Source: Clostridium sp. CAG:413
GTDB lineage: Bacteria; Bacillota; Clostridia; Oscillospirales; Acutalibacteraceae
DNA length: 39,890 bases
Reading direction: 5' to 3'
NCBI GenBank assembly: GCA_000431775.1
Contig: FR888191.1
Location: 28,875 to 68,764 of the forward strand
A program made the translations under genes and the position numbers. The notes below the pieces were generated by a model. It saw nothing but the letters and a program-made list of their open reading frames with translations. It was not told the origin of the DNA and searched no databases. Positions 1 through 39,890 of the stretch are shown here, piece by piece. Positions within the stretch are counted from its first letter, which is position 1. Each line of letters starts with the position of its first letter.

Positions 1-1106
1 ATGTTTCTGAACGGTAGCCAGCAGCAATAGATGAGTATCAGCTTGCTTGCAAGGTCAAATGCGCCCTGCGTTTCGATATCGAGCAGGCTGAGCAGCGGCA
101 CACGCGCGCTTGCCAGCACCGCGCCGGTGAATACGCCTATCAAAGGGGTCATTATTAGGAAACGCTTCGCGAGGCGGTATGCGTCCTCCTCGCGCCCCTC
201 GCCGATGGTCTTGCCCGTCATTATCGAGCAGGCGTGGCATATGCCGACAAAGAATACGAAGGCTATCTGCTCGATAGAGCTGAATATCGTGTAACCGGCG
301 TAGGCTTCGCTGCCCTGGCGCGCGAATACCATTGAATAGATATTCGTGCCTATCGCCCAGATGCCCTCGTTGAATACTACGGGCAGGCAGGTGACGGAGA
401 AGCGGCGCACAAATGCGCCCGTGAGGCGGAAAAATTCGGTCGGCGGTGCTTTGAATACCTGCTTTGCCGTGTTGATATATATAATAAGTATGAGCGACTG
501 CACGGCGGCGGAGATGAGCGTTGCCGCGGCGGCGCCGCTGATACCCATCACGGGGAAGCCGAGCTTGCCGTTTATCAAGATGTAGTTCAGCACCGTGTTG
601 ACCGCAACGGCGGCTATCGAGGAATAGAGCGGTGGATTGACCTTCTCCGTGGCTCTGAGCACGACGCAGGTTATCTGGTTAAATGAGCTGAAAAGCCCCA
701 TGAACGCAACTATCCTCATGTATTTGCGGGCCTCGGCGATAACGGGAGCTTCGTTTGAGAATACCCTGATGAGCTGGTCGGGGAAGAAGAACATAGCCGC
801 AAAGGCGACGAGCGCAACTCCCGTGCCGAATATCAGCGCTACGCCGTAGGAGCTGCGGATATGCTTCTCCTCTTTAGCGCCCCAAAACTGTGATATCAGC
901 GCCGCCGAGCCGGAGGATATGCCGAAATAAAAAAGATTCATCAGGAATATCCAGCGTGACGAAACGCCGACCGCCGAGACAATGACATTGCCAAGCGGCG
1001 TGACCATAGCGGTGTCAACAAGTTGAGCGCAGGAGACAAGCAACTGCTGCAGCGCTATCGGCAAGGCGAGCTTCGCCATGTTCTTGAAAAAGTGTTTGTT
1101 GTTCAT
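1..1106 (-). CDS. MATE family multidrug/cation efflux transporter (3' end outside window)
   Basis: This is a polytopic membrane protein that would export drugs or metabolites in exchange for Na+ or H+. Reading back from the ATG at 1106 gives about 368 residues without a stop. The N-terminus (MNNKHFFKNMAKLALPIALQ) is the classic MATE opening, followed by an L-V-D-T-A-M-V-type first helix and repeated long hydrophobic segments. Full MATE proteins are about 440-460 residues, so roughly 80-90 C-terminal residues lie beyond position 1. A GGAG Shine-Dalgarno and a consensus promoter (1137-1165) precede the start. The gene is divergent from the aldolase gene at 1284. The family call is firm; the substrate is unknown. 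Confidence 0.9.
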   Translation of the reverse strand, partial: MNNKHFFKNMAKLALPIALQQLLVSCAQLVDTAMVTPLGNVIVSAVGVSSRWIFLMNLFYFGISSGSAALISQFWGAKEEKHIRSSYGVALIFGTGVALVAFAAMFFFPDQLIRVFSNEAPVIAEARKYMRIVAFMGLFSSFNQITCVVLRATEKVNPPLYSSIAAVAVNTVLNYILINGKLGFPVMGISGAAAATLISAAVQSLILIIYINTAKQVFKAPPTEFFRLTGAFVRRFSVTCLPVVFNEGIWAIGTNIYSMVFARQGSEAYAGYTIFSSIEQIAFVFFVGICHACSIMTGKTIGEGREEDAYRLAKRFLIMTPLIGVFTGAVLASARVPLLSLLDIETQGAFDLASKLILIYCCWLPFRN

Positions 1107-1136
1107 TTTCTCTTTCTCCAAAGCAATAGTAACATA

Positions 1137-1165
1137 ATTCTATTTCATTCGGGCGCAAAAGTCAA
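1137..1165 (-). promoter_or_regulatory. Sigma-A promoter of the MATE gene
   Basis: Read on the minus strand, TTGACT (1160-1165) and TAGAAT (1137-1142) are separated by exactly 17 bases. The start codon lies about 30 bases downstream. Confidence 0.75.
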
Positions 1166-1204
1166 CGATAATATTAAACATTTATAAATAAAGGAACATT
1201 ACTA

Positions 1205-1233
1205 TTGATTTTTGTCGCTCCCTGCGGTATACT
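1205..1233 (+). promoter_or_regulatory. Sigma-A promoter of the DapA/NanA-like gene
   Basis: TTGATT (1205-1210), a 17-base spacer and TATACT (1228-1233). This promoter places transcription start near 1240. That rules out the in-frame TTG at 1212 as the translation start and supports the ATG at 1284. Confidence 0.7.
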
Positions 1234-1283
1234 CTTGTAGACAGCAACTAAATTTTGCAATAATTGCGGAAGGATCTGTAACA

Positions 1284-2177
1284 ATGGAAAAATACAACGA
1301 GTTCGCGGGCGTATATACTCTGCTTCTCACTCCCTTTAATCTTGACAGGAGCATCGACTACAGAGGATATGAGGAATATGTCGACTGGCAGTCCTCCTTT
1401 AAGCCTCAGCATCTGTTTGCCGTCTGCGGCTCATCGGAGATGTCAGCCCTCACTCCCGAGGAGAGAGTGAAGTGCGCCGGTCTTGCGGTCAAGAATTCAA
1501 ACGGCGTGCCCGTTTTTGCCACCGCCAACCTTGCCGAGAGTTTCGACGATCAGATCGAAGAGATGAAGCGAATGGAGGCTAAGGGCGTGAGCGGTCATGT
1601 CTTTGTCACCAAGGGTATGTGCGACAGGCACGGCGAGCTTTATGATTATCTCACTTCTCTTGCCGCGCATACGGAGCTGCCGATTGTTCTGTATGAATAT
1701 CCCGGTCTCCAGCCCTGCCACATGGACGCCAAGACCTACGGCGAGCTTGTCAAGACGGGCAAATTCAAGGGCATCAAGGATACAACCTGCACAATGCCGC
1801 TCATCGAATCCAAGATAGCGGTGCAGGGCGATTCAAACGTCCTTCAGGCAAATATTCCGCTGCTCTACGATTCATGGCTCAAGGGCGCAAGAGGCGTTGT
1901 CGCCACTCCGACTTCATGCGGCGCGGGTCTCTTTGTCAAGATGTGGGATGAATTTGTCAAGGGTGATCTCGAGGCGGCAAGGCGCACCCATCAGCATATA
2001 ATCCTGCTTGATAACGCCATAGACGCCGACTTCAACGCCAGTGCAAAATACCTTGTTAAGCTCCAGGGCGTTAACATCAATTGGTATACCAGAGGCAGCC
2101 ACAACCTCAGCGACGCCCGCATGAGATCCATCGAGGTGTTCCACGATTGGGCCGTGAGCGAAGGTCTGCTCAAATAA
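1284..2177 (+). CDS. Dihydrodipicolinate synthase / N-acetylneuraminate lyase family aldolase
   Basis: A class I Schiff-base aldolase of the DapA/NanA superfamily, about 297 residues, which is the usual length. Family features seen: the opening F-A-G-V-Y-T-L-L-L-T-P-F strand, an L-Y-E-Y-P segment carrying the tyrosine, and G-I-K-D-T-T with the Schiff-base lysine. I chose the ATG at 1284 because the frame can extend to a TTG at 1212 but that lies upstream of the promoter -10, whereas GGAAGGA stands 11 bases before 1284. The usual DapA G-T-T-G-E motif is replaced by C-G-S-S-E-M, so this is more likely a sugar-acid or keto-acid lyase than lysine-pathway DapA. The next gene starts 23 bases downstream and is probably co-transcribed. 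The exact substrate is unknown. Confidence 0.85.
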   Translation: MEKYNEFAGVYTLLLTPFNLDRSIDYRGYEEYVDWQSSFKPQHLFAVCGSSEMSALTPEERVKCAGLAVKNSNGVPVFATANLAESFDDQIEEMKRMEAKGVSGHVFVTKGMCDRHGELYDYLTSLAAHTELPIVLYEYPGLQPCHMDAKTYGELVKTGKFKGIKDTTCTMPLIESKIAVQGDSNVLQANIPLLYDSWLKGARGVVATPTSCGAGLFVKMWDEFVKGDLEAARRTHQHIILLDNAIDADFNASAKYLVKLQGVNINWYTRGSHNLSDARMRSIEVFHDWAVSEGLLK

Positions 2178-2200
2178 TTCTTTAACTTTCGGGGGGATAT

Positions 2201-3692
2201 ATGAAAAAGCTCAGTGCCGATGTGTGTGCGGTAACGCACGCAGGCAGGGTAAGACGGGAAAACGAAGATAACTACAGCCTCAACGGCAGGATGACTACGA
2301 CCGATCTGCGCAAAGGCTCGGCCTATGTGCAGCATATGACGGAGCCGTTTCATCTCTCCGTTTGCGACGGTATGGGCGGCGAGAGCTACGGCGAGCTTGC
2401 CTCGGGCATAGCTGTCGAGACCATAGCCGCTCACGCATCCCGTATTTACGACTCGGGCGAGGATTTCAGCTTCGCCGTCTCCAACTGCCTGGACGATGCG
2501 AATACCCGCATATGCCGTAAAATAACCGAAAAGGGCAAGCGGATGGGCACCACTCTTGCGGCTATCTATGCCGTCAAGGGCAGCATCATCTGCGTCAACA
2601 TAGGCGATACCCGCATTTATCACTACTCAAAGGGCGTGCTTGATCAGATCAGCTTTGATCACACCCACGCTCAGACGATCGTCGACGCGGGGCAGGTGTC
2701 GCAGGATAATATGAGCCGCATTCCCGATGCGAAGCGCTTGACCCGCCACCTCGGAGTTTTCCCCGAGGAGTCGAATCTTTCGCCCAACATCAGCGTTATC
2801 AACGACGTTGACAACGGCGATATAATCATGCTTTGCAGCGACGGCTTGACGGATTACCTGACCGACGACGATATCACGGGCGTGCTCTCGACGAGCGACA
2901 GCCCGCAGGACGCCGCAGGCAAGCTCGTCAGAATGGCGCTCGAGCGCGGCGGCAAGGATAATGTCACCATCATCACCGCGTTTATTCAGGCGGAGGAGAC
3001 TGCGATATTCGCCACGAGAGCGGCCGCAATGGTCGGCGATACCGACGCGGACTACGAAGAGGAATACCGCAACAGCTACGGCTCAAATCAGACCGAGGGC
3101 GAGGAAGCAACCTCACCGTATGCCAACGCCGATGCGAGGGCTTATATCAAGCCGACGGATAAGGCGAAAGTGCTCAAAATCGCGGGCATAGTCGCGGCCG
3201 TGGCGCTTGTCTTGGTTGCGGCGGCGCTTGTCATCAAAACAGTCGTCAAGGGTAAGAATGAGCAGGAGACGACATTCCCGCTCATCACCGAGGAGATTAG
3301 GACTTATACCTATCCCTCGACCGCCCCGATAGATATCTGGAGCGAGCTGCCGACCGAGGAGAGCACCTCTCAGACGGAGCCTAAGACCGAGCGCAGCACT
3401 CGGAGGCACACGACTACCAGACGCGCAAACCGCACCACGACCACCCGCAGGCATACAAATCCCGCAACAAAGCCGACGACGGCGCCGCATTCGACCGCCC
3501 CCGTGACCGAGGCAACCACCCCCCCCCCCCCCCGGGACCGGCCCCCCCCCCGCCGCTCATACCGAGCCTGTAACTCAGCCCGCAACGGAGCCGGTGACCA
3601 AGCCGAGCGAGGCGCCTGTTCCGGAAAGCCAGCAGGTTACCGAGCAGCCGGCAACTCCCAATAACCCCGCTCAGAACCCGCCGGAGCAGTAA
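2201..3692 (+). CDS. Membrane-anchored PP2C-type Ser/Thr phosphatase; frame broken by a poly-C tract
   Basis: Residues 1-263 form a PP2C/PPM (PrpC-like) phosphatase that removes phosphate from Ser/Thr, normally opposing a PASTA or Hanks-type kinase. Metal-binding motifs are intact: R-E-N-E-D-N (19-24), D-G-M-G-G (56-60), G-D-T-R (135-138), S-D-G-L-T-D (213-218) and G-G-K-D-N (250-254). A transmembrane helix (about 325-347) follows, then a Thr/Pro/Arg-rich tail that should be extracellular. The uninterrupted frame stops at 3664. However, its last 50 or so residues become Arg/Ala-rich after C15 (3519-3533) and C10 (3542-3551) tracts. Removing one C restores a Thr/Pro/Glu tail (TEPVTQPATEPVTKP-like) ending at TAA 3690-3692, so I give that as the intended end. 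The cause may be slippage in the cell or a sequencing error. Confidence 0.8.
3519..3551 (+). repeat. Poly-C homopolymer tracts (C15 and C10) in the phosphatase tail
   Basis: A run of 15 C (3519-3533) and a run of 10 C (3542-3551) are separated by eight bases. The downstream frame that keeps the Pro/Thr-rich composition is one base out of register with the phosphatase frame, so one tract differs from the intended length by one base or by an equivalent shift. Confidence 0.9.
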
Positions 3693-3700
3693 AATAATCA

Positions 3701-3735
3701 ATCCCGAGGACTCATATGAGCCTTCGGGATTTTTT
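3701..3735 (+). terminator. Rho-independent terminator after the phosphatase gene
   Basis: Arms ATCCCGA and TCGGGAT, with inner GG/CC and CTC/GAG pairs around an ATAT loop, run straight into TTTTTT. It begins 9 bases after the restored stop codon at 3692, which independently supports that gene end. Confidence 0.85.
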
Positions 3736-3739
3736 GCGG

Positions 3740-4455
3740 TCGAAACGGTATGTTATATGATTTAATGCGGCGATGTAAAGCATCAGTCAAGTCGGTTCCC
3801 TCTGACAAGGGTAAGCGCATTTTTCGGCACACATCGCAGGGGACGGCATCCTCGATGTCTCGCAAAATAGTTTCAAATGCAAATCACCATCGTAGGGGCG
3901 AACTGCGTTCGCCCGCTTAGAGCGCACAATACTGCAACAATAAACTGTCGCTCGTCGCTTAGGCTCCCCCTCAAGGGAGCTGTCGGTAGGACTGAGGGAG
4001 TATTTATAAAAGTACAAAGCCGATAGTTACTTCCGCCTTCTCCAAGGAGTCCACTATAGCAGACAGCTCGGTGCTAACTTTGGGCAACCACACAGTGCCG
4101 TTTCTCCCACTTGCTTGCAATTCCGGGCTCCTTTTGAAAGGAGCTGTCACGGAGTGACTGAGGATTGTTTGGTAGATTTTTAGAGCAAAATATTATTGAT
4201 AGTATGACGAAGCAGTTTTGATTAAATCGTAGGGGACGACGTCCTCGGCGTCCCGCAAACAAAACCGTAATGTGAATTGAATACCGTTAGGGGCGAACTG
4301 TGTTCGCCCGTTTAAAATTAGAGTGCCGTCAGTGACTTCAGCCTCCATCTGACGAGGGAGAGAAAGGAGAAACCGATAAATTGCGGTAAATTTGCGTAAA
4401 ATCGTCTCTCCCTCAAGAAGGAGCCTGAGAGGCAAGCAGCAGCGTCTCCTACACG
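3740..4455. repeat. Gene-free region with several families of interspersed intergenic repeats
   Basis: I find no credible gene here. Three short repeat types recur. Type A is a CTCCCT...AGGGAG hairpin followed by CTGTC and GGACTGAGGG: copies at 3964-4001 and 4126-4167, with decayed copies near 3790, 4040 and 4404. Type B is TCGTAGGGGAC-GACGTCCTCGGCGTCCCGC-like: copies at 3834-3866 and 4227-4260. Type C is CGTAGGGGCGAACTGYGTTCGCCCG, containing a GGGCGAAC/GTTCGCCC palindrome: copies at 3890-3918 and 4285-4313. Types A and B reappear at 38.5-38.9 kb. Some short reading frames cross this area, but they simply translate the repeats. Confidence 0.8.
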
Positions 4456-4459
4456 GTGA

Positions 4460-4624
4460 TGAAGCGTTTGCCGACGGCAAACGTGAAGCAGAAACCTGAC
4501 GGTTTCTGTGAAGCACTCGCTGCGCTCGCATGAAGCGAAGCGCCCGTACCTTTCCGTGCGGCGAAGCCGCGCTTCATAGGGCGAAGCCCTGCTTCACTTT
4601 TCATGCACCGTAAGGTGCGCTTCA
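4460..4624. repeat. Array of short hairpins punctuated by TGAAGC / GCTTCA
   Basis: Four TGAAGC hexamers (4460, 4484, 4509, 4531) are followed by three GCTTCA hexamers (4571, 4591, 4619), so the block as a whole is an inverted repeat. The gaps hold unrelated perfect mini-hairpins: GTTTGCCG/CGGCAAAC (4466-4482), CAGAAACC/GGTTTCTG (4489-4508), GCGGC/GCCGC (4558-4570), GGGC/GCCC (4579-4589) and GCACC/GGTGC (4605-4618). It ends 4 bases before the tRNA-Leu terminator. No function is recognised. Confidence 0.8.
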
Positions 4625-4627
4625 TTG

Positions 4628-4659
4628 AAAAAAGCACTTGCGTATGCAAGTGCTTTTTT
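4628..4659 (-). terminator. Terminator of tRNA-Leu(CAG)
   Basis: A perfect inverted repeat, A6-GCACTTGC-GTAT-GCAAGTGC-T6, lies directly downstream of the tRNA on the minus strand. It is symmetrical, so it could also stop plus-strand transcripts. Confidence 0.9.
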
Positions 4660-4660
4660 C

Positions 4661-4747
4661 TGGTGCGGGTAACAGGACTTGAACCTGCACAGCCTTGCGA
4701 CCATTAGAACCTGAATCTAACGCGTCTGCCAATTCCGCCATACCCGC
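4661..4747 (-). tRNA. tRNA-Leu, anticodon CAG
   Basis: Read on the minus strand, the 7-bp acceptor GCGGGTA/TACCCGC closes the molecule. There is a D arm, an anticodon stem TTAGA/TCTAA with a seven-base loop carrying CAG, a long class II variable arm, a T arm with GGTTCAAGTCC, and an encoded CCA end. At 87 bases it has the expected size for leucine tRNA. It decodes CUG. Confidence 0.95.
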
Positions 4748-4815
4748 ATATATATGCTCCTTATTTTTACACGGCGGAGCTGCCGAGGACGGCTCGAAAT
4801 GAGCTGATCGTCTTA

Positions 4816-4848
4816 GTAAAAAGAGGATTCCGATGAAGGAATCCTCTT
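4816..4848 (-). terminator. Terminator of tRNA-Leu(GAG)
   Basis: AAGAGGATTCC and GGAATCCTCTT form an 11-bp stem with a 6-base loop, followed on the minus strand by TTTTT. The stem begins at the final A of the tRNA CCA end. The 68 bases between this and the next tRNA show no convincing second promoter. Confidence 0.85.
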
Positions 4849-4931
4849 GGTGCGAGAGACGGGACTTGAACCCGTACGGGATTACCACACGCCCCTCAAA
4901 CGTGCGCGTCTGCCGATTCCGCCACTCTCGC
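4848..4931 (-). tRNA. tRNA-Leu, anticodon GAG
   Basis: Acceptor arms GCGAGAG/CTCTCGC, a D arm closely matching the neighbouring leucine tRNA, an anticodon stem CACGT/GCGTG with loop TTGAGGG giving GAG, a class II variable arm, a GGTTCAAGTCC T loop and an encoded CCA. It decodes CUC and CUU. A consensus promoter stands just upstream. Confidence 0.95.
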
Positions 4932-4961
4932 GTAGCGCCTGTTCCTCTCGGAACGCTGTTT

Positions 4962-4990
4962 ATTATAGCAAAGACGAGCAAGGATGTCAA
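4962..4990 (-). promoter_or_regulatory. Perfect consensus sigma-A promoter for the tRNA-Leu genes
   Basis: On the minus strand TTGACA (4985-4990), 17 bases, TATAAT (4962-4967): a full match at both hexamers, as expected for a stable-RNA promoter. It lies about 30 bases upstream of the mature tRNA 5' end. Confidence 0.9.
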
Positions 4991-5019
4991 GCATTTTTTG
5001 AAAAAATTTATCCACAATT

Positions 5020-6612
5020 TTATTTTTCTTGTTCGGTGATCTTTTCGCTGATCTCCTTAAATACAGGGGCGCAGCTCACGGCGCCCTCGCCGCCGTCCTC
5101 CTTTAGGATGACTACGGCGTATTTCGGCTTCTCGGCGGGGAACCAGCCTGCGAACCATGCATTATATATTTCGCCGTCCTCGCCGCTCCTACCCGTTTGG
5201 GCGGTCGCCGTTTTGCCCGCAGCGCTGACAAGCTCGCTCTGCGCCCGTCTGCCGCTGCCGTTTGAGACGACTTCCGCAAGATACTGCGAGAGCTTTTCGG
5301 CTGTGGCGGGCGAGATTATTTGCCGCTTCTCGATGTAATGCAGCGTTTCGGTCAGACTGCCGTCAGCGTCGACCTCGCCCTCGATGAGATAGGCGGGGAA
5401 GTAAACGCCGCCTCGGGCTATCGCCGCCATCATGCAGCATATCTGCACGGGCGTTGCCGTCAGGGCACCCTGACCGAAAGAAATATTCGCTATTGCCGCC
5501 CTTGAGTCAAGCTCCGCCGCGGCGGGCAGATTGCCGCTCTTTGACTTTATCCCGTCGGCGAGAAGCGTTTCACTGCCGAAGCCGAAGCGCTCGGCGGTTT
5601 TGATTATATTCTCCGCGCCCACCTGTTGAGCGAGCGCCGCAAAATAGGTGTTGCATGAATTCGCCGTGGCGGCGCACAGATCCTGTATCCCGTGCCCGTC
5701 CTTTTTGTGGCAGTTGAAGGTCACGCCGCTGTAGTCGGCGCTGCCCGTGCATTCGTATTCAAAGTCGATTATGCCGCTCTCGAGCGCAGCCGCCGCAACG
5801 ACGGGCTTGAACACCGAGCCGACGCTGAACGGCAGCAGGGCGCGGTTTATGAGGGGCGAATTCCCGTCATTGAGACCTGCGGCGATATTATACTGATCAA
5901 AGGACGGGCGGGAGACCATCGCGCGGATCGCGCCGCTACCTATCTCTATGACCACGGCGCACGCCTTGACCGCGCCCGACGAATCGAGCGCCTGCTCGGT
6001 TATTCGCTGGATATCTCTGTCTATAGTCAGCGCAACGCCCGTGCGGCTGCTGCCGACGGTCGAGATGTCAATGTTATAGCCGAGCATCATCCTTCCGTTT
6101 GCGGCGGCGGAGAAATATGCCCGCACCTCGGAACGCCCTTTACTCAGCAGGTCGTTATACGACTTCTCAATGCCGCTTATCCCGTCGCCCGCAGAGTCGA
6201 GGTAGCCAATCAGGTGGCAGGCGAGCCGCTGAGACGAATACCGCCTCGGAGTCGCGACGATGCGGACATCCTCACTGCCGACGGCGGAGGAATCAACCTT
6301 GTATGCCACGGGGCTGCCCTTCTCCATGCGCTCCTTTGCCGCCGAAAAAAGCTCCGCAGACAGCATTGAAGCGAGCTGCCGCAGCGCCTCGGGAGTAGGC
6401 TTCACAACGGCGGTGTATTCATACTCGCAGTTGGTCAGCGTACGCAGACGGCAGTCATATATCGTGCCACGCAGCGAAGCTATCTCAATGGATTTCGACG
6501 ACGGTGTGTAAGAAGCCCGAACTTTGCCGTTCGCAATGCCGTAGGTGCGTATCTCAATGCTCGCAAAGACGGCGAGCACCATAAGGAATACGCAAATCAC
6601 TCTTTTTTTCAC
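5020..6612 (-). CDS. Class B penicillin-binding protein (peptidoglycan transpeptidase)
   Basis: Cross-links peptidoglycan outside the membrane. The 530 residues begin with a membrane anchor (about 4-23), then a non-catalytic N-terminal domain, then a transpeptidase domain. Catalytic Ser266 and Lys269 sit in S-V-F-K, the second motif is S-C-N at 319-321, and the third is K467-T-A. Family members normally have K-T-G here, so the Ala is unusual. It is shorter than most SpoVD/FtsI proteins and has no PASTA domains. Translation starts at GTG 6612, preceded by a GGGGGGA ribosome site. That site is also part of the terminator hairpin after ychF. The target may be division, elongation or sporulation; the context does not decide. 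Confidence 0.9.
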   Translation of the reverse strand: MKKRVICVFLMVLAVFASIEIRTYGIANGKVRASYTPSSKSIEIASLRGTIYDCRLRTLTNCEYEYTAVVKPTPEALRQLASMLSAELFSAAKERMEKGSPVAYKVDSSAVGSEDVRIVATPRRYSSQRLACHLIGYLDSAGDGISGIEKSYNDLLSKGRSEVRAYFSAAANGRMMLGYNIDISTVGSSRTGVALTIDRDIQRITEQALDSSGAVKACAVVIEIGSGAIRAMVSRPSFDQYNIAAGLNDGNSPLINRALLPFSVGSVFKPVVAAAALESGIIDFEYECTGSADYSGVTFNCHKKDGHGIQDLCAATANSCNTYFAALAQQVGAENIIKTAERFGFGSETLLADGIKSKSGNLPAAAELDSRAAIANISFGQGALTATPVQICCMMAAIARGGVYFPAYLIEGEVDADGSLTETLHYIEKRQIISPATAEKLSQYLAEVVSNGSGRRAQSELVSAAGKTATAQTGRSGEDGEIYNAWFAGWFPAEKPKYAVVILKEDGGEGAVSCAPVFKEISEKITEQEK

Positions 6613-6645
6613 AAAAAATCCCCCCGTGTTATTAATTCCACGGGG
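6613..6645 (-). terminator. Terminator after ychF that contains the next gene's ribosome binding site
   Basis: On the minus strand CCCCGTG and CACGGGG (6622-6628 / 6639-6645) form a stem, followed by GG and ATTTTTT. The G-rich 3' arm is the Shine-Dalgarno for the GTG at 6612. In a read-through RNA the hairpin would mask that site. Confidence 0.75.
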
Positions 6646-6667
6646 AGAGAGAATTATTATATGTTGA

Positions 6668-7762
6668 TCATACGTTGAAGCGGAAGAGAACGACGTCGCC
6701 GTCCTTCATCACATAGTCCTTGCCCTCGCTGCGGACAAGTCCTTTTTCCTTGGCTGCCGCCATTGAGCCGAGAGCGATGAGATCCTCGTAAGAAATGACC
6801 TCGGCTCTGATGAAGCCGCGCTCAAAGTCGCTGTGTATTTTGCCCGCCGCCTGAGGAGCCTTGGTGCCCTTCTTTATCGTCCATGCTCTGACCTCGGGCT
6901 GACCCGCCGTCAGGTAGGAGATAAGGCCGAGCAGCGCATAGCTCTTCTTGACAAGCAGATCGAGGCCGCCGCTCTGAATGCCAAGCTCCGAGAGAAACAT
7001 TTCCTTCTCGTCCTTGTCAAGCGAAGCTATCTCCGCCTCAAGCTCGGCGCATATCGGCAGCACTTCGCTGCCCTCGGCCTCGGCTATGGCGCAGACCTTC
7101 TTGTAGTTCGCGTTGTTGTCAATGCCGTTTGCAAAGTCGCTCTCGCTCATGTTGCAGGCGTAGATAACGGGCTTCGCGGTGAGCAGGGCTATCTCGGCGA
7201 GCCACGCTTTTTCGTTCTCGTCGCATTCAAGATTTCTTGCAGGCACGCCGTCCTCGAGGGCTTTTTGCAGCCTCTTGAGGAAGTCAAGCTCGCCCGCAAG
7301 GGATTTGTCGCCCTTGAGCGCCTTTGCAACTCTGTCTATCCTGCGCTCGACCATTTCGATATCGGAGAGGATAAGCTCAAGATTTATCGTCTCAATGTCA
7401 CGCTCCGGGTCGATAGTGGCGTCAACGTGGACTATGTCGTCGTCCTCAAAGCAGCGAACGACGTGGATTATTGCGTCCACCTCACGAATGTGAGAGAGAA
7501 ATTTGTTGCCGAGGCCCTCGCCTCTGGAGGCGCCCCTGACGAGACCGGCTATATCGACGAATTCGATAAAAGCGGGGGTTATCTTGACGGGGTTATACAG
7601 TTCGGCGAGCTTGTCCAGCCTCTCATCGGGCACAGCGACAACGCCGACATTCGGCTCTATAGTGCAGAAAGCGTAGTTCGCGGACTGCGCCCCCGCGTTG
7701 GTTATTGCATTAAAAAGTGTGCTCTTGCCGACATTGGGCAAGCCGACTATTCCGAGCTTCAT
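6668..7762 (-). CDS. ychF: YchF, Obg-family ATPase
   Basis: A cytosolic TRAFAC-class P-loop protein that prefers ATP over GTP, associates with ribosomes and modulates stress responses. At 364 residues it is the standard size. The P-loop is G-L-P-N-V-G-K-S-T (residues 7-15). D-I-A-G-L-V-R-G-A is the Walker B/G3 motif. Further on come the coiled-coil insert and the C-terminal TGS domain, ending [16 protein letters not shown] precedes the ATG, and a promoter lies at 7799-7827. The gene is transcribed towards the penicillin-binding protein gene but separated from it by a terminator. Confidence 0.97.
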
Positions 7763-7798
7763 GGCTTCATTTCCTTTCGGTCTGTATTCAACTTAACT

Positions 7799-7827
7799 AT
7801 TATATATTAAAGCGTGGAAAAATACAA
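7799..7827 (-). promoter_or_regulatory. Putative promoter of ychF
   Basis: On the minus strand TTGTAT (7822-7827), 17 bases, TATAAT (7799-7804). The -10 is perfect and the -35 weak. The gene starts about 37 bases downstream. Confidence 0.6.
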
Positions 7828-7918
7828 CATAAAATTCAAAATATCGGTTTACTTTTATGTGCGGCGTGGTGTATTATATATTATGTATAATGGAGTAATA
7901 TTTAAAGAAGGTGTCTGT

Positions 7919-8629
7919 ATGGAGCATTCGCAGTTTTTGCGCTCCGAGATGCTGCTCGGCAGCGAATCGACAAACAGGCTCTGCGAGAGCAGGGTGATTT
8001 TATTCGGCCTCGGCGGCGTAGGCTCTTATACGGCGGAGGCTCTTGCCCGCGCGGGCGTCGGCAGCATCACCGTGGTCGACAGCGACTGCGTTGCGCCCAC
8101 CAACCTCAACCGCCAGCTCTGCGCCCTGCACTCGACACTCGAGATGAAAAAAACCGAGGTGATAAAGCGGCGCATCCTTGACATAAATCCCGACTGCCGC
8201 GTGACGGCGATAGATAAATTCTATCTGCCGGAGAATTCGGCGGAATTTGGCCTCGGCGATTACGACTACATAGCCGACGCGATAGACACGGTCAGCGCCA
8301 AGCTCGACCTTGCCGTCAAGGCGCAGAAATTCGGCGTGCCGATAATTTCATGCATGGGCACGGGCAACAAGCTCGACCCCTCGCTTTTCAAAATTTCCGA
8401 TATCTCCAAGACCTCGACCTGCCCGCTGTGCAAGGTCATGCGTTATGAGCTTCGCAAGAGGGGAGTCAGGAAGCTGAACGTGGTCTGGTCGCCCGAGGAG
8501 CCGATGAAACCCGCCGACACACCTGAGAATACCGGCAGGCGGGCTACCCCCGGCAGTCTGCCCTTTGTGCCCGGCACGGCGGGGCTGATGATGGCGGGCA
8601 AAATCATTCTTGATCTTTCAGGCAGGTAA
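7919..8629 (+). CDS. tcdA: tRNA threonylcarbamoyladenosine dehydratase (ThiF/E1-like)
   Basis: Catalyses the ATP-dependent cyclisation of t6A to ct6A at position 37 of ANN-decoding tRNAs. The 236-residue product has the Rossmann signature G-L-G-G-V-G-S (30-36), the adenylate-binding D-S-D and N-R-Q segments typical of ThiF/E1 enzymes, and a C-P-L-C motif (168-171). I chose the ATG at 7919 because AAGAAGG lies 7 bases before it. The frame also runs back to a GTG at 7814, but that stretch is AT-rich with no ribosome site. The next gene starts 5 bases after the stop. Confidence 0.9.
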   Translation: MEHSQFLRSEMLLGSESTNRLCESRVILFGLGGVGSYTAEALARAGVGSITVVDSDCVAPTNLNRQLCALHSTLEMKKTEVIKRRILDINPDCRVTAIDKFYLPENSAEFGLGDYDYIADAIDTVSAKLDLAVKAQKFGVPIISCMGTGNKLDPSLFKISDISKTSTCPLCKVMRYELRKRGVRKLNVVWSPEEPMKPADTPENTGRRATPGSLPFVPGTAGLMMAGKIILDLSGR

Positions 8630-8634
8630 TAATA

Positions 8635-10098
8635 ATGAAAAAAATAACAGCCTTGATAACCGTGCTCGCTCTGCTGCTCTCGCTTTGTGCCTGCGGCATA
8701 GACCCGAGCATAAACGACGACCCGGAGAATTCCACCAAGCCGAGCGCCGTATCCGACGGCAAGCTGCGCCTCGCCTATTCAAAAGCGGAGCGGCTCGACC
8801 CCTTCACCGCGTCGTCGGCGATAAATCTGCAAATTCTCGGGCTGCTCTATGACGGGCTTTATAAGCTCGACAAGAGCTATCAGCCCGTGCCCGTGGCGGC
8901 AAAGAACGCAATAGTCAGCGGCAACACGGTCAATGTTACCCTCGCCGAGACCTATTTCAGCGACGGCACCGCCGTGACGGCGAACGACGTGGCTTATTCA
9001 TTTAAATTGGCAAAAAGCTCGCCCGCCTGCGCCGAGAAGCTGAAGAATTTTGTATCCGTGAGCATCTCGACGGCGAATATGCTCGTCTTTACGCTGCTAA
9101 AGGCCGACCCCTACGCCCTTGCGTGCCTTACATTCCCGATAGTCAAGAACGGCGCCTCCGGCGAAGCTCCCGTCGGCAGCGGCAGATATGTGTTCCAAAA
9201 GAACGGCGAGGAGATTTATCTTGTCGTTAACTCCAAGCGCTCGGGCTTCGACCCCGTTATCAAGACGATCTCCCTCGTGCCGATAAGGGATAACGGCTCG
9301 GTAGAGAGCAGCCTTGAGATAGGCAACACGGGCTTCTATTATAACGACCTCTCCTCGGGCACTTACTCTCGCATCAACGCCAAGACCGTTGACCTCGGCA
9401 TAAATAATTTTGTGTTCCTTGCGTTCAACTCCTCGAGCGAGCTTTTCTCAAATCAGCTCCTCAGGCAGGCGGTGAATATGGCGATAGACCGCAATTCCAT
9501 CGCTTCAACGGCATTCCAGGGTCACGCAAGGCTCTGCTATTCGCCTTTTAACCCCGATTGGTATGCCCTCGCCTCAAAAGATCTTGTTGTCACCCGCAAC
9601 GAGTCAAAGGCAAAGGAGCTTATCAAGCAGTCGGGAATTGACATTGCTTCAAAGGAAATATCGCTGCTTGTGAATAAGGATAACGCCTTCAAATATGAGG
9701 CGGCGGCGTTCATTCGCGATAACCTGACCGCCCTCGGCTTCAAGGTCGTGTTTAAGGATTACGAGCAGGATTATTACACCGAGGCCGTGGAGCTCGGCTC
9801 CTATGACCTCTATATCGGCGAGGTTCGCCTGACACCGAATATGGATCTTTCGCCGCTTTTCGGCGGCGCGGTCGGCTACGGCATAGACCCCGCCTGCCCG
9901 AGCGCGATGCGCTACACCCAACTGCTCGAGGGCAGCTGCGAGCTGATGGATTTCATCAATACCTTCAACGAAGATGTTCCTTTTGCTCCGCTTTGCTACC
10001 GCAACGGCGCGGCCTCCTACACCAACTCCCTTAAAGGCGAGCTCAGCGGCTGCGACAGCGACGTTTTCTACGATATCGAGACCTGGAGTTTTAAATAA
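8635..10098 (+). CDS. Family 5 extracellular solute-binding lipoprotein (peptide/oligosaccharide ABC type)
   Basis: An OppA/DppA-like binding protein, 487 residues. The signal peptide ends in a lipobox L-C-A-C with Cys20 as the likely lipidated residue. The mature part has SBP_bac_5 hallmarks: A-Y-S-K-A-E-R-L-D-P-F near the start, S-D-G-T-A-V-T-A-N-D-V-A-Y-S-F around 105-120, and R-Q-A-V-N-M-A-I-D-R in the second lobe. No permease or ATPase gene is adjacent, so it is an orphan binding protein that either shares a distant transporter or has another role. It sits 5 bases after tcdA and is probably in the same transcript. Confidence 0.9.
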   Translation: MKKITALITVLALLLSLCACGIDPSINDDPENSTKPSAVSDGKLRLAYSKAERLDPFTASSAINLQILGLLYDGLYKLDKSYQPVPVAAKNAIVSGNTVNVTLAETYFSDGTAVTANDVAYSFKLAKSSPACAEKLKNFVSVSISTANMLVFTLLKADPYALACLTFPIVKNGASGEAPVGSGRYVFQKNGEEIYLVVNSKRSGFDPVIKTISLVPIRDNGSVESSLEIGNTGFYYNDLSSGTYSRINAKTVDLGINNFVFLAFNSSSELFSNQLLRQAVNMAIDRNSIASTAFQGHARLCYSPFNPDWYALASKDLVVTRNESKAKELIKQSGIDIASKEISLLVNKDNAFKYEAAAFIRDNLTALGFKVVFKDYEQDYYTEAVELGSYDLYIGEVRLTPNMDLSPLFGGAVGYGIDPACPSAMRYTQLLEGSCELMDFINTFNEDVPFAPLCYRNGAASYTNSLKGELSGCDSDVFYDIETWSFK

Positions 10099-10180
10099 CC
10101 GCACCCCGCGATAAGTATTATTAAATGGAAAAAGCGTCATAATATACTTGCACTTCACAAAAAGGAAAGGTATGTATATT

Positions 10181-11095
10181 ATGATAAACGCTCAGATACT
10201 TAAGAATGCCCTGCTGCGTGCGGCGCAAAGCATCAACGCCCACCGTGACGAGGTGGACGGCATCAACTATTTTCCTGTCCCCGACGGTGACACTGGCACA
10301 AATCTTGCAATGACCCTCTCCTCCTGCGCCGAGGCGATAGCCGACTGTGAGACCGACAGCGCTGGCGAGCTTGCCGACACGGCTGCCGCCGAGCTGCTGA
10401 TGGGCGCGAGGGGCAATTCGGGAGTCATATTTTCGCTGATATTCAAGGGCTTCGCCGATAACGTCAGGGATCGCGCCGAGATAGACGGCTCCGCGCTTGC
10501 TCACGGGCTTGAGGCGGGCTGCACCGAGGCGTATTCCTGCGTCGAGCGCCCCGTCGAGGGCACAATGCTCACCGTCATACGCATTGCAGCTTCAAGGGCA
10601 AGCGCCGCCGCTGACAAGGGCGGGGACGCAAAAGCCGTGTTTGAAGCCGCCGTTGCGGGCGCGAAGGCAGCTCTCAAATCAACGCCCAATCTGCTGCCGA
10701 TACTTAAAAAGAGCGGCGCCGTTGACTCGGGCGGGCAGGGGCTTGTCTATATCATGGAGGCCATGCTTGGCTCGGCGGAGCAGCCGTCGGAGCGACCCGC
10801 CTCTGCGGCAAAGGCCGCCAAAGCTCCCACGGGCGACATCAGATACACCTACTGCACGGAGTTCATAATCAGGAATTCGTCCGGCAGAGGGATAGCCTCG
10901 CTCAGCAGGCTCCTCACGAGCATCGGCGACTGCGCCGCGGCTGCCGAGCATTCGGGGATAATCAAGGTTCACGTTCATACCGACTTTCCGAATCTCGCGA
11001 TAGAGAAAGGGCTTGAATACGGCGAGCTTGACCGCATCAAGATAGATAATATGCGCTTGCAGGCGAGCAGCTTTGCCGCCGCACAAAGCAACTGA
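10181..11095 (+). CDS. DAK2-domain protein, truncated FakA/YloV relative
   Basis: Family role: FakA phosphorylates fatty acids bound to FakB (DegV) proteins. The 304 residues include a DAK2 kinase domain (1-200) with the Mg-ATP-binding P-D-G-D-T-G (34-39), G-A-R-G-N-S-G (75-81) and D-S-G-G-Q-G (182-187). The FakA middle domain follows (Y-C-T-E-F at 224-228; I-K-V-H-V-H-T at 261-267; I-K-I-D-N-M-R). The protein then stops, whereas YloV/FakA are about 550 residues; the C-terminal third to half is missing. The next gene begins 15 bases later, so this is not a simple frameshift. The ATG at 10181 is chosen because AAAGGAAAGG ends 10 bases before it. The yloV-recG order is conserved in Firmicutes. 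Confidence 0.85.
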   Translation: MINAQILKNALLRAAQSINAHRDEVDGINYFPVPDGDTGTNLAMTLSSCAEAIADCETDSAGELADTAAAELLMGARGNSGVIFSLIFKGFADNVRDRAEIDGSALAHGLEAGCTEAYSCVERPVEGTMLTVIRIAASRASAAADKGGDAKAVFEAAVAGAKAALKSTPNLLPILKKSGAVDSGGQGLVYIMEAMLGSAEQPSERPASAAKAAKAPTGDIRYTYCTEFIIRNSSGRGIASLSRLLTSIGDCAAAAEHSGIIKVHVHTDFPNLAIEKGLEYGELDRIKIDNMRLQASSFAAAQSN

Positions 11096-11110
11096 AAACG
11101 GAGATAAGCA

Positions 11111-13144
11111 ATGGATATCGCTGCCAACATTAAATATCTCAAAGGCGTGGGTGAGAAGAGAGCCGCCATGCTCGGCAAGCTCGGAGTTCACACCCTCTGG
11201 GATCTGCTGACCCTTTACCCGCGAGCATACGAGGATTGGAACAGCGTTATCCCCATTGCGGGGGCGCCGCTCGGCGAGAACGTCTGCATCCGCGCCTTTG
11301 TCGGTTCACGCTGCCGCGAGCACCGCATCCGTAAGGGCATGACCCTCTATAAGACCGAGATATCCGACGGCGAATCACTGCTCGAGGTAACTTTTTTCAA
11401 TAATAAATATGCCGCCGAACGCCTTGAGGCGGGCAAAGAATATCTTTTCTTCGGCAAGGTGACGGGCAAGGGCTACTTTCGCTCGATGGTCTCGCCGGAA
11501 TTTGCCGAGTTTGACGGCGGCACGGGTCTGAGACCGATATATCCACAGACCGCGGGGCTGAATTCACGGGCCATAGAGAAGCTCGTGCGGCGTGCGCTCG
11601 AGGAATGCGGCGATATCGAGGACCCGATACCGGAGAATATCCGCTCCGCCTATTGCCTGATGGGTTTGCGTGATGCGCTTGAGCATATCCACGCTCCGCA
11701 GAGCGCCGATATGCTCTCCGAGGCTCGCAGGCGGCTGATATTCGAGGAGCTTTTTCTGCTTGAGCTGGGGCTTATGCGCCTTAAATCCAAGAACCGCAAG
11801 GGGACGGCTATAGCAATGGAACGCGATTACACCGCCGATTTCATTGCTGCTCTGCCATTTGAATTGACGGGTGCTCAGAGGCGAGCCGTCGCTCAAGGAG
11901 CGGAGGATATGAGCCGCAGCGTGCCGATGAACCGCCTGCTGCAAGGCGACGTCGGCTCGGGCAAAACGGCGGTCGGCGCGGCGCTGATATATAACTGCGC
12001 CATGAACGGCTGCCAAAGCGCCCTTATGGCGCCAACGGAAGTGCTCGCAATGCAGCACTATAAAACTTTGACAAAATTCTTTGAGAATACCGATATCTCC
12101 GTCGCTCTGCTGACCGGCTCGACCCCCGCAGCGGAGAAGCGGAGGATCAAAGCGGGGCTTAAAAGCGGCGAGATTTCGCTCGTTATCGGCACGCACGCCT
12201 TGATCCAAAAGGATGTTGAATTCAATTCGCTCGCCCTCGCCATAACCGACGAGCAGCACCGCTTCGGTGTGAATCAGCGCAGCACTCTGTCCGCCAAGGG
12301 CGGCTCGCCGCACACGCTGGTCATGTCCGCAACGCCTATTCCGAGGACCCTGGCGCTTATAATCTATGGCGACCTCGACCTCAGCGTGCTTGATGAGATG
12401 CCCAAGGGCAGGCAAAAGATCGAGACCTACCTTGTCGGCAGCGAGCTGCGTGAGCGCGCCTACGGCTATGTCAAAAAGCACCTTTGCGACGGCCTCCAGG
12501 GCTACATAGTCTGCCCCCTCGTTGAAGAGGGGGAGGAGGTCTCGGAGCTGACCGCCGCCGAGGGGCTGTATAAAGAGCTTGCCGACGGTTTCTTCAAGGG
12601 CTTCAGGCTTGGGCTGCTGCACGGCAAGATGAAGCCCGCCGATAAAAAAGCCGTCATGGATTCCTTTGCCTGCGGCGAAACGCAGCTTTTGGTCTCCACA
12701 ACGGTGATCGAGGTCGGCATCGACGTGCCGAATTCCGTCATAATGGTCATAGAGAACGCTGAGAGATTCGGCCTATCGCAGCTCCACCAGCTCAGAGGCA
12801 GGATCGGCAGAGGCTCCCACCGCTCCACCTGCATCCTGATATCCGACGCAAAGGACGAAAAAACGCAGAAGCGCCTGTCTATCCTCACCTCCACCTCGGA
12901 CGGCTTCAAAATAGCCGATGAAGATTTGAAGCTGCGCGGGCCCGGTGATTTCTTCGGCTCAAGGCAGCACGGTCTGCCCGAGCTCAAAATTGCGGATATG
13001 ATGACCGACACCGAGGCGATACGCGAAACTCATGCCGCGGCGGTAAATTTGCTCAAAAAAAACCCCGCCCTTGCGGGCGAGGAATTCGATTCGCTCAGGC
13101 GAGCGGTCAACAGACTTTTCGCCGGCGGGATATCAATGAACTGA
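11111..13144 (+). CDS. recG: ATP-dependent DNA helicase RecG
   Basis: Branch-migrates and reverses stalled replication forks and processes Holliday junctions. At 677 residues it is full length: an N-terminal wedge/OB domain (about 55-140), then two superfamily 2 helicase lobes. Motifs seen: Walker A G-D-V-G-S-G-K-T (279-286), D-E-Q-H (380-383), S-A-T-P-I-P-R-T, and the late Q-L-R-G-R-I-G-R. The C-terminal region has the usual G-P-G-D-F-F-G-S-R-Q. GGAG lies 7 bases before the ATG. Its last 12 bases overlap the convergent gene at 13133, with no terminator between them. Confidence 0.98.
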   Translation: MDIAANIKYLKGVGEKRAAMLGKLGVHTLWDLLTLYPRAYEDWNSVIPIAGAPLGENVCIRAFVGSRCREHRIRKGMTLYKTEISDGESLLEVTFFNNKYAAERLEAGKEYLFFGKVTGKGYFRSMVSPEFAEFDGGTGLRPIYPQTAGLNSRAIEKLVRRALEECGDIEDPIPENIRSAYCLMGLRDALEHIHAPQSADMLSEARRRLIFEELFLLELGLMRLKSKNRKGTAIAMERDYTADFIAALPFELTGAQRRAVAQGAEDMSRSVPMNRLLQGDVGSGKTAVGAALIYNCAMNGCQSALMAPTEVLAMQHYKTLTKFFENTDISVALLTGSTPAAEKRRIKAGLKSGEISLVIGTHALIQKDVEFNSLALAITDEQHRFGVNQRSTLSAKGGSPHTLVMSATPIPRTLALIIYGDLDLSVLDEMPKGRQKIETYLVGSELRERAYGYVKKHLCDGLQGYIVCPLVEEGEEVSELTAAEGLYKELADGFFKGFRLGLLHGKMKPADKKAVMDSFACGETQLLVSTTVIEVGIDVPNSVIMVIENAERFGLSQLHQLRGRIGRGSHRSTCILISDAKDEKTQKRLSILTSTSDGFKIADEDLKLRGPGDFFGSRQHGLPELKIADMMTDTEAIRETHAAAVNLLKKNPALAGEEFDSLRRAVNRLFAGGISMN

Positions 13145-13594
13145 GGCTGCGCTGAGACGCCTTGCAGCTTCAATATCTTTTTTATCAATAGGAATTATTT
13201 TGTATTCGTTTGATTGCTCGTCTACCATTGTTACGGGCAGGTCGGGCAATATCTCGTGGACTCTTGCGATGAATCCGCTGCTGCCCTCGGCAGGGAAGCC
13301 GGTCACAAGCGTTGCGGCGTTTCTTTTCTTCGCAGCTACTGCAACCACCAGCGCAGGGCTGTCGTTAAAGTAGATATCCATCCCCGCGTCATAGGCTCTG
13401 GCGCATTCATAGAGGGTCTCGAGCGCTCCGCCTGCGTTGGCGTTCAGCCCGCTGCTCTCTCTGAAAACGCTGATGACCTTCAGCGGCAGGCCCTTTTCCT
13501 TCGCTATCCGTGCCCCTGCGGCGATAAGCCTTGAGCAGGCGCTCTGCGGTGTTACGCAGACCATTATGCACTGCTGATTGCCCGTCTTCTCCAT
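13133..13594 (-). CDS. UspA-like universal stress domain protein
   Basis: A small cytosolic protein of 153 residues. The opening I-M-V-C-V-T-P-Q-S-A-C-S-R-L-I-A-A-G-A resembles the universal-stress domain of the KdpD sensor (V-C-V-S-P-S-P-x-S-A-x-L-I-R-A-G). The rest fits a Rossmann-like HUP fold. I do not see a clear G-x-x-G-x-x-x-x-G-S/T ATP-binding run; the segment G-F-P-A-E-G-S-S-G-F may replace it. It is convergent with recG, overlapping by 12 bases. The function is unknown beyond a likely nucleotide- or signal-binding role. Confidence 0.65.
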   Translation of the reverse strand: MEKTGNQQCIMVCVTPQSACSRLIAAGARIAKEKGLPLKVISVFRESSGLNANAGGALETLYECARAYDAGMDIYFNDSPALVVAVAAKKRNAATLVTGFPAEGSSGFIARVHEILPDLPVTMVDEQSNEYKIIPIDKKDIEAARRLSAASVH

Positions 13595-13709
13595 ATGATC
13601 ATCCCTTTCGTTTTGTATTTTTGCTTTACTGCACCCTTATAATACCAGCGAGATATTACGGGCGTGAGACAAAAGAATGTATAATTTGTTAAATAAATCG
13701 GGTGATAAA

Positions 13710-14669
13710 ATGAATGAAAAAAAGTATTATCTGGGCGTCGACGGCGGCGGCAGCAAGACCACTGCGGCGGTGTTCGACGGCGAGGGGCGTTTCATAGCCG
13801 AAGCCACGGGCGAGAGTATAAATTATTACTCCGTCGGGCGTGAAACAGCCCGTGAGAACCTGAAAGCCGTTATTTCAAGGCTCGGCGTTGATGAATTTGA
13901 ATGCGCCGTGATAGGAATGTCCGCCCTGAACGAGCGAGCCGATGAAAAAACGACCCGTGAATTTTGCGGAGACATAGTAAGATGTAATAAAATAATAATG
14001 AACTCCGATCTTTACATAGCTCTTGAGGCGCTGAATGCGCCCGGGGAATGCGGCGCGGTGATAAGCGGCACGGGCTCAATGGCGGTCATCCGCAATGCGG
14101 ACGGCTCGGTCAGCCACGCAGGCGGTTGGGGATATATCCTCGGCGATGAGGGCAGCGGCTACTCGATAGCGCTCAGCGGCATAAGGGCTGCGATAAGAGC
14201 AGCCGAGGGCAGCGGCGTCCGGACCGCGCTTTTGCCCGCCTGCCTTGACTATTTCGGTATCACTGATATATATGAACTGATAGAGCTGTACTATGATAAG
14301 ACCGTCAGCAGGAAGGCTACCGCCGCCTTTGCCGAGAAGGTGATAGGCGAAGCCGAGGAGGGCGACACGGCAGCGCTGGATATCCTCGAGCGAGAAGCTG
14401 CGGAGCTTGCGGCGACGGCAAAGAGCCTGCTTGACCGTATAAAAAGCGGCTCCCCGATAGGGCTTTGGGGCGGAATTTTTCAAAACAGCGAGCTGTATCG
14501 TGAAATCTTCACGCAAAAGCTCGGCGAAGATTACAAAGACCGTGTAAAGCTGTTAGACTTTACACCTGAGATCGGAGCGGTAATTGCGGCATTGAGAGAA
14601 AATTCGGGGTATATCAACGAAATAATGCTCTCGAATATCAAAAATACATACAGAAAGGCAACTTTGTAA
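13710..14669 (+). CDS. BadF/BadG/BcrA-type ATPase, probable N-acetylglucosamine kinase
   Basis: An actin-fold sugar kinase of 319 residues. It has the phosphate-1 motif G-V-D-G-G-G-S-K-T at residues 9-17, C-G-A-V-I-S-G-T-G-S-M-A as phosphate-2, and G-G-W-G-Y-I-L-G-D-E-G-S-G, which is characteristic of GlcNAc kinase-like members. I chose the ATG at 13710 because GGGTGAT lies just before it; an upstream in-frame ATG at 13677 has no ribosome site. Likely role: phosphorylating amino sugars from cell-wall recycling or glycan breakdown. Its 3' end contains one copy of a palindrome that recurs before bioY, and its stop codon lies inside the second copy. Confidence 0.85.
   Translation: MNEKKYYLGVDGGGSKTTAAVFDGEGRFIAEATGESINYYSVGRETARENLKAVISRLGVDEFECAVIGMSALNERADEKTTREFCGDIVRCNKIIMNSDLYIALEALNAPGECGAVISGTGSMAVIRNADGSVSHAGGWGYILGDEGSGYSIALSGIRAAIRAAEGSGVRTALLPACLDYFGITDIYELIELYYDKTVSRKATAAFAEKVIGEAEEGDTAALDILEREAAELAATAKSLLDRIKSGSPIGLWGGIFQNSELYREIFTQKLGEDYKDRVKLLDFTPEIGAVIAALRENSGYINEIMLSNIKNTYRKATL
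14542..14565. promoter_or_regulatory. Palindrome copy 1 (TGTAAAG-N8-CTTTACA), inside the kinase gene
   Basis: GTGTAAAG (14542-14549), 8 bases, CTTTACAC (14558-14565). It matches in arms and spacing the palindrome at 14664-14687, 122 bases further on. A pair at this distance suggests a repressor operator set for bioY. Confidence 0.5.
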
Positions 14670-14687
14670 AGCTGCATAGCTTTACAA
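14664..14687. promoter_or_regulatory. Palindrome copy 2 (TTGTAAAG-N8-CTTTACAA), 12 bases before bioY
   Basis: A perfect 8-bp-arm palindrome overlapping the kinase stop codon. It is not a plus-strand terminator because an A run, not a T run, follows. The half-sites resemble the TTGTAAAC / GTTTACAA halves of BirA biotin operators. In those the halves are about 14-16 bases apart; here the gap is much shorter. Confidence 0.5.
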
Positions 14688-14699
14688 AAAATCAGGACT

Positions 14700-15233
14700 A
14701 TGAAAATCAAGAAAATGACATTTTGCGCCGTTTTGACGGCTCTCATCTGCATTCTTGCCCCCGTTTCTTTCCCTGCGGGGCCTATTCCGATATCCCTTGC
14801 GACCTTTGCGGTGATGCTTGTCGCCGCCGTCGCTGATTTCAAGATATCCGTCACCGCCGTCTGCCTCTATATTCTGCTCGGCGCCTTCGGTTTGCCTGTT
14901 TTCTCTGGCTTTGCGGGCGGATTTCAGAAGCTGATCGGCGTTACAGGCGGCTACATAATCGGCTATATTCCCTGCGCCGTTATAATTGCGCTGCTCATCG
15001 GCAAGTTCGAGAATAAAAAATTCGTCTATCCTCTTTCGATGGTGCTCGGTGTTGCTGTCTGCTACGCTGCGGGCACGGCATGGTATGTTTTCCAGACCAA
15101 GACCGCCGTTGCCGCCGCTTTTGCGACCTGCGTAATTCCGTTTATCCCCGCCGACTGCATCAAGATAGCCGCCGCCTCGCTGCTCGGTATAATTCTGCGA
15201 AAGCGTTTCAGGGTTGCATTCTCAAAGCTTTAA
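14700..15233 (+). CDS. bioY: BioY, biotin-specific S component of an ECF transporter
   Basis: An integral membrane protein of 177 residues that binds biotin. It works alone or with the shared EcfA/A'/T energy module, which is not in this window. Family marks: the N-terminal M-T-F-C-A-V-L-T-A-L-I-C-I-L-A-P helix, P-I-P-I-S-L-A-T-F-A-V-M-L, and the G-F-Q-K-L-I-G-V-T-G-G-Y-I-I-G-Y stretch that marks the biotin pocket. There are six hydrophobic segments. The only ribosome-site candidate (AGGA) is very close to the ATG, so the start is moderately certain. Palindromes just upstream may be its operators. Confidence 0.93.
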   Translation: MKIKKMTFCAVLTALICILAPVSFPAGPIPISLATFAVMLVAAVADFKISVTAVCLYILLGAFGLPVFSGFAGGFQKLIGVTGGYIIGYIPCAVIIALLIGKFENKKFVYPLSMVLGVAVCYAAGTAWYVFQTKTAVAAAFATCVIPFIPADCIKIAAASLLGIILRKRFRVAFSKL

Positions 15234-15242
15234 TGGTACAAT
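15214..15242 (+). promoter_or_regulatory. Putative promoter for the alpha/beta hydrolase gene
   Basis: TTGCAT (15214-15219), 17 bases, TACAAT (15237-15242). It lies within the end of bioY and just past it, about 37 bases upstream of the hydrolase start. Confidence 0.5.
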
Positions 15243-15278
15243 AAACATGAAAACGATTCTAAGGAAAGGGTGAATATA

Positions 15279-16214
15279 ATGGAGATAATCAGAAAAGAGT
15301 ACAGTATTCCCTCAAAATCGGGTGTTGCCGATGTTTTTGCCCGCTGCTGGGTGCCCGCCGACGGTGCGAAGGCGATATTCCAGATAGTTCACGGCATGGC
15401 GGAGCACGGCGAGCGTTATGAGGATTTCGCAAAATTCCTCTGCGGCAAGGGCTTTGCCGTCCTTGTTGACGACCATGTCGGCCACGGCAGATCCACCAAG
15501 AGCGATAAGGAGCTGGGCTATTTCGGCGAGAAAAACGGCTGGGACGCCTTCGTTGAGGACGAAAGAGCGCTCACCGAGCTTATAACCTCTGAGTTCCCCG
15601 GTCTGCCGCTTATCTTCTTCGGTCACAGCATGGGCTCCTTCATCGCCAGAGAGTATATTCGCCGCTACGGCAGCGACGAGCGCTTAAAGGGCGCGATTAT
15701 CTGCGGCACGAGCGGCAGGAATCCAGCCGCTCCCATCGCTATCACCATTGCCGGCGCCGTTGCCAAGGCGAAGGGCAGCCGTCACAAGAGCAAATTTATT
15801 GACAAGCTCGCATTCGGCACCTACAATAAAAAGGTCGAGAACCCCGCCACTCCCTTTGACTGGCTCACCTCCGACCCCGATGAGGTGCAGAAGTATATTG
15901 CCGATAAATACTGCGGCTTCCTCTTCACCGCCGCCGGATACAAAGATCTCTTCACCGTGCTGAACAGGGTCTCCGGCAAGGATTGGTTTGAGCAGGTCTA
16001 CGAGGGCTTGCCGATATTCCTTATCGCAGGCGAGGACGACCCTGTCGGTCAGTACGGCGCAGGCGTGAAGCAGGTCTATAACGACCTCAAGCTCGCGGGC
16101 AAAAAGGACGTCACCCTCAAGCTTTATCCGCATATGAGGCACGAGATCCTCAACGAGGTCGGCAAGGACGAGGTCTATAATGATATCGCCGCCTGGTGCG
16201 CAAAAAAGATTTGA
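15279..16214 (+). CDS. Alpha/beta hydrolase, monoacylglycerol lipase / lysophospholipase type
   Basis: A serine hydrolase of 311 residues in the Hydrolase_4 group. The oxyanion segment is V-H-G-M-A-E-H-G-E-R-Y (37-47), the nucleophile Ser117 is in G-H-S-M-G, an acid is in G-E-D-D-P-V-G, and the catalytic His is in H-M-R-H-E near the C-terminus. There is a cap insertion of about 100 residues. There is no signal peptide, so it should be cytosolic, hydrolysing monoacylglycerols or lysophospholipids. The ATG at 15279 is preceded 8 bases upstream by AAGGAAAGGG; the upstream in-frame GTG overlaps that site and is rejected. A strong terminator follows. Confidence 0.9.
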   Translation: MEIIRKEYSIPSKSGVADVFARCWVPADGAKAIFQIVHGMAEHGERYEDFAKFLCGKGFAVLVDDHVGHGRSTKSDKELGYFGEKNGWDAFVEDERALTELITSEFPGLPLIFFGHSMGSFIAREYIRRYGSDERLKGAIICGTSGRNPAAPIAITIAGAVAKAKGSRHKSKFIDKLAFGTYNKKVENPATPFDWLTSDPDEVQKYIADKYCGFLFTAAGYKDLFTVLNRVSGKDWFEQVYEGLPIFLIAGEDDPVGQYGAGVKQVYNDLKLAGKKDVTLKLYPHMRHEILNEVGKDEVYNDIAAWCAKKI

Positions 16215-16231
16215 ATCATAGCATAAAACGA

Positions 16232-16266
16232 AGCCTCCGCATTATGATTATGCGGAGGCTTTTTTG
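16232..16266 (+). terminator. Terminator of the alpha/beta hydrolase gene
   Basis: AGCCTCCGCAT and ATGCGGAGGCT form an 11-bp perfect stem with a 7-base loop, followed by T6. Confidence 0.95.
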
Positions 16267-16701
16267 CTGCTGTTTTGACATATTTCAGCCGTTTTATTTG
16301 ATTGGTCAGGCGAATTTGCAAAGCAAAGTCCCAAATTTGTCGCTATATTGTGTAAAAAGCATTTTATGCTTGCTTTTGCCGGAAAGGTTTGCTATACTGG
16401 TTTTAGAATTGTTTTTAGATATTATGTAAGGTAAAAATATTGTACAGTAAAAGCGACGCCCCGGAAGATAAAAAACAAAGGGCTTCACTTAAGAAGCCCT
16501 TGATGCACACCATGTGCGGCCGAACCCGAAACGGTCGACGATTTGAGTTAACTTTTATTTGAACTCAACAGTGCAATTCTGTAGGGGTCTCAAACCGTGC
16601 TGACGGAAGAGATAAACTGCTTGGGGATTATCGGTAAAGGGGCACGTTTATTCTAATTTTGCATTAATAACCCAATGGGTAAAATAAAGGAGTTATAAAA
16701 T
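16267..16701 (+). other. Gene-free 430-bp region with a promoter and several hairpins; unidentified leader or RNA
   Basis: A promoter-like pair, TTGCTT (16370-16375) and TATACT (16393-16398) spaced 17, would start a transcript near 16405, some 300 bases before the next gene. Downstream are AAGGGCTTC/GAAGCCCTT (16478-16501), GCAC/GTGC (16505-16516) and TTGAGTT/AACTCAA (16543-16568). The first hairpin is followed on the minus strand by TTTGTTTTTT, so it could instead terminate a minus-strand transcript. I recognise no known riboswitch, 6S, tmRNA or SRP RNA. Short frames here show no ribosome site. Confidence 0.4.
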
Positions 16702-17415
16702 ATGGGTTTAAGATTTCGCAAAAGCATCAAAATCCTGCCGGGGGTCAAATTAAACCTCGGCAAAAAGTCGGCAGGTGTCTCCATTGGCACCAATGGGGCT
16801 CGCTACTCTGTCAACAGCAGTGGCCGTAAAACTTCGACCGTCGGAATCCCCGGAACCGGGCTGTCTTATGTTAAATCAGGCGGAGGCGGCAAAAAGTCAG
16901 ACAAGAGTTCTAAATCCGGGTTGCCATGGCGCTTGATAATTGCCGTCGCCGTCCTTGTCTTTATACTTATCGGGGGCATAGCGGCATGTACCGATTCGGA
17001 CAAAGATCAGCCGACCACCACCGCCTCAGTTGAGACGACCGCCGAGCCCGAGGAGGATACCGCTGCCGGAGCAATAGCACCCGTCGCCGCCACAGAGGAG
17101 CCGACCGAAGCTGAGACGGATGTCCGAACCACGGAAAACGCGACCGAAAAGGTGACTGAAAAGATCACCGAGAAAAAGACCGAGAAGCCGACCGAGGCTA
17201 AAACCGTGAAGAAGACAGAAAAGGCTACTGAGAAGAAAACCGCTGCTCCTGCGGCGCAAAAAACATATGTATTAAACAAGAACTCGATGAAATTTCATCT
17301 TCCGAGCTGCTCGTCTTGCGCCAAAATCAAGGCTGAGAATAAAGGCAGCTATACCGGAAGCCGCGACGACCTTATCAGCAAGGGCTATTCACCATGCGGC
17401 AAATGTCATCCGTAA
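16702..17415 (+). CDS. DUF4236 membrane protein with a Cys/His-rich Ada-like tail
   Basis: Function unknown; 237 residues in four parts. Residues 1-58 are a DUF4236 domain (M-G-L-R-F-R-K-S-I-K, then G-V-K-L-N-L-G-K-K and G-I-P-G-T-G-L-S-Y). A Gly/Lys/Ser linker is followed by one transmembrane helix (about 74-96). Next is a charged Thr/Glu/Lys linker of T-E-K-x-T-E-K repeats (about 120-185). The C-terminal 50 residues hold F-H-L-P-S-C-S-S-C and Y-S-P-C-G-K-C-H-P. That tail matches the metal-binding module found at the ends of many clostridial secreted proteins and nucleases, related to the Ada Zn domain. AAGGAG lies 9 bases before the ATG. DUF4236 would be cytosolic and the Cys-rich module outside. 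Confidence 0.8.
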   Translation: MGLRFRKSIKILPGVKLNLGKKSAGVSIGTNGARYSVNSSGRKTSTVGIPGTGLSYVKSGGGGKKSDKSSKSGLPWRLIIAVAVLVFILIGGIAACTDSDKDQPTTTASVETTAEPEEDTAAGAIAPVAATEEPTEAETDVRTTENATEKVTEKITEKKTEKPTEAKTVKKTEKATEKKTAAPAAQKTYVLNKNSMKFHLPSCSSCAKIKAENKGSYTGSRDDLISKGYSPCGKCHP

Positions 17416-17567
17416 CCGATGATTTAAGCTGCACCGGTTTAAATGCATTTTTGGATTTGAGGGCGTCGGAGCGCACCCGACCCGGACAGACCCGTGTCAT
17501 CCCCCGCAACTGTCTGTTGCTTGCGGGGCGGCGGGGTATGTGGTACAATACTGCTGAGGTGATTTGA

Positions 17568-18005
17568 GTGGAAACAAAGGATATAATACTTGAGCTCAGG
17601 ACGAAGAACCATATGTCTCAGGACGATCTTGCGGAGCGGGTGTTTGTTACCCGTCAGGCGGTGTCACGCTGGGAGACGAGCGATACCGTGCCGAATACCG
17701 AGACGCTAAAGCTCCTTTCCAAGCTTTTTGACGTGTCGATAAATACGCTTCTCGGCTCGCCGAGGCAGCTCATTTGCCAGTGCTGCGGTATGCCGCTTGA
17801 CGACTCGACCATCAGCAAGGAGCCGGTCGGCGAATTCAACGAGGAATACTGCAAATGGTGCTACAACGACGGCAATTTTGTCTACACGAGCCTTGAACAG
17901 CTTACGGATTTCCTCGTGGAGCATATGTCGAATGAGAATTGGCCGCCGGAGCAGGCGAGGGCTTATTTTGAGGAAAATCTGCCTAAATTGAATCATTGGA
18001 AATGA
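17568..18005 (+). CDS. XRE-family regulator with C-terminal zinc-ribbon domain
   Basis: 145 residues. Residues 1-60 are a Cro/C1-type helix-turn-helix (L-R-T-K-N-H-M-S-Q-D-D-L-A-E, then V-T-R-Q-A-V-S-R-W-E). Residues 68-145 carry C-Q-C-C-G-M-P-L and E-Y-C-K-W-C-Y, a putative zinc-ribbon domain common in Firmicutes. A Trp-rich end follows (N-W-P-P-E-Q-A-R-A-Y-F). The Cys cluster could sense metal or redox state, or bind a partner. The start is GTG 17568, with GAGGTGA 5 bases before it. TTGCGG (17521) and TACAAT (17544), spaced 17, may be its promoter. It has no obvious operon partner. Confidence 0.85.
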   Translation: METKDIILELRTKNHMSQDDLAERVFVTRQAVSRWETSDTVPNTETLKLLSKLFDVSINTLLGSPRQLICQCCGMPLDDSTISKEPVGEFNEEYCKWCYNDGNFVYTSLEQLTDFLVEHMSNENWPPEQARAYFEENLPKLNHWK

Positions 18006-18141
18006 GTGAAATGCGAAAGAAAATTCAAACAAGATACGCTGCGGGAGGTGCGGCGAGATGCCCGGGAGCGTGAGTGCTCACGACTTCAAATTCTGCTAAT
18101 GCGGCGCTGACCCTCGAGCATATCAAAATGGCATAATTGCA

Positions 18142-18181
18142 AAAAGAACGACCTCGGCGGCTTCAAACCGTCGGGGTCGTT
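18142..18181 (-). terminator. Terminator of the GH3 beta-glucosidase gene
   Basis: On the minus strand AACGACC...GGTCGTT encloses CGACGG/CCGCCG with minor mismatches, followed by CTTTTTGC. It stands about 20 bases after the GH3 stop. Confidence 0.75.
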
Positions 18182-18200
18182 GCTTGTTATTTGATGTGTA

Positions 18201-20582
18201 TCAGTTCGCCATTTTAAGCGCAAGCTCAAGCACTCGGCGCACGCTTTTCTCAAGGTCGGCTCGTGTGAGCTTGCCGCTCTCGTATGCGGCGCGGAGCTCA
18301 GCGGGGTCGCCGTCGCCCATCTTGAGGTCGTTGCCTGCCTTGATCTCGTCCGAATGGGCGCTGTGAACTCCCCAGTCGGTCGTGACCATGCCCTTGAAGC
18401 CCCATTCGCCGCGGAGCATCTCGGTCAGCAGCTCATAGCTCGTCGAGGTGTGGTTGCCGTTGATGAGGTTGTAGGAGGACATAACAGTCCACGGGTCGGC
18501 CTCGCGCACACAGATCTCAAAGCCTCTGAGATAGATCTCGCGAAGCGCCCTTTCCGACACTCTCGAATCGCACTCAAAACGGTTGGATTCCCTGTTGTTG
18601 CAGGCGAAGTGCTTAATGGAGACGGCAATCTTGTTTGACTGGATGCCCCTGACCTCGGCGGCGCAGCATTTGCCCGCAAGGAGGGGATCCTCTGAGAAAT
18701 ACTCAAAATTGCGCCCGCAGAGCGGGTTGCGGTGGATATTCATGGCGGGGGCGAGCCATACGGCGAGGTTATTCTCTTTAAGCTCCGCTCCGCCCGCGGC
18801 GCCGACCTCGCGGATAAGCTCGGTGTTCCATGTGCAGGCGAGGAGCGTGGCGCAGGGCCATGCCGTGGTGGATACGCCCGTCTGAGCGTTCAGACGCAGG
18901 CCTGCGGGGCCGTCCGCCGTCGGCAGGGGAGGAATGCCGAGCCTCTTGAGGCCGCCGAAAGCGCCGGTGTTGCAGACGCCGGGCTGATTCTGATGCCCGC
19001 CGACAAAGTCGATAAGCTCGTCAACGGTGAATTGCTTTATAAATTCGTCGAGCGATATCTTCTCGCCGACGTCGTCAAACATGACTGTCTGATCTGGGGC
19101 GTTTGCCTCGATCGCCGCCGCTTCGCCGACGGGGTAATTCGGCTCGCCCATGGGCAGCGGCTCAAAGCTGCCGTCGGCAACCATGCGCTTGCCGAGCTTG
19201 AACGGGCGCAGCAGCCCGCTCGCCTGCCTGACGACGACATCGTCCTCAACGGTGTATTCGTAGTCGAGTTTTTCGACGTTTCTGACCGAATTGCCGAGAT
19301 AGAAGGAATATTTGCCGGGCTCAAGCACATAGGCGGCTTTCTTTACCTTGCCGAGGTCGTCGAAGCTCGCCATATCGGCGATGTCGAAGCTGAGCGCGAG
19401 AGTTTCGCTCTCACCGGGATTCAGCAGATGAGTTTTGGCAAAGGCCGCAAGCTCCTTTGCGGGCTTGCCGAGTACGCCTTGGGGAGCGGAGTAATAGAGC
19501 TGCACGGTCTCCTTGCCGGGCACGGAGCCGATATTCTTAACATTGACTGAGACGACTATCTTGCCGTCTGTCTCGCCGCAAAGCACGCCGCCGAGTTCAA
19601 AATCCGTGTATGAAAGACCGAAGCCGAACGGGTAGCGCACTCTTTCGGCGGCGCCGGGCACGGTCTCGAAGTAGCGGTAGCCGACATAGATATCATCGTA
19701 GTAGTCGAGGTGCTCAAAGCCCGTGAGAAACTCCTCGGCATTCTGATATGAATAATATGAAACGGGGATGGTGTCGGCGAGCTTGCCTGAGGGGCAGACG
19801 TCGCCGCAAAGGATATCGGCAACAGCCGCGCCGCCCTCAAGGCCGCCCTGCCAGCCGAAAAGTATGCCCTGGACTTTATCGTTATCGGCGAAGTGCTCGC
19901 AGTTGACCACGGCGCCCGAATTCAGCACAACTATCGTCTTTTTGAAGGCCTTTGAGGCTCTGTCGATGAGGCTTTTTTCCTCAAAAGAGAGATAATAATC
20001 GCTGTCAATGGGCTTGCGGTCAACTCCCTCTGCAGAGAAACGGCTGAGAGTGATCACCGCGACGTCGGCGTTCTCGGCGGCGATGTTTATAAGCTCGTCG
20101 GGCACGGCGGCTTCACGCACATGCATGCTCGCAAAGGTGTCATAGATTATATCGTCCTTCTCTTTGCAGAAGTCCATGGCGTTGACCTTATCCCAGATCT
20201 TCTCGATCTGAGCGCGGGTCGGTATTTTTTTGCTCTCCTCTTTGACGTATTCCTTATAGAATTCGACCGTGGGCATATAGACGCTTACCTTGCCCTCGGC
20301 CTCTTTCTCGGCAAAGCCGTCGTAGATGTTGCGGACATAGGCGGTGTAAACGTCGCCGCTGCCTCCGCCGCCCTTTATGTATTCGATGGTCGCCTTGCCG
20401 AAGAGAGCGACTTTCTCGCCTCTTTTCAGCGGCAGAGCGCCGCCGATATTTTTGAGCAGCACCATGCCCTCACCCGCGGCCTTCCTTGAGAGTGCGGCGT
20501 GCTCGGGTGAAGCGGTCACTTTCCTGCCGTCGCGCCCGAGGGGCAGGCACGGCTGATATCTGAGCCTTGCATATTTATCCAT
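18201..20582 (-). CDS. Glycoside hydrolase family 3 beta-glucosidase with swapped domain order
   Basis: Hydrolyses terminal beta-linked glucose or related sugars from oligosaccharides. The 793-residue protein has no signal peptide and should be cytosolic. The GH3 parts are in reverse order. The alpha/beta sandwich (G-A-L-P-L-K-R-G-E-K-V-A-L-F-G; later F-G-W-Q-G-G-L-E-G-G) comes first, then a fibronectin III-like domain (T-V-Q-L-Y-Y-S; K-E-L-A-A-F). The TIM barrel comes last, with D-G-P-A-G-L-R, K-H-F-A-C-N-N-R-E and the nucleophile Asp736 in V-T-T-D-W-G. Ruminococcus albus and Butyrivibrio beta-glucosidases share this layout. I start at the ATG at 20582 because GGAG lies 8 bases before it; upstream in-frame ATGs lack a site. 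A promoter with an overlapping palindrome precedes it. Confidence 0.93.
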   Translation of the reverse strand: MDKYARLRYQPCLPLGRDGRKVTASPEHAALSRKAAGEGMVLLKNIGGALPLKRGEKVALFGKATIEYIKGGGGSGDVYTAYVRNIYDGFAEKEAEGKVSVYMPTVEFYKEYVKEESKKIPTRAQIEKIWDKVNAMDFCKEKDDIIYDTFASMHVREAAVPDELINIAAENADVAVITLSRFSAEGVDRKPIDSDYYLSFEEKSLIDRASKAFKKTIVVLNSGAVVNCEHFADNDKVQGILFGWQGGLEGGAAVADILCGDVCPSGKLADTIPVSYYSYQNAEEFLTGFEHLDYYDDIYVGYRYFETVPGAAERVRYPFGFGLSYTDFELGGVLCGETDGKIVVSVNVKNIGSVPGKETVQLYYSAPQGVLGKPAKELAAFAKTHLLNPGESETLALSFDIADMASFDDLGKVKKAAYVLEPGKYSFYLGNSVRNVEKLDYEYTVEDDVVVRQASGLLRPFKLGKRMVADGSFEPLPMGEPNYPVGEAAAIEANAPDQTVMFDDVGEKISLDEFIKQFTVDELIDFVGGHQNQPGVCNTGAFGGLKRLGIPPLPTADGPAGLRLNAQTGVSTTAWPCATLLACTWNTELIREVGAAGGAELKENNLAVWLAPAMNIHRNPLCGRNFEYFSEDPLLAGKCCAAEVRGIQSNKIAVSIKHFACNNRESNRFECDSRVSERALREIYLRGFEICVREADPWTVMSSYNLINGNHTSTSYELLTEMLRGEWGFKGMVTTDWGVHSAHSDEIKAGNDLKMGDGDPAELRAAYESGKLTRADLEKSVRRVLELALKMAN

Positions 20583-20604
20583 GGCGAATTCTCCGTTCAT
20601 AAAA

Positions 20605-20622
20605 ATTGCCGATAGCGGCAAT
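20605..20622. promoter_or_regulatory. Operator-like palindrome at the GH3 transcription start
   Basis: ATTGCCG-ATAG-CGGCAAT has perfect 7-bp arms and lies across the expected +1. A further CGGCAAT half-site (20640-20646) lies in the promoter spacer. The layout fits repression by a sugar-responsive regulator not encoded here. Confidence 0.6.
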
Positions 20623-20625
20623 TAA

Positions 20626-20654
20626 ATAATACACCGCATCGGCAATTAAATCAA
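20626..20654 (-). promoter_or_regulatory. Promoter of the GH3 gene
   Basis: On the minus strand TTGATT (20649-20654), 17 bases, TATTAT (20626-20631). Transcription would start near 20619, inside the palindrome. Confidence 0.65.
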
Positions 20655-20674
20655 GTAAAATTAAATTTCGGCAG

Positions 20675-21624
20675 TCAATGATTTATCATAAGGAAAGCTG
20701 CGGCGTCGGAGTTCCATGCGCCGTATTCGGGGTCGTCCCGCTTGTCGCTGAATACTCCCTGCTCGGCGAGAAACCTGCCCATATAGGCGCTGACCTTGGC
20801 CGCGCCGTAGTAGTTGAGGTGGTCGCCTTTGTCGCGGGTGTCCGACGCCCAGTCTATGGGTATCTCGTTTTGCAGCAGGTTCATGTCTATGAATTGCAGC
20901 CCGAGGCGGCGGGCGAGGGCATCAACGCCGTTGTGCTTCTCCATGCTCCAATTCTTGGTGCTCGGCACGCTCACAAGCAGCAGCTGCGCCCCGTTCTTCT
21001 CGCAAAGGGCGTTGATCTTCTCAATATATTTGAGGCATTCCTTCGGCACGGTCTGCGCCTTGTCGCTGGGCGCCATATACCCGTCGGTCGAGGCGGGGTT
21101 CTGAGCGGTGCTGTAGAGATAGCCTCTGGCTCGTTGTCTCTCTCCTTAATGTCGGAGCTTTGCCAGCCTTTCGGCAGCAGCGACTTCCAGCGGTCGTGGT
21201 ATTTGAAAACGCAGAATGCGTCCTGCGCCTTGGATGTGATGACGTTTGCGCCGGAGAATCGGCTGTATATCGTGTCCGTTTCGAGCACGACTATTTTCGG
21301 GCTTTGGTGCTTAAAGGTCGTTGACAGCAGCTTGTATGAATAACAGAGCTTTTGCAGCGTTGAGCCGCAGACATATGAGCTGACTCCGCTCTCGTTCCAG
21401 ATGCTCAGGGGTATGAATGCGCTGTAGGATTCGCTGTCGCCGAGGAAAATGACGTCTATCGAATTCTCTTTTTCCGACATGATACCGCCGATCAGCGGGT
21501 CGTCAAGCACGTTGCCCTGCGACATGGAGCGTGGCTTGACCATGACCGATGTTATCAGCAGCAGAGCCGCAAGCGCGACGATAAATGCGGCTGAGTGAAA
21601 GATGTTTTTAGCTGTAATTTTCAT
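20675..21624 (-). pseudogene. SGNH/AlgX-DltD-like membrane-anchored protein, frameshifted
   Basis: The partner of the MBOAT gene, starting 10 bases after it. The ATG at 21624 opens with a membrane anchor (about 9-28), then N-S-I-D-V-I-F-L-G-D-S-E-S-Y-S, where G-D-S is the SGNH nucleophile block. After about residue 165 (D-I-K-E-R-D-N-E) the frame turns into Arg/Pro-rich nonsense. The sensible continuation is in another frame (R-G-Y-L-Y-S-T-A-Q-N-P) and runs to 20675, including G-D-H-L-N-Y-Y-G with the Asp/His of the active site. A single-base indel between about 21115 and 21150 explains it. The paralogue at 30243 is intact. Either this gene is recently broken or the sequence has an error. Likely role: completing O-acylation of a surface polymer. 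Confidence 0.75.
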
Positions 21625-21634
21625 AACTGATTCC

Positions 21635-23266
21635 TCAAAAATCGGCGTAGATGGGGTCGACCGGTGTGTAGCCGGGGCCGTATGCGCCGAGGATAACGAT
21701 GTAGATTATCAGCGCGAGTATCGCGGCGTAGTGCAGGGCGGGGTGCTTCTCACGCAGAGCGCTGCGGATGTCGACGCCCTTTTCGCTCAGCAGGCTGATG
21801 ATAAAGACGACGGCGACCGTTATGCCGACCGCGACAAAGTCGCCGATATCAACTCCGAGGGCGGTGAAAAGCTCCTTGCCGTAGGCGGAGAAGGTGAAAT
21901 CGGTCACGGCTTTTTTGAGCATCACAAAGCCCGCCGTCGCACCGTTGGCGCGGAAAATCAGCTCGCCTATGACGATGAGGATATCCGAGCGGATTATCTG
22001 ACCGATGCGGTAGGGGGCGGAGTCGGGGCTGATTTTCAGCCGCTCGTTGCTCCGTTTTATCAGCGGGGCAAAAAATCTGCCGACCATTATTACGACGAAG
22101 TGATAGAGGCCGAAGAGAATGTAGTTCCACGCGGCCCCGTGCCAAAGACCGTTGACGAGCCATACGCAGAGCAGCGCGACGCTGCCTGCGAGCAGCGGGC
22201 CGTATTGATTGCCGAGCCTCTTGCGGGCGGCTTTTGTCAGATGCTGCATCGGCTTTGACATCGTGACGGGGTAAAAGAGATAATCCTTGAGCCACTCGCC
22301 GAGGGTTATGTGCCAGCGCTTCCAAAATTCGGATATCGTCTTTGAGAAGAACGGGCGACGGAAATTCTCGGGCATTGTAACGCCGAGCATCTGAGCGATG
22401 CCCGTCACGGCGTCCATTGCGCCTGAGAAATCCATATATAATTGTATCGTGTAGCATACGGCGGCGAGGGCGATGACTCCGCCGTCATACATATTGTAAT
22501 TGTCAAAAACCTCTTTGATAAGGGGATTCAGCCTGTCGGCGACGACTATCTTTTTCATCATGCCGTAGAGCAGGCGCTCAAGCCCGAGGGTGAGGTTTGA
22601 GAAGTCAATCCTGCCCACGCTCCAAAGCTGCTCCGCCGTCTGAGAATAGCGGCAGATGGGGCCCTCAGTTATCTGCGGGAAGAACGCGAGCCATAGGGCG
22701 AGCCTCGGCAGGCAGTCATCGGCTTTGACTTTTTCACGGTAGACGTCGACGAGGTATGATACCGCTTGCAGCGTGAAGAACGAGATGCCGAGCGGCAGCA
22801 GGTATTTCGGCACGTTGAAGCGGAAGTCAAGCCCGAGCAAGCCGAGCAGGGAGTTGACGTTCGCTGCGGCGAAGGCCGAGTATTTGAGCACCAGCAGCGT
22901 GCCGAGATGCAGTGCGGCGGCGAGGGCAAGCACGCCTCGGCTGCGGCGCTGATATGCCTTTTTGATCTCTTTGCGCTGCTCCTTTTCGGCTTCTTTCAAC
23001 GCCTCGGTGCGCTTTGATATGATGCGGTCGAGCCACAGCCCGAAGTAATGCGCCGAGAATATCGACAGCAACAGATATATTATCAGCTTGCCGCTGACGA
23101 GCCAATAGAAGCCGAAGCTCAGCGCGAGCAGCGTATAGCGGCGGGCTTTTTGCGGGGTCAGGGCGTATATCAGCAGGCATATCGGCAAAAACAGCACGAT
23201 GTAATCAAAGCTGAAAAAAGATGTCAGATCGGGGGCTCCCGAGCCGGATATGAGAGATGAGAGCAT
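21635..23266 (-). CDS. MBOAT family membrane-bound O-acyltransferase (DltB/AlgI type)
   Basis: Transfers acyl groups across or at the membrane to an extracellular polymer or lipid. The 543 residues form about a dozen hydrophobic segments. Family motifs: L-P-L-G-I-S-F-F-T-L-Q (157-167), F-F-P-Q-I-T-E-G-P-I, Y-M-D-F-S-G, F-W-K-R-W-H-I-T-L-G-E-W-L, and W-H-G-A-A-W with the catalytic His376. GGGAGG lies 8 bases before the ATG. It is followed by its SGNH-like partner, as AlgI is with AlgJ/X and DltB with DltD. It is a clear paralogue of the MBOAT at 28624. No ligase or carrier is adjacent here, so the acyl donor is unknown. Confidence 0.93.
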   Translation of the reverse strand: MLSSLISGSGAPDLTSFFSFDYIVLFLPICLLIYALTPQKARRYTLLALSFGFYWLVSGKLIIYLLLSIFSAHYFGLWLDRIISKRTEALKEAEKEQRKEIKKAYQRRSRGVLALAAALHLGTLLVLKYSAFAAANVNSLLGLLGLDFRFNVPKYLLPLGISFFTLQAVSYLVDVYREKVKADDCLPRLALWLAFFPQITEGPICRYSQTAEQLWSVGRIDFSNLTLGLERLLYGMMKKIVVADRLNPLIKEVFDNYNMYDGGVIALAAVCYTIQLYMDFSGAMDAVTGIAQMLGVTMPENFRRPFFSKTISEFWKRWHITLGEWLKDYLFYPVTMSKPMQHLTKAARKRLGNQYGPLLAGSVALLCVWLVNGLWHGAAWNYILFGLYHFVVIMVGRFFAPLIKRSNERLKISPDSAPYRIGQIIRSDILIVIGELIFRANGATAGFVMLKKAVTDFTFSAYGKELFTALGVDIGDFVAVGITVAVVFIISLLSEKGVDIRSALREKHPALHYAAILALIIYIVILGAYGPGYTPVDPIYADF

Positions 23267-23387
23267 TACCCGACCCTCCCTTGCCCGATGGTGGCGGTGA
23301 TTTTGAAACGATGATCCATTTTTTCGTTCCTTTCTCTGTGTCTGACTACATTATAATGCCGATATGTTAACACTAAGAAACGAAAGA

Positions 23388-23442
23388 ATTACAAAAGTAC
23401 TACAAAATCGGGCTTTATTTATCAAAACTTTTATATTTTGTA
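23388..23442. promoter_or_regulatory. Cluster of TTACAAAA / TTTTGTAA motifs upstream of the first MBOAT operon
   Basis: ATTACAAAA (23388-23396), TACAAAAT (23401-23408) and ATTTTGTA (23435-23442) occur in an AT-rich stretch between the divergent MBOAT and yoaK genes. The same words recur before the second MBOAT operon at 25480-25567. Confidence 0.4.
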
Positions 23443-23473
23443 ATTATTTTGTTCTTATCGGGAAGTATTGACA

Positions 23474-23502
23474 TTGTAAAAAACACCGTTAGGTGCTATA
23501 CT
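23474..23502 (+). promoter_or_regulatory. Promoter of the yoaK-like gene
   Basis: TTGTAA (23474-23479), 17 bases, TATACT (23497-23502). A small CACC-GTTA-GGTG inverted repeat lies in the spacer. A TTGACA at 23469 is out of register (23-base spacing). Confidence 0.6.
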
Positions 23503-23524
23503 TATGCCGTAAGGAGGGGAGAGC

Positions 23525-24202
23525 ATGATCAAGGAAAGAAGGCAGATGTCCGACGCGTTCCGCACGGCGCTGTTTATAATACTCTCCGGCGGGTATCAGG
23601 ACGCATATACATATTGCTGCCGAGGCAAGGTCTTTGCGAACGCTCAGACGGGCAATATCGTGTTGATGAGCGTCAATCTGTTTGACGGAGATCTTCAAAA
23701 AGCGGTTCGCTATGTGATACCGCTGCTCGCGTTTTTGGCGGGGATAATCGCCGCCGAGAGCGTTCACCATAGGTTTAAGAATATCGAGAAGATCCACTGG
23801 CGGCAGATAGTCATTCTCTGCGAGATAATAATGCTCTTTGCCGTCGGCTTCATGCCGCAGGGGCTTAATGCCGCTGCCAACGCACTTGTTTCGTTCGTCT
23901 GCGCCATGCAGGTGCAGACCTTCCGCAAGGTCAGGGGGCACGTCTACGCCAGCACGATGTGCATAGGCAACATGAAAAACGGCGCCGAGGCTCTCTGCGC
24001 CTATTTCCACAGCGGCGACAAGAGGATTCTCGCAAAGGCAGGCGTGTATTTCGGCGTTATCCTGCTCTTTGCCGTCGGCGCGGGGATAGGCGGAGCGGTG
24101 ACCGCTCATATCGGCGAGAGGGCAATATGGGTCAGCTGTGCTCTGCTGACGGTCAGCTTTTGTATAATGTTTAAGAGAGAGCGGCGCAATGAACAGGAAT
24201 GA
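23525..24202 (+). CDS. YoaK/DUF1275 family membrane protein
   Basis: 225 residues with six hydrophobic segments. Family marks are the opening L-S-G-G-Y-Q-D-A-Y-T-Y, then F-A-N-A-Q-T-G-N-I-V-L-M-S, both typical of DUF1275. The biochemical function is not established. AAGGAGGGG precedes the ATG. It overlaps the glycerate kinase start by 14 bases, so the two are translationally coupled. The pair is a plus-strand unit between the two MBOAT clusters. Confidence 0.9.
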   Translation: MIKERRQMSDAFRTALFIILSGGYQDAYTYCCRGKVFANAQTGNIVLMSVNLFDGDLQKAVRYVIPLLAFLAGIIAAESVHHRFKNIEKIHWRQIVILCEIIMLFAVGFMPQGLNAAANALVSFVCAMQVQTFRKVRGHVYASTMCIGNMKNGAEALCAYFHSGDKRILAKAGVYFGVILLFAVGAGIGGAVTAHIGERAIWVSCALLTVSFCIMFKRERRNEQE

Positions 24203-25427
24203 ACAACTTAAAAACGACGCTTTGGATATAATAAATACCGCAATCCGCGCGGCAGACCCGTTTGACTCGACCGCCGCGATACTGCGGCAATTGAATTTTG
24301 ACCCCGATAAGCGATTGACCGTGTTCAGCGTCGGCAAGGCGGCGATACCGATGGCAAGGGCGGCGGAAAGCGTTCTCGGCGGGCGTATCGCAAAGGGTCT
24401 TGCGGTCACGAAATACGGTCACACGGGCGATTTCAGATCGGATATTTTTGAGGTCATTGAGGCGGCGCACCCCGTCAGCGACGGCAACAGCATTCTTGCG
24501 GCGCAAACGGCGCTCGATATTGCGTGCAGTCTCGGCGCGGGCGAAATACTGCTCGTCCTGCTTTCGGGCGGCGGCAGCGCGCTGTTCGAGAAGAGCGTTA
24601 TCCCCGCCGAAATGCAGCGGGACATAACCCGCAGGCTGCTTGCCCGAGGCGCGGATATCTCCGACGTGAACGCCGTGCGGCGCAGGCTCTCGCTCGTCAA
24701 GGGCGGCAGGCTTGCGGCTGCGGCTTACCCCGCCCGGGTCGTCACGGTGGCGCTCTCCGACGTGCTCGGCAACGACAGGAGCGTTATCGCCTCAGGCATA
24801 ACGGTCAGAGAGCCGCTGAGCGACAAGGAATTCGCCGATACGGTCAAAAAATATCTGCCCGAATACGCCGAAACGCTTGCGAGCCTTGACGGCGGCACGG
24901 ATATAATGATAAACGACGGCGGTTATTATTTTGCGGGCGATGTTGAGATACTTTGCTCCGCCGCAAGGAGACGGGCTGAGGAGCTGGGCTGCGAGGTCGC
25001 CGACTTTGCCTGCGATATAACGGGCGAGGCGAGGGACGTTGCCGCCGAAAAGCTCGATAATTTAGGTAATATAAAAGGAAAAAGAGCTTATATCTACGGC
25101 GGTGAGACCACCGTCACCCTCCGAGGGGGCGGCAGAGGCGGGCGCAATCAGGAGATGGCTCTCGCAGCCGCAGTCAAACTCCGCGGTAGGGAGAATATCG
25201 TCTTTGCCTCCGCAGGCTCTGACGGCACGGACGGCCCGACAGACGCGGCGGGCGGAATTGCCGACGGCGATACATATGAGCTCATGCGTTCACGGGGGGT
25301 AGACCCCGAGGCGGAGCTTCTGGATAACAATTCGTATTTTGCGCTGGACGCCGCCGATTCGCTCATCGTGACCGGTCCGACAGGCACAAATGTCAACGAT
25401 ATCACGCTCATTCTGACTGATTTTTAA
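24189..25427 (+). CDS. Glycerate 2-kinase (type II, MOFRL family)
   Basis: Phosphorylates D-glycerate with ATP to 2-phosphoglycerate in sugar-acid and serine catabolism. The 412 residues are the usual length. An N-terminal DUF4147 domain has F-S-V-G-K-A-A (49-55), L-L-S-G-G-G-S-A-L and V-K-G-G-R-L-A. The C-terminal MOFRL domain has G-G-E-T-T-V-T-L, G-R-G-G-R-N-Q-E and S-A-G-S-D-G-T-D-G-P-T-D-A-A-G-G. The start overlaps the end of the yoaK-like gene. The substrate call rests on family membership. Confidence 0.93.
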   Translation: MNRNEQLKNDALDIINTAIRAADPFDSTAAILRQLNFDPDKRLTVFSVGKAAIPMARAAESVLGGRIAKGLAVTKYGHTGDFRSDIFEVIEAAHPVSDGNSILAAQTALDIACSLGAGEILLVLLSGGGSALFEKSVIPAEMQRDITRRLLARGADISDVNAVRRRLSLVKGGRLAAAAYPARVVTVALSDVLGNDRSVIASGITVREPLSDKEFADTVKKYLPEYAETLASLDGGTDIMINDGGYYFAGDVEILCSAARRRAEELGCEVADFACDITGEARDVAAEKLDNLGNIKGKRAYIYGGETTVTLRGGGRGGRNQEMALAAAVKLRGRENIVFASAGSDGTDGPTDAAGGIADGDTYELMRSRGVDPEAELLDNNSYFALDAADSLIVTGPTGTNVNDITLILTDF

Positions 25428-25479
25428 TATGCAATAATAACGATATATGATCCCGGCAAGACCTGACGGCTTTGTAGGG

Positions 25480-25567
25480 ATTTTGTAACCTTTTGGTGCA
25501 AATATTACGAAACGGTTACAAAATTTTTAAATCTGTAAGAATTTTGTAATTTTGCAGTCACAAAATT
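25480..25567. promoter_or_regulatory. Nested inverted repeats with TTTTGTAA half-sites before the dlt-like operon
   Basis: ATTTTGTAACC (25480-25490) pairs with GGTTACAAAAT (25514-25524), 11-bp perfect arms, followed by T5. A second pair, AATTTTGT (25540-25547) and ACAAAATT (25560-25567), follows at once. They could be operators, or the first could be a weak terminator for the glycerate kinase gene. No good promoter hexamers are visible in the remaining 130 bases before the ligase gene. Confidence 0.5.
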
Positions 25568-25698
25568 AGTAACAAATTCGTTTTAATATATGTAAGGGCT
25601 TAAAAAACTGATATTACGGCCTCATTGCGTCAATAATCAATAAAACAGAGAAAACGACAAATGATTTAATGCGGAACACATAAGATAAGGAGAAGAAA

Positions 25699-27201
25699 AT
25701 GCAGATAAATATAACCGAATGGCTTGAGCAGGCCGCTGCGGCTCACCCCGGCAGAGCGGCCTACTCGGATAAGGATTCGTCGATAGAATTCGGCACCTTG
25801 CGCCGCTATGCCCGCTCTATAGGCACGGCGGTCGCGGCGAAAAGCGAGCCTCGCAAGCCCGTGGCGGTATTCTCCGGCAGACATATCCTGACCCCGGCGG
25901 CGTTCCTCGGGGCGGCGTATGCGGGCTGTTTCTACGCCCCCATCGACTGCAAGCTCCCCGCCGCAAGGATAGAGCAGATACTCGGCACCCTTGCTCCGCA
26001 GCTTTTGATAACCGACAGGGCAAGCCTTGACGAGGTGAAGGCTCTCGGCTTTGATAATGAAAGAATAATAGTTATAGAGGACGCGATAGAGCGCCCCGCC
26101 GACGACGCTGTGCTCGCCGCAAGGCTGAGCGGGGCGAATGAAGAGGATCCGCTCTATATCATATTCACCTCAGGCTCGACGGGCAGACCGAAGGGCGTTA
26201 TCACCTCGCATCATTCGCTCATGTGCTACCTTGACGCCTACGCCGAGGTGATGGGCATCGACGAATCCGACGTGCTCGGCAATCAGTCGCCGCTCGATTA
26301 TATTGCGGCGGTGCGTGATATATATCTGCCGCTCAAATGCGGCTGCTCCACCGTTATCATACCGAAGGAGCTGTTTATGACCCCTGCTGCGCTCTTTGAC
26401 TATATGACCGAGCGCAAAGTGACGGCGGTCGGCTGGTGCGTGTCGGCATTGACACTGCCCGCCTCTCTCGGAGCGTTTGAGCACTCCGCGCCGAAATATC
26501 TTAAAAAGATATGCTTCTCCGGCTCGGTGATGCCTTGCAGATACCTCAGAATGTGGCAGCTCAACCTGCCGGGGGCTAAATTCGTCAATCAATACGGCCC
26601 CACCGAGGCTACCGCCTCCTGCACATACTATGAGGTGAAGGAGACCGTTGACGAGGGCGACGTTATCCCGATAGGCCGCCCGTACCGCGATTACCGTGTA
26701 TTCCTGCTGAATGAGGACGGCGCGGCAGTCCCCGACGGCGAGGAGGGCGAGATATGCGTATCCGGCCCGATACTTGCCCTCGGATATTACAATGACCCCG
26801 AGCGCACGGCAAAGGATTTCATCCAAAATCCGCTGAATTCCGCTTACCGTGAGATAATATATAAGACGGGCGATATCGGCGTTATGAGAGCTGACGGCGA
26901 GCTGATGTTCAAGGGGCGGCGCGACCGCCAGATAAAGCATCTCGGCCACCGTGTGGAGCTTGACGAGATCGAGCGTGCCGCCTGCCGCACCGAGGGCGTC
27001 ACCGAATGCTGCGTCCTCTATGACAGGGAGAAGGAGACGATATGCCTATTCTATACAGGCACGGCGAGCGTGCGTGAGCTTTCGCTCTCGCTCCGTCAGA
27101 CCCTGCCCGGCTTTATGATACCGAGGAAAATGAAGCAGCTCGAGGCAATGCCCAAGCTGCCGAACGGCAAGACCGATATGAACACACTGAGAAATTATTA
27201 A
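25699..27201 (+). CDS. Amino-acid-type adenylating ligase (DltA/NRPS A-domain-like)
   Basis: Activates a carboxylic acid with ATP and loads it on a carrier protein, presumably the one encoded next. The 500 residues match DltA in length. Core motifs: F-T-S-G-S-T-G-R-P-K-G (156-166), Y-G-P-T-E-A (299-304), Y-K-T-G-D (388-392), G-R-R-D-R-Q-I-K (406-413) and the catalytic Lys491 in P-N-G-K-T-D. Asp200, in P-L-D-Y-I-A-A-V-R-D-I-Y, aligns with the Asp that anchors the alpha-amino group in DltA (F-D-L-S-V-M-D-I-Y). An amino-acid substrate is therefore likely; which one cannot be read. AAGGAG precedes the ATG. First gene of a five-gene operon. Confidence 0.88.
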   Translation: MQINITEWLEQAAAAHPGRAAYSDKDSSIEFGTLRRYARSIGTAVAAKSEPRKPVAVFSGRHILTPAAFLGAAYAGCFYAPIDCKLPAARIEQILGTLAPQLLITDRASLDEVKALGFDNERIIVIEDAIERPADDAVLAARLSGANEEDPLYIIFTSGSTGRPKGVITSHHSLMCYLDAYAEVMGIDESDVLGNQSPLDYIAAVRDIYLPLKCGCSTVIIPKELFMTPAALFDYMTERKVTAVGWCVSALTLPASLGAFEHSAPKYLKKICFSGSVMPCRYLRMWQLNLPGAKFVNQYGPTEATASCTYYEVKETVDEGDVIPIGRPYRDYRVFLLNEDGAAVPDGEEGEICVSGPILALGYYNDPERTAKDFIQNPLNSAYREIIYKTGDIGVMRADGELMFKGRRDRQIKHLGHRVELDEIERAACRTEGVTECCVLYDREKETICLFYTGTASVRELSLSLRQTLPGFMIPRKMKQLEAMPKLPNGKTDMNTLRNY

Positions 27202-27215
27202 AAGGAGAAATTAAA

Positions 27216-27446
27216 ATGAGAGAAAAACTTATGGCTATCCTTGAGGAGCTCAGACCCGACGTTGACTTTGAGAATGAAAAGCAGCTTATCACCGACGGCA
27301 TACTCGAATCCTTTGATATAGTCGCCCTTGTCGGCGAGATAAGCGACGCCTTCGACGTCGAGCTTCACGTTGAGGATCTCGTGCCCGAGAATTTCAATTC
27401 CGTAGATAACATGATAGAGCTTATCAAAGAATTAGAGGATGAATAA
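27216..27446 (+). CDS. Acyl/peptidyl carrier protein (DltC-like)
   Basis: A 76-residue carrier whose Ser32, in D-G-I-L-E-S-F-D, should receive a phosphopantetheine arm; DltC has D-G-L-L-D-S in the same place. It has an acidic four-helix layout with a short N-terminal helix. AAGGAG lies 8 bases before the ATG. It sits 14 bases after the ligase stop and one base before the decarboxylase start, as expected for tightly coupled partners. It should carry the activated amino acid as a thioester, in the cytosol or at the inner membrane face. Confidence 0.9.
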   Translation: MREKLMAILEELRPDVDFENEKQLITDGILESFDIVALVGEISDAFDVELHVEDLVPENFNSVDNMIELIKELEDE

Positions 27447-27447
27447 T

Positions 27448-28617
27448 ATGAATTCGGAAGCATTGCAGGATATAGCCGCGTCCTTTGCCACGCCCGCATT
27501 CATCTTTGATGCGGACGAATTCGGCAGGAGGGCGAAAAATATCAAAAGCGCCATCGGCGGCGCCTCACTTTGCTACTCGATAAAGGCGAACCCGTTTTTG
27601 CTCGCCTGCTTGCCCGAGGAGATAGACAGGGTCGAGGTTTGCAGCCCCGGCGAGCTGGCGATCTGCCGCAGGGTGGGCGTCGACCCCTCGACTGTGGTGT
27701 ATTCGGGTGTCAATAAGGGCAGTGAGGACATCGCCGAGGCTATAGAATACGGGGCGGAGCTGCTCACGGCGGAGAGCCTCAGGCAGCTTGGACTTATCAA
27801 TGCCGCCGCCCTTGCCGCGGGCAAGAGGGTGAGAGTCGCTCTCAGGCTCACGAGCGGCAATCAGTTCGGCATGGACAGCGAGAATCTCAAGCGCGCAGTT
27901 GCCGAAAAAGGCAGCTATGAGGGCGTTGACATCGTCGCTATCCATTATTACTCAGGCACCCAGAAAAAGAAGCTCGCAGTCGTCGAAAAGGAGCTTGCCG
28001 AGCTTGAGAAGCTTGCGGATACGCTCGAGGAGCGCTTCGGGCTGTCTGGCATTTCGCTCGAATACGGCCCCGGTCTGCCCGCCGATTACTTCGGCGACGA
28101 CCCCGAGGGGCGCGATATGGCGGTGCTCGCCGAGGCGGGCGCAATGATAGCCGCCGTCGCCGCAAGGCGCAGCGTTACCGTGGAATTCGGCCGATTCCTT
28201 GCCTCCCCCTGCGGCACTTATCTCACCGCAGCGGCTGATATAAAGAATAATAACGGCGAGAATTTCGTCATCTGCGACGGCGGAATAAATCACCTCAAAT
28301 ATTACGGGCAGACAATGGCGATGCAGACGCCGCCGATAACTCTGCTCGGCGACCACGGCGAAAAAACCGAGGATTACACGCTCTGCGGCAGCCTCTGCAC
28401 CACGGCGGATATCCTCGTTCGTAAAGTTACCCTGCCCGCCCTCTCGGTCGGCGACGTGCTCGCCTTCGGCAGGTGCGGAGCTTATTCCGTGACGGAGGGC
28501 ATAGGGCTGTTCCTCTCAAGGCAGCTCCCCCGCATAGTGCTCCATTCGGAGAGGGGCGGCAATAGGCTGCTGCGCGACTTCTACGGCACGGATATATTGA
28601 ATTCCCCTGCGGAGGTG
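27448..28617 (+). CDS. Fold-type III PLP decarboxylase (LysA / BtrK-like)
   Basis: A 390-residue alanine-racemase-fold enzyme of the diaminopimelate/ornithine decarboxylase family. The PLP lysine is Lys46 in Y-S-I-K-A-N-P. Other marks: E-V-C-S-P-G-E-L (63-70), H-Y-Y-S-G (166-170), Y-G-P-G-L (206-210), E-F-G-R (246-249), and Cys317/Asp321 in L-C-T-T-A-D, equivalent to the decarboxylase Cys...Asp pair. G-A-Y follows at 344. Those residues favour a decarboxylase over a racemase. There is no other lysine-pathway gene nearby, and the adjoining ligase and carrier suggest the substrate is carrier-bound, as for BtrK on Glu-S-BtrI in butirosin biosynthesis. I start at the ATG 27448 (GAGG 9 bases before), not 27439. 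The stop TGA occupies 28618-28620. Confidence 0.85.
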
Positions 28618-28623
28618 TGACGG

Positions 28624-30231
28624 TTGGCGATAGTTTCATTTAATTTTTTTGTCTTTTGCGCCGTCGTACTGATACTTTATTATATATTCCCGTCAAAGAA
28701 ATATCAGTGGACCGTGCTCCTTGCGGCGAGCTACGCCTACTATATTATTTGCTGCAATAAATACACGTTTTATCTTATAGCTACCACCGCTATGGCGTGG
28801 ATAGGCGGGCTTATCATGGACAGGCTCACCGTCAACTGCGCCGCCGCAGTTGAGCGGAATAAAGAGCAGTGGGATAAGGAACAGCGCAAGAAATACAAAG
28901 CCAAGGTGCAGAGCGGCAAGCGGGCGGTCATGGCCGCCGTGCTGGTACTGAATTTCGGCATTCTTGCTTTCCTCAAGTATTTTGACTTTGCTGCCCGTTC
29001 GGTGCATTCGCTGCTCGGCGCGGTCGGGCTGGATATAGCGATGCCCGATTTCAAATTGGTGCTCCCGCTGGGCATTTCGTTCTACACATTCCAGACCATG
29101 GGCTATGTGATAGACGTTTACAGGGGCAAATTCAGGGCGGCAAAGAATCCGGCGAAGTTCGCGCTTTTTGCCTCGTTCTTCCCGCAGATAGTGCAGGGCC
29201 CCATCGCCTTTTACAGCGACCTTGCCTATCAGCTCTATGCGCCGCATGACTTTAACTACAACCGCTTCAAGAGCGGCGGCATTCTCGCACTTTGGGGTCT
29301 GTTTAAGAAGCTCGTTATCGCCGACCGTGCCGTGGCAATGGTCAGGCTCGTCGCGGGCAATTACTCCGACTTCAAGGGCACATATATACTTATGGCCGTG
29401 TGTATGTACGCCATTCAGCTCTATGCGGATTTCTCGGGCGGCATTGATATCTGCCGCGGCTTTGCGGAGATGCTCGGCATCACCATGGCGCAGAATTTCA
29501 GGCAGCCGTATTTCTCAAGGAGCCTGACCGAGTATTGGCACCGCTGGCATATCACCCTCGGCGAATGGCTGAGGATATATCTTTTCTATCCGATATCCAT
29601 TTCAAAGCCGTTCCTCAAAATGGGCAAGCAGCTCAAGAAGCACGGCCTCAAGCATCTCGGCAAGGTGTTGCCCACGAGCATTGCTTCGCTGATAACCTTT
29701 ATCGTTATCGGCGTGTGGCACGGGGCGGCGTGGAAATATGTGGCGTTCGGCCTCTTTAACGGCATGGCGATCCTTATCTCGAGCCTGATGCAGCCGTGGA
29801 CTCAAAAGCTCGCAAAGGCGCTGAGGATACGCCGTGAGAATTTCTTCTACAGGCTGTTTGAGATCGGCCGCACGATGCTGCTCGTGTTGGCGGGCTATTA
29901 CTTCGATATCGCCCCGGGCTTCAAGGCGGCGATGAAGATGATGCTGCGCTCGGTGACGGATATCCATCTGTCGGATCTCAGCAATTTTGCCTGCCTTGCC
30001 CCGAGCAAGCTCGACAGGCTTGATTACCTTGTGATCATCTTCGGCTCGCTGGTGATGCTCATCGTCTCGATAGTGCGCGAGCACACGGGTAAGGAGGTCA
30101 GGCAGCAGCTCATGCGTAAGCCGACGATAGTGCAGTGGCCGATATATATCGCCCTTATCATGCTTATCGCGGTGCTCGGCGTTTACGGCCCGGGATGCAA
30201 CCCCGCAGACTTTGTATATATGCAATTTTAA
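28624..30231 (+). CDS. MBOAT O-acyltransferase of the dlt-like operon
   Basis: The DltB/AlgI-type membrane acyltransferase that would accept the carrier-bound group and move it to an extracellular acceptor. The 535 residues are very hydrophobic. Motifs: L-P-L-G-I-S-F-Y-T-F-Q (147-157), F-F-P-Q-I-V-Q-G-P-I, Y-A-D-F-S-G-G, Y-W-H-R-W-H-I-T-L-G-E-W-L and W-H-G-A-A-W with His366. It is paralogous to the protein at 21635. The start is TTG 28624: GGAGGTG lies about 6-12 bases before it, and it follows the decarboxylase stop by 3 bases. Confidence 0.93.
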   Translation: MAIVSFNFFVFCAVVLILYYIFPSKKYQWTVLLAASYAYYIICCNKYTFYLIATTAMAWIGGLIMDRLTVNCAAAVERNKEQWDKEQRKKYKAKVQSGKRAVMAAVLVLNFGILAFLKYFDFAARSVHSLLGAVGLDIAMPDFKLVLPLGISFYTFQTMGYVIDVYRGKFRAAKNPAKFALFASFFPQIVQGPIAFYSDLAYQLYAPHDFNYNRFKSGGILALWGLFKKLVIADRAVAMVRLVAGNYSDFKGTYILMAVCMYAIQLYADFSGGIDICRGFAEMLGITMAQNFRQPYFSRSLTEYWHRWHITLGEWLRIYLFYPISISKPFLKMGKQLKKHGLKHLGKVLPTSIASLITFIVIGVWHGAAWKYVAFGLFNGMAILISSLMQPWTQKLAKALRIRRENFFYRLFEIGRTMLLVLAGYYFDIAPGFKAAMKMMLRSVTDIHLSDLSNFACLAPSKLDRLDYLVIIFGSLVMLIVSIVREHTGKEVRQQLMRKPTIVQWPIYIALIMLIAVLGVYGPGCNPADFVYMQF

Positions 30232-30242
30232 GTGAGTGTGTT

Positions 30243-31316
30243 ATGAAAAAAATTATCAAAGCAACAGCCTTTGCGCTGGTAGTGGCTTTTTGCTTAGCCC
30301 TTGCGACGGATTTTCTGAGCATGACAGACCGCGAGGACACCATGCATGTGCGTGGGTATTTTGAAGAGCCGAATAACTCGATAGATGTGCTTATGATTGG
30401 CGCAAGCGAGCTTTACACGGGCTTCAGCTCGCCGCTTGCGTGGAAGAAATACGGCTTCACGAGCTACGCTCTGTCATATTCGGGGGCGCAGGGGTCCCTC
30501 TATAAGACGATGCTGACCCAGGCGCTCGACACGCAGAATCCGAAGCTCGTCGTATTCGAGGTCGGCGGCTTCCTATATTATGAGAATTATCTTAAAAACT
30601 ACAAAAAGATGCATATCTGGTTCGATAACGTGCCGGACGGCGAAACGAAGCTGGAGACGCTCGAGCAGGTGATACCCGCCGAGAAGCAGAATGAATACAA
30701 ATATCAGCTCCTCAAGTATCATTCAAATTGGAAGCACCCGAAGGACTGCTTCAAGGGCTGGCTCGGCAAGATGGCGCTGCGCCTGAGGGGGTATTCCTAC
30801 ACCAAGGCTTTCGCCACCTCCGCAATGTGCCGCAAGACGGCGGAGCTTGAGAAATACAACCCGCCGATGTGCGATTATTCGGAGCAGTGCCTGCGTGAAT
30901 TGCTCGAATACTGCAAGTCGATAGGGCTTAAAAATGTGCTCTTTGTGCGTGGGCCGCATTGCACCGACAGCAAGGGTCACATGAAGGTCTATGACAAGAT
31001 GGAGGCAATGATAAACGAATACGGCTATGTATTCCGCAACTATGACAACGCCTTCAAGGAGATAGGCCTTGACACCAAAACGAATTTCTACAACCGCGAC
31101 CACCTCAACGTGCTCGGCATGGAGAAATACACCGATTTCCTCGGCAAGTATATCGTTGAGCACTACGACGTGACCGGCTACCACTCAAAGGAAGTCATAA
31201 AGGAGTGGGACGAATGCGTCGTTAAGACCGAGGAGGTCATACAGAAGTGCAAGGATAATATCGCCGAGGGCAAATGGGCAAGACGATACGAACTGAGCGC
31301 CTTTATCCCCGATTGA
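30243..31316 (+). CDS. SGNH/DltD-AlgX-like membrane-anchored protein
   Basis: 357 residues with an N-terminal membrane anchor (about 4-22) and an extracytoplasmic domain. N-N-S-I-D-V-L-M-I-G-A-S-E-L-Y matches the G-D-S-E-S block of the paralogue at 20675. N-R-D-H-L-N-V-L-G near residue 280 gives the Asp/His of an SGNH-type site. Note G-A-S rather than G-D-S. It probably acts with the MBOAT at the outer face, like DltD with DltB, in handing the acyl group to the acceptor. I chose the ATG at 30243, 11 bases after the MBOAT stop, although the frame stays open into the MBOAT gene. A strong terminator follows. Confidence 0.8.
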   Translation: MKKIIKATAFALVVAFCLALATDFLSMTDREDTMHVRGYFEEPNNSIDVLMIGASELYTGFSSPLAWKKYGFTSYALSYSGAQGSLYKTMLTQALDTQNPKLVVFEVGGFLYYENYLKNYKKMHIWFDNVPDGETKLETLEQVIPAEKQNEYKYQLLKYHSNWKHPKDCFKGWLGKMALRLRGYSYTKAFATSAMCRKTAELEKYNPPMCDYSEQCLRELLEYCKSIGLKNVLFVRGPHCTDSKGHMKVYDKMEAMINEYGYVFRNYDNAFKEIGLDTKTNFYNRDHLNVLGMEKYTDFLGKYIVEHYDVTGYHSKEVIKEWDECVVKTEEVIQKCKDNIAEGKWARRYELSAFIPD

Positions 31317-31328
31317 CAGAATAAAATA

Positions 31329-31368
31329 AGCGCCGAAGCTCTCGGTTGAGCCTCGGCGCTTTCTTTTT
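31329..31368 (+). terminator. Terminator at the end of the dlt-like operon
   Basis: AGCGCCGA and TCGGCGCT outer arms with GCTC/GAGC inside, followed by TTCTTTTT. It sits between the convergent SGNH-like gene and nifU. Confidence 0.85.
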
Positions 31369-31371
31369 GAT

Positions 31372-31812
31372 TTATTGACCGCATTCCCCGCAGTGGGGGC
31401 AGGTCTCGCAATTCGCAAACTGCGAATGATCGTATTCAATGCCGTTTTTCTCGTAATAATCCTGAATTGCCGCCTTTGTGGCCTCCTCCGCGAGGACCGA
31501 GCAATGCAGCTTGTGGGCGGGCAGACCGTCCAGAGCCTCGACAACGGCTTTGTTTGAGACTGCCAGAGCCTCCGACAGCGGCTTGCCCTTTATCATCTCG
31601 GTCGCCATGGAGCTTGAGGCGATGGCGCTGCCGCAGCCGAAGGTCTCAAACCTGACGTCGGTGATAATGCCGTCGTCTATTTTCAGGTACATCTTCATTA
31701 TATCGCCGCACTTGGGGTTGCCGACCTCGCCTATGCCGTCGGCGTTCTCTATCACGCCCACATTGCGGGGATGATAGAAGTGATCCATTACTTTTTCACT
31801 GTAAAGAGCCAT
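31372..31812 (-). CDS. nifU: NifU/IscU-type iron-sulfur cluster scaffold
   Basis: Assembles Fe-S clusters from sulfur delivered by the desulfurase gene just upstream. The 146 residues carry the three scaffold cysteines: Cys35 (G-N-P-K-C-G-D), Cys60 (F-G-C-G-S-A-I-A-S-S-S) and Cys104 (L-H-C-S-V-L-A). There is an extra Cys-rich tail (C-E-T-C-P-H-C-G-E-C-G-Q), seen in clostridial NifU-like proteins. Last gene of cysK-nifS-nifU, 9 bases after nifS. Confidence 0.95.
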   Translation of the reverse strand: MALYSEKVMDHFYHPRNVGVIENADGIGEVGNPKCGDIMKMYLKIDDGIITDVRFETFGCGSAIASSSMATEMIKGKPLSEALAVSNKAVVEALDGLPAHKLHCSVLAEEATKAAIQDYYEKNGIEYDHSQFANCETCPHCGECGQ

Positions 31813-31821
31813 AATATCTCC

Positions 31822-33012
31822 TTATTCCAATATAAATTTTCTCTCTCCGCTGAGCTTTTCATTCCACAGCGGAGACATGTTTCTGAGCCTTTCGACCGCT
31901 TCTTTTACGCATTTGACGATGAAATCGGCTTCCTCAAGAGTGTTATCCTCGCTGAGCGAGAGGCGCAGCGAGCCGTGAGCCACTTCATGCGGCCTGCCTA
32001 TGGCGAGGAGCACATGGCTCGGGTCAAGCGAGCCCGAGGTGCACGCCGAGCCGGAGGAGGCGCAGATGCCGTTTGCGTCGAGCAGGAGCAGCAAGCTCTC
32101 GCCCTCTATGCCCTCAAAGCAGAAGCTGACGTTGCCGGGCAGTCGGTTGACGGGGTCGCCGTTGAGCGCCGAATGCGGTATCTTTGACAACTCCGAGATG
32201 AGCTTATCCCTGACCGCCGCAGTCTTTGCGGCTCTGTCGTCAAGCTCTTCACAGGCTTTTTTAAGCGCGGCCGCCATGCCGACTATTGCGGGCACATTCT
32301 CCGTGCCGGCACGTTTGCCGCGCTCCTGAGCGCCGCCCTCGATGATATTCGTCAGGCGGATACCCTTTCGGGCATATAGCACGCCCGTGCCCTTGGGGCC
32401 ATGGAATTTGTGCGCCGAGAGGGAGAGCATATCAATATTCTGCTCCCTGACGTTGATGTGCAGGTGACCTGCCGCCTGGACGGCGTCGGTGTGGAAGAGC
32501 ACGCCCTTCTCACGGCAGACGGCACCTATCTCACTTATCGGCATGACCGAGCCTATCTCATTGTTTGCGTACATTACGGAGACAAGGCTGGTGTCGTCCC
32601 TGATAGCGGAGGCGACCTGAGCGGCGGTGACTGTGCCCGTTTCGCCCACGGGCAGCAGCTCTACTTCAAAGCCGCGGCTCTCCAGCTTTTTGAGCGTGTG
32701 CAGGATCGCGTGATGCTCAAACGCCGTGGAGATGATGTGCTTCTTGCCTTTTTTTGCGCCGAGCTCCGCTGCGGAGATGAGCGCCTGATTATTCGCCTCG
32801 CTGCCGCCTGAGGTGAATGTGATTTCATTCGCCGAGCAGCCGAGACATTCGGCTACGGTCTCCCTCACCCCCGCAAGAGCGTGGGCAGCCTCAAGCCCGA
32901 CGGAATGCAGGCTCGAGGGGTTGCCGTAGATCTTATCCATATATGGGAGCATTGCCTCTATCGCTTCGCGACACATTTTGGTCGTTGCGGCGTTGTCAGC
33001 ATATATAGTCAT
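31822..33012 (-). CDS. nifS: Cysteine desulfurase (NifS/IscS)
   Basis: A PLP enzyme that takes sulfur from cysteine and passes it as a persulfide to the NifU scaffold. At 396 residues it is full length. The PLP lysine is Lys202 in S-A-H-K-F-H-G, and the sulfur-bearing Cys324 is in S-S-G-S-A-C-T-S-G. The N-terminal Y-A-D-N-A-A-T-T is typical. It is transcribed after cysK with a 36-base gap and followed by nifU. Confidence 0.96.
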   Translation of the reverse strand: MTIYADNAATTKMCREAIEAMLPYMDKIYGNPSSLHSVGLEAAHALAGVRETVAECLGCSANEITFTSGGSEANNQALISAAELGAKKGKKHIISTAFEHHAILHTLKKLESRGFEVELLPVGETGTVTAAQVASAIRDDTSLVSVMYANNEIGSVMPISEIGAVCREKGVLFHTDAVQAAGHLHINVREQNIDMLSLSAHKFHGPKGTGVLYARKGIRLTNIIEGGAQERGKRAGTENVPAIVGMAAALKKACEELDDRAAKTAAVRDKLISELSKIPHSALNGDPVNRLPGNVSFCFEGIEGESLLLLLDANGICASSGSACTSGSLDPSHVLLAIGRPHEVAHGSLRLSLSEDNTLEEADFIVKCVKEAVERLRNMSPLWNEKLSGERKFILE

Positions 33013-33048
33013 CTTGATTTTCCTTTCGTATTTCTCGAATTTCCTCTG

Positions 33049-33984
33049 TTAATCGGCGAACATCGGGGTTGTCAGATATCTGTCGCCCGTGTCGGGGAGC
33101 AGCACGACTATCGTCTTGCCCTTATTCTCTTCTCTCTTTGCGAGCTGCATTGCGGCGAATACCGCTGCGCCCGAGCTGATGCCCACAAGCACGCCCTCAG
33201 TCCTGCCTATCATCTTGCCGGTGGCGAAAGCGTCCTCGTTGGTGACGGTGATTATCTCGTCGTATACGGAAGTGTTGAGAATATCGGGCACGAAGCCTGC
33301 GCCTATGCCCTGGATCTTATGAGCGCCCGCAACGCCGGTCGAGAGGACGGGTGAGCCTGACGGCTCAACGGCAACGACCTTGACGTTGGGGTTCTTTGAC
33401 TTGAGGTATTCGCCAACGCCCGTGACGGTGCCGCCGGTGCCGACGCCCGCGACAAAGATATCGACCTTGCCTGCGGTGTCCTCCCAGATCTCAACGCCCG
33501 TAGTCTTGCGGTGAATGTCGGGGTTAGCGGGGTTTGTGAACTGGCCGGGGATGAAGCTGCCGGGGGTCGCCTCCGCCAGCTCCTTGGCCTTGGCGATAGC
33601 GCCCTTCATGCCCTTTGCGCCCTCGGTGAGCACAAGCTCCGCGCCGTAAGCCTTCATAAGCTGTCTGCGCTCGACGGACATCGTTTCGGGCATTACGATT
33701 ATTACCTTATACCCCTTTGCCGCCGCAACGCTTGCGAGGCCTATGCCGGTGTTGCCGCTCGTCGGCTCGATTATGACTGAATCCTTGGTCAGCAGACCCT
33801 TTGCCTCGGCGTCGTCAAGCATTGCCTTTGCGACCCTGTCCTTGACCGAGCCTGCGGGGTTGAAGTACTCGAGCTTTGCGAGCACTCTTGCGCCAAGCTG
33901 CTCTTTTTGCTCAATATTCTTCAGATTCAACAGGGGAGTGCCGCCTATAAGATCCTGTATTGATGAATAAACCTTTTCTTTCAT
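33049..33984 (-). CDS. cysK: Cysteine synthase A (O-acetylserine sulfhydrylase)
   Basis: Makes cysteine from O-acetylserine and sulfide, supplying the desulfurase downstream. The 311 residues include the PLP Lys48 in A-G-S-V-K-D-R and the substrate loop P-T-S-G-N-T-G (about 74-80). The [10 protein letters not shown] phosphate-binding loop is also present. It is the first gene after the promoter at 34024-34052 and so is probably controlled by the Rrf2 protein encoded just upstream. Confidence 0.97.
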
Positions 33985-34006
33985 GATTGACAGCCTCCAT
34001 AAACAT

Positions 34007-34056
34007 ATCCTTTTGATAGGATTATCGTATCACAATATTCCTACTTTGTCAATAGG
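34007..34056. promoter_or_regulatory. Two Rrf2-type operator palindromes at the cysK promoter
   Basis: ATCCT-TTTGAT-AGGAT (34007-34022) covers the expected start of transcription, and CCTA-CTTTGTCAA-TAGG (34040-34056) covers the -35. Both share the CCT...AGG frame of CymR/IscR-like sites. They are the natural targets of the adjacent Rrf2 regulator. Confidence 0.6.
34024..34052 (-). promoter_or_regulatory. Promoter of cysK-nifS-nifU
   Basis: On the minus strand TTGACA (34047-34052), 17 bases, TACGAT (34024-34029). It is separated from the upstream rrf2 gene by a terminator, so the operon has its own start. Confidence 0.85.
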
Positions 34057-34082
34057 TTTTTGAACTTTTTTGAAAATTCTTT

Positions 34083-34122
34083 AAAAAATCGACCCGAGCG
34101 GTTTTTTCGGCCGCACGAGTCG
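34083..34122 (-). terminator. Terminator of the Rrf2 regulator gene
   Basis: A 12-bp stem with two mismatches (34090-34101 with 34111-34122) is followed on the minus strand by ATTTTTT. Confidence 0.8.
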
Positions 34123-34135
34123 GGATAAATTTGAT

Positions 34136-34564
34136 TCAGATTTCGTAGTCGCCGACCGCCGAGGGGTCGATGAGGTCGGCAATAGAGATGCTGTCGAGGT
34201 AGCCGCAGATGAGGTTGTCGAGCTTCTCCCACATGGGTAGGGTGAGACATTGCGCCGCCCGCTCGCATTTATTCGGCTTGCAGTCGAGGCAGGAGACGGG
34301 CGCAAGCGAGCCCTCGGTAAGCCGCAGAATTTCGCCGACGGAGTATTCCTCGGGCTTGCGGGTCAGGCGGTATCCGCCGCCGCGGCCTCTCATGCCCTCA
34401 ACGATATTTGCCTTGACAAGGATGCTGACGATGCTTTCAAGGTATTTCTCCGATATATTCTGCGACTTTGCGATGGAGTCGAGCCTCTTGTATTCGCCGT
34501 CCTTGCTCAGGGCAAGCTCAAGCATGACCCGCAGGGCGTATCTGCCCTTGGTTGAAACCAGCAT
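34136..34564 (-). CDS. Rrf2 family transcriptional regulator (IscR/CymR-like)
   Basis: A 142-residue winged-helix repressor. The N-terminus S-T-K-G-R-Y-A-L-R-V-M and the G-R-G-G-G-Y-R-L wing are diagnostic. Four cysteines (92, 95, 100, 106) fit Fe-S cluster binding as in IscR; CymR lacks such a cluster. Positioned directly upstream of cysK-nifS-nifU, it likely represses that operon according to cysteine or Fe-S status. Its targets are visible as palindromes at 34007-34056. GGGAGG precedes the ATG. Confidence 0.92.
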   Translation of the reverse strand: MLVSTKGRYALRVMLELALSKDGEYKRLDSIAKSQNISEKYLESIVSILVKANIVEGMRGRGGGYRLTRKPEEYSVGEILRLTEGSLAPVSCLDCKPNKCERAAQCLTLPMWEKLDNLICGYLDSISIADLIDPSAVGDYEI

Positions 34565-34620
34565 CGTAACCCTCCCTTTCTTTAGATGTTATGCACCTTG
34601 CCGAGAGTCGACAGGGTGCA

Positions 34621-34650
34621 GGAAAGCCGCCGTTTGAGTGCGGCGGCTGT
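34621..34650 (-). terminator. Weak terminator after yebC
   Basis: AGCCGCCG/CGGCGGCT (34625-34632 / 34641-34648) is a strong stem, but it is followed only by TTTCC on the minus strand. Some read-through into rrf2 is possible. Confidence 0.5.
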
Positions 34651-34654
34651 AGTA

Positions 34655-35392
34655 TTATTCTGCGTCGTCGGCGTTCTCCCAATTGTGCCAAACAGCCTGC
34701 ACATCGTCGTTATCCTCAAACATTTCGAGCATCTTTTCCATGTTCTTGATGTCGTCGGGGTCGGTGAGAGCGGTGTAGGTCGAGGGAACATACTCAACCT
34801 CGGCGGAGACAAAGGAATAGCCCTTGGCTTCGAGGTCGTCACGGACTGCGCCGCAGTCGTTGGGCTCTGTTCTTATTTCAAACACGCCGTCGTCGGTCAG
34901 AAAGTCGGTAGCGCCGGCCTCGAGAGCGTCCTCCATGAGCTTATCCTCATCAACGCCCTCCTGCTCGATAACGATAACGCCCTGCTTTGAGAACATGAAC
35001 GAAACGCAGCCGCTCTGGCCCATGTTTCCGCCGTATTTGTCAAAGTAATGGCGAACGTCGCCGGCGGTCCTGTTGCGGTTATCGGTAAGAGTCTCAACGA
35101 TAACTGCGATGCCCGAGGGGCCGTAGCCCTCATAGACTATCTCTTCATAATCGGCGCCGCCTGCTTCGCCGGCAGCCTTTTTGATTATCCTGTCGATATT
35201 GTCGTTGGGGACGTTGTTGGCCTTAGCCTTGGCGATAACGTCCTTGAGCTTTGAGTTTGACGCGGGATCGGGGCCGCCCTCGCGGACGACGACCGCTATC
35301 TCACGGCCGATCTTGGTGAAGATCTTGGCTCTCTGATTATCGGTTTTTTCTTTTTTGCGCTTAATAGTGCTCCATTTTGAATGGCCGGACAT
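34655..35392 (-). CDS. yebC: YebC/PmpR family regulator or translation factor
   Basis: A widely conserved 245-residue cytosolic protein, shown in some bacteria to be a DNA-binding regulator and in others to help ribosomes through difficult sequences. The N-terminal [11 protein letters not shown] and K-I-G-R-E-I motifs identify it. The end is acidic. GAGG lies 12 bases before the ATG, which is rather far. Its own promoter overlaps the end of the upstream lipoprotein gene. Confidence 0.96.
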
Positions 35393-35435
35393 TTAGAAAA
35401 CCTCGCTTTATGTCTTTATGTGTATTAACTTAATT

Positions 35436-35465
35436 ATTATATATCAAAACCGTGCCGCTTGTCAA
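35436..35465 (-). promoter_or_regulatory. Consensus promoter of yebC overlapping the lipoprotein gene end
   Basis: On the minus strand TTGACA (35460-35465), 18 bases, TATAAT (35436-35441). The -35 hexamer includes the stop codon region of the lipoprotein gene, which has no terminator of its own. Confidence 0.8.
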
Positions 35466-35839
35466 GATTTTATTGCGTTGCGAAGCTCGAATACCGTGCC
35501 GTCCTTCAGCGGCTCGTCGGTTTCCTCAAGGTCGAGGCTGTCGGAGGAGTCCGCCTTGTAAATGAGCGTATCGTCCTTGACGGTGAAAACATAGTGCTTG
35601 CCCTCGCTGTTTGTGATGGTGAGCGTGCCGTCGCCGACCTCATATGTGCCCCTGAAGGAGAGGCTGTAGAGCGCCGAATACCTGAATGAGCAGTTGCCGT
35701 CCTCGCGCAGGATTATCTGCCTGCCCATAGCCTCGGCCTCGGTGTCGACATATCTGCCGTAGGTGACGGGGGAGGATGAGCCGCACCCGCCGAGAATCAG
35801 CAGAGCCGCCGCAATGAAAGCGCATAGGATTTTTTTCAT
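35462..35839 (-). CDS. Small lipoprotein of unknown function
   Basis: 125 residues. A signal peptide ends in lipobox L-G-G-C with Cys19 to be lipidated. The mature part looks like an all-beta, lipocalin-like fold: alternating strands with G-R-Y-V-D, L-R-E-D-G-N-C-S-F, G-T-Y-E-V-G-D-G-T-L-T-I and Y-V-F-T-V-K-D-D-T-L, as in small clostridial surface lipoproteins. I choose the ATG at 35839, which has AGGAG 8 bases before it, over 35848. It lies 21 bases after yitT and is probably the last gene of the obgE transcript. Confidence 0.75.
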   Translation of the reverse strand: MKKILCAFIAAALLILGGCGSSSPVTYGRYVDTEAEAMGRQIILREDGNCSFRYSALYSLSFRGTYEVGDGTLTITNSEGKHYVFTVKDDTLIYKADSSDSLDLEETDEPLKDGTVFELRNAIKS

Positions 35840-35860
35840 AATACACACTCCTGTTTTTTA

Positions 35861-36724
35861 TTATATCGCCTGATTGAATCCCTCGCCGAGGATCTCGTTC
35901 GCCTCACTGACGATGATAAACGTCTTGTGGTCTATCGCCTTTGCGGTGCGGATTATGCCGGGTATCTCGTGCCTGCGGGCAACGCAGATGAGCATATTTT
36001 TATTCTCGCCCGTGTATGCGCCGACTACCGGCACTATCGAAACGCCCCTGTGCGACGAGGTGATTATAGCCTTTGAGATTTCTTCGGGCTTCTCGGTGAT
36101 TATCATCAGCATTTTGCCGTTGCCCGTGCCGTAGACCATCGAGTCGATCAGACGGGTGCTTGCAAATATCGTGATTATGGCGTAAAGGCCGCTCTCTATA
36201 CTGCGGAAAACTATCATGTTGGAGATTATGACGAGGGCATCCGCAACGAGCACGACCTTGCCTATCGTGATGAATTTCCATTTCTTGTGGATGAGCCTTG
36301 CCACGATATCCGTGCCGCCGCTGGTAGCGCCGGTTATCGTTATCAGCCCCAGCCCCGCGCCCTCGAGAATTCCGCAGAAGAGCGAGGCGAGGAGCGTGTC
36401 GCCCGTGTAGGTCGGCATGATCGCGCCGAAGACATCGAGCGCCGCCGAGAGTATCACCGTGACCCAGAGCGTGCGAGCCACGAGCTGCCTGCCGAGGAAT
36501 ATCCACATGAGTATCAGCATTGGAATATTCAGCGCAAGGTTCACTATACCTACGGGCAGCGAAAACAGGTGATTGACTATCACCGCTATGCCCGTGAAGC
36601 CGCTTTGAGCAATGGAATTCGGCACGGCGAAGCAGCAAACGCCTATCGAGTAGAGCGAGCAGCCGATGACCCACATTATATTATTTTTGAGCAGTTGAAG
36701 AGCGCTTTTTTTATTGAGATTCAT
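35861..36724 (-). CDS. YitT family membrane protein (DUF161 + DUF2179)
   Basis: 287 residues: five or so hydrophobic segments (about 12-185), then a cytosolic DUF2179 domain (about 200-280) with T-E-K-P-E-E-I-S and H-R-G-V-S. G-A-T-S-G-G-T-D-I-V-A is the typical family motif in the membrane part. The molecular function is unproven. It follows mrnC by 16 bases on the minus strand. Confidence 0.92.
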   Translation of the reverse strand: MNLNKKSALQLLKNNIMWVIGCSLYSIGVCCFAVPNSIAQSGFTGIAVIVNHLFSLPVGIVNLALNIPMLILMWIFLGRQLVARTLWVTVILSAALDVFGAIMPTYTGDTLLASLFCGILEGAGLGLITITGATSGGTDIVARLIHKKWKFITIGKVVLVADALVIISNMIVFRSIESGLYAIITIFASTRLIDSMVYGTGNGKMLMIITEKPEEISKAIITSSHRGVSIVPVVGAYTGENKNMLICVARRHEIPGIIRTAKAIDHKTFIIVSEANEILGEGFNQAI

Positions 36725-36740
36725 CGTTTCCCTCCGAAAA

Positions 36741-37145
36741 TCAACCGTCGATGCGGCGCAGCTCGGAATAAAGCTCGTTGATCCTGTCCGTCATGCCCTT
36801 GAGGTAAAGCCAGCCGAAGAGGCTCTCGAGCCCCGTTGCGTAGTGATAATCGGCGCTCGACTGATTTTTGGGTATGCCGCCCGTGTGGGCGTTCCTGCCT
36901 CTTTTGAATACAGCTTCCTCATCCTCGGTCAGCAGCGGGAGGATGCGCCTTATGCCGCCCGCCTGGGCGGAGGCGCAGACGATGCGTGTCGCGGTTTTGT
37001 GGAGCGTGTCCACCGGGCGGTTCGCCTCGCAGACAAGCTCGCTGCGTACGAGCAGGTCAAAGACGGAGTCGCCGACGAAGGCAAGGGTCAACGGGCTGAG
37101 CGCCGAGACGTCGGCGGGCTTTTCAAGCAACAGATTCAAATCCAT
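36741..37145 (-). CDS. mrnC: Mini-ribonuclease III
   Basis: Matures 23S rRNA ends by cutting double-stranded RNA. The 134 residues consist only of the RNase III catalytic domain without a dsRNA-binding domain. Metal ligands are in L-A-F-V-G-D-S-V-F-D and near the end in G-L-E-S-L-F-G-W-L-Y-L. It follows obgE by 8 bases on the same strand. Confidence 0.95.
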   Translation of the reverse strand: MDLNLLLEKPADVSALSPLTLAFVGDSVFDLLVRSELVCEANRPVDTLHKTATRIVCASAQAGGIRRILPLLTEDEEAVFKRGRNAHTGGIPKNQSSADYHYATGLESLFGWLYLKGMTDRINELYSELRRIDG

Positions 37146-37153
37146 ACCTCCCG

Positions 37154-38434
<1,281 letters not shown>

Positions 38435-38462
38435 TTATTTCAGACATTAAATTACATTATAT

Positions 38463-38491
38463 ATTATACACTGCGCCGCCGCTTATTACAA
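38463..38491 (-). promoter_or_regulatory. Promoter of the obgE operon
   Basis: On the minus strand TTGTAA (38486-38491), 17 bases, TATAAT (38463-38468), about 37 bases upstream of the obgE start. Confidence 0.75.
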
Positions 38492-38494
38492 TAC

Positions 38495-39033
38495 TTTTTT
38501 CGCGGTATTCGGCGATATTGTTATTGCTGAATTGCAATTATTTCGCGGGATGCCGAGGACGTCATCCCCTACGACTGAATTGCGGTTGTTTCGTTATATA
38601 TTCAGCAGGATTTTGACTTAAACATCTATCGGACGATTCTCAGTCACCTCGTGACGGATGATTGATTTTCACCAACAACAAGACCTAAAATTGCCTATAT
38701 GCTCCATAAATTACGCACTTTAAAGGCTCCCTTGTGTAAAGGGAGCTGTCAGCCGTCAGGCTGACTGAGGGATTGACTTATCAAATTGTCGTTTGAATAC
38801 TGATTGATTGGTTTATAAAACTGTTGCCTGCCTTTTGGACTCCCTCTTGAGGGAGCTGTCCGTAGGACTGAGGGGGTTCTTGCCGGAATTCAACCGAGAA
38901 TTCCTCCGTCACGGCTCTAAATTCGGCGGCGTATGCCAAAACAAATATAATGTAATGTAAATGACACGGTTTTTTATAAAAAAGTTCAAAATAATTTTTG
39001 AAACCTCAAAATTTTTATTTTCATCCGTTTAAA
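38495..39033. repeat. Gene-free region with the same interspersed repeats as 3.7-4.5 kb
   Basis: No gene is seen. A type B repeat lies inverted at 38545-38574. Two type A repeats lie at 38725-38775 and 38838-38877. The first has both hairpins intact: CTCCCTT/AAGGGAG, then GTCAGCC/GGCTGAC. The rest is AT-rich with no hairpin or reading frame of note. Confidence 0.75.
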
Positions 39034-39062
39034 TTGACAAAAACGGCGGCTTATGTTATATT
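39034..39062 (+). promoter_or_regulatory. Promoter of the sigma-factor gene
   Basis: TTGACA (39034-39039), 17 bases, TATATT (39057-39062), about 33 bases before the start codon. Confidence 0.85.
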
Positions 39063-39095
39063 TACAGAGAAATTGACCGAAAAGGGAGGGGTAAT

Positions 39096-39890
39096 ATGCC
39101 GACAAAAGTCGAGGAGACAGGCAGGCTTGCGCTCAGGGCTGCCTCGGGCGAGCAAAAGGCCTTTGACGAGCTGTATGCTGCGACGGTCGAGACGGCGTAT
39201 TACACGGCGACCCTCGTGCTGACCTCGCAGGAGGATATTGCCGACGCCCTCCAGATCTCATATATGAAAGCTTTCGCCCATATCGGCGAGCTGGAGCACC
39301 CCGAGAGCTTCGAGAAATGGCTTAAAAAGATAGTTATCAACGAATGCAGGAATTATCTGCGTGACAACGGCAAGCACATATTCTCCACCGTCTATATCGG
39401 CGGCAGCTACGACGATGTTGAGGGCAGCGACCTCACTGTTGATATAGCGGGCAATGAGGAATTGCGGCGCACGCTCGACGAGATACTGTCCTCGCTGCCG
39501 GAGAAGCAGCGTGTCTGCGTAAATTTATTCTATTATGAGAAATACAGCGTTACTGAGATAGCGGCGCTGCTCGGCATATCCGAGGGCACGGTCAAGAGCC
39601 GCCTGCATTACGGCAGGAGAACTCTCGAACGCAAGTATAAGCGCAGCTCGGAGGGCAAGAGGTTTTACGGCGTTGCCGTTGTGCCTGCTGTTGCCGCTTT
39701 GCTTGCTTACAAGGCGGGCAAAAGCTCCGCCCCCGCCGCCGTCAAGGCCGTCACAGGCTCTGTCGTTGCCGCCGAGGCTCAGGCTGCGGGCGTTGCCGCA
39801 GTCGCTCTGCCCGCTGCGGTCACGGCGGGCGCTGCCGGCTCGGCAATAAGTGCGGGTGCGGGGATAGGAGCGGCGGCCATAGTCGGCAAG
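39096..39890 (+). CDS. ECF-type RNA polymerase sigma factor with Ala-rich C-terminal extension (cut by window end)
   Basis: 265 codons are open to the window edge. Region sigma-2 is visible around residues 10-85 (F-D-E-L-Y, D-I-A-D-A-L-Q-I-S-Y-M-K-A-F). Region sigma-4 is at about 125-180 (L-P-E-K-Q-R, Y-S-V-T-E-I-A-A-L-L-G-I-S-E-G-T-V-K-S-R-L). The protein then continues with a basic stretch and long Ala/Val/Gly-rich hydrophobic segments, as in clostridial sigma factors fused to a membrane or secreted domain. Plain ECF factors stop at about 170-190 residues. AAGGGAGGGG lies 4 bases before the ATG. Confidence 0.88.
   Translation, partial: MPTKVEETGRLALRAASGEQKAFDELYAATVETAYYTATLVLTSQEDIADALQISYMKAFAHIGELEHPESFEKWLKKIVINECRNYLRDNGKHIFSTVYIGGSYDDVEGSDLTVDIAGNEELRRTLDEILSSLPEKQRVCVNLFYYEKYSVTEIAALLGISEGTVKSRLHYGRRTLERKYKRSSEGKRFYGVAVVPAVAALLAYKAGKSSAPAAVKAVTGSVVAAEAQAAGVAAVALPAAVTAGAAGSAISAGAGIGAAAIVGK

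Follow-up and report, generated by a model that had tools for sequence, protein, structure and literature searches.

A Dlt-like operon with a BtrK-like decarboxylase in Clostridia as a candidate system for omega-aminoacyl modification of an envelope polymer

Five adjacent genes in a 39,890-nucleotide stretch of DNA from Clostridium sp. CAG:413 (contig FR888191.1; the whole stretch analysed is called the window here) form a real system, and this is probably, though far from certainly, a Dlt-like envelope-acylation system that produces its own omega-amino acyl group. At the level of sequence, the parts of the system, their co-recurrence, their catalytic residues and the link of ligase types A and B with the decarboxylase are established. 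D-Alanylation is the textbook means of tuning surface charge in Gram-positive bacteria. If beta-alanyl or GABA esters are made by this system, a large group of Clostridia would have a different chemistry for surface charge, with possible effects on cationic-peptide resistance. Among the matches listed in the open-licence PMC literature, taken by titles and abstract openings, no report of a decarboxylase in a Dlt-like operon was found.

Layout and recurrence of the operon

The five genes lie on the same strand with intergenic gaps of 14, 1, 3 and 11 bases, and the positions, order and gaps given in the earlier note were reproduced by the ORF listing and a start-codon check. The ORF tool placed the decarboxylase start at 27439, and the ATG at 27448 yields the 1-base gap to the carrier. 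A second MBOAT-SGNH pair, absent from the earlier note, spans 20675-23266 on the reverse strand, and its MBOAT could possibly share the acyl carrier as a second user. The features are as follows:

20675..21624, - strand: second SGNH protein, spread over two reading frames that overlap (20971-21624 and 20675-21076)
21635..23266, - strand: second MBOAT, ending in PIYADF and 59% identical to the MBOAT of a type-A operon (L048)
25699..27201, + strand: ligase, a stand-alone amino-acid adenylating enzyme of pocket type B (PLDYIAAVRDIY, NQYGPTEATASC)
27216..27446, + strand: carrier protein with phosphopantetheine Ser32, containing DGILES
27448..28620, + strand: LysA-fold PLP decarboxylase, BtrK-like, with K46 in YSIKANP and C317 in GSLCTTAD
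28624..30231, + strand: MBOAT acyltransferase with a TTG start, H309 and H366, and a putative C-terminal acyl-shuttle motif, FVYMQF
30211..30228, + strand: FVYMQF codons, the final six MBOAT residues including Tyr532, which fit the shuttle motif FxYxxF
30243..31316, + strand: membrane-anchored protein of predicted SGNH fold, with S55 and H287

With the window included, 56 loci of the decarboxylase clade were fetched, and all five families are present in 38 of them, in varying order; because of this co-occurrence, the operon is more than a chance arrangement. The earlier note had made conservation of the gene order in other genomes a condition of its reading; gene content is conserved and gene order is not. 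Several orders and some split loci were seen, and a conserved order was rejected, the five families being kept together but arranged variously. The 56 loci include two that carry other kinds of ligase (L110 and L129); from the 47 genomes with the decarboxylase, the loci of G526, G548, G655 and G695 and the third match of G745 were left unfetched. In the class search, the operon type comprised the 13 matches above 225 bits together with G002 (two pieces, best 171 bits), and the other 23 genomes were excluded. The loading genes stand without an adjacent MBOAT-SGNH pair in 13 of the 56 loci. Among 14 searched genomes without a complete locus, 13 hold a family MBOAT elsewhere and G462 holds none (G336, G649 and G667 lay outside this search).

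The decarboxylase and its partner ligase

The window decarboxylase matches Orn_Arg_deC_N and Orn_DAP_Arg_deC, and its C-terminal domain PF00278 is complete. BtrK is its top solved relative by single sequence as well as by profile, a profile of 14 decarboxylases giving 213 bits for BtrK, 178 for 6knh and 168 for the best LysA. The Lys and Cys active-site motifs of BtrK type are present, the latter (LC[TS]..D) reading LCTTAD in the window versus CCESGD in three LysA rows, whose LysA identity was assigned at 490-491 bits, and CETGD in LysA 2p3e. In a tree without the wrong-frame rows Y_L008, Y_L033 and Y_L035, the 56 operon decarboxylases lie on one side of a branch with an SH-aLRT of 100; BtrK sits with the other rows, and the operon enzymes form a clade of their own instead of joining that of BtrK. 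This tree and the ligase tree below are quick searches with branch support by SH-aLRT alone, and L117 and L104, which contain stop codons, and L119 were left out of the alignments.

A plain LysA, or another housekeeping decarboxylase, situated in a dlt operon by chance is scarcely credible as an explanation. The enzyme does match TIGR01048, and one source labels the near-identical protein P0075 diaminopimelate decarboxylase, but its score of 163 bits is far under the cut-off of 297.9, the operon decarboxylases lie in a separate clade and the decarboxylase is tied to the ligase type. A further LysA-like gene is also present in 52 of the 54 operon genomes (5 above the cut-off and 47 at 258-292 bits), and the single one checked, the second gene of L008, gave a better alignment to LysA than to the window decarboxylase. 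LysA identity was rejected on the score, the motif, the separate clade and this second gene. The reading of the enzyme as BtrK-like was borne out, and the clustering with true LysA that the earlier note had named as refuting was not seen.

The PLP enzyme might instead epimerise the carrier-bound amino acid to give a D-aminoacyl group, with no decarboxylation. Alanine racemase belongs to fold type III, Pfam Ala_racemase_N also matches the window enzyme, the near-identical protein P0039 is labelled alanine racemase by one source, and an amino-acid racemase is present in sister operons. This reading is nevertheless very unlikely, since the enzyme has the complete decarboxylase C-terminal domain together with the BtrK-type Cys motif, and the sister-operon racemase is of a different family.

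In all three relatives examined beyond the operon clade (L052, L057 and L060), a Pfam-confirmed ATP-grasp protein adjoins the decarboxylase, and L052 additionally carries a BtrH_N protein; as judged from sequence, the arrangement is BtrJ/BtrK-like. Zero relatives were returned by a contig scan of genomes with a bare decarboxylase query and by a viral scan with a two-row decarboxylase alignment. PHROGs gave nothing useful, and a plasmid scan for the decarboxylase gave 171 records, every one below 60% identity.

The window ligase matches AMP-binding PF00501 at 1e-60 and AA-adenyl TIGR01733 at 319 bits (cut-off 317), and it lies below the DltA cut-offs (TIGR01734, 256 of 559.85 bits; PRK04813, 270 of 476). 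The conserved Asp of the FDxS core, which binds the amine in alpha-amino-acid A-domains, is replaced here by Ile, with an Arg four residues further on. All 11 type-B ligases carry Ile at the position aligned with the Asp of LgrA, and type A retains Asp. Pocket motifs in DNA tie both ligase types to the decarboxylase; of 392 genomes searched, 36 contain the type-A motif, and every one of these belongs to the 47 decarboxylase-bearing genomes, the 345 that lack the enzyme having no match. The type-B motif was found in 4 of 246 genomes, with the decarboxylase in all 4. In the ligase tree, from which L131 and L132 (wrong frames), L110, L129 and L167 were omitted, type-B ligases form one side of a branch with an SH-aLRT of 100, and 10 of the 11 type-B decarboxylases form a clade at 99 in the decarboxylase tree. 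Type-A ligases form one side of a branch at an SH-aLRT of only 74, and L045/L047 lie apart from the remaining type A. A two-component system adjoins ten type-A loci on the same strand, and some type-B loci sit among polysaccharide genes.

The window carrier gave sub-cut-off matches only (DltC, 33 of 68 and 22.5 of 52 bits; AmcB, 27 bits), and the phosphopantetheine Ser is present in 54 of 54 aligned family carriers, including the window carrier as Ser32.

Decarboxylation could come before loading. In that case the PLP enzyme would work on unbound amino acid, and what the ligase takes up would already be an omega-amino acid such as beta-alanine or GABA, with the MBOAT and SGNH steps unchanged. 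The Ile in place of the A-domain Asp would fit a substrate that has no alpha-amine, and the fold relatives LysA and ODC use free amino acids. We consider this order unlikely, although it carries some weight: type-A ligases retain the Asp yet accompany the decarboxylase in the genomes searched, the neighbours at the sister loci are BtrJ-like, and the closest solved relative, BtrK, acts on carrier-bound amino acid, as does VinO (PMC7857480, PMC11284099). VinN is reported to accept 3-methylaspartate, whose decarboxylated form is not a substrate (PMC11284099).

Proposed route from carrier to envelope

The window MBOAT matches PF03062 and lies below the DltB cut-off (132 of 375 bits). H309 and H366 are kept in 42 of 42 family MBOATs, and in the C-terminal motif of the same 42 proteins the Tyr is present in all, the last Phe in 39 and the exact FxYxxF ending in 13; the window protein ends in a putative DltX/PatA-like acyl-shuttle motif. 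The last operon protein had zero Pfam or NCBIfam matches. An SGNH fold is supported by its predicted structure, built with 61 of 120 listed homologues, for which DltD is among the best matches, and other SGNH enzymes score like DltD, which Z does not single out (Foldseek, VIA).

In the mechanism that we infer with respect to the amino acid substrate, the loss of CO2 on the carrier, the charge effect and the glycopolymer acceptor, the type-B ligase would adenylate an acidic amino acid and load it onto the carrier through the side-chain carboxylate, the sole basis for this distal loading being that the alpha-carboxylate must stay free. By homology, the BtrK-like enzyme would strip the free alpha-carboxylate on the carrier, leaving a thioester-bound omega-aminoacyl group, for example beta-alanyl if Asp was loaded or GABA if Glu was. 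As in DltB/DltX and PatA, the MBOAT would take the acyl group off the carrier and move it through the membrane to the Tyr of its own FVYMQF motif. The Ser of the SGNH protein would accept it from there and form an ester with a hydroxyl group on a glycopolymer outside the cytoplasm, which would gain a fixed positive charge. Thioesters of GABA can undergo cyclisation, and a protecting group is used in butirosin biosynthesis; the operon encodes no protecting-group enzyme, which counts against GABA or in favour of a different acyl group.

None of the window genes examined could be recognised as a gene for an acceptor polymer. The earlier note had named teichoic acid, and nothing pointing there was found in a search that did not extend to LtaS and TagF; canonical DltA is above its cut-off in 1 of the 54 operon genomes, and the polysaccharide surroundings of some type-B loci also fail to favour it. 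A small molecule or a lipid-linked sugar, with no polymer, is an improbable acceptor. In its favour, the loading genes adjoin a hexapeptide acyltransferase and a YfhO protein at L105 and L099, and two acyltransferase-3 proteins at L115, neighbours which indicate that the cassette can serve other acceptors. However, an MBOAT-SGNH pair accompanies the cassette in 38 of the 56 loci, and such pairs modify envelope polymers in the systems described in PMC12148441.

Where related operons lack the decarboxylase, their ligases have different pockets, and some of these operons encode a GNAT protein or an amino-acid racemase. The racemase passes the cysteate racemase cut-off, so the substrate of the sister ligases need not be Asp or Glu. 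Type-C ligase, at a 55% identity limit, is found in 18 genomes, 12 of which are without the decarboxylase at 1e-40. We regard as evenly balanced a wider reading, in which Clostridia mostly without canonical dltA carry a diversified Dlt-like operon family whose pocket and tailoring enzyme (PLP decarboxylase in types A and B, racemase, GNAT, or none in type C) are swapped jointly. Each operon would then attach its own kind of amino acyl group to the glycans of the envelope, and the type A/B cassette would produce omega-aminoacyl groups available to several MBOAT-SGNH pairs of one cell.

Comparison with known systems

The window operon resembles Dlt (DltA, DltC, DltB, DltX and DltD) in its ligase, carrier, two-His MBOAT and SGNH protein with DltD among the best fold matches. 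It differs by the added BtrK-like decarboxylase and by a shuttle motif fused to the MBOAT, the gaps in the operon interior being too small for a DltX gene. Canonical Dlt was rejected, as the ligase, carrier and MBOAT score far below the Dlt cut-offs.

Butirosin BtrJ-BtrI-BtrK, which converts Glu to GABA on a carrier, shares the presence of a carrier and the closest solved decarboxylase. BtrJ is an ATP-grasp enzyme, whereas the window has an A-domain ligase in its place, its product would go to a membrane acyltransferase and its decarboxylase lies in its own clade. The exosortase A-associated ligase (TIGR03098) and decarboxylase (TIGR03099) are a pair of the same enzyme kinds, but the window proteins are far under both cut-offs (199 of 592 and 161 of 478 bits), and a true member, L004 (524 bits), falls outside the operon decarboxylase clade.

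VinN-VinL-VinO and FlvN, for macrolactam starter units, likewise combine an adenylation enzyme, a stand-alone carrier and a PLP decarboxylase. They feed a polyketide synthase, and the likeness to the window system is one of enzyme kinds. According to the review, the Vin decarboxylase works on carrier-bound 3-methyl-Asp, FlvN is assigned Asp, and the A-domain Asp is kept in the VinN/FlvN family too (PMC11284099).

PatA-PatB peptidoglycan O-acetylation shares an MBOAT with a C-terminal shuttle motif and an SGNH partner; PatA takes acetyl-CoA, whereas the window system has a carrier together with the fused shuttle. Non-Dlt MBOAT/SGNH pathways are stated in PMC12148441 to work without a carrier, and the combination of a carrier with a fused-shuttle MBOAT would be an exception to that printed claim.

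The operon of the window and its recurrence

Five tightly packed genes lie at the site described in the earlier note, with the intergenic gaps of 14, 1, 3 and 11 bases confirmed, and a second transferase pair lies nearby:

25699-31316, + strand, Dlt-like operon of five genes: ligase, carrier, decarboxylase, MBOAT and SGNH protein
20675-23266, - strand, second MBOAT-SGNH pair, 2.4 kb upstream of the operon

The ligase is a stand-alone amino-acid adenylating enzyme, the decarboxylase is a fold-III PLP enzyme and the SGNH protein is membrane-anchored. The second MBOAT is of the kind that belongs with type-A ligases (59% to the MBOAT of relative locus L048), and its SGNH partner is readable only in two overlapping frames, with the GDSES and DHLN motifs in different frames; thus, one loader may serve two transferases in the window.

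Decarboxylases near-identical to that of the window were common in the protein collection (6548 matches at 1e-10, the best 120 of them all at 99-100% identity). When named genomes were scanned with an alignment of two rows, the window decarboxylase and BtrK (the glutamate decarboxylase of the butirosin pathway), four loci emerged, including L001 (Lachnospiraceae MAG) and L002 (Clostridiales MAG), which hold the same five families. Class-wide, 13 of 391 genomes had a decarboxylase above 225 bits, and genome G002 was counted besides (match in two pieces, 171 bits; next tier, 158 bits); order-wide, the enzyme was present in 47 of 392 genomes at 1e-40. Among 56 loci (55 from 54 genomes, and the window), all five families occurred together in 38, ligase, carrier and decarboxylase only in 13, and 5 were otherwise incomplete. 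The commonest order was lig-dec-acp-mboat-sgnh (23 loci), followed by mboat-sgnh-lig-dec-acp (6 loci), with the remaining orders rarer. Of the ligase-carrier-decarboxylase-MBOAT-SGNH arrangement in the earlier note, the gene content is therefore conserved and the order is not. In a profile search of 14 genomes lacking a complete locus (a set outside which G336, G649 and G667 lie), 13 had a family MBOAT of at least 540 bits elsewhere and G462 had none. Six loci (L050, L100, L101, L112, L113, L123) carry a ligase-decarboxylase-carrier cassette near purA without MBOAT-SGNH, and family MBOATs occur elsewhere in these genomes.

The decarboxylase and its tie to the ligase pocket

The decarboxylase proved BtrK-like and not a true LysA. 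BtrK was the best solved structure in a single-sequence search (9.9e-33; best LysA, 1.6e-28) and with a profile of 14 decarboxylases (213 bits; 6knh, which we take to be SbnH, 178; best LysA, 168). The window enzyme carries the BtrK-type LCT..D motif; the corresponding residues are CCESGD in three rows that TIGR01048 scores as LysA at 490-491 bits. In a 72-row tree, a single branch (SH-aLRT 100) separates the 56 operon enzymes from BtrK, LysA and the exosortase-A-type Sphingomonas enzyme of L004 (TIGR03099, 524 bits). A separate LysA-like gene was found in 52 of 54 operon genomes; against TIGR01048 (cut-off 297.9), it scores above the cut-off in 5 of these genomes and 258-292 bits in the other 47, so that its identity as LysA is likely rather than proven. 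Operon decarboxylases reach at most 191 bits, and the one LysA-like gene checked, in L008, was closer in alignment to LysA than to the enzyme of the window.

The 55 ligase rows comprise 41 of type A (PFDFDVSVKDIY, NLYGPTEITCNC), 11 of type B, window included (PLDYIAA[IV]RDIY, NQYGPTEATASC), one DltA-like and two outliers. In an alignment with LgrA, the FDxS-core Asp is retained by type A, which has Lys four residues further along; in type B, these two positions (presumably 235 and 239 in GrsA) are occupied by Ile and Arg. Type-B ligases form one side of a branch (support 100), their loci all have the order lig-acp-dec (11/11), and 10 of their 11 decarboxylases share one clade (support 99), with L115 apart; ligase and decarboxylase thus evolve together. 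The strongest result of the analysis is the converse test. Of 392 genomes, 36 matched the type-A DNA pattern; each of these belongs to the 47 that have the decarboxylase, and none to the 345 that lack it (hypergeometric 1.5e-41, overstated because the genomes are related). The type-B pattern occurred in 4 of 246 genomes, all with the decarboxylase, and in none of the 231 without it. Pattern or locus places a ligase of type A or B in 45 of the 47 decarboxylase genomes; G462 has an outlier ligase and G548 lay outside the check. Two divergent decarboxylases of the operon clade, in L110 and L129, accompany ligases of other pocket types.

Sister operons and the acceptor

Operons of lig-acp-mboat-sgnh content with other ligase pockets occur in decarboxylase genomes and in others. 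No decarboxylase adjoins the type-C ligase (PLYFDACLKE) in 6 of 6 loci, 12 of 18 type-C-holding genomes lack an operon-type decarboxylase at 1e-40, and 20 ligase loci from decarboxylase-free genomes have neither an A/B motif nor a decarboxylase. In L187, L188 and L193, the ligase has an amino-acid racemase as its neighbour (173-192 bits against TIGR00035, whose cut-off is 93). The racemase scores highest with the cysteate racemase model, at 192-197 bits barely over the cut-off of 190, so that the amino acid concerned could be cysteate, Asp or some other. In L192, L194, L196, L197 and L199, ligase and carrier are separated by a GNAT protein. These findings suggest a group of related Dlt-like systems in which ligase pocket and tailoring enzyme vary together. 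Two transglutaminase-like proteins (3529-5830) separate the SGNH gene of L188 from its racemase and ligase genes. One of the 54 operon genomes had a canonical DltA above the cut-off of 559.85 and a second reached 551, while none of 54 genomes without the operon had a DltA above it.

The earlier note named teichoic acid among the candidate acceptors. The neighbours of the window operon, a MOFRL-family (glycerate-kinase-like) gene upstream and NifU, a NifS-like desulfurase and CysK downstream on the opposite strand, do not indicate the acceptor. A bacterial sugar transferase lies near type-B loci L115 and L122, the latter also near glycosyltransferases, and L090 (type B) adjoins an NDP-sugar dehydratase-like gene; a surface polysaccharide therefore seems more likely than teichoic acid. 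In ten type-A loci (four of them, L038, L095, L102 and L106, close relatives), the operon adjoins genes for a histidine kinase and a response regulator on the same strand, assigned by Pfam on three loci and by sequence family on the others, as would be expected of an envelope-stress response. The loading cassette seems portable, since type-B cassettes occur with two acyltransferase-3 proteins instead of MBOAT in L115 (4978-7060) and, in L105 (4353-10367) and L099 (4748-10852), have YfhO and a hexapeptide acyltransferase as neighbours.

Proposed chemistry and known pathways

Beside co-occurrence, residues and fold, which were computed, we infer the catalytic steps as follows. BtrK and VinO work on carrier-bound amino acids, according to two reports (PMC7857480, PMC11284099). 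By analogy with them, an acidic amino acid would be loaded through its side-chain carboxylate, with beta-alanyl (from Asp) and GABA (from Glu) as candidate products, neither of them favoured. The Asp loss in type-B pockets might suit a greater distance between the amine and the activated carboxylate, as in GABA. However, GABA thioesters tend to cyclise, and the window operon encodes no protecting enzyme, which would bear against GABA. Outside the operon clade, a Pfam-confirmed ATP-grasp protein adjoins the decarboxylase in three Clostridia relatives (L052, L057 and L060), L052 having in addition a BtrH_N protein and a thioesterase. These neighbourhoods resemble the butirosin arrangement, and it is possible that they represent uncharacterised butirosin-like pathways.
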